Of a DNA stretch of 64,000 nucleotides, positions 1 to 64,000 are shown in pieces; within the stretch, counting starts at the first letter, position 1, and each line of letters opens with the position of its first letter. The notes under the pieces are model-generated. The model did not search any database. It was not told where the DNA came from and was given only the letters and a program-made list of their open reading frames with translations. The stretch comes from Rhododendron vialii. Its lineage: Eukaryota; Streptophyta; Magnoliopsida; Ericales; Ericaceae. The DNA is taken from positions 268,001-332,000 of the forward strand of contig NC_080569.1 of NCBI RefSeq assembly GCF_030253575.1, given 5' to 3'. Both the position numbers and the translations under genes were made by a program.

Positions 1-420
1 CACGGCGCATTAAAAGTTACTCCTACAGTATTGAAATTGAGCTCCGGTAGAGTAAATATGAAATTATCTAATAGTTTGGGAAAAATAATCTTTTACTTTT
101 AGTAAATTTTTCTGAAATGATTTTGTGAAAAATATTTGACTTTTCTGTTCATCTCAACGCAAATGTTAAAGAAAGTAATTACCCAAAACACATATTAAAT
201 AAAAGTAAGACTTCGAGCCTCAAAGAAAATTATAAAGTACTGACAAAAAATCAAGTCTTATTTATTTTGACTTATATTCGTCTCTAGTAAATTTCTTTGA
301 ACTCTTGGCTATTGTTTCTTTTTTCAACATTTGTGTTAAGACAAATTGAAAAGATAAAAAGATTAACTAAAAACTCATACTAGAAGTTTAAAAAAATTAA
401 AGTGAATGGACTTTAATTTA
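1..420. other. AT-rich intergenic DNA, no gene seen
   Basis: No open frame with recognisable protein content, no RNA gene and no clear repeat boundary is visible before the MITE that begins at 421. Confidence 0.6.
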
Positions 421-608
421 GGGAAGTGATTTTGACACTCCACTTTGTCTTCTTTTTTTTTCCTATTTGAAATTACAACAATACCCTTCTATGTGTGAGG
501 AAGTGGATGAACATTAACAAAATAAAAGGTAATTTGGTGATTTCAAATAGAATAAAGACAAAAAGTGGTGTGTCAATAACTAAATGTAGTGTGCCAAAAT
601 CACTTGCC
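421..608. mobile_element. MITE with inverted ends and 8-bp target duplication
   Basis: A 188-bp element has imperfect terminal inverted repeats: GGGAAGTGATTTTGACAC at the left and, read in reverse complement, GGCAAGTGATTTTGGCAC at the right. It is flanked on both sides by TTAATTTA (413-420 and 609-616). The 8-bp duplication suits a hAT-type non-autonomous element, although a Mutator-type MITE cannot be excluded. It has no coding capacity. Confidence 0.75.
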
Positions 609-616
609 TTAATTTA

Positions 617-1372
617 AGTCTACAAAAAATATCTACTCAATCAGTGAGCCTTCCTGGAAAAGTTCTGCCCACGCACAATTGGGTGACGTGCGCATGACAA
701 AGATGTAAAATGATACGTACACTCCTACCAACCATACCTCTCTCACATATGTGTGGGCCTCACATTTAATTGGTGATGAGCCCCACACATACATAAGAGG
801 TGCGGTCGGAAAGTGGTTGATAGAAGTATTCGTGAACTTATTGCGAGCAAATATACGTCATATTTGGTTGGCTTTTTCTAATTTCCGGTGTAGTTTCACG
901 GTTCTTCATTCTTATCATGTCCGTTATATACCTGTTTCTGATGAAGGGGCGAAAAAGGAAAAGAAAACACTAGCAGCAGATTGCCAGATGAGTTTATTGA
1001 GTCATTGACTTTGATTTCATAACTAAAATCAACGAATGGATTCTACTTTTCAGCATTCGGAACTAAAATCAGCTGTTGGATGCTAGTATTTATTTTCCTC
1101 TCCCCGAGATAATCAGGTTGATAAAAAACACAAGAGACCACATGAAGTCGAGTCATGAACACCGAGCAAATATGATGAAAGAAAGATTCAAACATTATAA
1201 ACAAATCAAATATTATACGTGAATAATGAAAGCACACCATCTACAAAAGCACCATCTCTGAAACAATTTGAGAGAAGGAGAGAAGAAATTATCGAGCTTG
1301 GTAGTATAATAGGAGCAGGTAAAGTCTTCCAGGCTAGCAATTGAATGAGGGGAGACTTTGACAAAACAAGGC
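617..1372. other. Intergenic region downstream of the PTI1-like gene
   Basis: This stretch follows the stop codon of the minus-strand kinase gene and must contain its 3' untranslated region. I see no confident polyadenylation signal and no other gene. A short open frame at 751-1008 has no recognisable content. Confidence 0.5.
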
Positions 1373-1594
1373 TCACGTATGAGCTGTTTCACCAGCAGGT
1401 CCTGGCCTTGTATGTAAAAGAGGCTGGAGGGCTTTTACCACAATGCTCATGTTTGGCCTGAAATCGGCTTCATACTGTACGCACAATGCAGCCACAGCAG
1501 CCATCTGTATCCAACACAACCAAACGGCAGATCAGGAAACAGTCAATTTCAAATGTCACTGTCTTGTTCCCAAGCCAGTCATTCCGGAACCACA

Positions 1595-1648
<54 letters not shown>

Positions 1649-4600
1649 AATTAAGACATAAATAAGCAGAGATACATACGGATATACCTTTACAAAGGTA
1701 TATGCAAATGTTTGTCACAAATCTTCCAATCCCCGGAAAAATCACTCTGTTAGATCAAACACGCTTGTGTGTTTACCATCATGCAATACAATTTAAAGGG
1801 TGTATACACTGTTGGGTGTTTCCCGGCACAGGGCTTAACAGCGAAGTGAGATCCAGGCGACTGGTGAGGCTCACTGAGTGTTGTGGTTCGAGGTTTGCCG
1901 GGCTCCGTGATTATTCCGTCCTCTGTGTCTCTGGTGGCTGCTGTTGTTTCCTTTTCGGTTCCTATCTGGAACTGACCAGTGTATTTGGAGGGTTCTCCTG
2001 CTGGTTCTGGACGTAGTGATGTTTGCTAGTTGGTGGCTGTGGAGGAGGCATGGCAGCTTTGGTCTCAGCGTCCGGTGGATCGTCGGATGGCAGGTGGTTT
2101 GGGCACGAGGCGGCGGTGGCTGGAATGTGGCTAGGGTTTGGGGTTTTAGGTCTTTTAGGGTTGGGCTAGACCCAATAGGTGTGTGGGCTTGGCCCAATTG
2201 GTGTTACCTTGGTTGGCAGCTTGCCAATCTCAGTTCTCTCTCTTTTTGGTCTTGGATTGCCATAGGATTGTTCTTGGGCTTTGTTTAGGGATGTGATGCC
2301 GTTAATCCTTGTTCCTTTTAGTCTTCGTAATGTTTATTCAAGGATTAATAAAAATTTCTTTGCCTTTCAAAAAAAAAAAATTCAATTTAAAGGGAAAAGG
2401 GGGAGAGAGAAAAAAACTCGTCTTAGGCCCTCTGAATGTATTGCAGCTTTGTATGTGTGATGTACGATGAAAAAATAATAAAACACACAAAGAATATGAT
2501 GACAGCAGATGGCAGAACGAGTAATTGCACTCCACCTGTTATTGCTTGTCATTTAACACTAAATATATTCAAGTGAAAAGGTGCTTTAACAATGTCCCAA
2601 TGCCCCTTTCAACTAGCAAACAGAAACAAATGCATGCACACACTCGGACAAACAATGCATAGAATATGATTTTTACCTTTGCAACTGCTTTGGGAGGGTA
2701 ATCTCCCCCCAGTCTTGCATCAACACACTGCCTGACTTTGTCTTCACTAAGTTTTGGTGTAGCCTATAATGAATTCAAAATCAACATAATCATCTTTGGC
2801 ATAAAGGCAAAGAAAATCTCTTTTGAAATAGGAAAATAATCACAGAAACGGAGAAAAGCAGCAAAGTATAGTACCCATGTCACAAGACTCTGTTGTCCAC
2901 GTGGTAACGTATGATCAACTGGTTTGCGCCCAGTCAGGAGCTCAAGCAGGACAACGCCAAAGCTATAGACATCACTCTTTGCATTCAGCTGTCCAGTCAT
3001 TGCATATCTTGAAAATAACAAGGCATGCATTAACAAATCAAATATTTACACACATAGCCTTTAGAATTAGTAGTTTCCATTTATTGCCAAGGTAACAGGA
3101 GAAGAGAAAACGAAAACTTGAATACAATGCCCATACTCACCATCAGGGCCTAGTTGTGAAGTTAAAAGTTTTTAAGTATCACTAGTCTTAAATTTTTAAG
3201 TTCATGGCAGAAACTCTCTCTTACAGCCTTACATAGCCAGCTTGAAAATAGTTACTCTAGCATATGTCTGGCATTGTGAGGGCAAGCCTCAAGCAAAAAA
3301 ATTAGGGGTGTTCAAGAAAACCGTCCGAACCGTAAAACTGGTTCCGATCTGGACCGAACCATCCTATTTGGTCCGGTTCTGCAGTTCTACGGTCAAGTTA
3401 TGGTTCCAAAAAAATAAGAACCGTTAATTTTGGTTCGGTTACTGGTTCTCAATTAATGAACCGTGGTTAGAACCGAATCGGACCGTTTAAAACTAAGATA
3501 AATATATATATACATATGTGTGTATAATTAAATATGTATTTGAATTTGGTAGGTTAATGTTTTCTTTGCTAAACTTAATTTATTTAGAGATGAAATTTCA
3601 TTTATTAGGAAAGCTTTTATTTTCTTCCTTCCTTTCCTATTCCAGCAGATTATCTTCCTATTTTTTTAATTTTATGAGTTCATATTTTGTAAATAAGTGT
3701 TTGGATGCTTATTGGATAGAACCGGAACCGAACCAAAACCAAACCGGTCTTGTGGTTTGGTTCTGGTTAGGTTTCATGCATATATTGGTTAGGTTTTGGT
3801 TCCCAATTTTCTAGAACCGTTTAAAATGGTCCGGTTACTGATTTTCTAGAGAACCGGACCGTGTACACCCCTAAAAAAATCATATGAATGTGTATGCACA
3901 ACGAGCTTACTCGGGAGCATGGTAACCAAAAGTTCCAAGAACACGAGTTGAATGAAGACGTGCTGCCATGTCAGGTGCTTGATTTGATAAATCAAAATCA
4001 GCAATCTTAGCGACATCATCATCAAAGAGTAGAACATTGCTTGATTTGATGTCCCGATGGATGATGTGAGGTTCTGCCTTCTCATGCAAATATTCAAGCC
4101 CTTTAGCAGCCCCTACAGCAATTTTTACACGTTGTGACCATGACAGAACAGGACCAGGTTGTGCTCCTTTGACTCCTTTCCTTCCTGGATGGGAAAAGTA
4201 AAACCTGAAAGGTTACTCATTGGAAAACAATAAAGACCATATTATCCCGATTAAGAAAACTAATGAAACATTTATACTTCTGCATTAGGGTTCTGAACCA
4301 TCAGTAGCTAGTGAGCTGCTGACTAATGAACAAAAAAACTTAGCCTCAACCTAAGATGAGCTGCTATCAAAGCATTCCACTCGATTATTCTTGATCCATT
4401 CCACACAAAAGAAAACAGGCTAGGAACAATATATGGTAAATCGTAGCTTACGCAGTTTACTTTTTGCCAAAGTGCACATTAAGGCTACTCAACGAGGAGG
4501 AACAAAAGCATTTTAAAAAAAACTAGGAGGAACAAAAGCATTTAAAAAAAAAAACTAGGAGGAACAAATGCACCACAAGGGAAGTAATGTTATACAACTG

Positions 4601-6769
4601 ATATGCGATACACGTACCATACGCCTTTCCTTCTGGATGGGGAAAAGTAAAAACTGAAAGGTTACTCATTGACAAATGATAAAAACTACAATTTCCACAT
4701 CAAGAAAATAAAAGCAAACATTTGCACTTCTGCACCAGTGGTCTGAACCATCAGTGCCTTGTGAGATAGTCTACACCAGGGCTTGCTGCTGACTAATGAA
4801 AGAAAAAACTTAGCCTCGACCTAAGATGAGGTGCTTGTGAATTTAGTATTTAGCTTTTATCGTCATTTATCTATCATGTTAAGGGTAGTCTAGTATTTCG
4901 GCTTTATTAGGGTTTGTTTAATGTTGTTAGGGTTAACATATATTTTCTCTCTATCTCTTTCCCTTGTATGAAAATCTTTTGCAATTCAATTACTTTTTGC
5001 TTCTCTCTCTATGATCTATCTTTGTATCAGAGCCCAAATTGCGAGAGGTCTTGGGTTTAAGTCTCTCTGTTTGCATTATGTTTCTCCCTTTTGCATCCTA
5101 TCGAAGTATGTAGGGATGTTTACACCTCCACGACTCCACGTGCAAGACGGGGTTGCACGTGAAGCTATAACTTGATATACATTGGTGGGTTCATTTCCTA
5201 ACAAATTAAGCTTTTTGGACAATTGGTAACTCAGCGTGGTATCTTCCACGCCTCTTTATTGTGGTAATACAAATGTCATTCTGATTGTACACACTCAAAT
5301 GTTCCATCAGCGTATGAAGCATATCAAGATTAATTGTCATCTCATTTGCCACCATTTTCAATCAGGCACTATTGACTTGCCATTTGTTCCATCCTCACTA
5401 TAGTTGGCTGATTTCTTCACCAAGACTTTATCGTCATTTATCTTTCACGTTAAGGGTAGTCTAGTATTTTCGGCTTAGGGTTTGTTTTAATGTTGTTAGG
5501 GTTAGAATATATATCTTCATTTTTTGCAATAAAATCACATTTTGCTTCTCTCTATAATCTATCAATGCTATCAAAACATTCAAAAAAGAAAATAGGCAAA
5601 AACGATATAAGATAAATTGTAGCTCGCGCGGTTTACTTTTTGCCAAGGTATAAATACCAAGGTTACTCAACTAGGAGGAACAAATGCACCATAAGGTAAT
5701 ATCATATACAACTGATATGTAATACACGTACCATGAAGAATGTCATGAAGAGATCCATTAGATGCAAACTCGTAAGCAAGCACACGTTGATTACCATCAA
5801 CACAATACCCGAGCAATTCAACAAAATTTTCATGTTTCAGCCTTGATACCATAGAAACCTTGTAAGAGAAGAGAAAGATGATGATTGTTTCAGAATCATA
5901 ACATATGATCAATCACATGGCAAATACAAGAATTTTTTCATCTGAACCTGGGCTAAAAATTCCTCATCTGGTTGCTTGCTGGAGTCCAATTTTTTGATTG
6001 CAGCATGCCTCCCATTTGTTAGAACTCCATAGTATACTCTTCCATATGAGCCTTCTCCAATCAAGGAATTAGTCCCAAAGTTATCTGTAACTTCCTTTAT
6101 TTCATCAACTGAAATAGCTGGGACATCAATGGGTTGGACTTTCACAGTTTGAGCACCCTTAGATGTTGCTTCAGTCATCTGATAACCTCCATTGTTTCCT
6201 GGATCATGAACTGCCACTTAGTATGTATTTGCAGGACTTGTAGACGGAAACAGAAAGCATCGAAAAAGGAAACAGAACATCTAAAAAACAAAACAAAAAC
6301 AGAAGTAATGGCCAACAAAAAGACAAGCACGGAAAAAAAGTGCAAGAAGAAGAATACCAGCAAAGAAGAGGGGGAGAAAAAGAGGAAAGAAGAGCATTCA
6401 CTTTTGCAAAGTCAAACATGGAATAAATAACAATTTTGATGAATTGAAAAAAGGTTTCAAGTTTCAATGTATTTTTACCTCCAGAAACAAACGTTGCTAC
6501 AAACCAGTCCAAAAAACTGTAAGTACCTTAAAACACAAGCTTCAACTAGTACAGTAATCCATTCAAGTTGGTGAGGCAACCTCACAACTAATCTATTTCG
6601 AGGCTAGAAACATCGAGCCATTTAGGTGCTTTGTTATTCACATATGCAAGTCTAAATATATGGAAACCACCCACGTCCGATTACCAGCTGAATTTTTCAC
6701 CGTGTATGCACCTCCTCCATCAGTAGGTCTATTGAAATCATCATCTTCACAGCAGCCAAAACAACCCAT
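1373..6769 (-). CDS. PTI1: PTI1-like serine/threonine protein kinase
   Basis: Receptor-like cytoplasmic kinase of the Pto-interacting 1 family, which acts downstream of receptor kinases and OXI1/AGC kinases in oxidative-stress and immune signalling. Exons in coding order: 6685-6769, 5948-6198, 5732-5858, 3911-4184, 2875-3007, 2677-2763, 1373-1504. They total 1089 nt (362 aa) and all junctions are GT-AG with matching phase. The N-terminus MGCFGCC suggests myristoylation or palmitoylation and membrane attachment. Visible kinase features are the glycine loop GEGSYG (76-81), invariant Lys97, HRD (197-199) and KIADFD (214-219). The family naturally has DFD in place of DFG, so this is not damage. 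The C-terminus is complete. An AG acceptor just upstream (exon begins at 6796) implies a leader intron, but I could not fix the 5' leader exon. Introns 3, 4 and 6 carry insertions. The family call is very secure; the orthologue number is not. Confidence 0.95.
1599..1646. repeat. (TC)n microsatellite in PTI1 intron 6
   Basis: About 24 uninterrupted TC units lie about 95 bp inside the last intron of the kinase gene. On the transcribed strand this is a GA tract. Confidence 0.95.
1801..2382 (+). mobile_element. Retroposed non-LTR element with poly-A tail, in PTI1 intron 6
   Basis: A 582-bp insertion ends in a TAATAAAA-type signal near 2346 and an A-tract (2369-2380). It is flanked by a perfect 12-bp target duplication, CAATTTAAAGGG, at 1789-1800 and 2383-2394. 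This is the signature of LINE-machinery retroposition. The body is G/T-rich and has open frames without recognisable domains. It may be the 3' end of a LINE or a retroposed transcript. It lies antisense to the host gene inside its last intron. Confidence 0.8.
3303..3872. mobile_element. Non-autonomous hAT element in PTI1 intron 4
   Basis: A 570-bp insertion with ends TAGGGGTGT and ACACCCCT is flanked by an identical 8-bp duplication, AAAAAAAT (3295-3302 and 3873-3880). Subterminal DNA is crowded with GGTTC/GAACC motifs in both orientations, as expected of hAT transposase-binding regions. No transposase frame is present. Confidence 0.85.
4618..4632 (-). other. Potential 15-nt cryptic microexon at the intron duplication junction
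   Basis: Read on the minus strand, a pyrimidine-rich tract ending CATCCAG is followed by AAGGAAAGGCGTATG and then GTACGTG. This reproduces the authentic intron acceptor and donor back to back. The exon before ends in phase 1 and the scrap is 15 nt, so inclusion would insert five residues (E-G-K-A-Y) between His154 and the Gly-Arg-Lys-Gly of the kinase without shifting frame. Use of this exon is purely inferred. Confidence 0.45.
4836..5564 (+). mobile_element. Internally deleted Ty1-copia retrotransposon relic
   Basis: The left LTR is about 4836-5020. It is followed by TTTGTATCAGAGC, close to the usual initiator-Met tRNA primer site of plant copia elements. A 125-bp coding scrap follows at 5302-5426, reading the RNase H end: [13 protein letters not shown], then [12 protein letters not shown], a stop, LADFFTKT. 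A partial right LTR runs about 5426-5564. A 5-bp flanking duplication has one mismatch (GTGCT 4831-4835; ATGCT 5565-5569). Gag, protease, integrase and most of reverse transcriptase are gone. It sits in copy B of the duplicated PTI1 intron, and the empty site is preserved in copy A near 4361. Confidence 0.85.
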
Positions 6770-6796
6770 GATTCTTTCCCCCAAGGTAGCTCCTTC

Positions 6797-9490
6797 CTGT
6801 TTGAAAATCGTGTTGGCATCAGTAAGAAGAAGAAACCTTCAGCATACATGCATGACATATATGTAGGTAGCGGGCGAGCGCACACTTCCACTTATATATG
6901 AGAAAATAATGCGAAAAGGGAATGAATAGGACCGTGGAGGAGGAAGTGGAGCATGAACAAGATCTTTCAAAACATAAGTACATCAATTTTTTATTTTCTT
7001 TATATCAAATAAGTACATCAAGTTGACAACACTAACAATTCCACAAGAATAGGAAACGATCATCAACACCTTGATTCACAAAAGTTGATTCCACTCTCTG
7101 CAAGTTTTTCAAACCAAGATCTTTCAGAATGTACAATACATTCCAATGTTTTTGCTTATTCCCTCATGATTCTCATTATACAAGCATTCAATATGTCAGC
7201 AGAAACTTGATTCCCAGAAAGATAGCGCCTTCAAACCAACAAATTTACTCATAAAAAAGAGGTAATCAGTACAAAATCAAACCGCTGCCCCAACTTTAGA
7301 ACCTACAATCCCCTAGACAAAGAAAACACTAGTTCCACTCTCCATGATGCCAAAGTGAAGAGTCAGTGAAGGAAGAAAATGTTTCCTGAAGCTCAATCTT
7401 TTCACATGGCATTTGCAGAACGATCACTCTTTTGGGATGCTATTACCTTGAAAGTTGATATTGAGCACTAGCAAAAATTTAAAAATGCACCAGTACACGG
7501 GTACCATAACCATTATAATATAAGTTCCCAACATGTGTCAAGAAAATGTTTAAGAAAAAATCCACTTTTTCTTTCTATTTTTTGCAGTTTGTTCTCCACT
7601 GCATGTGTTCTGTAAAACTTGGTTAAAGAAATAACAGTGACGGTCGAAAGGAGTTGAAATTGGTAGACTTGAAATACAAAAATTGGTAGACTTGAATTGA
7701 TTGTCGTGAATCCCCTTTCTCCAATTTCATATCAAAACTCAAAAGACTTACTAGACGAACATATGTTACTCCTAAAGACTATAAAGCAGCACATGAGAAA
7801 AGGCCATGAGCCCATAGCTAGTGCACTAGAAGGTAATGATGGTGAGGCCAGCCGAAGTTAAGGCACACGATGATGGGATGGTAGTTAAAAGAGTTGAAGT
7901 TTTGTAGAGGTAGGTGGGCGAAGATTTGGAATTGGTCGGAGATGGAAATGAAAGGGGCTAGAGGGTTGAGCATGTGAATTATGTGGGAAGGGAGGGCTCG
8001 TATGGAGTGATGAATATGGATGGGTCAAGTCGGGACTCGGGAGAGTTATGCACCTGAGGTGCACCCTACCCTTTGCCTCTCAGAGGTTTAGAAATGAAGC
8101 CTAAAGAGCTCATACTCCACTCCCTCGCTCACTTTTGGACTGTTTTACCTCTCTACCCCCCGTCTCGGCTAGGCACACAACAGTTGCCTCAGGTCCTTTG
8201 AGGTCTCCTGCCAAACATCGAAATGAGATATATGTGGGGCTTTTGCGTGAAGGAAATTTTTGGTGGGCCTGTAATAAGCCTAGTGCTTAACTGGGTAGAG
8301 TGACATACTTGCGGACTACTCTCTTCTATCGTGACATCACATCACTATCCCCTTTCCTACAACATAGGTAAGTTGTATAAAATAACCAAAGATGGTCCTA
8401 AATCACAATACCCTGGCCATGTGCGGCTAAGTCCAAGGGATGGAGTGTTGAATACTTGGATGTGCCTGGAGCCCCCTATGAGCAGCATGATTTTCAGTAA
8501 GGCATGACAATCGCGAATTCGCAGGAATGGGGATATGGCTCCTTCTTCCCCAGTCCCACTTTGTGCAACTGATATCCCACTTGACCACTGTCAAGAACTA
8601 GATATCATATACATTAAGAGTTAACATTTAGTCCAACGTTACAACTCACGAGAACTCGGAACCCATAACCTCAGTGACTTGAAAGGACAAGCCTGGTCCC
8701 CACGTCAGGTTCAGGGGGCTAAGACATGACATGAAGGGGGGTGGGGGGGTGTTAAGTAGCCACCTTACCCAACCAAAGGTCAGTCTCTACTCATCACGAA
8801 CTCACACTATATCCACAACAATCAACATAGAAAGCAATAGTTATAAAAAGAGTTATTCCATACGATAAACGATAGAACTGATAACGAAAGGCAAAAAAAC
8901 AAAGAGAGGAACTTTCAAAGCAACCAACCATAAAATATTAGGAAACTCAAAAACAGCACCTATGCAGTAACAATGAGTTAAATATGATAACAACGCATTA
9001 AACAGCTATGACAACTCGGCCGATTGCATTGCACAGTATTAGTCTCGGACTTTTCCATGTATGGAAAAAATAGTGTCTTCGACTCAGTCACGGATCTAGA
9101 TCAAGTAAAATTCAAATGCAAACATGTCATCCCAGATGATAAAGTTTTTGAAAGGATGTGGGGAGTCAAAGAGTGTTAAGCCCAAGCTGATAAGCTCAAT
9201 GACTCTCGAGGAAACAAGCAACAGTTGCGGGAGATCCGATAGAGAGAGAAATCGACAGGGAACTTATACTGGTATCGCATTCTCATCAACAAAAATTGAG
9301 CAAAGAAAATAAAAACAAACAAATCAACATGAAGTTGTTTCTCGAGCGATCAAATTACAAGTCAAGCCAAAAAATGTAATAATGAGAAAGTCGTAGGTGA
9401 TGAAATTAGATCAAAGACGTAATCGGAAAATAGCAATAGATCCAATAAAAACTAGGAGTACTTGATAGGCAGTGGTGTTTTAGTCCGTGT
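6797..9490. other. PTI1 upstream/leader-intron region, no gene seen
   Basis: Most of this is probably the leader intron or promoter side of the kinase gene, because an acceptor lies at 6797-6799 (minus strand). The stretch around 8640-8720 resembles a decayed tRNA-type B box (GGGTTCCGAGTTC on the minus strand) and could be a SINE remnant. The G-rich run at 8734-8751 is low-complexity. No open frame is convincing. Confidence 0.4.
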
Positions 9491-9590
9491 ATTTTTCTTC
9501 TCAACTTGAAAGAATCTCCTAGAAGAATCTGAGATGCAGAGAGAAAGATTGGGATTGGGGGTGTGGAAGGGGGATGTAGAGGATAGATAC

Positions 9591-9621
9591 GTACTGGTAC
9601 TGGTACTGGTACTGGTACTGG
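9591..9621. repeat. (GTACTG)n hexanucleotide repeat
   Basis: Five near-perfect hexamer units lie in a region that could be the PTI1 leader exon. A minus-strand open frame at 9519-9704 (Gln-Tyr repeat) is produced by this repeat and is not taken as a gene. Confidence 0.85.
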
Positions 9622-10723
9622 TGCCTGGTGGTGAAGATCCGAATTGAGAAGGAAGCCGGCGGTGGACGGATGCGCAGAATATGCAGATGAAATGGATACA
9701 CCAAGTGGGAAGGATAAAATGATACTTTAATTTTATGTAGTAGTAATTCCCAGTAATACTATTCTTAATTCTTATAGGAGAGGAGAACGAACAAAAACAA
9801 TAGTAATAATAATAATAAGAGGAATATTGCTGTTCATCTCATCTCATCTCTGTCCCGGTTAAAGCCGCGCGCAGCCGGAGTTGACTGGAGAAGTTGAATT
9901 TTCCTGCTCTTTTCTCTCTTTTGGAATGGAAGGGGTCTTCTCTACTCTACCCCAACCTCTATTCCCTGTTCACAAGAGCGTTCGGTTATAAAAATGAACG
10001 CGTTAACAAATGTGGCGGGGGCTAATCCAGAAAAGAACCCAAAAGAATGTGGTGGGGTTGTATTACACTTGTATACCTACTAAATTACCCATTTTTTCCT
10101 AATTGGTAGTACATAATTATACAATTTCTTTGTTGTAGTAGTATCAAATAAATACTCCTACTAAAGTTTTGGAATGACATTTCAAATAGTAAAAAATAAA
10201 GTTAAACATTTACTTAAACTTTTCATGCCTGTTTAAAAAATACTGTGTTTTTCCTAAATATCTGTAGACTAGTGTTTGTTTGTGCTTACGGCACTACGTA
10301 CCCCGGTTGGAATTACTCGTGCTTAAGGCACTTGCTACTTGCTAGCTAATGTGTAGTATGTGATCCTCTCCTTAGTTGCACGAAAGAGAATTACTCGTGT
10401 TTGCGGCACCCCTCAACTAAACTTTTAAGCTAGCTACAAAAAACTATAGTATCAATTTGCGCATAGGATTTTGGAATTGGAAGATCGGCGGCATTTGTGC
10501 AATTACTACAGAGAATGTGGGCACTTACATTACATTTGCAAAGCTCCTTATTAACCTTTGGATCAAATGAATCTCAGCTCTTCTTTTCAACTTTTGTTTG
10601 TGTAGTCCCAACACATTTGTGTTTTATTAGGCAGATTTATTTTTTGGAATTGTCACTTGACGCCCCTTACTTTGATTTCTCACCAATACATTTAATAGTT
10701 TATAGCTAAATTTCAGTATTTGA

Positions 10724-10758
10724 CCCCCCCCCCCCCCCAAAAAAAAAAAAAAAAAACT
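10724..10758. repeat. Poly-C / poly-A tract
   Basis: About 15 C residues are followed directly by about 20 A residues. This is low-complexity DNA, possibly the tail of a retroelement, and prone to sequencing length error. Confidence 0.85.
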
Positions 10759-11329
10759 ATAAATTGCCCTAAGTAGCTTCAAATGTATAAAAGTTCTTTT
10801 CTAGAATTGATAATATTGCGAATGATAATATCATGCATCGTTTGCATAATGTAATAAGTATTTGAGATCAATTATAAAGTAACCTAATCGATTCACAATC
10901 ATATACGGCTCGAGCTCCTAGAGGAATAAGGTCGTCAAGGAGTCAACCAAAAAAACACACACAAGAGCGGAGACAATTATGTCTACTACTAAAACTAATA
11001 ATACAACCCAAGACGCGCATAGGCCATAGAGCCCCCAAAACAAAAGTTTGTTTCCCTGAAACCCCGAGCAGCTCCATCGAAACTTGACTACATTAGAAAC
11101 TGGAAGACTGCAACAGCAAAAAACTGGACTACATCTAAAACTGGATTGCAAGTGATGTAGCAATAAACTGGATCAGTGAATTTCCGTTTGACCGAAACAA
11201 TAAATAAACTGGATCAGTGGCCACAGCCCTATCAGTCCTTTATTAGATATTTGCATCCCCCAACCGATTATTGAGGGAAAATTTTGGATGGGAGATCAGC
11301 CATGGATTTCGCTTCATCAGTGCTAGCTC

Positions 11330-11650
11330 CAGAGTGAGAGTGAATGTCAATCATATTACTAATGCTGTGGTAGAAAGTGATAATTAGATGGTGATCCATT
11401 TGTGCTCTAGTGAGAATATGTCCCTCCATGGGAAGTGCTTCGATTATAGATGATCTCAGCTAGGGCTCGTGCTATTACTTGGAATATCAATTTATCTTGG
11501 ATCCTTAGATCATGTAATAGGGTTGCTCATTAGATGGCTTTGGCCGAGCTCTCTTTTAAAAGGAGCTATATATCCCATTTTAACTCGGTTTCAGCTCGCC
11601 ACCCCAACTTTATGGACTTTGTACTGCTGATTTGTCGAGGAATGAAAGTT
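11330..11650 (+). mobile_element. Decayed LINE RNase H domain
   Basis: Reading the plus strand through stops and frameshifts gives the plant LINE RNase H pattern: VVESDN, then MVIHLCSSEN, further on a segment like CSLDGFGRA and a terminal TPTLW. These match the order of the RNase H-like C-terminal domain of plant L1-type elements. Boundaries, tail and target duplication are not clear. The adjoining minus-strand T/G-rich stretch (10918-11163) looks like LINE 3' untranslated DNA but could be unrelated. Confidence 0.55.
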
Positions 11651-11887
11651 GAAGGAAAGTTTTGGCCGTTGAAAATAAAAAAATTGAGAAGAAAATATCG
11701 CAGAGCCAAATACACGCAAAAAGCAGATCGTGAATTCCATCATTTTGATTTGCTAATTGCTCATAGAGTCAACAAAATACAAGTTCTTACTTTTTGAAGT
11801 ACTGATTTCCCGTTTTACGAGAAATGTCATTTTTTCACAATACATAATATTTAATTCAAAAAATAAGTACTTATTTTTCTTGGAAAT

Positions 11888-12022
11888 TGATTTTTACACT
11901 CTCTTTTTTGATAACCACACTTCTTTTTTTTGGATTTTAGTGTTGAAAGTGTATGTATTTTTTTTTTTTTGCTAAAATACAAAAAAAGAAGTATGAATAT
12001 CAAAAAAGAAAGTGTATAAATC
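11888..12022. repeat. Imperfect hairpin element
   Basis: Arms at 11888-11940 and 11972-12022 are near reverse complements (GATTTTTACACTCTCTTTTT against its complement), separated by a T-rich loop. It looks like a small foldback MITE. Flanking duplications are not obvious. Confidence 0.6.
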
Positions 12023-12406
12023 ATTTCTCTCTCCCTTAGCGGAGCATGGCCTAATTAAACAACTAAAAGGTTGTCAACACAGGGGAACATTTTTGTAGGA
12101 GCATTGCATGTTCCTTTTCGCCAATCATCAATGCGATTACCGACAATAAGGCATTTTAAACAACTAATACTTCCAATGGAGGAGCACAATCTCTTATTGA
12201 TAAGTCAAGGAGGAGAAGCGTAAGCTCTCTCTTAACCGGGCGATTCCGACAGCGTCCCTCGGCCTGATCACCTATTATAACACACTATCTATGTCTCACT
12301 TTGATCTCACACTCTCGTTCTCATTTGAATTCTAGAGCTCGACCTTCGAATTCCCTCCCCATACCTGAATGAAGGAAATAATAGTTAGAAAACAGAAGGT
12401 TATATA

Positions 12407-13062
12407 CTCCCTTTGTCTCATTTTCTTTAGTCTTTTTCGATATTCGTGTTGTTTTTTAAACTCTTATATCTCCTAATTTATAATATTTTTCACAATTTTG
12501 AAAAATTTGTATTATAAATCTAATCAAGAACTATCAAACAAGATTCATATTATATATTTTTTGAGATTTATATTGAAAGATATAAGAGTTTATAAAAAGG
12601 AAGTGCTATAATACACACCCCTTATTTGGGTGTGTATTATATGCACCCCTCATTGAAGCACACAAAAATGTTATGAATCTATTGCTAGAAATTTACGAAT
12701 CATATTGATGAAAAGTTCCGACTTTTTAGTATAAAAGTTAGGGAAAATGACGGTCTAGGACGTGTTTTGATAATTAATACCCGCCAAGGATAAGCTAAGA
12801 ACATTTGTTAATGTTGAAAATGTCATTGGTGGGTATTAATTATCAAAACGCGTCATTGGCCGTCATTTTTCCTAAAACTTACGATACGAAATAAAATATT
12901 ATGAATGACCGGTCTTACAATTAATTTTTTATGAGGTGACACAATATGAACCATACAATAGGTGCATATGCTATACAATTTAAAGGGGTGTGTACTGAAG
13001 ACTTTTCTTTTATAGAATGACACAAATATCGAAAAAGTTTAAAGAAAATGAGACGGAGGGAG
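12407..13062. mobile_element. Stowaway-type MITE enlarged by nested insertions
   Basis: The ends CTCCCTTTGTCTCATTTTCT and, in reverse complement, CTCCCTCCGTCTCATTTTCT are the classic Stowaway (Tc1/mariner) termini, flanked by TA on both sides. The two arms are separated by foreign DNA starting near 12603 (GTGCTATAATACACACCCC) and ending near 12999 (GGGGTGTGTACT), itself interrupted by the foldback at 12739-12874. Confidence 0.75.
12739..12874. mobile_element. Foldback MITE nested in the Stowaway element
   Basis: It starts TAGGGAAAATGACGG and ends CCGTCATTTTTCCTA. The arms, about 50 bp each, share TTTTGATAATTAATACCC in inverted orientation. The element is about 135 bp and non-coding, and lies inside the insert that splits the larger Stowaway MITE. 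Confidence 0.75.
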
Positions 13063-13670
13063 TAGATATGTACCTTCTATACAACAAATTCAGCAATAAG
13101 TCGAAACAAATTAAAATCCCACTTATAATAAAATTTTGTTTAAAAACACTGTCACATGGATCTTCTATAGTTTTTTATTTGAAAAAGAAGGTCTCCTGTC
13201 TCCGTATATATTAATTTGCTCCTATAGATGCTTATTTTCCTACCAAATCTCAATTATTTTACTATAAGTGTTTTCCTCAAATGTTCTTCTCGTATTTTGT
13301 TGGTTTGACGCAAATACACTAAGGTTGTTTGTGATTTTATTCATGTTGAATTTTTGTGAGTAGATTATGTATCATGTTTAATTGTTAAAGTTAATGAGAA
13401 TGTGAATGAAAGTTTGAGTGGAGATTCAAACCTCGCAATCCCTCTTTCTCAATATATATATATACTCTGTCCTATTTTATGTTCAAGAGAAATGAGTAAA
13501 AGTTTTGAGTATTTATACACTAGTAGGCTCTATTCCGCTAAAGCTTTTATTTTGTCAAATACTTATTTTTCGTTTTACGAGATAAATCATTCTTTTACAA
13601 TACGTTACATTAAGCTTATTTGAAAAATAATTACTACTTATTTTCCTTAGCGAAACGCGGTCTATTCTAA

Positions 13671-13909
13671 GGCCCCGTTCCAGAACACCTTCTTAAAAAA
13701 TAAGTACTTATTTCATATTTTCAAACTCAAAAATAATGTAAATGAAAAATAATTTTTCAATTTTTTTTGCACCGTATTAAAGATCTCAATGAGATCTATC
13801 AAATAAGATCCATATTGCTAGGAAAATTATTTGTGTAAGTACATAATTTTTGAGCTTGAAATTGCATTTTTAAAAAATAAGTACTTATTTACCTTTCCAG
13901 AACGGAGCC
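13671..13909. mobile_element. Tourist/PIF-Harbinger-type MITE
   Basis: A 239-bp element has ends GGCCCCGTTCCAGAA and TTCCAGAACGGAGCC, which are inverted repeats, and a TAA duplication on each side (13668-13670, 13910-13912). This is the Harbinger signature. Related decayed sequence appears near 28610-28760. Confidence 0.8.
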
Positions 13910-14004
13910 TAAGATTATTATTAGTCTTCAAAATTCGAAGGTTAATCATTAATGAGGGGGAAATTTGACAACAATTTGAAATTGTCAAGGAAATCACTTA
14001 TTAG

Positions 14005-14660
14005 TAGGGCTGTAAACGAACCGAATCGAGCCAAACCCTGTTAAGTTCGGCTCGGGTTCGTTAAGGTATGAGTTCGGCTCGGGTTCGGCTCGAGTTAGAT
14101 TCGAGCCTGAACAACTTGGCTCGAGTTCGGCTCGTTAAAATTTTTCAAGGCTCGGGTTTGGCTTGGTTGGGTTCGTTAAGATACTAGTCTGACTTGAGTT
14201 CGGCTCGGATTCGGCTCGAGTTCGATTCGACCTTGAACATCTTGGCTCGAGTTTGGCTTGTTAAACTCAAATGAATCGAGCTGAGCCGAATCTAAGCTCG
14301 AATTGAGCTCGTCAAGACTCAGATTTGATTCGGCTTAGCTCATTAAACTCAAGCGAACCCAAACTCTCTCATTGATCATATAGAATTCGGGAGAAAAATA
14401 AGTATTGAATTATATATACAACCTTAAAATTTTTTACATTTACAAATAGACCCCTATTGAATTATTAATTAAATTTAAGTATAGGTTCATGAACCTAACC
14501 GAGCCGAATACCGTTAGGCTCAAGTTCGGCTCATTTACGGAACGAGCCTAGAATTGAGGTTCAGGTTCAGTTCGTTTAGCAAACGAATCGAACTCGAACG
14601 AGCTTTTACCTAACCGAGTCTCGAACAGTTTGCGAATGGCTCGGTTCATTTACGGCCCTA
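14005..14660. mobile_element. Non-autonomous hAT element
   Basis: A 656-bp element has ends TAGGGCTGTAAACGAACCGA and CGGTTCATTTACGGCCCTA, flanked by an identical 8-bp duplication, CTTATTAG (13997-14004, 14661-14668). The interior is packed with TTCGGCTCG and GGGTTCG motifs in both orientations, consistent with subterminal transposase-binding repeats. It has no coding frame. Confidence 0.9.
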
Positions 14661-14954
14661 CTTATTAGTACTACTATTATGTATTTATGTCTTCCTCCTT
14701 TAATTACGACCTGCTGCTAAAACGTCTCCGACAACTTAGGTTCTATTTGATTGGGCGGGCCGGCGGGCGTCAGTGGTGAGGAGTTAGGATTGGCGGGTCA
14801 TGAATATCTATTGCGGAAGCAAGGAGCGCGAAGTAGAAGAAGACTAGAGGTGGACGGGTACATTGTACACATGGCTATACACTACACATGAATGCCATAA
14901 AGTTGAAGCCAAGGAAGGATAGGAAGGAGCATCTCTTCTCTCTCTTTCTTTTCA

Positions 14955-14979
14955 GAGAGAGAGAGAGAGAGAGAGAGAC
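14955..14979. repeat. (GA)n microsatellite upstream of SPL
   Basis: About 12 GA units lie some 750 bp before the SPL start codon, in the probable promoter or distal leader. Confidence 0.9.
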
Positions 14980-15295
14980 ACGGGGTGTGATGGGTGGACC
15001 CACCGGTAATAATGTACTACTCCTACTACTACCAGATTATTGAGATTATATTCATTTTTTTGGCGCAACTGTGACCAATACGACAACCGGAGAACAAAAA
15101 AAAAATTTACCCACTTCTTCTTCCTCTCTCTCTCTTTCTCTCTCTGACATTCACATCCATCCTAAAGAACATTTCCCCATCCACCTTTTCTTCCATCCAC
15201 CCAACCCAACTTGTCCACTCCTATTTGATTTTTATCTCTTCCCGGCACGTATATTTCTCGCCGCCGCCGCCTCCCATCCACTTACTCTCGCTCAG

Positions 15296-15704
15296 GTACC
15301 ACTGTTTGAATTTTTCTTTTCTTTTGTGCTTTTACGTCTCCACCTGACGTTCTATTAGATTTTTTTTAAGGCAGTTTATTTTTTTTAGAAAAAACAAACA
15401 AACTCCTAAATTGGAGAGATTTTGGGATAGTTATGTGACAATTGATGGTCTTGGGATACTTATTTGAATTTGGGAATATTTTAGGATAGCTAGACTCCAC
15501 CAGCTTACCTACAGTGGTTATGTGGGTTGCTCTCAATTGGAATCATGGTTGCGTGGGTGTACTGTTTCTCGACTTTTGGGGAAGAAGCGAGGCTGATTAG
15601 CTCTAACTAAATTCCTAAGAAGGGGTTTTTCACTCTCGGAAATTTGAGATCTGCTACTTGTCAACTCGGTACTGCCCCTTTGCCCTTTTTTGGGGGTTTT
15701 CCAG
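15296..15704 (+). other. Probable leader intron of the SPL gene
   Basis: CTCGCTCAG|GTACCA at 15295/15296 is a good donor after a C/T-rich and CCG-rich leader. A T-rich tract ending TTTTCCAG precedes 15705. Splicing here places a 28-nt leader before the ATG at 15733, and removes the in-frame upstream ATG at 15658. Leader introns are common in this SPL clade. No transcript evidence is available. Confidence 0.6.
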
Positions 15705-15732
15705 GTGTGGATTTGGAACTTTGGACAATCCA

Positions 15733-18700
15733 ATGGAGATGAGTGTTGGAGGTGAGGCTCCTCTTTTTTATGGTACGGGTTCCGCAAATTTGAGGGCAGT
15801 TGGGAAGAGGAGTCTGGAGTGGGATCCTAATGACTGGAGATGGGATGGGGATCTTTTCATTGCTACTCCACGGAATTCCAATCAATTAAATTACCAGAAC
15901 AGACAATTATCCCAACTTGGGGCTGGAATTCCCGTGACTGGTGGTTCATCCAACAGTTCGTCATCGTGCTCTGATGATGTGAATACTGGCAATGACAAAG
16001 GGAAAATGGAGTTGGAGAAACGGAGGAGGGTATTTGTTGTCGAAAATGAAAGTTTAAATGATGAAACCGGGAACCTGTCTTTAAACCTTGGCAGAGATGG
16101 CCATCCAATTACTGGAAGGGAGGTTGCTGACTGGGACGGGACAAATGGAAAGAAGACCAAGTTTCTCGGGACGACTTCAAACCGTGCGGTTTGTCAGGTA
16201 GAGGATTGTGGGGCTGACCTGAGGAATGCCAAGGATTATCACAGACGACACAAGGTTTGTGAAATTCATTCCAAGGCTAGTAAGGTGCTAGTTGGGAATG
16301 TTCTCCAGCGCTTCTGCCAGCAGTGCAGTAGGTCAGTATTGATTGATTACTTGTTTTAGTTGCAAAGGTTTCAAATTCTGTTACTATCATCTTATTTATC
16401 ATGTCATAGACTCATACTATGCAACACCCTGGGAGTTGCATCAATTACCCCTATATAGATGTTACTCGGATCCTTCAAGATATATATTGTTCCTCTGTCG
16501 GACATTCGACGCTCCTATGGGATCCGTGTTGGACATGTTTACTTGAACAATAACCTAACAAGCATATTATTTAACTAAAATTTCTCACGAGCTATGCCTA
16601 GAACTGCTATAATATCAATGAAAAGGTATAAGACAACTTGTAAACACCATTTAAGATAGAACATATGTACTACATATAAAGGATTTTAAAGATTCCGGGC
16701 TGTCCCCCTATCCCTGAAATAAAAATTAGATGAATCTGATACTTAGACATGTACAAGCACCTGACATCTTGTACCAGCGAGTCCATGTAACCTGGATCCC
16801 TATACATGCTTCACTCTTTTGTTGTTCTTGCAGCTTTCCCGAAATTGCCTCAATCTTTGGATTATACGTCAAGCACTGATGACTCCTTCGGTAAATTGAC
16901 AGTTTGCCAATAAAATAAATGAAAAGAGAGTTCAATGCAATTTTCTTACATTTTCTGCAGGTTTCATGTACTTGAAGAGTTTGATGAAGGGAAGCGAAGT
17001 TGTCGGAGACGTTTAGCAGGTCATAATAAGAGGAGGAGGAAGACACAACCTGATGCTGGTGTTAATAACAGTTCTTTGAATGATGACCAGGCTAGTGGTT
17101 ATCTGTTGATGAGTCTACTAAGAATACTTTCCGACATGCATTGTGAGTGACACAACTATTTTCTCTTCAAAACCATGAGCCTGGATTTATTTGGCAATTG
17201 TTCTGCAAAATTATCCTTCGTATTTGAAACAGCGTCATGTTTTATGCGGATAGTGTTGTGCTATGGTGTTTCTTACGAATTTATGGCGAATTGCTTAGTA
17301 GTATACTCCGTGCTGTGCCATTTTATTTTGTTTGTTCATGTATCGCTCTCCAGGTTATTCAACTTGGTTTCTATGTAAAATATGCGAAAGAATAATCATC
17401 AAAAAAAGAATGAGAAGATAGAATATATGTCAGATGGTACCACGGGAAATGGGTGTCCTTGCAGTTCTACTGACGCAACTGAAAACTTTGTCCTTGAGGG
17501 TTATGGTAGTTATTGTGCTGAAAATCTCTCTCTCACACACGCACACACGCACGCACGCACGCACACACACATGACTAATTCCAGAGAGTGAAAAATTGAA
17601 AGGGTAGCTTTATTCTGTGAGTCTGTGACTGTGTTATTGGGTTAAGGTCATCTTATCATTTGCTCTCTATCTTTAAACCTTGTGTGATTGATATTAGTAC
17701 TTCTCTCTACTGATTCTTGATTTGTATTTCAGCCAATAGATCAAACCAAACCAGTGATCAGGATCTATTATCTCATCTTTTAAGAAGCCTTGCAAGCCAC
17801 GGTGGTAGCCTTGAAAATAATAACATCTCTGGGCTCCTGCAAGAATCTCAGAATTTGATGAATAGAGGAACTTCTAGAGGAACTATAGAAATGGTTTCGG
17901 CTGTGCTTTCTAATAGTCCTCAAGGTCCTTCAACACCTGTTCAGCAAATTCACCCAGTAACTGCGCCTGAGGTGCCGCGAAGAGGATTGTGTGCTGAGGA
18001 TGCAAGGATTCAAGATATAAAATCTACAACTCTTCAATCTCCAGCCTTTTCTGAAGCCAGAGACAGTTCTCCAGGGAGACATAGGTTGAATAATTTCGAT
18101 TTGAATGAAGCTTATGTTGATTCAGATGACGGTACAGAAGGTCTGGAGAGGACACCTGTGCCGCTGGGTGTGGGTACTGATTCTCTTGAATGCCCTTCAT
18201 GGGTGCAAGGCTCTCATCAGTCAAGTCCACCTCAGACAAGTGGGAATTCGGATTCAGCATCTACTCACTCGCCTTCTAGTTCCAGTGGAGAAACTCAGGT
18301 AGATTGACCCTGGTATATTTAGTCCGTTTAAACATATGGTGTCAAGGTACATTTGGACTGCAGGTTGCAATTTTTCATTGCATTCCGACCTATTATATGT
18401 GCAGAGCTGAAAAAGTTAGGGAATTGTGTACACTGGTTGTTGCAAGAGTTAAGTAATTATGTAGTTTTATAAATAGTTGAACATTATGTGCTCATCCCCA
18501 ATTTCAATTTCCCTTGCCATGGATGAATTTCAGAGAAATGTTGTGTTGTTGATAGTTTACAATTTCTTGAAGAAAAGTTTTCAATCCATTTGAAAAAAAA
18601 GGGATGTAAGACAGCTTATACAATATTTTTTTGTTATCAATTTTGGGTAGTCATTTATCAAATACTGCGTATGATACAATTTTCTGTCATATATAACAAC

Positions 18701-21700
18701 AAAATCAACATCCAGTCCCTCCCTGGAGGAGATTCTAATTTTATTTTGAGGACTTTCTAATTTTATTTTGAAGACTTAGAGATTCATTTATTTCAATAAC
18801 TATGTTTGTGAACACAAAGTTAAGATCCTGTAGAGTTACAATAGGTTAGTGATATATGAAGGTGTAAGATCTGTGCAGATTATAATGTTCGTGAACACAT
18901 ATTCACCAATTTTTGTGTCAAAGATAAGATCCCTGCAGAGTAAGGTAGGTTCGTGATATTGAAGGCGTAGCCATAAAGGTCCCAAACTTGTCACGTGAAA
19001 TAATTGAGTAAAATAGTTGATGTTCAGAAAAAAAATTGTCTGAGTCGGTGCACCACCCTATCTGCTCACTAGAGTGCGAGCAATTCAATTGGTATAAGAT
19101 TGCCTGATCTAGGTTCTGTGCATATCTGCCACATTATATCTCTCATGCTAGTTTCATAGTTTTATTTGCGGTCCAAGGATAGCTCTTTGAGCCATATGTC
19201 TTTAACACTTTGACAGACAAATAAATTACTTTCCATTTATTTGTGTTTTGTTTTACATAGAAGTTTAATGTGTTCCTTAATTTCTTTTCCAACGACAGAG
19301 CCGCACGGACCGAATTGTTCTCAAACTATTTGGGAAAGAACCAAGTGATTTTCCTTATGTCCTACGTGCACAGGTACTTTCCAAATTGTTGGTTTTTTGT
19401 TTGCTCCTTTTATAATAGCATTACATACAGAAAAAGTTACAATCATGTGAAACGTTTTGTATTGCTAGATTCTGGATTGGTTATCTCATAGTCCTTCTGA
19501 CATTGAGAGCTACATCAGGCCGGGTTGTGTTGTTTTGACACTTTATCTTCGCCTGTCTGATTCTGCATGGGAGGAGGTATTGTTCTATGACATGTACATG
19601 TGGAAAACTGTTTTTTTCTTTTTGGTTAAGCAGAGTTACTAATTTGCCAAGTCTTAATTGCTTCATTCAGCTTCAGTGTGATCTGACTTCCAGTTTGAGT
19701 AGGCTTCTGGATGCCTCTGACAACGACATATTCTGGAGAATTGGATGGTTATACATAAGAATGCAGCATCAAATAGGCTTTCTGTACAATGGTGTTGATA
19801 CTCTTTCCATTTATTTTTGCCAGCACGAGTTTTAGTAACATCTTTAGTTTTTCAAAAGTTTCTTGGGTTCTTCAGAAATTGAAGATTGATATCTTGTGTC
19901 ATGTTCTTGCGTTACAGGTCAGGTTGTTGCGGAGACTTCCTTGCCCTCAAAGAATGATGCTTACAGTTCCATTCTAAGTATCAAACCAATTGCAGTACCT
20001 TCATCAAAGAGAGCTCAATTCATGGTCCAAGGTTTTAACTTGAAACGGTCCTCCATGAGGTACTTATTATTCTACTTTACGCTACTTCTTGTCTTTTAAT
20101 TTTATTAACCTAAAAGTGGGCATAAGATTGCACGAGTTTATTTTCTAATTTGGTAAATTTCGCTGACACCCCTTGAGGTTTGTCTTAAAGACAAATACCT
20201 CCTCACATATGCGAAATGGCTATAAACCCCCTGTGGTTTCAATGTTTATTTCACCGACACCCAACTAGCGATTGAAAAAGCGCGCCTAGGCACTCGCCTA
20301 GGCGAGATGAGGCGTGACGCGAGCCTGTGACGTCTCACAGGTGTGAGGCGAGCCTGTGACGTCTTACAGGTGTGAGGCGAGGCGAGGTTGGGCGAGGTGG
20401 GCGGCTAGTCTCGCTTCGAGTCGCCTAGGCATGAGGCATGAAAAAGTGAGAAAGTGGCGCCTAGGCGTTTTTAGGGCAAAACAGCTCAATTAAAACACAA
20501 ATCTGCCTCTCCTCAATCAGAAATCTATCGTCTCTCCTCTGGGCTCTCTCGTCTCTCCTCTGGGCGTAACAGGTATGTCGATCTCTCTCTCTCTCTGTGA
20601 TCGACACACACGCACCCTTCTTCTTCTCTCTGATCGACACACGCAGTCACACACACACACACCCTTCTTCTTCTCTCTCTCTCTCTCTCTCGCGCGCGCG
20701 CACCCTCTCTTGACCAATCTGGGTCAGTCGGCTGCACTCTGCAGCTGCTGCTAGTGCTGGCCCTGCTGGGTAATTTTTTTTTTTTCACGCATACACTGAT
20801 ACACACAGTACATATATATTATACAGTATATACCATATATATTATACAGTATATACTGATTAATAATTTAGTGTTAATGATTAATAATTTAATATTATAC
20901 AGTGTATACAGTAGTAACTAGTAACAGTAATGAATCAAAATTTTTATGATTAATCAGTTTGTTGTTTGTATATATTAATACTAGTGTTGTTGATCATATT
21001 TTATCTCCTTTGTTTTTGTATATATTGTAGATGTCGAATAGAACCGATCCTATGAGCGTATTTTACTAGTATTTCGTATGTTGGATTGTTGGTTATTATG
21101 CAATATGGTGATGTTTATTCTTGTTTTGATGGTAGGAGTGAATATTGGTCATTTATGTAGTTTATGTTACTTTTTTTTTTAAACGCTCGCCTCGCCTCGC
21201 TTCACTGAGGGCTTTGTCGCCTCGTGTATTTAAATCACTGACCCAACCAACAACTATTCGACCAAACACGTGATAGAATTAGCCAAAAGTGTCTTAGTTG
21301 ACAAATTCACCCTATTTAAAAGTAGAATAAATAATAAAAAAGCTCTCAATTCTCAATTTTTTGATCCAAAAGTAATAAATATGTCCTTTCTAATAGAAAA
21401 ACGGTTCTTTCGAGTAATAAAAAGTAAATGTTTATAATTAATTTTACCCTTTCCCAGGTTACTCTGCGCACTTGACGGGAATTATCTAGTTGAAGATGAT
21501 ACTGATGAGTTGGTAGAGAGTGTTGTTAGCCTCATAGGCAATGATGAGCTCCACTGCATCAACTTTTCTTGCTCTATTCCTGCAGTTACTGGACGGGGAT
21601 TTTTTGAGGTACTGGTCTGTTATACTTCTATTATTTTCCTTTCCTCTCCTAGTAAAACATGCCTTCGTCAAATACGTTCTTGTCTTTGTTGTTGTTCCAA

Positions 21701-23785
21701 AACTAGAATATTTTAAAAACAACCTTCAGTGAGCTTTCCATCAGTAGCGACTAGCCAACGTTAAGGAAGCTTCTAGTTATTCATCTACTTCACAGGCCAC
21801 TCGCAAGTCGCATCTAGATTGAGAGTCCAGGACCCAAGTACTGATGCGTCATTAATCTGATCCTTTGTGGAGACTACCTATCATATTTCCCTTTCCTATC
21901 CTAGTAAAACATGCATTTTGCAAACAGTAGTTCTCTTTGTTGCCGTTCGAAAACTAAAAAACTTAAAAAAACAAAGTTCAGTGGACTTGCCATCTGTAGC
22001 CACTAGCCAACATTTAGGAAGTTTCTAGTTATCCATCTGCTTCACAAGACACTTGCATCTTCTATGAGAGTCCAGCCTCCAGGTCTTGTAGAAGCGTTAG
22101 TCCATTCCTTTGAAGGAACTAACCATATAGCTTACTTGCAAATAGAAATAATGGATCCATTATGCATATATCATAAAGAAATCCGTCGTTCCTAATCCTG
22201 CTTCACTTAATTGTTATTTGAGTCGAGCATTTTTTTTGTCCATCTGGGATATCTGACTGATATTTATGTCCTTTTGATTATTATCCGAGCCGGTATTTTT
22301 ACTGAAATATTTCCTTTCAGTTATCTAAGTTATCGTGAAATCATCCAGGTTGAAGATCATGGTCTCAGCAGCAGCTTCTTTCCTTTCATAGTTGCAGAGA
22401 AGGATGTTTGCTCTGAGATTTGTACACTTGAGAGTGCAATTGATTTGACTGAGACTGATGATATTCAAGTGAAAAATGCAAAACTGGAAGTGAGAAATCA
22501 AGCCATGGATTTTGTGCATGAAATGGGCTGGCTCCTCCACAAAAGTCACTTGAAGTCCAGATTGGGTCAGTTGGATCCTGCTTCAGGACACTTTACTTTA
22601 ACACGATTCAGGTGGCTTATAGAATTTTCCATGGACCATAATTGGTGTGCTGTAGTCAAGAATCTATTGGACATTCTTCTGGATGGAACTGTGGGTGCAG
22701 GAGAGCACCCATTCCTGAAGTCTGCACTATGTGAGATGGGTCTGCTTCACAGAGCTGTACGGAGAAATTCTAGGCCTCTGGTCGAGTGCCTTTTGAGATA
22801 TGTACCTGATAATGTTTCAGATGAATTAAGATCTGAATTCAGTTCTCTGGCCGTGGGTGATGAATACATTTTATTCCGGCCAGATGTGGTAGGCCCTGCT
22901 GGTTTAACTCCCCTCCATGTTGCAGCTGGTACAGATGGTTCTGAGGATATTCTGGATGCGTTGACTGATGATCCTGGAAAGGTAGTTCTTTCCCTTCAAT
23001 ACTAACCACCATTTCTCTAGTTTGGACCATCACTTTCTGTTCTGACAAACATCATCCAGGACGCATGTTTTTGTTGCATCATGGTACTCCTTTAAAGGGT
23101 CTTATAGAAACCTGCCTTCAGGAAATTTAAGCTGTACAGAAACTGCCAATGGGTCAGCTAAGAAGCTGTAAACTGTACATGGTTCAAATCTTGCGCAAAA
23201 AGTATCATCTCACACTAGTGAGGTTCTAATATTGTGAACTGACATGCCTCTCTTACCTAGTTTAAAATTTTTAGTGAAAGCTTGGTTAACTGCATAAATT
23301 CATTACGCTCTAAACTTGCTGATTATGGTTTGATGTAGGTGGGAGTTGAAGCATGGACAAGTGCTCGCGACAGCTCGGGTTTCACACCTGAAGATTATGC
23401 TCGATTGCGGGGACACTACTCTTACATCCACTTAGTCCAAAGAAAAATCAACAACCGTGGAGCAGTAATTGGACATGTGGTGATTGATTTTCCTGGTTCG
23501 CTGTTGGAATGCAATGTCAACCAGAAGAAAAATAAGCAGGAGGTTGCCAGCTTTGAGATTGGAGGTTCTGGAATAAGATCCATTCAGCGGCCGTGCAGAC
23601 TTTGTGATAAGAAGCTAGCTTATGGAAATGCTAAAAGTTATCATGTGTACAGGCCTGCAATGCTTTCAATGGTGGCCATTGCTGCTGTATGTGTTTGTGT
23701 GGCTCTTATCTTAAAAACCTCACCTATAGTTGACTGTCTGTTCCACCCCTTCAGGTGGGAATTAGTAGACTTTGGATCTAGCTGA
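15733..23785 (+). CDS. SPL1/SPL12-like: Squamosa promoter-binding-like protein (SPL1/SPL12 type)
   Basis: Plant transcription factor binding GTAC-core sites. The large SPL1/SPL12 type has been linked to thermotolerance of inflorescences and is not a miR156 target. Exons: 15733-16331, 16961-17142, 17733-18298, 19299-19373, 19469-19576, 19671-19791, 19918-20059, 21458-21608, 22349-22981, 23339-23785. They total 3024 nt (1007 aa). The SBP domain (about 152-230) has both zinc-binding sets, beginning [10 protein letters not shown], and the nuclear signal [17 protein letters not shown]. The intron between CQQCSR and FHVLEEF is the one conserved in the family. The C-terminal part has ankyrin-like sequence ([18 protein letters not shown]) and a hydrophobic segment near the end ([19 protein letters not shown]). 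Ten exons match this subfamily. The start at [10 protein letters not shown] was chosen over the in-frame ATG at 15658 because family proteins begin with a short M-E-x sequence before GGEA. Confidence 0.95.
17533..17571. repeat. (CA)/(CG) mixed microsatellite in SPL intron 2
   Basis: Alternating CACACACGCACG units lie in the intron between the second and third SPL exons. Confidence 0.9.
20267..21240 (+). mobile_element. hAT deletion derivative in SPL intron 7
   Basis: A 974-bp insertion is flanked by ACCCAACT (20259-20266) and ACCCAACC (21241-21248), an 8-bp duplication with one mismatch. Its ends are AGCGATTGAAAAAGCG and, in reverse complement, CAGTGATTTAAATACACGAGGCG. CGCCTAGGCG-type palindromes near the left end are typical of plant hATs. 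Inside are CT and CA microsatellites (20580-20710). At 21031, after an acceptor-like TTGTAG, a short frame reads [10 protein letters not shown] before a stop, resembling the first residues of plant hAT transposases; the rest is deleted. It is in sense orientation to SPL. Confidence 0.8.
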
Positions 23786-25172
23786 GTCTTTTTAACTTGC
23801 TATTCTGATAAGGTGTTTGATTGTTGTGAGTTTTAAACCTTGAAGTTGAGCTATCCTGTAGTACTAGTAGTGCCTTGGGGAGGTTTCACGTTCAGCTAAT
23901 GTTATCTACCTGTTTATGTTGTGTGTACTCCTTTCATCCATCGTGATGTTCTTGCATTGGCACAGGAAATATGCCCTCTTTGTTAATGAAGTGGCCTATT
24001 TTAATCCCTTTGGACTATCACCTGCTCTCATTTTGACCTCTTTTTTTTTTTTTTTGGCCAAACAAATACGTTCAACTTTTTTGATGGTATTTTTTAAAAT
24101 TTTTGAATCACGTTTGTCTTGGTCAACCCGTCACACTTGAAGTCAAGTATCAATCTGTTCTTTCCATCGATTTGCCCTTTGATTAGGTGTCACATGGCTT
24201 CTTTTCGTCACTAACAGTTTTTTTTTTAAATCACGATAGCATTAGTCAAGTCGGTGTATCTTTAAGCCTTCGTCGAGTGATAGAAGCTTCAAAACAACTT
24301 GGCTGATTATATAGCTGGAATCACAGTGCATGCCGTTTAGTGCCAACTGGAGAGGCCAAATTTTTACCAAACTTCGGTAGCTACTGCTTCTTCTTCTTCT
24401 GTTTTTTTATCCAGAGAACTAACGCGGTTGTGACAGTCCTGGAATTAATATATCACTTCTCATAATTCAAGGGAGTACAAGGAGTTTCGATAAAAAGGTT
24501 TGGCTTTTTCTCTCTTGAATTATAAGGGGAACATGATGTGATGATGATGGGTGCATTTCTGGGACGGACAGAACAATGCGGAGGACAAGTAACAACTTAA
24601 ATGGAGTAATTGCAGACCCATCCATCCCCCTAGCCTTGGGTCACAAATCTTCTACTCCGCCAGAGGCATGGACTCTCTCCCGGACCTTCTTCCAATTTTA
24701 TTCACCATCAAGCATACAATATACAACTCATTAAGTAACATTACTGGTATATCCCTTTGAACAAGTTTGGGTATGGCCATTGGCCAGCCACTTTCTGCAC
24801 AATCACATTGCTCATTCAAAGGGGGGCACACAAACGCAAGTGAAGGACATTCGTTAGAAATAAATATTATGGAGATAAACTAAAAACGAAATTACTTATT
24901 ATTTTATGCTGAAACATATTAGTAGTACATATTATTTCAGGACAGTTGTGTGCGCCATCACAAGCAAATTCCTACTATTATTTTCCGCAGCACGTATACA
25001 ACTCATTAAGTAACATTAAGCTGGAAGAAAGAGAGAAACATACTATCAAAACACCACCATAGAGGATTTAAACATTGTGATTTCTTAATACTATGGAGCA
25101 CCAGCAATAAAATACACAATAGAACAAGCATTGAAAAACCAGAATTAATAAATTTTGAGCTTCATTTAAGCT
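23786..25172. other. Intergenic region between convergent SPL and MAT genes
   Basis: Holds the 3' untranslated regions of both converging genes. The T-tract at 24041-24056 and an AT-rich remainder have no recognisable gene. Two copies of the phrase CAACTCATTAAGTAACATTA at about 24726 and 25001 suggest a small dispersed duplication. Confidence 0.5.
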
Positions 25173-26348
25173 CTAGGCCTTCTCCCACTTGAGGGGCTTC
25201 ACAACCTCCCAGGTGAAGTCTGGGTCATCCCTACCAAAGTGTCCGTAGGCAGCAGTCTTCAAGAACCTGCCATTGCCACCCCTCTTGAGATCCAGGTTGA
25301 TGGCGATCATACCAGGCCTGAAATCAAACGTCTCCTTGACAATCTGGAGGATCTCCTTGTCAGGAATCTTTCCAGTTTTATAAGTGTCCACAAAAACAGA
25401 CAAGGGCTCAGGAACACCAATGGCATAAGAGACCTGCACAATGCACCTCCTAGCAAGCCCATTTGCCACGATACTCTTGGCGGCCTGCCTGACAATATAG
25501 GCACCGCTCCTGTCCACCTTGGTAGGATCCTTACCAGAGAAAGCTCCTCCACCATGTGCTCCCCAGCCTCCATAGGTATCAATAATGATCTTACGTCCAG
25601 TAAGACCAGCATCGCCATGGGGACCACCAATGACAAAGCGGCCAGAAGGGTTAAGGTGGAAGATGGTCTTCTCATCAAGGTACTTCTCTGGGATGACAGG
25701 CTTAATGACATGCTCCTTGAGGTCTGCAGCAATCTCGTCATTGGTGACAGTCTCATCGTGCTGGGTGGAGATGAGGACAGTGTGAACGCGAATAGGAACC
25801 ATGGCACCATTTTCATTATAATACTCGACAGTTACTTGGGTCTTACCATCAGGCCGTAGCCACGGGCATGTGCCGTTCTTGCGAACGTCGGTGAGACGAG
25901 CTCCAAGCTTGGTGGCAAGGACATGGCTCAAAGGCATAAGTTCAGGGGTCTCATCAGTGGCATAACCAAACATATGACCCTGGTCACCAGCCCCAATCTC
26001 TTCTGGGCGCTTTGTAAGGTGGCCATGGACACCTTGGGCAATATCAGGGCTCTGTTGCTCAATGTTGACCAGGACCTTGCAGTTATCAGCATCAAGACCA
26101 ACATCATCAGATACAAATCCGATGGTACGGCATGTGTCCCGGACAATCTTTTCGTAGTCAACATTGGCCTTGGTCGTAATTTCTCCAAAGACCATGACCA
26201 TGTTGGTCTTGGTGCAAGTCTCGCAGGCAACCTTGCTGTCAGGGTCCTGAGCAAGGCATGCATCAAGCACGGCATCGGAGATCTGGTCGCATAGCTTGTC
26301 CGGGTGACCCTCGTTCACTGACTCAGAGGTAAATAGGAAGGTCTCCAT
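25173..26348 (-). CDS. MAT: S-adenosylmethionine synthase (methionine adenosyltransferase)
   Basis: Makes S-adenosylmethionine from methionine and ATP in the cytosol; the product feeds methylation, ethylene, polyamine and nicotianamine synthesis. The coding region is a single exon of 391 residues, the normal plant length, and is intronless as is usual for plant SAM synthases. Signatures are GHPDK (14-18), the ATP-site hexapeptide GAGDQG (119-124) and the glycine-rich GGGAFSGKD (266-274). The start [18 protein letters not shown] is the family N-terminus. A leader intron (26358-27290) and a TATA box (27411-27420) precede it, so the leader exon is about 27291-27385. Codon use is GC-rich relative to its surroundings, as expected of a highly expressed gene. 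It appears fully intact. Confidence 0.98.
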
Positions 26349-26357
26349 ATATTATAT

Positions 26358-27290
26358 CTAAGCCACGAGAACACAACAGTCAGACATCTTGACAAATTGG
26401 TGAATATATACTTATAGTATTAGTATGCATTGACGTGCCTTTTCATTTATTCAGACAGGATGCAATCCAGAAGAATCCATATTAAAAATATTCTACAGAA
26501 AACCCATAAGGTTCTACCAACAAAATAGTAGGAGACTGAATTTTTTTTAAGGGGGAAATTGACCTCAAATACAATTTTCAATTTCAGTTCTAATGCAGTC
26601 AAATAGCCTCAACAAACAGAACTGTTTCAATAACCAAAATATTTGCCTAGGAAGCAATCCAGTTGGGGAAGATCAGTATAACGAACAGATCAAAGACCAT
26701 GAAAGAACATAAACAGGGTACAAATCGGTAGAGCGGGTGTGATTTTGCATTTTGATGTTAAAAAGAAGAAGAAAACACTCCATCGAAAATGATAGTAGTA
26801 TGAAAAACATAGAGAATAATACAACAGATCTAGCAATTTGTGGCAGGAAGGAAGGACAATGAGCCAATAGAAACACAGTCAACAGACAAGAAAAGAAGCA
26901 TTGATTCTTGCAATTTTTTTTTTTTTTTTTGGTTGAAAAGAACAGACCAGATTGCCCAGAAACCATGGTTATACTTATCCTAATACTAACAACAATAATA
27001 ACACCAGTAAAGGCCAGAAAGAAAAGCGATAAATATCAGATGGGTATACATTTGCGTGACATTAATTCGAAGAAGAATCTTCAAATAAGTAGTAAGAGCG
27101 AAGGCCGAAAAGCTTGGAAGAGAACCAGATCTTGTTACTAACATTAGTTAAGAGAATACATCACACATGGATATGGGCAACATCATATCATATCATATCA
27201 TCAAATGTATGAACAAAGAAGGACCATGAAAATACTAGTGCTGGCAAAGAGATGGATTAGGTAAAGAAAGGTGCAAAAAAAAAAACTTAC
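26358..27290 (-). other. Leader intron of the SAM synthase gene
   Basis: On the minus strand the donor is AAA|GTAAGT at 27291/27290 and the acceptor is GGCTTAG at 26358-26364, nine bases before the ATG. A 22-nt A/T tract (26913-26931) lies inside. Single leader introns are usual in plant SAM synthase genes and often raise expression. Confidence 0.75.
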
Positions 27291-27410
27291 TTTATACAGT
27301 AGCAGAAGGAAATGCTTTTGTTTGAGCAAGAGATAGATCCGAAATTGCAAGGGAGGGAGAAGGAGACCCCGACGAGAGCTCAACGACTCAAAACCAGGAT
27401 CCGGTTCCGA

Positions 27411-27420
27411 TTTATATACT
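27411..27420 (-). promoter_or_regulatory. TATA box of the SAM synthase gene
   Basis: AGTATATAAA on the minus strand lies about 120 bp upstream of the leader-intron donor. Transcription would start near 27380-27390. Confidence 0.7.
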
Positions 27421-27428
27421 GCTCCTAC

Positions 27429-27432
<4 letters not shown>

Positions 27433-27463
<31 letters not shown>
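27433..27463. repeat. (GA)n microsatellite just upstream of the MAT TATA box
   Basis: About 15 GA units lie 13 bp upstream of the TATA box. GA repeats at this position can act as GAGA-type promoter elements in plants; that role here is inferred. Confidence 0.85.
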
Positions 27464-27465
<2 letters not shown>

Positions 27466-27620
27466 ATCTGATGGCTGAACTTATTTCAAACATAAAATAA
27501 ATAAATCTGATGGATGAATTTTGCTATAGCCGTTGGATTGTTAGTATTACAGGCAGGCAGGGATTGGTTGGGGTTGGTGGCACAGAAAGACGGGCAGCGC
27601 CAGATCTGAAAAATCCTCCG

Positions 27621-27644
27621 TACATACATACATACATACATACA
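27621..27644. repeat. (TACA)n microsatellite
   Basis: Six tetranucleotide units in the MAT upstream region. Confidence 0.85.
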
Positions 27645-27649
27645 GTACA

Positions 27650-29206
27650 GTAGTATAGTATATTAGTATAGGAGTATTTTGTTTGTTTGTTTTCTACTAG
27701 TAGTACTAGTATTCGCTGCAAATTTCACTCAAATCTATTCAAATTATTGGACAAATTTATGCCTTATTTGGATTGGTTTTTGAAATTTTTTTTGAAAAAT
27801 AGTAGGGATAATAAGTGGAGAGAGATAAAGAGAGAAATGTTGGAAGTAGGGAGATCTAGGAAGAATTTTTTGAAAAATTCTTTTTGAGTTGTAAAACAAA
27901 AACAAAGCATTAATCCCTCCATCAAAACAATTTTGTTTAGAAAAGACAATTTAACCAACTTTTTAGAAAACAAAAATGTTCTTGATCAAATAGCTTTGGT
28001 TTTCTGATCACTCAAATATATTGCATGTACATTCCCATTAGAGAAGCTTTACAATATGGAAGGATTAGATCATCAAAAAGAATTCGAATCCGTCCTTAAA
28101 GAGCAAACTTTTGCAAAAGTGGACTCTTTGCAAGTGGAGTGGTAACTTAATGATTGGCGTCATGTACTATATGCAACATCACTGCATCATGAATAATGAA
28201 TACTACTATTTTGCAAGATGACTGATTGCCAGATACCTCTTTCTCTTAACGAAACAGAGTTAAATAAAATGTGTGCATGCTTTGCTTTCCTAGTAACGAA
28301 TACAAAGAAGTACTGTAGTATTAAATTATTAATAATGATCAATTCATTTTATTTGGATTGAAGAATACAAAAAATTAGCAGTAGTAGTTGAAATTTTACT
28401 CCCCATTAACTTGGAGACCCTCCAAATTCAAAACCTAACTCCACTCCTCACCAACTTCAGCCCAGAAAAATCCGACATTAGCAGCAGGCTCGAGGTTCAC
28501 GAGCCAACAAGTAGCAAGCTGAGGTGTAGTTCCGCTTTCTTTTTAAACTTTCTTTTTAAAAAAAAAAGGTAATTTCAAGATCAAATATAATAATAATAAT
28601 AAAATCTTTAATTTCTTTTACACCGTTTAAAATATTTCAATGAGATCTATCAAATAAGATCCATATTAATAGAAAAATTATTTACGTAAATACATAATTT
28701 TTAAGCTTGAAATTATCTTCATTTTCTAAAAGTTCATTTTTTAAGAAACCGAAACAGAGCCTAAGCATATATTTTAGCCCCCTAAAACGATGCGACAACA
28801 ACAAAGAACACTATCAGGGGAGTTTTTCTTTTCCGATTTTTCCCCCTATTGAGAGGGCCCAAACTAGGTGCATTTCATTGCCACGGAGGCTAAACATTCC
28901 AAACTTTTGGGCCACCAAAGTTATACCCGGTCGTTGCCTTCAAGGCTCTGGAATTAATCAAGGTACGCGCAAGCTAGCCTAGACATCCGGTTATAAAGAA
29001 AAACTAGGTTCGTTTCCAAGAAGTGCAATATTGAAGCATATAAGTAGTATCGGTTAACAAGTGGAAAGCATATCAGTTAACAAGATGTAATTCTAAAAAA
29101 AAAGAAGTGGTAATTTAAAAAATTGAAAAAAGAAACAAGTGGTACCCTCGTAGTCGTAGGTGTCTCGTTTTCCCAAGGGTTGGTGTAATCGTTTCCCAAT
29201 GGGTTG
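27650..29206. other. Intergenic region with decayed MITE and SINE-like sequence
   Basis: 28610-28760 resembles the Tourist-type MITE at 13671-13909 (shared ATGAGATCTATCAAATAAGA). 28940-29006 reads GGTACGCGCAAGCTAGCCTAGACATCC followed by an A-rich end, in this record given in two pieces: GGTACGCGCAAGC and TAGCCTAGACATCC. I recall such a tail from plant SINE-like repeats. No gene is seen. Confidence 0.4.
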
Positions 29207-29220
29207 GTGTGTGTGCGCGC

Positions 29221-29273
<53 letters not shown>
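29207..29273. repeat. Compound (GT)n(GA)n microsatellite
   Basis: A GT run of about 17 units, interrupted by GCGC, passes directly into about 16 GA units. Confidence 0.95.
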
Positions 29274-29275
<2 letters not shown>

Positions 29276-29705
29276 CAAGTCTAAATCAAAATCCAACGTG
29301 TGTGTGTTATCAAGGTTGGTGAATCTCCCAAGTATACCGCAAAAGAAAGCGGAGAACAAGGATGCCCTGATTTGACCAACTACTCTCATTTTGCTGGGTT
29401 TTACTATTCCTCTTCATTTGATTTTTCCACACCACATTCAATATAAACCTTTATTATGCAGAGAAACAACCTTCACCACAGTATGAAGATTATTTTGGAA
29501 AGAGGACACAACAATGACATTTCGATAAAATAGGCCACAATGAACAGTCATGGCAACTGCTGTTCTGTAGTAGGAAAAACCTAGTATCACAAATTCCAGC
29601 TCATGCATCTATCCCCGCTTACGGAGAACAAGGATGGTATCTTCCCAGATCGAACCCCTTTTGTCAGAGGACTAGCTACTTGGATGACCACAAGCCGGTT
29701 CAGTC

Positions 29706-32700
29706 TCAGGAGGTGGAGAACTCCACCATTTGCATCCCTCTTCCTGCTACAACAATCTGATAGCAGTCTCTGAAAAAACGGAACAACACCAGAAGAAGAA
29801 AAACAATTTAATTTAGAATGATCATCGTGCAAAACTAGGGGAGGAGGAATGCCAGGGACTGCAAGTAGACCAATGAATGATTTTTCTTACTTGCCACAGG
29901 CTCTAGCATCCAATGCTTCTGGCTCTGGCACACTAATAACTAAACAAGCACGCTCTCTCAATTTGCCATTCTCATCAAGGAGCCAACACCTTACGCGCTG
30001 ATCAAGACCAGTAGAGAACACACAACACCCGTCTGTCCAAATTCCTTCAAAAAAAACGATTCCAGTTTTCATTTCATCATTCCTGTGCATATTCTATGAA
30101 CATAACTGTATTTCAACCTTTTTGGATCCTCGTGAAAGATTTAGAAAATCTTCATTGCAATGATCTTACAAAATCCAAACATGGAAGAGAAGAAAGGCTC
30201 TTGGTAAAGAGCATAACACTGAAGCTTCGCATTGTATGAAAAACATACAGGAAAACAAGAACTAGGGCATAAATGGCATTCACAACTCATGTCGTCAGTT
30301 GACCTAATTTTTCCGAAACGATTGATGGATCCAGACAACAAGAGTGTAGTGATTACGTCGTAAAGCATTCAATATTGTACCTTTTACAGCAGAGCTATGA
30401 GCTGAGGGGACTTTGTCATGGCACAAAAATCTGATACTGTAGTTTCGGTTCTCAATGCAGTGCATGAAGCTATTCGTACTCTCAGATCCACTGATGCTGT
30501 GTAGAACGCCTTGGTCCTTGTTCTCAGAGTACTGGCTTAAAGATAGCATTTGGATATCAAACCCAATACAATGAAGTGCTTGATCATCACCTCCGCTCAA
30601 AACATAGCACAGAGAGCCAAAAGAATCTCTGCTACCCTGGATAATCGAGACGTGGAGACAATTGACGCCAGATTGGTGAACATTGTTCAAAACTTGTACA
30701 GGCAATATTCTACACAAATCCAATGAGGAATCAGCTGACTTGACTTCTTTGAGGGAAGCAGCGTATAAAGGCTGAGTGCAAGGCGCACCACTCAAAGAAC
30801 CAGTTGACTTTGATGGGGTTCCACATGCAACAGTATTTAGCATACCTTCGCCAGTTCCCTCCGTCTTTCTTGCTATTGTTGAATTATCGGCTGGATTTTT
30901 AATTGTGACGCCACTGCTTGTTGCCTTCCACCATCGTCCACCTTGGCTTCCTCTTCCAGTGCGCGGTCTTTTCTGGCAATCAATGAACTTTTTTAACTCC
31001 ATAGCTGGCACTGACCGGATAAAATTTTCAACACTCTCTGTTAGATCCCAAAAGGAAATGCTCCCATCAGTAGATCCACTAATTACAAGAAAGACGCTTC
31101 CAGTCTGAACATTATCTGAAAAAAATGTTTTTGAGCAACTGTGATCAATAGGCAAGAGAAAAACAAGAAGATACATGACATCAGGATAACAATATGGATT
31201 TCCTCAAATTAGTATGTTGGAAATTTTCTACTGAACAGGCAAAAGAAAACAAGTCCAATTCTCCAAGGAAGTGCAAACCATGTGCTCATGGGTTGAAAAC
31301 ATGATGTCCAAAGAGGGAAAAAAAAATGCATCTTCACCCCAAGAAAGAAAAGCAATACAACAGCAGTTTAAAAAATGCATCTTCAGCCATTGCCATATAG
31401 CTGGAAATTGCATGTATGGTAACTGAAAAGTTAGGAAGGACTTCGGCTTACTAAATCTAAGTGAAGAGGTAGCCCTAGACAGAGCTCATTGGAATAACAG
31501 AATTCATGTAGCCGACCCCAATTGACTAGGACATAAGGCTTGGTTTGTGACTGAAAAGTTAGTTCTGCCTTAGCATATGACGAGAATTAGAAGATGAAAT
31601 AGCTATCACTTACAAATCAAATGTCATTGTCAAATTAAAATCCTCAAACATGCATCCTGCCACTCCATGCTAAGGTTCTTTTGGTAGGGGGAGGTGAGTT
31701 TGTCAAACTATTAATCAATAATCACATCCAAACTAGCCGAAAATTCAAAAGGAACTTATGACTTCAGATTTGTGCAATACTTGGACAAAGTTGTTGATCC
31801 AGTGAAGAGACCTAACCATTAGAAGGCAAATCCATAGGAGCAATGACATGTTGTAGTGCCAAAATGGGAGATGATAGGGGAACCAATGATGCAACATCAA
31901 ACCTGCAACAAGGCAAAAAGAGTTGCAACGTTAAAAATTTACCAGGTAAGGGCAAATGTTACAAACGCTTGCATATAGTTGAAGAGAAACCAAATAAAAA
32001 ACCAAATAGAAGTTTGGCTCTAGGCATACCAAAGCCTATGAGGTAATAAGAGAGCTCGCAATGTAAGTGTGGCATCTGAACAAGCAACAACGACGAAACA
32101 AACCGTTAACCTGTAAGTTAACAATTGTGAGATGATGTCATCAAAGTTGGACTCGGATTTTCAGAATATAATTTTAAGCAACCATGATGGACAACTGACC
32201 TGGAATAAGCAACCTTGACAAGAAAAGCCGTAACGGCCAGATATCTCCAGTCATTTTCAAACTCATCCCCAAGGCAGCTTTTCGATTCAATCTTCTGAGT
32301 TTGTGGGAAAGGTGATAAATATATTGCATCAGAACCCACACCATTTTCAGCTGCTTTTACATCAGAATCCAGAGCACTTTCAGTAGCTCCTACATCTTTC
32401 TCAGTGTTGCCGCTTCTTTCACGGGTGCTACAAAACTTGATTGGCATGTCAGTGGAAAGCCACTGGAATGATAACGACGAAAACTTTCCCGATGAAAGCT
32501 TAAAGTCACTTCCAGTTCCATTATCTGGGCCAGTGTTAGCAACTTCATAACTGAGTTTTGTGATTCTCTTCTTTTGTTTCCAACAAGTTAGAACTCGCTT
32601 AGCTCCCACTGAAATTAGTAAGCGAGGATTCTCTCCATCCTCCAAGGCATCATTTTGTCTGTTTGTCCCACTAGAAATGGTTATCACATCTGCTGCAATT

Positions 32701-35700
32701 CTATGAATCTTCGACACAAAACATAAAGATCTCACTGCTGATCCTCCAACATGTTCCCCAAGCAGTTTTGATGCAGACCACTCCTCAATACTTGGATCAT
32801 ACCTGCATCATTGTCACTCTATTAGACACTGCCGTTGTTACTGTCATTTATATTGAAGATATAACACCAATATTAACCATAAAGAGTTTTAAGAATGGTG
32901 CTACTTTTTCCGGTTTTGAGGTCTTATTCTTTATCTGGTTCAACTTATGTTGTAGTATTTATTGTGACAGTAGATATAGACAGTTATTTTTTCTACGTGC
33001 CAAATCTTTTAAGTTCAAATCCGAAGGGAGACAACAAAGCATATTAGTTGATTTAGCCTTGATTGAGATCGATATTCCACCCAATCAAGTTGTAAAAGAA
33101 AGAATCATAGTCTGTTTCTGTTAGTTGTATACTTTCACAACCGAGCACAAGGGAAATGCTATAATAAGGAGGTTTCAGGTTACTCGTCAAGCATAGCAGT
33201 AAATGCCCATGCAGTGGGCAAATAGTCTAAGTTCCCATTTTTGGACAGCTAAAAAAATTCATTGATAAATAGAACATCAACTAAAAAAAAGAAGCAAAAT
33301 TGTCCATCCATCTCTTGGGTCTGATTACTACAAAATACATACCCAGTCAACCTTACAGTTCCATCCTCACACCCTGTTGCAATCGAACAGGATTTAGAAA
33401 AGAGAACTTGCTTTGAATTAGACGGTAAATCATCAGAAATAAAGCATATCGAATGCATCTCTCTCCCATGGGATTGAAGATGCAGATTCTGCGGATATCT
33501 CTTCCTCTCACTGTCTACAATCCAGCAGCTATGAACATAGATAATATCATCCTAAAAAGAAAGAAGCCATCATCAACACAAAAGGGAAATGAATCTTCCA
33601 GGATGTACTTTATAATGGAATCCATGATCGACGAAAAATGCAAGGAAGTGATCAGTAGCCCCAAAAATCTCCCTGACAAATTTGATGGATGCGCGTCAGT
33701 CATCTTAAGGAGACATGTAGCTAAAAGAATACGACACTGTGGCTAGAGTTTTAACATACTGGTACTGAGAAAGCCTTCTTTGACAAATATGTAACATAGT
33801 TCAAAATGTAGCTCTAGTCTTTTCTTTTTCTTTGAGATATGTAAAACTTCAAGATAAATAAATAAAAATATCTCCTGCCTACATCATGGATCTTACAGAG
33901 AAATGGAGCGAACCAATTACAAGTACTATAAGAAGATTTTTAACAAGTTATTTCCGTGAAGGCTATCAAGTTGAGTATAACCATTTCTAACTGCCCCAGA
34001 CTCTGTTCGTGCATGATATGTCAAGCTTAGTGGACTGAACATAGTAATCCAATATATGGTTGATATCTAAATCCTCAGGGCAAACATGGAATGGTGGAAG
34101 AGAAAACCTTAACAAATGCAAAGCAGTTCTTCATCTCTGGCACATCACCAAGATAATAAGAATAAGGACGCCGCCACCCACCACATGCAACTTGAACAAC
34201 CTGTTTTAATTTGAAATCAATCATGCAAGCATGTCATTGATGTCAATAACTTGGAAGAAACTGATAGAGACAGAAATAGAGTACCTTGGCCTCAGTACTC
34301 AAGTTCCATATCAGGAAGTTGGTTGATGAAAACCCAATGGCATAGTTGCCACTGGCCAAATCAATGGAAGACGTAGAAGCAGAGACACATCGTACCAAAC
34401 TCAATTCTTTCACTTGTTTCATCCCTAAAAATTCCAAATTTTGTCGATCTCCGTCATATTCCAAATAGCATATGCACCCATCTCCTCCAGTCTGAAGAAA
34501 AATGAAAAACAGAACCACCGCATAAAGTCCTCACAACAACACATGATGGCACCATCTAATCTGTAAAGTATCTTATATGTCCAAGCACTTCATCACTAGC
34601 AATGCCTTATCTGTTGCTTTTCAAGAAGAAGGCAATGCGTGAATGAGTTTAAGCAATCAATTACTCCCTCCGTCCCATTTCTTTGTCCAAAATTTCCCTT
34701 TTTTGTGTCCCAGAAAGATTGTCCATTTGAAAAGACAAAGGGACAAAATTCTTTAGTTTTCCCATTTTACCCTTCTCTCAAATTTGGAAGAGGGAAGTCT
34801 TGAATTTTAAATTTTGTTCTGTATGCCTTTCTAGAATTGCCCAGACTTGGTAGTAGCTGCCACAATTTTCAGGATTGATACCCCCAAAGTTTCTGACTCC
34901 AATTTTAAGTGCATGAGTGGGAAATTCAAATTGAGGTCAGAATTTACTCCCATACTGGTGCCAGAATTTGTTTCCATCACCTCCAAACAATTACTCAAGG
35001 GTATTATTGAAAATGTGGAATTTTGAAAAGATAATCATGATGTTCCCTTAAATTTGTAGTATTCCGAGATTGGACGATGAAAATGGTACAGAGGGAGTAT
35101 AAAATGCCTTTTTCCAATTGCTCCCTGACAACAAATGAAGAAGAATAAAGGGGAAACACGGAAAAATAATATTTGTGACTCTTCATTTGGAGAAAATGTT
35201 GGGCTTGGGCCATACCGAGTGTATTTCAACCCGCCTTGAACTGCAGCTAGCTGCAGAAATGCTGCACACGCTTGATATCCCATGTGCCCCTTTGAAATAA
35301 TTTAAGGTAGATATTTTCATGTCTGATGCAACAGATGTAACCAACAACAGGTCCTTTAACAAAGGGAATAACACCAAATTTCCTCGGAGATCTCCACAAA
35401 CCAGCACCTGGTAAGATAACTATGAGATTTAGTAAGCAATAGATAGATTTTGGATAGGTATTCAGGTCCCACTCTTGAGCTTAAGCTTAAAATAATCTCA
35501 TCAAACTCAAAAATTCATTCGAAAGACTGTCATCCCCTTTTTTTCCGGGAAAGGCAAGCCCTCATCCCTCAGAACCTCATAAAATATTGTTTCTCTCCTT
35601 CTTGCCACTATCCTTGCTAACCAAACCAAACCAAACCGAGCCTTATGTCCCAATCACTTGGGGTCGGCCATCCTTGTTATGGCAACAATAGTGTTTGTGC

Positions 35701-38700
35701 AAGTGAAACTGCTAATATTGAGAGTTTGTTGTCTTTTCTGTACTTTTATTTCAGACAATATGTCTAGTTGCATGATATCGTTTTGATGGCCAGGATGTGG
35801 TAGGATTTCAGGTTTATAGTGTTCATAGCGTATAAAATGTTTTAATCATTTCTATCCTTAGACTTTAGCAAGCTATTCAGCAAATTGAAGTTCTTTTGCT
35901 TTGTAAATTCCCTGGTGTTATGGAGCAGAATACCAGCCCTTTCGATGTGCATCAGTCTTTCTCTCTCTTTTTTCGATCTTCGAACATCGATTTCAGCAAG
36001 TACGCTTGTTCTCCTAATTTGGGGGAAATCCTGCTAATTGCTCTTAAAACTGGACGTATAACCAAATTTGCAGTCACAATAGGCTGAGAAGAACAAGGAA
36101 ACAAAAGGTAGACAGAACATAGCATGATCAGACTAACTGAAAAAAGTAGTAAATGAATAGCAGAAATGTCCACCGAAGACTGGCTAGTCTCAATGAGATT
36201 GGAATACTAATTTAAGGCTAATATTGTGATTTAATGTGACTGCAGTCTGCGAACTCATCATAAGGGGTCCACTATGCTAAATAGCCTAAATTAAATAAGC
36301 ATCTTAAACACACAGAGCAAGCAATCTTCACTAAAATGACATGAGAAAAAGGAAGAAAGAAATACCTCTTCCTCAATTGATGCATCTAAACACATTATTC
36401 GTGTTCCAAAGCATGATACGAACTCTGCTACTAGAGACACGTCACAACTTTTCATGGATTCGAGTGAAACCGATTGTAGAGCATCACCTAACCTCCAAAA
36501 CCTCAATGAACCTCTAGGGTCAGAAGTAAAGATGAACCTGATCATAAGAACATCAGAAACTCTCAGCTCTTTCAACCATTGACAGATCAACACCAAAGTC
36601 AGAGAGCTCGTATTTATAAGCAAACATTAACCAACCACTAGTACAATGTACAACATCAGAAATGCACCCGAGCGGAGCTCCCATTTAAATGACATCATCA
36701 TCTCCTCGGCCAAGAAGACCAGTTTGATGATGAAAAAACCTCACTTCCAATGAAATATAGGGTGTTTATCACAACAAGCACACAGAACTATTTAATAATT
36801 GATGCTTCGATCAGTTAATAAGTAAACCTAAGTTATTTACCAGCAATCGAGGGGGATTATCAGGATATATCCCATCATCCTACAAGCAACAATGACGTGC
36901 TTATTATTTGCTTAAGCACAATTACCACTTAAAGGCGAAGAAAGGACGTTTACCTACTACCCAGTGACTTGCACCAATAAGTTCCCAAGAGCTGTCTCTG
37001 TAGTCCAGCAGACCAACTAAAAGTGACACCGACATTAGGAGTATGATCATCATCACAAATAACACTGACAACCATCACATGACCTTTACCATCTCCAATA
37101 GAAACCCAATCTTCATTATGGTTTGGAAGGTTTGACGAGCTTTTGGACAACAAGTCCATACAAACAATTGGCACAGCTTCACTGACCCTGACAAGTTCGG
37201 TCCATTTCACATCGCCAATGTCGGATAGTTTAGCATGGTAGAGGTATCCATTGTTTGTGGCGACATAAATGGTATCTTCACGTGCGAAATGCAAGCACCT
37301 CACATACTCACTTTTGCTGCAAGACGGCCAAAGGGGCCAGAAATACCAGTCAATAAAGACTTCAATTATATGACAGCAATGCAGAAAAAAGGGAGAAGAC
37401 GAGCTAACCTGAAGAAATACTAAGCCTTGTATAAGTTGCATGCAATATGAGGGACCATAGACTACAAACTATTGGACTCGAATTTGGGGAGGGTCAATAA
37501 CTTATATATACACCGGAATGTTATTGGGCAACCTCTCAACAGAACAATATCAAGCCAATTACGTTTAGTGCCTAACCTACCAATATTATTTTCTCGACTA
37601 TGACCAAGATACACTCATGCTAATCTGTGAATGTTTTTTTTTGGGGGTAAATACTAATCTGTGAATGTTGTTTGTAACTTGTGCAACTTGGGTTACTAAC
37701 GAAAGCGACCACAATTACAGATGGAAGAACAAATACCTGTCCATGAGACCAATATGCTCTGATGAACGTGGGATACGAACAGTGAAGATCTTTGTTCTGT
37801 CTGTGAGCTGTTCTACTTCCTCAGCATACCTCTTTGAGCACCCGAACATAGAAGCATGCAGCTGCTGTGCTTTTATTGCAGAGTCAAACCCAGCAGTGAC
37901 AAGAATTGAAGAGTTTGGATCATACAAGCACCGCCATATTCCCCTCCCACTGCATGGTTACGATAATTAGACAATAAACTTAGCAACTAAATATTCTAGC
38001 AAAAAGCAGATCCCATACCACTAAAATAGGGGTTACTTTGGCATTAGTGGATGAGAAGCCAAGGCACACAAATCTGCAATAAAAATATGCATTGGAAAAG
38101 CTAGGATAGTGTACTGTACTGTACTGTAAAGGAATATCTGTGGGGAGAAAAAGTTGCTGGACAAGGTTCTAACACTTGCAATGGCATTGCAAATACTGTT
38201 GATTGATGTCCAAAGAAAGGAAGACTGTTGCTGTAACAGAATCACTAGATAAGGCAAGCACTATTGAGACACATGGCTAGAGTATAGATGTTTTCATGGC
38301 TTTGCAAGCTAATCATCTAAATGAGAAATTAGTGTAAGATAAGTGCAAAGCTCCAGCTTACAGGCTGGGAAAATAGTTCTGTGGAGTTGTGGGCACATGG
38401 AAAAAGATGTAGTTGGCTTGGGAAGGACACAGAAAATCATTCTGGAAGTAACTAATACTCGCACACTCTGCGTATACTCCTATTGCTTGTGTCCCAAAAT
38501 CTCATTTTGAGCATCAGAGAGCGGGTAGCCAGAACCTAGGAAATTGAATGGGACACGTTCTTTGTCAGCCAGTGGTTTCTGTCATTTCGATTTTGGCAGC
38601 AAATTGGAGGGGTGCAACGTCAGCCCAGATCGTTCCACAGTCTGCCGACCCGCTTTCGCATGAAAAAGGTACATATCTTAAGGGGATGGATATACACCAA

Positions 38701-41700
38701 AGTAGACGACTGTTTCCTAATAGTACGTGAAGTTGATAGAAAAGTCTTAATGTAGCAAAACCCAGATAAAAGCATAATGAAGAAAATACAAGAATTATTT
38801 CAAATGAGTGCTGATCACTGATCAGAGATACTCAGATCATGAACCAAAAACACTTTCTCAAATCGATAACTCTAAAGGGGAGGATGCAATATTCAAACAT
38901 GGCCCTATATAATAGAAAGACATTTCAGAGAGGTGATGCTTAAACTGAATAGAAGCTTCCAGCAGAGTAAAACTGCAGATCAAATTTCATCCTTCATGCT
39001 CCAAAGTCCATATAATAAAATGTAAAGAGATTGTACCATGAAATTTTAACTTTAAATTGACAGTGCTCGACTTCTTGGGAGTGCAAACTGACTTGAAACT
39101 TGAAAGTATCCATGATGAGAAGAGTGAATAGATACCAACCTAAATTGGTTCAGCACTATGTTGGAATCACATAAGTGGGCTCAGGCGCCTTTAAAGGTGA
39201 GTTTTTTTGTTTGGTGTGCGGCTCAGGGCAAGATTCTTACCATTGATAATTTGATCCGAAGGTGGAGAATCATTGTCAATTGGTGTTGTATGTGCAAAAT
39301 GGATGCGGAGTCGGTTGATCATCTCCTCATTCATAGTCCGGTGGCCTTGGAGCTTTGGACTATGGTACTTTCTTGGTTTACTATGCGATGGGTCATGTCG
39401 AGGAGTGTGATGGAACTCTTAATCGTTTGGAGAGGTGCAAAAGTTGGTAAGAGGCAGAAGCAAGTTTGGCTTTTGATCCCTCTTTGTTTAATGCGGATCA
39501 TTTGGTAGGAAAGAAATTTGAGATGCTTTGAAGGGGTCAAAAAGCCTTCATTTAGAATCAAAAGTTTTCTGGTGAATAGTTTGTTTAGTTGGGACAACAT
39601 AGAATGTGATCCTTCTCTTGACCAATTTTTAGATTGGTTTGAGCTTTTCGTTTCTCTTGGAAGTGTATAGGGCCTTTTTGACTCGTGGCCAATTTGTATA
39701 CGGGTGGCATTCCCTTAATGCCTTCTTTTAATATAATTATTTACTTATAAAAAAAAAGTTTTCTGAGTTAAGGTAGCAACACAAATGACAACAATCCATT
39801 TTTGGGGGTTTCAGCCCATTTAGACCTTTTCTGGTTTCGCAATGCGTGTGGGCTCCTTTGGTCACGGCTATGCAAGGTTGCCATGTGCTGGTAGCTCCCT
39901 CCTAACTTTTTTCATTAGCAAAACTTTCTTTGTAAAACCTATTAAGGGAAATGATAATGCCAAAACCGTATTTGTTGGTGCCAAAACTCTAGTGCACAAA
40001 AGGCTTGTACCATTTGCAATGTACAAGACTTTTATGCACTGGAGTTTTGGCACCAACAAAAACGGTTTTGGCATTATCACTACCCTAAAAGAAAGTTAAA
40101 CATAAAAAATCTAGAGCACACCACAGGCTCACTACAAGTTAAAGTATGATAGAACTACAGCCCACCAACAAATGGTCTAACTGAGCTGTGGGAGCATTTC
40201 TGCTACGAAGGTCATGATCCATGGTATTAGCAGTTCAATTGCAATATTTCTTACTGTAAACAACTTTCAACTTTGAGGTCTAGCAGTTTTAAGTTATGGA
40301 TCGCCAAGATACTTATCCACAACTGCATGCCTACAACTTACATGTGCTCTCTTATCATCACAAGCTGGTTGCCATCCAAGCTCCAAACACGACAGGTACA
40401 ATCCTCGCCAGCGGTGACTATTAACTGAGTGAAGTCCCATTAAGAAAAAAGTTAGTTCCTAAACTACTGAAAACTATGCACCTAAATTTAAGGAGTAAAT
40501 ACACAAATTTCATCCACATTATGAGATGATTAACAGCTTCACGATTGGAAAATCACAAGAAATATGAGAACTCCATAAGTTAAACAACAATAACCATCAA
40601 AAGTATACACACCAAAATGCTGAAAGTGACTGGCAGAATGTCGGGCAATAATTACTTCTCAAAGTTATTTCTTGAACCATATAACCCAGTGATAGATCAG
40701 AATATCAGCCATGAGGAATGGGTACAAATTACTCAGCTTTTAACAGAATCAGAGGAAATTTTCAGTTGGGGTAAGCCTAGCTCGGTATTGCAAACCAACG
40801 TCTTCCCCATTTCTGACAGTCACATACCATTATTGTCAATATTTCAACAATATTTGGTAGAAACCAGACCCAACCATTAGCCATCGAAAAGCACCAACCA
40901 TGCAAATCATCAAAGTATATTATTAGCAAGATATTTATGCAAGTCCATCAAGAAAGCAGCACAAACAGGAAATAATTCATAGCATGTAAAACTATAGAAG
41001 ATCTCCTTTTAGATCAAGCAATCCATTGAATTGAGTAGGATTGCATGTGTGACATTGTTACCCTAGCAGGAAGATCAATGAACCCGACAGATGAACTTGC
41101 TCAGGATACCCTTTTTTAGCTTCTAGGGTCTATTTCTTAGTTCAAGGTCCCTCCTACTACTCACTAACTGAAATGCCTTCCTTTTAGATCAAGCAATCCA
41201 TTGAATTGAGTAGGATTGCATGTGTGACATTGTTACCCTAGCAGGAAGATCAATGAACCCGACAGATGAACTTGCTCAGGATACCCTTTTTTAGCTTCTA
41301 GGGTCTATTTCTTCGTTCAAGGTCCCTCCTACTACTCACTAACTGAAAGGCCTAAGGATTTCAATATGAGCAATTTGAGAACTATTCAACTTGAGATGCA
41401 AGTACAGATGATTTTTTTACTTTTCCAGGAAGAAGAAGAAAGCGGACTTAAGCTATAAATCTAATAATTACAGGTCCATTGGGCCTTGTAATTCTTAATA
41501 AAACATACATAGAACTTTGAATACTTTTTCTTTGAGGAGAAAACTAACTATTGAAAACTATCCAAGTAAACACCGGAAATTATGTTATATATCCATAGGT
41601 AAATGGTGCCCTTTCAGAAGGAAGGAGCAAGACAACTAATAATGAGAACATATTCCGAGTTAGAGAAGTGTCCGGAATTTTCTTCATAACAAATTAATAA

Positions 41701-44700
41701 TCATGTTACGAGAAAGTAAATGTGTAAATAATAGATGAATTGTTTTATAACTCACATCGTCAAATATGCAGCAGTCCCAAACCCGAGCATTGTGTCCAAA
41801 TAATACGGGGCCAACCGAGTGAGAGCAAGCAATCTCCAGGGAACCGTCAAATTCTTTCCTTTCATGAATTGCCCAGATACGAGCACTGCGCTAACAAAGA
41901 CACTAGAATCATCACTCATCAACCTCTTCATTAAAGTCTTTGAGTCCATGAAACAACAACTAGAATATTACAAGTCATGAAACTTACACACCTACGATCA
42001 TCGGAGACAGATATCAATTTGGATCCATCTGAGTACCACGCAATACGAAATATTGAACCTTCATGTCCATCAAGTCTACACAGACAAACAGCTTCGTACT
42101 GCTGCCCAGGAAGATGAAATTTTTCTTCCAAGGAACTGATCAGAATAACTTTGCCTTCCACCGGACTTTCTAATGAAGCATGGTTTTGAGGAACCACTTT
42201 CCAAACAATAATCTGCAAAACCGACTAGTTTCAAAATTCAAGAGATTGAAAGATACATTGAACAAATGATTCCAACTTTTAAACAGCGGGGCAAAGGTCA
42301 CAAGTAGGTCAAAATGAAAATGCTCGCAAAAGTAAAAACTAGTAACAACACAACTATGCACGGAAAAATGTTAGAGAAGTTTGGTGACGACACATTGCGA
42401 TCCTATTAACGGCATAAAGTCATGGCCAGGCCACAGACAGAAAATGAAAGAGTTGAAACAGATGACAAAAAAAAATCTGCCTAAGGTAAGATTATACTGC
42501 AGAACCACGTAAATCACTATGCGCACGATCTTGAACAAGTACACACTACAAAGGCCAAGAGTAATTTAGACCAGTTAATAATCCCATTTCTTGACACTAA
42601 GAGTGACCATAGAATGCATGCTCTCAAGCTGCAACCAAACATCTTTAGAGCAAAAGGAGAGGCAATTCCCATTTCGAATTACAATGGTTTAGGTTCCTGA
42701 GGAGCGAGGGACCAAAGCCACACAAAGCAGAGGAAAATATCCCCTCAGACCAAGAATAAAAATGGAAACATGGCAAGGCAGATTCATGGTAAGAACCGAA
42801 GATAATACATGAGAGTGGGCTCCCCTTGAGTCAGGTAGGCAAGAATCGTTTAGAGAAAAGTCTGAAACTACCCCGGCTGTGGAACAGTGTTGAATTGCCA
42901 TTCTGCTTGTAAAGGAAGAAGATGGCTGCTTTAAGGACAGAGGAACCCTTTAAAAACCTTGGGCAGAGCAAGATAAGTCAGTACGTGGTTGTGATTTTGT
43001 TTTACTAAAAAAAGTGTGCCAATGGACAAAATAAAACCTTGTTTATCCAAATCAGCCCCCTAATAACCTTTTGCTAGCAACAAAACACAATGCCTCCCAG
43101 AAATCCAACACTTCCTTTGCTATATCCCTTATTGCCAAACTTATGTTCTTTCAGTTAAAGCGGGAAGCCCGCTAGGTCATTAATAAGTGGACTATCCATC
43201 ATGGATGATTGAAATGTCATACTTGTCAAGGATAATAGGGGCAGAACAAAGTAATTTCAATTCACCTGCCATGACCAGCCTGTTGCAGCATAACTTGAGA
43301 CATCAGAAACTCAAATCCGTACAAAAAACAGCAAAGGAAAATAATCAAACTTCTTAAGCAGACCAATAAACATGACACTAAAGCACAATAAAGAAACCAT
43401 TCTAAAGAAGGTGATGGCATGAAATCATTTGGAGAATATATGGGCCAGAAAAAGACATGTCGTGATAGGGGCAGAACAAGGTGGGGGTTCCAATTAACAT
43501 GTCATGACCATCCTTGTGTAAGATCACTTGAGACACAATAAACTCAGACGTGTACATAAAACAGTAAAGAAGAAAAACAAAATTGTTAAGCAGACCAATA
43601 ACCATGACATTGAAAGCACAATAAGGAAACAAGTCTAAAGACGGTTACGGCATGTGATTTAGTTTGAGAAAATATGGACAAGAGAAAGACTAGCCACCTC
43701 ATTGTAAATAGTACCGGATGCGATGCGAAGAGCTTCAACTCTGTTACCCCAAATCCGCATGGAATACAGAAGACACCTATCTACAAAATCAAAGAGATGG
43801 AAGTTAAAAGGATGAGTAAGTTTGAAAATGTTAGGCTACTTGCCTATTCTACACAACTCAATAATTGAACACCAAAGTTGCCTATGACCATTGAAGTCAG
43901 GTACTAGTGATAATGGATCCAAAATAGAATTCCTGATTTTGAGATGGTGAAATATCTTTAAGTTTCATATATAAGAAATTTCCAATCCAGAATCAAAAAA
44001 GGGGTGGTAGATCAATTTGCAACCCATAATTAGTGAATCCTTGAATTGAATGGTAGTTATTGAAGGCTTACCTGGAAATCTGACTTCAGTCAACAAACTG
44101 GATTTCGAAAAATCCCAGAAAGCAACAGAGTTGTCACTACAACCAATAGCAAGACAATGATTCCCGTCGCTTGTAGAACTGGAAAAGTCCTACTACCAAT
44201 ACACAGGGAAAATAAAAGAGCATTGGATGGTTTAACTTGGAATCATCGGACGCGTTTAGATGCCAAAAACGTACAGAGCTAGAATGTATGGAAAGTCAAG
44301 ATAGTGTAATCACCTTCAAAAAGCAGACATCCAAAACCCAATGACTAAACTTGGGTAAGGAGTGCAGTAAAATCAAAGGAATGGATTGTTGAGGATGATC
44401 CTGGAATCGAACCTCGACATTGATGCACAATTTAAATAGTTTAACCCGCCTTTCTCCAAAAACAGCGATGTTGAACTCAAAGTCTTTGGCGGTAATAGAG
44501 GTACAAGTAATTCCGTGAACTCGAATACCTTGAAAGACGTGAAATGATTTAAGCAATTTCCCAGTTTCCAAGTCATAGAGTAGAAGCTGCGAACCGGTCC
44601 CTGTGGAATGAAGATGGATTTTGTAATATGGTAAGGATCGTGGCAACTAAGATTCAGTGTTAACCATGTTTTATTAGTCCACAGTTAAAGCAGCAAATAG

Positions 44701-44839
44701 TGAGGGAGAGAGAGAATAAGTTACCGGCGAGGAGGTAAGGAAGAGAAGAGAGAGGAGGGGGGAGGTGGAGAAAACAGAGGGCAGAGATTTCGCCGAGGTA
44801 GGGCCCGCTGCGTAGTCGACAGTCGCTTGGTTCCGACAT
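29706..44839 (-). CDS. WDR6-like: WD40-repeat protein of the WDR6/Trm734 type
   Basis: The human and yeast relatives (WDR6, Trm734/Rtt10) partner the tRNA 2'-O-methyltransferase FTSJ1/Trm7 for position 34. A like role here is inferred. Exons in coding order: 44725-44839, 44314-44600, 44072-44189, 43698-43780, 41992-42212, 41756-41885, 40342-40424, 37737-37949, 36954-37316, 36366-36537, 35216-35407, 34285-34491, 34108-34200, 33343-33551, 32200-32802, 31817-31902, 30381-31115, 29891-30044, 29706-29769. Total 4128 nt, 1375 aa; every phase closes. Typical blades are visible: LDGHEGSIFRIAWYSDGSKLISVSDDR, here split as LDGHEGSIFRIAW and YSDGSKLISVSDDR; then FGHNARVWDCCIFDD and VTAGEDCTCRVW. The protein ends GRGMQMVEFSTS. 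Start MSEPSDCRLRSG was preferred to the in-frame ATG at 44908, which would add 23 residues including an alanine run. Introns hold a LINE, MITEs and tandem duplications. Confidence 0.93.
31495..31545 (-). mobile_element. Short SINE-like tail fragment in WDR6 intron 16
   Basis: On the minus strand it reads AAGCCTTATGTCC, TAGTCAATTGGGGTCGGCTA, CATGAATTC. This GCCTTAT...GGGGTCGGCTACATGAAT phrase is common in plant genomes, as I recall, at the 3' part of SINE-like repeats. A partner in opposite orientation lies at 35639-35672. Confidence 0.45.
34664..35097. mobile_element. Stowaway MITE in WDR6 intron 11
   Basis: A 434-bp element has ends CTCCCTCCGTCCCATTTC and, in reverse complement, CTCCCTCTGTACCATTTTC, with TA on each side (34662-34663 and 35098-35099). 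Related sequence recurs at 12407-13062, 46959-47199 and 58003-58246. Confidence 0.85.
35620..35672 (+). mobile_element. Short SINE-like tail fragment in WDR6 intron 10
   Basis: An AACCAAACC run is followed by GAGCCTTATGTCCCAATCAC and TTGGGGTCGGCCA. It is the same phrase as 31495-31545 in opposite orientation. Confidence 0.45.
39130..39760 (+). mobile_element. 5'-truncated LINE with zf-RVT domain in WDR6 intron 7
   Basis: The plus strand reads KWAQAPLKVSFFVWCAAQGK, then CCMCKMDAESVDHLLIHSPV. This is the zinc-binding reverse-transcriptase C-terminal region (zf-RVT) of plant L1-type LINEs. A short non-coding tail ends with GCCTTCTTTTAATATAATTA and an A-tract near 39751-39759. One in-frame stop separates the conserved part from a further 50 codons. 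It is antisense to WDR6. I could not identify a target duplication. Confidence 0.8.
39945..40086. mobile_element. Near-perfect palindromic MITE in WDR6 intron 7
   Basis: A 142-bp sequence folds almost completely on itself. The left arm reads TGATAATGCCAAAACCG, then TTGTTGGTGCCAAAACTC; the right arm is the complement, with a loop around 40015. Ends AGGG and CCCT are inverted. It is non-coding and transcribed within the host pre-mRNA. Confidence 0.85.
41005..41354. repeat. Recent 175-bp tandem duplication in WDR6 intron 6
   Basis: Units 41005-41179 and 41180-41354 both begin CCTTTTAGATCAAGCAATCC. I see only about two to three differences, for example CTTAGTTC against CTTCGTTC. Identity this high implies a recent event. 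Confidence 0.9.
43231..43690. repeat. Older ~230-bp tandem duplication in WDR6 intron 4
   Basis: Units of about 230 bp start at 43231 and 43461 (both AGGGGCAGAACAA) and share TTAAGCAGACCAATAA.CATG. Divergence is clear. The second copy runs up to the splice donor of exon 4 (43697). Confidence 0.75.
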
Positions 44840-44966
44840 TAGCCAAGCTGCTGCTGCTGCTGCTGTTGAAAAGCAGAAGTCTCCCCGCCCGGCCGCCCTG
44901 AACTGCAACTACTACTGTGTTGTCTGCATAAACCCCTCCTGGGGCCTGCCCTGGGGTTTTCTTTCC

Positions 44967-46177
44967 GGCTTATTTGTACGGATGGTCCCTAAAGTATTTT
45001 CAAAATGTCAATTTGGTCCTCAATATACAAATCGTGTCTATTACATCCTCAACGTTTCCAATGTGTGTTTAAATGATCCCTAGAACTAACTCCATCCAAA
45101 TTAGCCGTTAAAGATAAGGGTATTTGAGGAACTTCACTAAAATATTTTCAATTTTTTTATCTGCAAACAAATGAGCAATTCTATTCACACCCCTCCTCTC
45201 TCCAGCTCACCACCCTCACTCCGAACCCATCTCCATATCCCCCAAATCACCAATGACCAAACCCACATTTATAACCCATCTCCAATCACTGATTCAACTC
45301 GGAGAAGAAGCATCCAAAATCATTCTCTCTGTTTGCTCTCACAAGTAACCCATGGCCACAACCATCAACCCCACCATCGTACGGCGTCAAATCAAAAGCG
45401 AATGAATCGACTGAATAAGCAAAGATCAGACCTTGAGCTATTAGAGGAAGAGTGGGCTTGGAACCAGTAGTTGAACTTCAACCCTCAATCAAGCAAGCTT
45501 ACGGCGTTGTTTTCGCAGTCGATGACGATCTTCCCCTTGCCACTAAAGCAGCAAGTGACGTTGTCGGGGATCGAGTATTTTCCGGCAAATTTCTCCTCGA
45601 AGAACTTGAATTTCCTCCACTGGTATATCCCTACTGTATCAATCAAGGTATTCAAATCGTGCAAGTGTAAACAAAAATAGAAGTCATCCTCTTCTTTCTA
45701 GTAGAATAAAAGTTCAGCTTAATGTAATTACCAAATAGCAAAATAAAATAAAAATTGTGAAAGGTAAAATGAAACTGGTTGTAGGAAAAGACAAAATAAG
45801 ATAGAATAGTTGGATGGAAAAACAGTGGTGTGTTGTTAAATTAATCTCCCATAGCCGCATTATGGTGGTGAATAACAAGGAATTAGGCGTCAACCCTAAG
45901 AAAGCCAACACTGCTCACAAAGTCGCAGTAGAGAAACTGAGAAAGAGATAGGGCCTAGGGTTTTGAGGATGAAGATGAAATTTTGTGGGAGTGATGGTTG
46001 TTTAAAGAGGAAGTTCCACAAATACCCCTGTTTTAAACGGCTAATTTGGACAAAGTTAGCTCCGAGGACTATTTAAATGCACATTGCAAATGTTGGGATG
46101 CAATAGACACGATTTGTATATTGAGGACCAAATTGACATTTCAAAAATACTTTGAAGACTATCTGTACAAATAAGCC
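44967..46177. mobile_element. Pack-MULE (Mutator-like element carrying a gene fragment)
   Basis: A 1211-bp element has long terminal inverted repeats of about 170 bp (44967-45140 and 46004-46177), starting GGCTTATTTGTAC at both ends. It is flanked by a 10-bp duplication with one mismatch (TTTTCTTTCC 44957-44966; TTTTGTTTCC 46178-46187). Long TIRs with 9-10-bp duplications define MULEs. No transposase is present. The interior contains a piece of the plant VPS11 gene (45443-45628), and on the minus strand near 45930-45970 a leader-like AAAACCCTAGGCCC. Its left end is 128 bp upstream of the WDR6 start codon. Confidence 0.9.
45443..45628 (-). pseudogene. VPS11: VPS11 first-exon fragment captured in a MULE
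   Basis: The minus strand reads I-YQWRKFKFFEEKFAGK, then YSIPDNVTCCFSGKGKIVID, then NNAVSLLD-stop-GLKF and FQAHSSS. From memory this follows the N-terminus of plant VPS11 (YQWRKFEFFEEK, CCSSGRGKVVI, VSFLDRG, FQAHSSS), a core subunit of the HOPS/CORVET vacuolar tethering complexes. The initiator Met is ATA here, and the conserved Arg of LDRG is TGA (45485-45487), as from a CGA-to-TGA change. It encodes about 62 residues and is non-functional as VPS11. The rest of VPS11 is not in the window. Confidence 0.85.
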
Positions 46178-46615
46178 TTTTGTTTCCCTATATATAAGTA
46201 TATGTATACTCCTGCTTATTACGGGCTGGATGCTGCCTGGATTTGGACCTTTACAAAGAAGTCCACTTGATCTTGGGCTTTCAAGCTTCGAATCTTTGAT
46301 GTGGCACCAACACAAGAGAAAATCTTCTTTACAAGTTGCTATAAACAAGTATTTACAATACTCAATTTTTACAATACTCAATTATGACCGTTCAAAAGTG
46401 TTTTGAATGCACTTTTGAACGGTCAAGGTATTAATGAAACTTTTTTGGGAAAGAATTAATTGTAACTGATCATAATTGAAAACGAATCTCAACCTTTAAT
46501 TGCACGAATAGAAGACTGAGATTTGTTTTGTTTAAGACTTATGGATTTGTTTTGTTTAAGACTTATGTACTTGTATCATACTCCTACGTCCTACCATTTT
46601 TGTTTAATTTTGTAA

Positions 46616-46618
<3 letters not shown>

Positions 46619-46660
<42 letters not shown>
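46619..46660. repeat. (TA)n microsatellite
   Basis: About 21 uninterrupted TA units in the WDR6-ATG8i intergenic region. Confidence 0.95.
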
Positions 46661-46662
<2 letters not shown>

Positions 46663-46958
46663 TAATGAAGGCTAGCAAATACTCAATACACATAGCCAAC
46701 AGCCCAACAAATTAAGAAGACGCATAAGTTGGAGATTTCACTAACCTCGTCGGTTTATGTGGAATGAGATCAAATTACTTCGGTCTCTTACCTACGTTTT
46801 TTTTTTAACTGACTTTCATGCATTGTCACAAGAGCTAAATTTGTAAGAACGCTCAATTTATTTAAAACTTTTATGTTATTATTGCAGTGACACATGTCAT
46901 TAAAATTAATATGAAAACAATAGTATAATCACATTAATGAATGGAGTACATATGAAGT

Positions 46959-47199
46959 ACTTCATCCGTTTTATACTGAGACTCACATACTATCTATTTT
47001 TTGTCATTTTTTAAATAAAAAAATCAACTACTTTTATATATAATTTTTTAATTTTTGTCGCACCGTATTAAAAATCTCGATTAATACTTTAATTTGGTGC
47101 GAAAAAATTCAAAAAATTATACAAGAAAATAATTAATTTAAAAAAAAAATAACACGACTTTTTCCGGTAGACTCTCGATATAAAATGGAACGGTAGTAA
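46959..47199. mobile_element. Decayed Stowaway-like MITE upstream of ATG8i
   Basis: The left end TACTTCATCCGTTTTATACT and the right end ATAAAATGGAACGGTAGTA are imperfect inverted repeats related to the Stowaway family at 34664-35097. The right end lies about 330 bp before the ATG8i start codon. Confidence 0.6.
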
Positions 47200-47387
47200 A
47201 AGTTGATTTATTTAATTGGGCTACCAATTAGGAGACGTGGCCCAGTCTAGTACGTTTTCTTTATTTTTTTTCTTTTTATTATTTATCCTTCTGGTACGTT
47301 TTCGCTTCCCTCAAATTTTTAACTTTCCATATTATACGGTCGTCTTTTTCCCCCTTGTTCCACGTCTTTCCTCCCCAGCCCCAACAA

Positions 47388-47408
47388 TCTTCTTCTTCTT
47401 CTTCTTCT

Positions 47409-47453
<45 letters not shown>
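47388..47453. repeat. (CTT)n(CT)n tract in the ATG8i leader
   Basis: About eight CTT units are followed by about 20 CT units, 75-140 bp before the ATG8i start codon. Such CT-rich leaders are common in plant genes. Confidence 0.9.
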
Positions 47454-47456
<3 letters not shown>

Positions 47457-47527
47457 TCTCAGTCCTGTCGGCTCTGAGTTGGGGGATTTGGGTATTCGAA
47501 AGGGGTTTGTTACAGAGAGACGCAAGG

Positions 47528-49990
47528 ATGGGGAAAATGAGATCTTTCAAACAAGAGTTCTCAAAAGGTCGGTTTGTTTGTTAATTATTCCTTCTTTATC
47601 TGTCGTACGTGCCTCAAATATAATCCGTTGCTTCTCGTTTTGTTTCTCCAATTATAACTTACTCTCTTTCCTTGCTTTTCTGATATTGAAATCTATCTAC
47701 ACCAGTGGAACGATTCCAGGAATCGCGAGATATGCTCGCCAAGTATCCCGATCGACTCCCCGTAAGTTCCCCCAAACCCAACATTTTCTTTTTCCTGATT
47801 GACGTTAATCCCTTCTCGATTATCCATTTCATCCTATCTTTATTACATTGGGTAGTTTGGGACCCCATTCGTATAAATCTTCGATTCAATATCTTTTATA
47901 TTGGATGTACTCGTAGTTTTCAATCGTGACATTTGAGTTCTTACCAGAATTTTTTTTTTTGTTTTGTTTTGTTTTGTTTTCAATCAATAGCGTAGGACAT
48001 TTGTGTCTTTTTCTCTGTTTGATTAGGTAGGATTATTTGTGACAGAAATTATTGAGTTTGGCTTATTGGTTTGGAGAAATAAGAGTTGTGGTGAAAATGT
48101 CAGAAAATTCATTTGAGGTCTTGTACTTGATTCTCTTAGGAGAATTATAAAGGCTTAAAAAAAAAAAATAAAACATCTTGTTTGATTTTGTTATCGCTAT
48201 GTCATATGGAGCGGCTTAACAATGTTATTACTGTTCAGGTGGTGGTTGAAAGGTATTCAAAGACTGACCTCCCTGTGATGGAAAAGAAAAAGTAAGCCCT
48301 GCTTTCTCTAATTTTCTTGACAAAAAACATGCTTATCCTGACTGATAACTCTACTGATGTTAGATCAGATGAGAGTTCCTTTAGAAGTTTTGGTTCTTAC
48401 ATATTTTTGGTTTTTGGAAAAAAACTGGTAACGTCAAATTTGAACTCTGTTGGCTAAACTAGATGAATCAATGTATGCCCGGTAGCAAATCCGCTGAAAG
48501 AGGTTTGTCTGGAACTAAATCCACTCTAGAATCAAATAAGATGTCCCAATTAGCTTTATATACAATTTTCGGTGGAAGAACCCTATAAAGTTCATTCTGC
48601 ATGTGAATTAAATGATGAAAATAGATTTTTATCGTTATTCTTGTGATGGTTGAGTAAATAATCTGCACATGTTCTAATATTCTTTGAACCTGTTGGTTAT
48701 TTGTATTTGCATTACTCAAACTAGTTGAATCGGTGAACCAATAACCAAACCGCTAACAGGTTTGCTCTTTGGTTGGGTACTAGTAACTATGTTTATAATG
48801 CCTATTTGATGGCACTTGTTGTAAAAGTTGCACTAAGGCGCACCTAAAGCGCTTAAGGTGAGGTGACTTTAATGAAGCGCATCCAGAGAGCAAGCGCAGA
48901 GAGGCGCTCTCCTCTTTCAATTGTGCTTGACTAGATGAAGAGGCAATATATGCAGCGCAGCCAAGGAGCAAGTGCAGAGAGGCGCTCTCCTCTTTCGACC
49001 AGATGAAGAGGCAATATTCATTTGATTTGAAAATTCCTATCAGAATTTAACGTCCTCCATGCCATATGCAATATCAGCACAGTTATAGAGGATTATTGGA
49101 TGTCAGGCTACTAGGTAAGGTGAATCCTATGGTCTACATTTACATCTTCCCTATGATCCATCTCTGGAGGTGTATCCATTGATGGCTAAGCTACGTTTAA
49201 TACTGATAGGTCTATAATCGACCATATGGTCTACGTTTACATCTTCCCTATGATCCATCTCTGGAGGTGTATCCATTGATGGCTAAGCTATGTTTAATAC
49301 TGATAGGTCTATAATCGACCATACATAACTATCTAGGTTTGGTATGGCCCACGAATTCAGGTTAGCATAGAAGGTTGCTGACTTGCTGTAATACATTTAT
49401 CATCTTCTTGGAGTTCTGGATTCTTCCTGTAATTGAACTCACATTGGGCTTCGTGGAGCTCCTGCGGTTTTTTTTAATTTTTTTAATTTTTTTATGGTGG
49501 CATTGGAGAAACTAGAAAGAAGAATTACCTATGGTTATTAACCTATTCGAGCTCAAAGTCATCTTTCTATTATACTTGTTTCTCATTTTTTAAGAAGCTT
49601 GTGTTAAATCCTTGAGTTTGTTTGTTTCTGATTATCTGTTGACAACAGGTACCTGGTACCCGGAGACATGTCTATTGGGCAGTTTATTCACATCCTGAGT
49701 GTCAGGCTTCGTCTGGATCCTGGGAAAGCTCTCTTTGTGTTTGTGAACAATACTCTACCTCAAACATGTAAATTCACCATTGTCTTCTAATAGGAGACCT
49801 CTTTTTTAACAATAAAACCATATATTAATATCCCCTTCCATTGTTTGTTTTCTCTTTTTGCTTTTGATTGTCCTCTGCAGCAAGTCTAATGGAATCCGTC
49901 TATGAATCTTTCAAGGATGAGGATGGGTTCTTATACATGTGCTACAGCAGTGAAAAAACCTTTGGTGGCTGTAATTTCAGGATCTGTTGA
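47528..49990 (+). CDS. ATG8I: Autophagy-related ubiquitin-like protein ATG8 (ATG8i type)
   Basis: ATG8 is conjugated to phosphatidylethanolamine on autophagosomal membranes and binds AIM-motif receptors. Exons: 47528-47567, 47706-47761, 48239-48291, 49649-49767, 49881-49990. They total 378 nt (125 aa), with all phases consistent. Core motifs are [48 protein letters not shown] and [14 protein letters not shown]. The N-terminus [11 protein letters not shown] and this core mark the ATG8h/i clade. The lipidation glycine is Gly118. It is followed by GCNFRIC, whereas Arabidopsis ATG8h and ATG8i end at the glycine as I recall, so this protein should need ATG4 trimming. Gly55 replaces the usual Arg/Ala of LVPRDMS. 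Intron 3 holds tandem duplications. Start 47528 was chosen, although Met4 (47537) is an alternative. Confidence 0.93.
48876..49018. repeat. Diverged tandem repeat inside a hAT-like remnant, ATG8i intron 3
   Basis: Units 48876-48953 and 48954-49018 share GCAGAGAGGCGCTCTCCTCT and AGATGAAGAGGCAATAT. The preceding GCGCACCTAAAGCGCTTAAG resembles the GCGCCTAGGCG-type ends of plant hAT elements, such as 20267-21240. Confidence 0.65.
49128..49321. repeat. 97-bp tandem duplication in ATG8i intron 3
   Basis: Units 49128-49224 and 49225-49321 both begin TATGGTCTAC and include CATCTCTGGAGGTGTATCC. Only about two mismatches are seen, so the event is recent. Confidence 0.9.
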
Positions 49991-51296
49991 CGCGTTTCGT
50001 AATACTCTGACAATCAGCTTCCAGTTTGAATTCCTGTTGTTTAGAATATCATGCAGTATCTGCGTGTGAATCAACTGCCGTACATTGTCATCTATTCTGT
50101 AAACTCTTCAGGGATTTGAAATGATCTTGAATTCTTGATGTACATGCATACACATCAACCTCCTTACTCTCTTAACTTATAATGCTGTGTATAACTTAGT
50201 TGACATATGCAAATCCTCCAACGAAAAGCTTCATGACCTCTTGTTTCCATTTTATCAGGATGTTAGATTTTGACTTTTTGTCATTGAAATAAAAATGAGA
50301 GAGAGAGAGAGCGAAGGATGCTGCCATTTATGTGGCTTATTCCTCGCAGAATAAAAGTTGTGGTATGGCAGCAGTTCCTTAAAAACAGAGCTAATACTAT
50401 TGGAGTATTAACCTTCGAGCTTGACCAATACTAACCTTGAAGTAGCCAACTAGCCCTTATCAAGCAAGCTTACAGGTTTTCAAGGAACCTGCGTTGGAAC
50501 AGCCGAAGCTGCAATCCACAGAGTCGAAAACTACTGTAACTGACTAACTATATTTCCTTGCACAGGGATTAAACTTTTCTAAATCCTGCGATGGGCTATG
50601 AACCTTTGAGTGATTGTCTATGGCACTCTAAGCATGCCCATTACAACAAAAGAGATTAATTCCAATCTACCCACAAAATAAAATTTCTAAGACTTCCAAC
50701 AGTCTAGGTCCACAAGCAAGTTGGAAATCATCATCAAACTCCCCTCTGCCCAAAAAGAACACAAATAAAAACCAATCTAACCAAACAAGAGAAATTGTAA
50801 GACTGTATTAAGACATTCGGGCTAAATATTGAAGTGTACCCAGTGCATAAATAGGATTGAGCATTGCTTAATCATATGGAAAATGATGATATTCATAGAA
50901 ACCAAATTCTGCGTCCATATTGGAAAATAGATTTCACCAATGAGCGACGACACTATTCACAGTGCTGTCGCAACACAAACAAAACTATATATATCTAATG
51001 GGGTAGACACCATGCTTGGTGCTATGTATAAACTGAAACAGGAAGATAGCCATCAAACCCTGGACTTAAAAAAATTGCACCCTTCTCCCTACTAAAAAGC
51101 CAAAATTCATCATTTTCCCTAAGCCCATTGAAGGCAACAGTGTCCTGAAATAATAAAACCACTGCCTAAGGACTCAAATTGGATAAGCGAACTCCACTTG
51201 TAATATGCCAAAATCTCTGGAGTGGAAGATATAATTACCATGTCAACACCAGCTTTGCCAAAAATTCTAGACACCTTTGTGCAATTTGAGAATGCA
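49991..51296. other. Region between convergent ATG8i and ZNF598 genes
   Basis: Holds both 3' untranslated regions. A short (GA)n run lies at 50297-50311. No gene or bounded repeat is recognised. Confidence 0.5.
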
Positions 51297-54200
51297 TTAC
51301 TTTTTGGGATCTCCAGCAGTCCTCGCCAAAAGTTTTTGTCCTCCGCCATGTCGCCAAACACCACGCACAGGCAACCCGTCAACGGGATTCTTGTTTGCAT
51401 CCGATGTTGCCTCCTTTACATCTGGATCTTGATCAGGATCAGCATTTTTGCGATCCAAAAACGCTGCCACTGAGCCATCCCCCAGGCGAACCCTATGAAA
51501 CTTTGAGGTTTTCTTCCGCTGCTTACCTTTTCCACCTGACTCTTCCAAATTTTGACCAGATCCACCACCAGCTGACAGGGAATCATTTCCTCCCTTCATC
51601 TTTACAGGAGGTTGACCAAGTGAACTCATTTCCGCTTGTGGCTCATTGACCATTACCTTCACTTTGCCCTTCGAAGATCGGTACCCATCCCTGGACAATA
51701 CCTCCACCTCTTCCTCTGAAGGTTTGTAGCTTGATTGCAATTTCCGTACAGTATTTAAAATGCTATCTGCCAAGTTCTCCTCTGAACCATGGCCTCCAGA
51801 ATCTAAAAATTTCCCTTTACCTTTGTTGGAACCATTACCGTTATTCATATGAACCCTTTCCTGACTCGATCCATTTTCTCGTGGGCCACTGTTGATCAAA
51901 GTAGCATTATAGGCCTCAACAAGCGCTATCTGCTTGCCAGGATCCGGACAGAGTCTAGCCAACTCAATAACAAGATGTGACAAGCCAAACTGCTCCACAT
52001 AAGCAAGATAAGTTCCAGCGTCAATAAAGCCCTGCCGATATTCTCCAGATATCTCCTTAAATGCAGTGAATTTCCCTTCATCGAATTCTAGAGCAGATTG
52101 CATTCGCTCTACCAAAGACTTGTTCGCAGTCCGAACATCTTCCTCCTTCAGCCTAACCTGGCCATTTGAGGGCAACTTGCGGATCTGAGTTGCTGAAACT
52201 GGAGGGAAATCAGAAGTTGAAGGTTCAAAAGATGCACTGTGGGCAAGGTTTGGGGCAGATGTGGAGTGGCTTATCCTACTGGCGCTGCCCATTTTCCTTA
52301 GAGAACTAGAAGAACCAGCATGTGAAGGTTCATGAACCGATGCAGGTTGAATCCGAGCTAAACTTGAATAACTAGAAGATGCAGGTCCATTGTCCATTGC
52401 TGACGTGTTCAGACCAGAGCTATACGATAATCCAGGTGTACCATTTGTTGCAGGCTTGGTAAAGATTGAACCAGTTGCTGGTAGAACAGGTGTCCGGCTC
52501 GCAGCTGGCCACGCCTGATCTGAATTTGGGGGAGTCACATTTCTTTGGTTTTGGTGGCGAAGATCATTTATGTTCTTTTGGTGACGAAGATGTGATGCCA
52601 TTGTATTCCTAGGTAAACTTTCAGGCTCGTGTTTGGATTTCTGTTTACTGCTACTAGGTGCCATTGGGAGGGGAGGAAAGGAAGACTCTTCCAGTTGGGC
52701 ATCCCTTGATTTCCGTGACAAGGCTTGTGAAGTCTCGTGTTTGGATTTCTGCTGACTGCTACTATTAGGTGCCACTGGGAGGGGTGGGAAGGAAGACTCT
52801 TCGAGTGGTGCACTACTTGATTTCTGTGACAAGGCTTGACGGTATCTTGATGGCGTCTCAGAATCTGTAGTAGCTAACGATTCAAATGGTTGAATAATTG
52901 GATCAATATCATTTGTCATTCCATGACCAGAAATGATTTCTCTGCTGGACGATGATGGACCATGTAAGGGTCCATCTCCATTAGATGTCTCATAACTGGC
53001 TTGGATGGCCAGAGAGAGTTGATCATCAGAATACTCGCGACGAAATGTTCGACCCCTTCCACGACGGGTATCTTGTTCATTGCTTTGTCGATATCTGAAG
53101 CTGGTTGGTATCTGATCATGGAAGAGAAAACGGTCAGGGAAAAATGCAAGCCAGAAAGAAAATTGCATGGACGGAAATTAATGACCACTGCACTCCAAAA
53201 TTAAACTCTAGGCGAGCTTGAGGCAAAAGAGAAGGCAGCATGAAAATTCTTTATGTTAAAGGCTAGACAATTAGAGTCAAGATGAAAAACAAACCTGAAG
53301 GGCAGCACTTCGCTTAGAACGTGACATATTCCCTCCATGTTCCATGGCATTATGTCTCTGAAATTTAAAGGACAAAAATAGTTAACTTATACGAGAACAT
53401 ATTTGATGCCCACTAGTGACACTACTGACTACCAGGTTCTCAGAAGTTACCTTCATTTCGGCTTCAGATAGAAAAACAACAAATTTTTTAGCAAGGCATG
53501 CCTCATCCTCACACAAGAAATGCTCTCGACGGAAGTGGATCTGTTACGAGTAAGGAATTCAGTCAGAGAGGCAAACTTGAATGTCAATTCATCCAGGAAA
53601 TTTACAAATGATCATACCTCTAAATCATCATAGTTCTTATAGTACTCGTACTGTCCAGGATGCTGTCTGCGAATAACAGTGGAAGGGTGATGTGAGCTCA
53701 CCTATCACCTATTTTCAATAAGAGAAAAGGTGATGTAGTTTTCAAAAGATGTTATCTCACCTTTGGCATATATGGCATGTATAGTGTTCAGTTGACATAT
53801 GTGAGTACAGTTCATTGTCCCCATAAAATGGGGTTCTGCAGAATTCACATAAAGGATGACCTGTGAAGCCACCTCTTTCACTCTCGGTTCCATCCACCTC
53901 CGAGTCACCAGTGTTAATATGCCGATTCAATTGTCCTCTAGTGTATAGCTTTTGTTCACAGATAAATACCTGACCCATTTGGAATGAAGCTAGTAAGATA
54001 ACCCTGTCAAGTGTCAAGTAAAACCAACAAGAACCATTTGTAAACAATAACAAAGAACACTAGTCTGTTAAGTTCCGACTACGATCCACCCCACAGTATC
54101 AGTAAACAGATTTCCAAGTCCAAAAATTTTAAAGCCACTAAGACCATTTGTAAACCTTCGACCTTATAACTCAATTACTTATCCAAGCAGCAAGCAAGTT

Positions 54201-56063
54201 CACAAGATAGGGACCAAGTTTATCAAGGCCCTATCACATCAAGAACAAACAAATACTTTGTGCCAAACGAATAACATTAATAACATCGGATGACAACCTA
54301 ACTCGACCAAAAGTATGTTACTAGTTTCACCACAGCATGTTTTGCCCTCCATTGCATTCCCCTCGTCTTAGTGCACTTGGCATCGTGAAAGTAGAGTAAC
54401 TCACACAAACTGTAGCGATGAAGTAGATTTAAGGACAATTCTTGTACCCTAGCACTAGTAACAACATTTGAGGTACTCTTGCCATAGTGAATACGTAGGA
54501 TAAGCCCTACAGCAATCACCAGTGGAATGACAAAGTACTCGACAAGTTGTGCTTCATGATTATCATAGCCTGGACCCGGCCTAACAGCTACCACAATATT
54601 TATGCACACTCTCTCAGATGAAATCAATCGAACATAGACGCCTCCAAAGCATTTAAATTTACAACAGGATAACCAATTCCATTCAGTGTATCCAATAGTT
54701 TACTCTGCCTTTGGAGGTGTCAGCATTAGCCTTCACATTTCCACCTTATTGCACCAATATCTCTCATAATCATCCTTTCTGAAATGTGGTCAAACCACCT
54801 CGCATAACTTCCTTTTGAATTCACAACTGTGTCTAAGCCTCATTATCTTTTCTAATCCTACCCCTTGATTGCTAATGTAATCTCGTCGTCAATTTAACCC
54901 TAGGCCAAATAAATGCATCATCGCATTTTGTAATTCCTTTTTTCCATTCTTATTTCAAGTTAATACTGTGAAAATTGATTCTTGACCTTCATATATGCAT
55001 ATACCAAAACATATGTAGAAGGCTTGGGCCATTAGGTGCATGTATGAGACAGAAGGAGAAACAGGCGCTAAAGCAATGTAATATTATGTTCTTTTCATGC
55101 AAGTTCGAAGTGGCAAACTCAGAGCCGAATTTTCCTGGAAAAAAAGTTAGTGCTCTAAATTTACAAGAGTAATACTTCCATAGATAACTATTCAGACAAA
55201 ATTTCAGGAAAAAAAAAAATAAGAGAAAAGAGAAATAAGAGGGTCGAAGAAGCTCCCCCAAACATAGAGAGATCACCTTCCTTCCTTCCAGACACAGGCT
55301 GCACATAAGCAACCTATGTTGGTGAAACAAATGGCCCTTGAGTTGCTCAATGTTCCTAAACCTTGCCCGTCTCTTGGACCCATCCTCTTCCATCTGGTCG
55401 CACACACTGCATGAAAGCCTGCACATTGCTTTGATCATCTTGTAGTGGTCCAAATCATCAAAGAAAGACTGTGTGTCCTCATGGTACCAATACGATCCCA
55501 CTCGACCTTCCTTTGAATCAGAAGGTAACACTGAAAAATTGCTGATGATCGTTGTATAATCTCCTAAAGCCTGCAAAACCAGTAGTAATTCAAGACATGC
55601 TCCTCTCAATCACGGTAAAAGCAGTTGTAATTGATCTTTACAACACGTATGTACCAATGCTAAGGCTACCTACACATGGATTTAGTATTTCTTTTTAGCT
55701 GTAGAAATAACAGGTTAAATCAAGCATGATAAAGCAATGCAGTCGATAAATTGAAGTAAGCTCCAAGAGCAAATAAGAGGAAACATAGAACAATTCAGTG
55801 TCATCCTGCCGTGGAATTAAACATCTAGACAAAAGATGTTGAGAAGAAAAAAAGTACCCTACGGAAAGAAAAGAGTATAGCGAAATATAGAAAACCTTGG
55901 TTACGAAGACGGAGTCGGACTCGCTCTTGCAAATACAGCAACGACGATCGTCGCAGATGAAGCGGAGGCGAGCGACACAGGTGGAGCACACCTCCCGGTG
56001 ACCACAGGGTCCGTATGCTACCCATTCTAGGGTCTCCGCGCACACCGCACAGCTATCGTCCAT
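51297..56063 (-). CDS. ZNF598-like: RING/C2H2 zinc-finger E3 ligase of the ZNF598/Hel2 type
   Basis: ZNF598 and yeast Hel2 ubiquitinate 40S proteins of collided ribosomes and start ribosome-associated quality control; the same role here is inferred from architecture. Exons in coding order: 55896-56063, 55277-55570, 53761-53969, 53618-53666, 53451-53540, 53295-53357, 51297-53111. Total 2688 nt, 895 aa, all phases correct. The N-terminal RING is CAVC (5-8), CGH (20-22), CSTC (26-29) and CCIC (42-45). C2H2-type fingers follow: CSLC, CEFCRTPFYGDNELYSHM, YTCHICQR, then CEDEACLAKKF with H..H. The long C-terminal part is Ser/Gln-rich with a repeated ESSFPPLP motif and ends RGVWRHGGGQKLLARTAGDPKK (written here as RGVWRHGGGQ, KLLARTAGDPKK). 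A TATA box lies at 56266-56275, and a MULE begins about 50 bp beyond it. Confidence 0.93.
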
Positions 56064-56265
56064 CGCCCCTCTCGCTCTCTCTAAGATCTAGTTCTGAGTA
56101 ATAAATATGGAAAGATCCAGCCGAAGCTTGAAGGAAGAGGGAGAGACGGCCTAGGGTTTTTGCTTTGGGTGTAATAGAGAGAGAGGGAGGGAGGGAAACA
56201 GAGGATCGGATCAACAGATAGATAATCGTGGGGGATTGGAATCTACTACTCTCCCAATTCGCCGT

Positions 56266-56275
56266 CCTTTTTATA
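56266..56275 (-). promoter_or_regulatory. TATA box of the ZNF598-like gene
   Basis: TATAAAAAGG on the minus strand lies about 205 bp upstream of the ATG, so transcription would start near 56235-56245. The MULE target duplication at 56324-56332 is only about 50 bp further upstream. Confidence 0.7.
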
Positions 56276-56332
56276 CGGTGGAATATATAGGATAGGAAAG
56301 GGCGGTGAAGGTGAGGCTGTCAAAACGCTGGT

Positions 56333-57789
56333 GAGTTTTTTATCGATTTATTCGTTTCCAAATAACTATTTGTCAAAATATACATTTTTTTAAAGTATTT
56401 TTAAAAATAGTTCAAAACGCATATTCAATGTGCATCATGCACATTCAATGTGCACTATCCGCGCTGGCATATGCCAGCCGGCCAGCTGGATATCCAGCGT
56501 GTATCACGCATATCCAATGTGCATGATGCATATTCCATATGCGTGATCAATCGTACGTGCAGTTGCAACAAGTTTCAACAATGGAAGATGCAGTGCTCGC
56601 ATGTGCTTACGACGTGCATGTTCATGAAAACTTCCCCTTTCGAATACTTCGGCGATGTTTGGTCACTCAAATCAATTATACAAATGTATGCCTCTCAACC
56701 ATTTAGGCCCCCGCGTGACAAGGCGTATTGGCTTGAAATCATTGGGCCAACCATCATTCCAGATCGAGAACGTATCCGGGGGAGAGGGCGACCCCAAATC
56801 ACACGGTTCAGGAACGAGATGGATTGGATTGAGCACCAACCATCAAAGAGACAGTCATGCACATTGTGTGGACAAGAAGGACATAATCGAAGAAAGTGTT
56901 CCGGAAGCAGGGCAGAAGCGTCAAGTTCAGGAACAAATTTGTAATCGGTAGTAGTAAAATATTTACATATGTATGGAGCTATGTTGTCTTTGTACTTGTT
57001 TAAATTTCAAATCTTTGTTTTTAAATTCGTAATTTGTAGTTTGTAACTTTCGAATATGTTTGTAATTTATGATTGTGGTCACATTACAGTTTACTTGTCT
57101 CATTGTTGCCAACAATTATTTGTTTTCAATGCTTATTAAAAATAATACTAATTGTTCCAAAAAATACATAACGGGCATATGCAAAATAGTTATTATTTGT
57201 AATTAACACCTGCCACTTGGCCATGTTGTCACATTAATCTAAAAAAAAACAATTACATGGTTAACGCCTTTTGTATATGCATTCTCGAATAACCATATCA
57301 TCAACTAAGGGGGGTGCAAGTGCAACGTATCCCTGTTATATTCCATCGGTCGTTCAATAACTCCGTTTGCTGTGAGAACTCTCCCCTCTTTGGGAGCAAA
57401 AAAAACGCATGTCCCATTCATCAACATTGACACCTCTACGAAAACTCTTTCCATTTTATTTTATTTTTTCTGAATGAAATCGTCAATCCATTTCAATACT
57501 TCAATGACGGTTGATCCATTCATACATATAATGCATCACTCACATTCAATATGCATGACGCATATTGGATATGCATCACGCATATGGAATATGCATAATG
57601 CACATTGAATATGCGTGATACACGCTGAATATCCAGCTGGCCGGCTGACATATGCCAGCGCGGATAATGCACATCCAATGTGCATGATGCACATTGAATG
57701 TGCGTTTCGAACTATTTTTAAAAATAATTTAAAAAAACGTATATTTTGACAAATAATTACGTGAAAAGGCATAAATCGACAAAAAACTC
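56333..57789 (+). mobile_element. Mutator-like element with transposase remnant
   Basis: A 1457-bp element has a perfect 9-bp duplication AACGCTGGT (56324-56332, 57790-57798) and terminal inverted repeats of 200 bp or more, starting GAGTTTTTT.TCGATTTAT. The subterminal parts are made of reiterated short motifs such as TGCATCATGCACATTCAATG in both orientations. Only the C-terminal part of a MURA-type transposase remains, so it is a non-autonomous deletion derivative. It sits directly upstream of the ZNF598-like promoter. Confidence 0.92.
56450..56944 (+). pseudogene. C-terminal remnant of a MuDR-type transposase
   Basis: The 164-residue open frame begins inside the terminal repeat. From about residue 54 it reads the SWIM zinc finger CSCNKFQQWKMQCSH of plant MULE transposases, then a basic linker (RERIRGRGRP) and a CCHC knuckle, CTLCGQEGHNRRKC. 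The catalytic DDE region is missing. Whether the frame is translated is unknown. Confidence 0.85.
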
Positions 57790-58002
57790 AACGCTGGTCG
57801 TACATGACGATCGTATCGCGGCCGGAGCTCCTGGAAAGGGTGGTCAGCACGGAAACCACAGATTTCTGGGGGGCACTTTAGTCTTTTCATAACAAAATTA
57901 GTACAGTACAATTTCCCAACCCCTACCTTACCCTACCAAACCAAACAAAAGCAAAAGCAAAAGCAAAAGAACCCAGTTCCCCTTTTCAACAGTAACGATA
58001 AA

Positions 58003-58246
58003 AATACACCCTGTCTCAATTTGTTTGTCCAATTTCGACATACGTGGATTTTAAAAAATTGACTATATCTCACAATCTATAATGTTTTACATAATTTTGA
58101 AAACTTCATATTTTAGATCTAATTGAGACCTATCAAACAAGATCTATATTACATATAAAAAATATTATAAATTAAAACATATAGACATTTTTGTAAAAGG
58201 TCCCAAATAGTGAAAACGGACAAATAAATCGGAACGGATGAAGTAT
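58003..58246. mobile_element. Decayed Stowaway-like MITE
   Basis: The left end CACCCTGTCTCAATTTGTTT and the right end AAATCGGAACGGATGAAGTA are imperfect inverted repeats with family resemblance to other Stowaway copies here. Inside is the phrase AGACCTATCAAACAAGATC, also common to these MITEs. Confidence 0.6.
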
Positions 58247-59165
58247 TGAAAATCAGGAAAATTCTTTGTTGATTTGAGAAAATCAACCTACGTTTTCAAA
58301 ATTCAATTTAAATGTTTCATCCAAAAATGAGTAATTTAATTTAAGGTTTTATATAATAAAGACATACTTGTACACAAATCTTACTCCAACATTACGGAGT
58401 TTTTTTTAATAATTATTCTAACATTACAATTTCAAGCCATAGCTTTATAACAGGACCATCCCTCCAAAATTTGGGGCCTGAGGCTAATTTCAATATCGGA
58501 CCCCTTATGTAGAACAAAAGAATAAATAGAAAATCAATCGATAGGTTTGAAAAAAACTACTTATAATAAAGTAGATTAAATTCCCGAAAATAGTGATAAT
58601 AACAAGAAATTACAAGTACTCCATCACTAAAACATCACTATTCTTGTATTTTTAGCAACAAAAGTAGTTTATAACGCTTACATAATCAATCCTTCCCGCA
58701 ATCTCCTAAATAACATAGGTAACTCATTCAATTGTTATTGTGGCATGGTCGAAAAGAGAAGTTTTGATCAATTCTAATGTAACAAGAATAGTCAATAGAA
58801 CTGTATATGCAATAATTGATCACTTCAAGTGATTTTCTTGTTTCTTTTGGGCTTATTTTTATTAATTATGGATAATCTGCTAATGATCTGTTAAATAAGT
58901 TAATTTTAAAGTAGAATAAATTCAAAGTCGTAACTATTATCATAAATATAAATTAGAAAACCAAAAATTGAAATTGAATATAGATAAATTCAAAGTCGTA
59001 ACTAACATCATAAATATACATTAGAAAATCAAAAATTGACATAATGAAAATCACAAATTGTCATAATTTGAACATAGCTTTTCCCATGACAAATTGAATA
59101 TGGACCAACTTCAAGTTATATTTTAGAGTGATTGATGATTATGTAGAAAAAAGATGATCAGGCAA
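58247..59165. other. AT-rich intergenic DNA with a small tandem duplication
   Basis: 58920-59040 contains two diverged units sharing AAATTCAAAGTCGTAACTA. 58470-58510 (TTGGGGCCTGAGGC, CGGACCCCTTATG) looks like a repeat scrap. No gene is seen. Confidence 0.45.
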
Positions 59166-59175
59166 TCCGGTACTT

Positions 59176-59795
59176 TTTTTTTTTTTTTTTTGAACATGTC
59201 ACATTGATAAAAAAAAGACAACCAGATCACGAGATACAATCTTTACGCAAAATAGAATCAAAATCGGGCGGAATACAACCCAACTGAATAGAAGAACAAC
59301 TGTTAATACTATAAGAAGCCAACCAATGAGCAGCCTTGTTCTTCATTCTACCAGCCCAGGTGAAGGACCAATTTCTTTCTTTAGCCCAAGTTTTGATGTC
59401 TTCCACCACAGAATAGATTTCCCATGGACAATTAATTCTTCCTTGAACGCTCTGAATCACCACTTAACTATCAGACTCGAAAATCACTTGAGAATAATTT
59501 GCTTCAATTACTGAATTGCAAGCTATCCGAAGCGCCCAGGCCTCTATTGCACAAGCTGAAGACACCTTCACTTTCCCACACCGCCAAAATTGAGCAGTTC
59601 CACTACTATCTCTGGCAATTACACCAAAGGCGGCAATGCCGCTGAGAGGAAGAAAAAGCTCCATCTACGTTGACTTTTAAAACCCCAGGAGGGGGAGGTG
59701 ACCAACTAGAATCATTCCTTTGTTTAGGCACCACAATTTTTCCAACCATATACACAGCTTGCAAGTAATCCCCATTTGCCATCTCAGCCTTATGG
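59176..59795 (-). mobile_element. 5'-truncated LINE with RNase H domain
   Basis: A 620-bp minus-strand insertion has an A-tail (T-run 59174-59191 on the plus strand) and a 10-bp duplication TCCGGTACTT (59166-59175, 59796-59805). The minus strand reads GVLKVNVDGAF, frameshift, then GVIARDSSGTAQFWRCGKV, AIEAWALRIACNSVIEAN, VIFESDS, stop, VVIQSVQGRINCPWEI and NKAAHWLASY. These are the ordered motifs of the plant LINE RNase H domain. It is inactive. Confidence 0.9.
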
Positions 59796-59805
59796 TCCGG
59801 TACTT

Positions 59806-59940
59806 GATCTCTTCCTTCTCCTTGTTGACTAGCTGACCCAATTGATCCACAAACAGAAAAAATGCATTCCGATCTGCATCCTCAATCCCTATATCTCTTA
59901 TAGCAATAGCAAACGGCCTACTTATAGCCCTATTTTTCTT
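59806..59940 (-). other. Possible 3' end of an unidentified coding sequence
   Basis: On the minus strand an open stretch reads ISRPFAIAIRDIGIEDADRN, then AFFLFVDQLGQLVNKEKEEI, KYR. If the LINE (59176-59795) and one duplication copy are removed, the frame continues IA and stops at once. It has protein-like composition but I do not recognise the family. It may be a gene relic interrupted by the LINE, or chance. Confidence 0.3.
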
Positions 59941-60779
59941 TCTTTTTCGGACGGAACTAGTCCCGTAGGGAACCCCGCCTTTGGATGTTTATGCTGCGTC
60001 CACATCTCGAAGTCCATTCGTCACAAATTTGAGCCTAAGGCTGATTGCAGCAGTCCTATTATAGCCATTTAGGATGAGTTTCCTAGTCCACGTCCTTGGC
60101 TTTAATAGGAATCAAGATCCCGCCGATGTGTACTTGCCCATGAGCACTAACTAAACAAAAGGCTTAGATCAAGCTTATAGAATACCTGATAGATCACTAC
60201 GCGGTTACGGTACTCAACTTCGTTCACTACGATGTTATGTTAACTCCTCAAAACAGTATTTCGTAAACATCTAAAGTCCTTGAGCAACGGGAAAGAAGAG
60301 AGAACAAATAATCTCAAACCACATTTCCCTTTCTTTCTTTTTTGATTATATGAAATTCACATTTTGATACCTAAGATTCCGTAACAAGTAGATACTTTCG
60401 CAGAAACATAATCTCATCCTACTACGGTAGCCACTCATCCCCATTCTTACTGATATTTAAGAAAAAAAATTACATCCATACCCGAAGATTTTAGCCCGTG
60501 GGAAACTTGATCCAAGCCCAAAATTACATATCCCTGATGCCTCTACTGGAGTAGTTAATAGGAGTAGTAGTAGTAGTCAATCGAAGTCTCTGCATGCACA
60601 GCACAAAGCATTTAGAGTACCATTCCTATTGAAAACCCCATCGTAAGTAATTTTTTTTATCAGTTGGTTCACAAACCACATCATGATTGATAATTTGATA
60701 TGATGATATACATTGCTCATTTCATTTTAGAGGAGTAGCACAGCAGTAGCAGTAGCAGTAGTTAATTACTAGTACTAAA
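59941..60779. other. Intergenic region downstream of the TolB-like gene
   Basis: Includes the 3' untranslated side of the TolB-like gene, with an AGCAGT-type short repeat near 60736-60760. The stretch 59945-60290 is less AT-rich and looks like relic sequence of unknown origin. Nothing can be named. Confidence 0.4.
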
Positions 60780-62765
60780 TTAAAAGTCGCATTGGATCCA
60801 AAGAGGTTCGTCAAATTGACCCTTGAGCTTATCTCCAAACTGGCAGCACCCCACGCCCAGACGCTCCATTTCCGGCTCAGCCCCCTGGTACCACGTTGGG
60901 GTGCCATTCTCGTACCCGTTCCATGTCAGCCTCCGCACTCCACTTCCGTCTAACCTCGCCACGTGCAAGTCCCCATACGGCTGGAACTGGTTTGGCACCG
61001 ACACCGGCTCCGCCGTAATTCCACCCAAGTTCGCCGTGAACAACAACCACTCCCCGTCTGCACTGAAACACACGTGGTTAATCCTCTCTCTGTCCACCTC
61101 ACTCGATCCCTCCGCCCCCGCCAAGTAAATCCTCCTTAGACCACTGCCGTCTGGATGTACCACGTATATGCTGAATGCATCCACGTTGTCTGGGTTGTGC
61201 ATGTTCGACGAAAACGCGATGAGTTTCCCGTCCGGTGACCAGCTCGGCATCGTATCAATCCACGGCCCTTCTGTCAATTGACGGACGCCTCCGTCTGCTT
61301 CCCCGTTAACGGCGTCGACTATGTACAGGTTCTTATGCCCTGAACGGCCAGATCTGAAGACCACAAACTTCCCGTCCGGCGAGCACGACGGGAACGCGTT
61401 ATTACCCGTATCCTCTCTCGTGAGGAGCTTAATCTCGACCGGGACTGCGATATCTTCTTCGCTTTGGTCGTCAAGGTTTGCGAGATCGAATGAGATTCGA
61501 GCGATCTGGACCGTTGCTTTGACGGATGCGAAGATGGGTCCCAGCGATGAGAAAATCACGTTCTTCTCCGCGGGACACCAGGAATTGTAAAACACTGTTC
61601 GGTCTTTCAACAGGGTCCATCTCTTTGAACCGTCTGATTTGACGATCTTAAGACCAGAATTCGAATCAAAATCGTGATTAAATGCTATCAAATCACCATC
61701 TGGAGAGAAAGACGGGAACGAACCGTTGAGCCTGAACATTTGGATACCATTTACCGGAGACGCCACCACATCCAAGTGCGGAATTACAGAGTCACCACCT
61801 ATTGCTGCTGACTCGCCTCGGAATCTGTGATAACCCAGAAAACCAGAATCCGGCGAGACAAACGGATTGTAGTGGTGGAAGTTTGGGCTTAGCAGCGCCG
61901 TCACAGGGTAAAATTCTTGTGAAAGCAAGTCAAAAATCTCGATGTGACGGTAATTATTTCCACGCCGGCGAGTGGCGACGGCGATTCGTTTGCCGTCTTG
62001 GAGAGCCGCCGGAGTGAAGGAATGGACTCCCGGTGGGGTGACTCTGATGCAAGTGTTGGTAGATGTTTCAAAATCATCATGGTTGGGGGGCAAATCGACT
62101 CTGAAAATGCTCCACCAACCATCATCGGCTTGACGGTGGAAGAAAACAGTGGAATCGCCGGACCAAGTGGGCCAACCACCGTGTTCACAGACAGCGGTGC
62201 GTTGAGTCGGGTCGGATTCTCTGAACACGACAATATCCGTCTGGAGATCGTGGAAGTCGCCAGCCCAAGGCCGGGCCCCGTAAGATGCGACGGCGATGAA
62301 TTTCCCAGAGCGAGAGATAGCAGGGCTGTAATCAACGGACCCAGACGGCGTTAGCCGGACGATTTTGCCCCCGTCGTGGTGGAGTCCGGTGGAATAGAGA
62401 GCAGACCAGCTCTTGAAGGGTTTGTCGTTGGGTTCGTGAGCTGAGATGAAGTATAGGCGTCCGTCCTTAATGACTGGGCGGTCGTGGAACAGACTACGAG
62501 GAGGGGATGGGAGTAGCTCCGGTTTGGGGGATCCAGGGCGAGCCAGATAGAGGCGAGAAGATCCGGTTCTCTCAGAGACGTAGACGAGGGTTTGGTCTTC
62601 GTCCAGGAATTGGCCGTTGAAATTGATGGAAATTCCGTCGGTGAGGGGGTGTTCGGAGGAGTGGGTGATGTCGATGGGATTAGAGGGGATTTTGAGGGAG
62701 AAGACGTCGAAACCGTAGTGTTGTCTGCCGACGGAGGTGAAGACGATTGTTCCTTTCGGGTCCAT
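60780..62765 (-). CDS. TolB-like beta-propeller protein
   Basis: A single exon of 661 residues. The sequence has repeated WD40-like PD40 blades: SPDGDLIAFNHDFD, PSCSPDGKFVVFRSGRSG, PSWSPDGKLIAFSS, FSADGEWLLFTANLGG and VRRLTWNGYENGTPTW. These resemble the TolB C-terminal propeller and the N-terminal propeller of dipeptidyl peptidase IV; no peptidase domain follows. No signal peptide is evident (MDPKGTIVFTSVGRQ), so it is probably cytosolic. The closest relative I recall is the Arabidopsis tolB-related gene At4g01870, which neighbours the WDR6 homologue At4g01860. The biochemical role is unknown. Coding GC is high compared with the surroundings, and the frame is intact. Confidence 0.9.
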   Translation of the reverse strand: MDPKGTIVFTSVGRQHYGFDVFSLKIPSNPIDITHSSEHPLTDGISINFNGQFLDEDQTLVYVSERTGSSRLYLARPGSPKPELLPSPPRSLFHDRPVIKDGRLYFISAHEPNDKPFKSWSALYSTGLHHDGGKIVRLTPSGSVDYSPAISRSGKFIAVASYGARPWAGDFHDLQTDIVVFRESDPTQRTAVCEHGGWPTWSGDSTVFFHRQADDGWWSIFRVDLPPNHDDFETSTNTCIRVTPPGVHSFTPAALQDGKRIAVATRRRGNNYRHIEIFDLLSQEFYPVTALLSPNFHHYNPFVSPDSGFLGYHRFRGESAAIGGDSVIPHLDVVASPVNGIQMFRLNGSFPSFSPDGDLIAFNHDFDSNSGLKIVKSDGSKRWTLLKDRTVFYNSWCPAEKNVIFSSLGPIFASVKATVQIARISFDLANLDDQSEEDIAVPVEIKLLTREDTGNNAFPSCSPDGKFVVFRSGRSGHKNLYIVDAVNGEADGGVRQLTEGPWIDTMPSWSPDGKLIAFSSNMHNPDNVDAFSIYVVHPDGSGLRRIYLAGAEGSSEVDRERINHVCFSADGEWLLFTANLGGITAEPVSVPNQFQPYGDLHVARLDGSGVRRLTWNGYENGTPTWYQGAEPEMERLGVGCCQFGDKLKGQFDEPLWIQCDF

Positions 62766-63188
62766 GATAAGGGCGGTGACTACTGTGTGAGATTGAGATT
62801 GAGATTTGAGAACGAGAGAATCAAGAGTGACGATGCATTCTGGAAAAAAAGCTACTCCACTTGGGTCGTATATCCTCCACCACTCGGCATCTACTCATTT
62901 GAAGATCATATCTATCCGGAGGAAACATTTTTTACTAAAAAAAACTTTTTCTAGAAAAATACTAGTTCACCAAAAAAAATTTGTTTAAAATTCAGCCCAT
63001 TAATTATCAAAACGAACCGATGAAATTTGCAGCTTATTGTGAAAGCCCATAAGGGCATGAAACAGTCCTACATCGGCAAAACTTTGAAAGTCAATGTACT
63101 TTATAACGAAATCGAAACAACTAGTATAATGTATGATATGAGATTAATCTTTTTGACATTACGTAGTCATAGTTATCTTTAGAATTTT

Positions 63189-63578
63189 TTTTTTTTTGAC
63201 AATCAAAATGGTAGGAGGAGGCGACCAGCGTAGCAACTCCATCTTGGGCGGGATCATAGGGGCTCCCCGACCTGCCATGAAATATTCGGTTCGAGCCATA
63301 GCTACCGTCTGAGAGGACGTGACCATAGGGGCTTCCGACCCGCCGTGAAATGTTCGGTTCGAGCCATAGCTACCGTCCAGGAGGACGGGCCGTCACCACG
63401 GCATCACCTGGTGCACAGCGGCAAGAAATCCCCTTTTCAATCCAACTACGGGTTCGAATCAAAGCCTATTAATGGTACCACCGGGTATATGCACACATGC
63501 ACCTCCTGGGACTTGAATCTACGTAGTTGTTAAAGAGAGGTGGTGACTCCCACCAATTGGGCTACCACCTCGGTGGTG
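63189..63578 (-). mobile_element. tRNA-derived SINE
   Basis: A 390-bp minus-strand element starts with an A box (TAGCCCAATTGG) and, 33 nt further, a B box (GATTCAAGTCC). It ends in an A-run (T-run 63185-63198 on the plus strand). A perfect 11-bp target duplication TTTAGAATTTT flanks it (63178-63188, 63579-63589). The body contains a tandem repeat of about 69 bp (units from 63255 and 63324, sharing CGGTTCGAGCCATAGCTACC). No open frame. Confidence 0.9.
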
Positions 63579-63589
63579 TTTAGAATTTT

Positions 63590-64000
63590 ATTGAAAGACG
63601 CTTTTTTATGCTTATGCTCATGCATTCACTTTTTTTTTTTAGGCTAAGCACTCATGCTTTCACTTATGCACACTTGCATTATGTAATTTAGGTCTCAACC
63701 AACCAAAAGATAAATAGAGACTATTTGGCAAACATATCTGAATTGCAAAAATTATAAAGTGCTCTTGGAGCATCATATGGTGCCAATATGCTTCCTCACT
63801 ATGCGTTACTCTAATTATTAGAATTGTTTGATACATTCAATAACGATTGATATGTTTACGAACTACATCTATTTTGCATAAAATGAAAATAATAAAGTTT
63901 GGTACATTAAATTAAGACCCATTATTGCAAAATTAAGTGTGTTTAATTAACATCAAATGAGTATTATTTTTGGCGTACTTGATAGTCTCAACGAGTTGGT
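63590..64000. other. AT-rich intergenic end of the window
   Basis: No gene, RNA or bounded repeat is recognised. Confidence 0.5.

Follow-up and report, generated by a model that had tools for sequence, protein, structure and literature searches.

A 64,000-nucleotide stretch of the Rhododendron vialii genome (C13:268001-332000, hereafter the window) carries a defective Pack-MULE at positions 44967-46177, next to a WDR6/TRM734-like gene (Table 1). The terminal inverted repeats (TIRs), put at 170 bp in an earlier sequence-only reading of this DNA, are present and measure 169 bp by blastn with 142 identical positions, the long TIRs of a Pack-MULE. A search of the window with a 20-mer from the TIR, allowing up to three mismatches, hit nothing but the two ends of the element (shuffle mean, 0.02), and a TIR 20-mer gave no match among the viral contigs. 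The flanking target site duplication (TSD) of 10 bp with a single mismatch, already described in that reading, falls within the 9- to 11-bp range of Pack-MULEs. The same reading had seen no transposase, and Pfam agrees: the VPS11 reading of the element matched no transposase family and four further element ORFs matched no family at all, so that the ORFs scanned do not encode the transposase of an autonomous MULE. The VPS11 reading also gave weak matches below the cut-offs to Pol_BBD and DUF3553 (E of at least 0.07), and Rfam reported nothing at gathering scores over the window.

Table 1. Features of the element and its flanks (positions in the window)
Feature	Position	Strand	Basis
First coding exon, WDR6/TRM734-like gene	44725..44839	-	ORF; ATG 44839-44837 and donor site by eye
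Left TSD TTTTCTTTCC	44957..44966	.	9/10 vs right copy
Left TIR	44967..45135	+	84% to right TIR, E 5e-50; many matches across own genome
Left internal stretch	45136..45383	.	~45164-45223 weakly like two other family elements; rest (45224-45383), no source besides C3 copy
VPS11 fragment	45384..45629	-	210/276 with gaps to C6:35045907-35046182; 207/246 ungapped columns; PF23341 and PF23266
40-bp spacer separating both captured pieces	45630..45669	.	Genome search, no source found
SKI2 helicase intron piece	45670..45854	+ (SKI2 sense)	170/185 to C13:8191396-8191580
Right internal stretch	45855..45938	.	Genome search, no source besides C3 copy
Right subterminal family sequence, includes AAACCCTAGGCCC segment	45939..46009	.	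Sibling-element matches begin at element position 973-990
Right TIR	46010..46177	-	blastn vs left TIR
Right TSD TTTTGTTTCC	46178..46187	.	9/10 vs left copy
Possible TATA box TATATATA of WDR6-like gene	46189..46196	-	Sequence reading only; AT-rich flank, chance possible

We searched the whole genome (532.6 Mb, 13 contigs) with the cargo (45150-45990) and obtained seven places: the element itself, a second copy on contig C3, a VPS11 gene on C6, an intron of a SKI2 gene on C13, and three short subterminal pieces of sibling elements. The C6 gene, the one VPS11 gene found in the genome, matches the fragment at the DNA level with an E value of 2.7e-52; its frame reads MYQWRKFEFFEEKFAGKCSIPEDV... from the ATG, and its downstream exons match VPS11 Pfam models with E values down to 2.9e-83. 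The alignment identifies this gene as the donor of the fragment. Counted on the C6 gene, the captured span runs from 1 nt ahead of the ATG through the complete 222-nt exon 1 and its donor site AAG/GTCTGATC, ending 53 nt into intron 1. Because intron 1 sequence is found in the cargo, the template was DNA and not mRNA. Over ungapped columns the window copy is 84% identical to the donor and the C3 copy matches it in 215 of 246.

The sequence-only reading had proposed a decayed first exon of VPS11 within a Pack-MULE, and both the donor match and the protein profiles bear this out, with the similarity staying between the TIRs; the parental locus that it suggested seeking is the one on C6, where the exon 1 boundary and the start of intron 1 could be compared. 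Read with an X at the stop codon, the fragment matches PF23341 (E 1.5e-7, 31.3 bits) and PF23266 (E 1.1e-5, 25.2 bits), in both cases below the curated Pfam cut-offs of 40 and 27 bits, as fragments may. Truncated before the stop it still matches PF23341 (E 5.2e-4), and the reversed sequence used as a control has no Pfam match. A search of the genome with the PF23341 profile returned six matches, four from one C6 gene and two from the element copies (27.8 and 27.0 bits against the cut-off of 40; E 4.0e-4 and 6.8e-4), and the control genomes gave a single match below the cut-off, in Thermotoga maritima.

The minus-strand stretch of 62 codons recognized earlier was right as to gene and strand but too short, since the capture covers the entire exon 1 and reaches 53 nt into intron 1. 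The fragment carries deletions of 12 bp and 13 bp relative to the donor, the second of which shifts the frame, and the final "HSSS", formerly counted as VPS11 residues, is read in that shifted frame. The loss of the start codon was correctly seen (ATA replaces ATG at 45628-45626), as was the in-frame TGA following LLD. This stop is CGG in the donor and CGA in the C3 copy, and from CGA it takes one C>T at a CpG, in line with the CpG-type change suggested earlier. With the start lost, a stop and a frameshift, a protein from the fragment appears unlikely. Searches of solved structures with the fragment gave only chance-level matches to ribosomal proteins.

The earlier reading overlooked a second donor. 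A 185-bp piece, in the opposite orientation to the VPS11 piece, corresponds at 92% identity to an intron of a SKI2 helicase gene on C13. The ORF upstream of this place matches human SKI2 (E 2.5e-30), the preceding exon completes an MTR4 beta-barrel domain (E 2.8e-10), and about 70 bp past the match comes another coding exon, the next in the gene, recognized by eye. The two donor matches lie on separate contigs, and the element is a chimera of two unrelated housekeeping genes. A TIR search in 9 kb around VPS11 and 8 kb around SKI2 found none at E ≤0.01; at E ≤1 it returned a single 20-bp piece in the VPS11 stretch (18/20, E 0.032), which we take for chance. The element interior is thus host-gene sequence whose parental copies are not flanked by TIRs, as in Pack-MULEs. 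The VPS11 piece is 84% and the SKI2 piece 92% identical to its donor, and the two may have been captured in one step or separately.

A leader-like AAACCCTAGG segment had also been reported inside the element. The genome search places it in the subterminal sequence that the element shares with its siblings, making it family sequence and not a captured leader. We likewise rejected a reading of the stretch from AAACCCTAGG to the VPS11 start as one VPS11 leader with a 5'-UTR intron, given that the AT-rich part falls in the SKI2 intron and the AAACCCTAGG part in the element.

The second full-length copy, on C3, is identical to the window copy in 1143 of 1199 ungapped columns (95%) and is flanked by its own exact 9-bp TSD. 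The presence of two copies with different TSDs indicates that the element moved at least once as a unit carrying both pieces. In the C3 copy the ATG and the arginine codon are intact and a separate TGA occurs at codon 16, so the ATG-to-ATA change and the stop following LLD are found in the window copy alone. Both copies share the 12-bp and 13-bp deletions, which therefore precede their parting, provided that the C6 gene represents the original state.

Taking the donor as the outgroup to polarize changes, we counted 27 shared, 12 window-private and 4 C3-private differences in the VPS11 piece, the shared class including changes in the donor lineage, and 10, 5 and 1, respectively, in the SKI2 piece. 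Private changes sum to 17 in the window copy versus 5 in the C3 copy (binomial P = 0.017; P = 0.077 for the VPS11 piece alone). The window copy thus seems to have decayed faster than the C3 copy, on modest numbers. C>T and G>A account for 11 of its 12 private changes in the VPS11 piece, and 6 of these 11 fall at CpG.

Queried with the whole element, the genome gave at least 100 matches, with 40 scored of 189 candidates; each TIR matches both query ends, so the elements are fewer than the matches. We retrieved 34 stretches (20 and then 14) which comprise the two donor loci, the C3 copy and additional sites with TIRs. The TSD test, which allowed a slide of one base at each end, covered 17 elements, the window element among them, leaving aside L026 and L028, whose ends are cut or partial, and the second batch of 14. 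An exact TSD of 9 to 11 bp flanks seven of the 17 (L009, L016, L017, L018, L019, L021 and L023), four without any slide, and one with a single mismatch in ten flanks another four (the window element, L012, L015 and L027). The remaining six (L013, L014, L020, L022, L024 and L025), several of which have extrapolated ends, show no clear TSD. L017 on C3 and L018 on C2, with interiors 99% identical and different exact TSDs, are siblings that form a recently moved pair.

An element on C4 (L034), whose right TIR shares 78% identity with that of the window element, encodes the domain of a MULE transposase (PF10551, E 2.4e-25), which ties the TIR family to the MULE superfamily. Its left TIR is recognized over the inner 86 bp only, and its reading frames are split in two. 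Beside the transposase ORF, on the minus strand at 4449-5630 of that stretch, lies an ORF that includes a stretch resembling an OTU protease by eye and has no Pfam match at E 0.001. The 7-kb element L012 was considered as an autonomous copy and rejected, its long ORFs resembling by eye those of retroelements or pararetroviruses and not a MULE transposase; these ORFs (2071-6847) lie between two TIRs of the same family 7 kb apart.

We consider it very probable (about 95%) that the locus is a non-autonomous Mutator-like element, a Pack-MULE, that captured the VPS11 and SKI2 pieces at the DNA level and then moved and decayed. The element would have taken up VPS11 exon 1 with the start of intron 1 as DNA, and part of the SKI2 intron in the opposite direction between the same TIRs, probably through template copying by gap filling or fork switching. 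A MULE transposase supplied in trans may then have moved it at least once with both pieces aboard, giving rise to the C13 and C3 copies; the C13 copy would have inserted upstream of the WDR6/TRM734-like gene, decayed mainly by C>T and G>A changes, and at present probably has no protein or silencing function. The mismatch in the window TSD and the 6 of 17 family elements with no clear TSD are evidence against this explanation.

A distance of 127 bp separates the element from the inferred downstream ATG of the neighboring gene, which is likely WDR6: the N-terminal half, pieced together from exons, aligns to yeast TRM734 (6jp6) in a single stretch over residues 34-234 (E 1.2e-9), although many other WD40 proteins outscore TRM734 on short repeats. 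The VPS11 fragment, previously called antisense, is so only relative to the plus strand and runs in the sense direction relative to this gene. A zf-RVT domain on the plus strand at 39158-39508 (E 1.4e-13) looks like a LINE remnant that is, by position, intronic to the WDR6-like gene, and a 175-bp unit is present twice at 41004-41353 in the region of the same gene, with 98% matches. At 56450-56944 a plus-strand ORF weakly matches a CCHC zinc knuckle (E 0.0099) and a SWIM domain (E 0.065), neither reaching its Pfam cut-off, a combination resembling the C-terminal portion of a MULE transposase; a search with the present TIRs found no long match elsewhere in the window.

The position of the element next to the WDR6/TRM734-like gene raises the question of whether it now serves that gene as promoter or 5' leader, with transcripts starting in it or crossing it, which we regard as unlikely. 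The element is placed between the gene and the TATA-like TATATATA, which ends one base short of the right TSD, and the VPS11 fragment is codirectional with the gene; if TATATATA is a TATA box, the insertion would have separated it from the leader. According to PMC7337890, Pack-MULEs of maize and rice show their highest occupancy immediately ahead of transcription starts, and PMC8277862 refers to Pack-MULEs that contribute to host-gene 5' UTRs. However, the TATA-like site lies within AT-rich DNA, the 17 ATGs found on the same strand as the gene, from the element's right end down to the start codon of the gene, would burden an unspliced read-through leader, and the known insertion bias near transcription starts does not require a function. 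Somewhat more doubtful still is the specific version in which the VPS11-SKI2 Pack-MULE became both promoter and 5' leader, perhaps through the captured VPS11 splice donor, with the VPS11 piece transcribed as leader of an unrelated gene. VPS11 is a vacuole-tethering protein, SKI2 an RNA-decay helicase and the WDR6/TRM734-like protein acts in tRNA modification. If the promoter reading were true, a transposon built from two genes would have taken over the expression of a third.

Far less probable is the earlier suggestion that transcripts of the element yield small RNAs silencing VPS11. siRNA effects of gene-capturing elements including Pack-MULEs are described for maize in a review (PMC13317346), and the C3 copy shares a perfect run of 46 nt with VPS11. 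The longest perfect run of the window copy is 19 nt, which is below siRNA length, and VPS11 silencing by this copy is thus unlikely; moreover, with one VPS11 gene found, selection would probably act against strong silencing. The SKI2 piece shares a perfect run of 42 nt with its donor, and small RNAs against the SKI2 intron would be possible on match length, an intron probably being a poor target for them. A segmental duplication or processed VPS11 copy in place of a transposon is scarcely conceivable, as we found no point in its favor and the cargo contains intron sequence, comes from two donors on different contigs, and is bounded by TIRs and TSDs within which donor similarity ends.

We rank the neutral reading, a moved and decaying Pack-MULE, as the best, and any present effect would most plausibly concern the WDR6-like gene's promoter. 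The element resembles the Pack-MULEs of rice and other plants in its MULE TIRs, 9- to 11-bp TSD, lack of a detected transposase, exon and intron DNA, and site just upstream of a gene. MULE-derived genes of Oryza come mainly from GC-rich sequence, as stated in PMC4858842; the VPS11 piece (donor 57% GC) conforms to this rule, whereas the SKI2 piece, from an AT-rich intron (donor 33% GC), departs from it. Kaonashi (KIU) elements, MULEs carrying ULP1, likewise hold a host gene domain, but they are non-TIR elements with a conserved ULP1 domain, as described in PMC13317346, in contrast to the long TIRs and decayed fragment found here. Pack-CACTA elements and capturing Helitrons are alike in carrying host fragments within a DNA transposon. 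CACTA elements have TSDs of 3 bp and Helitrons none, whereas the window element has a 10-bp TSD of the 9- to 11-bp type and MULE-type TIRs.

Our literature search found no Pack-MULE report with VPS11 or with this cargo of VPS11 exon 1 and SKI2 intron, and none joining Pack-MULEs and Rhododendron. Two-donor and multi-copy Pack-MULEs have already been reported (PMC4858842 and PMC8277862), and the element is an ordinary Pack-MULE whose chimeric and multi-copy features are not new and which adds no new mechanism. It is unusually well resolved in that a single genome supplies the two donor loci, the sister copy and a relative encoding a transposase domain, so that the order of events can be read as capture, shared deletions, transposition and private decay.
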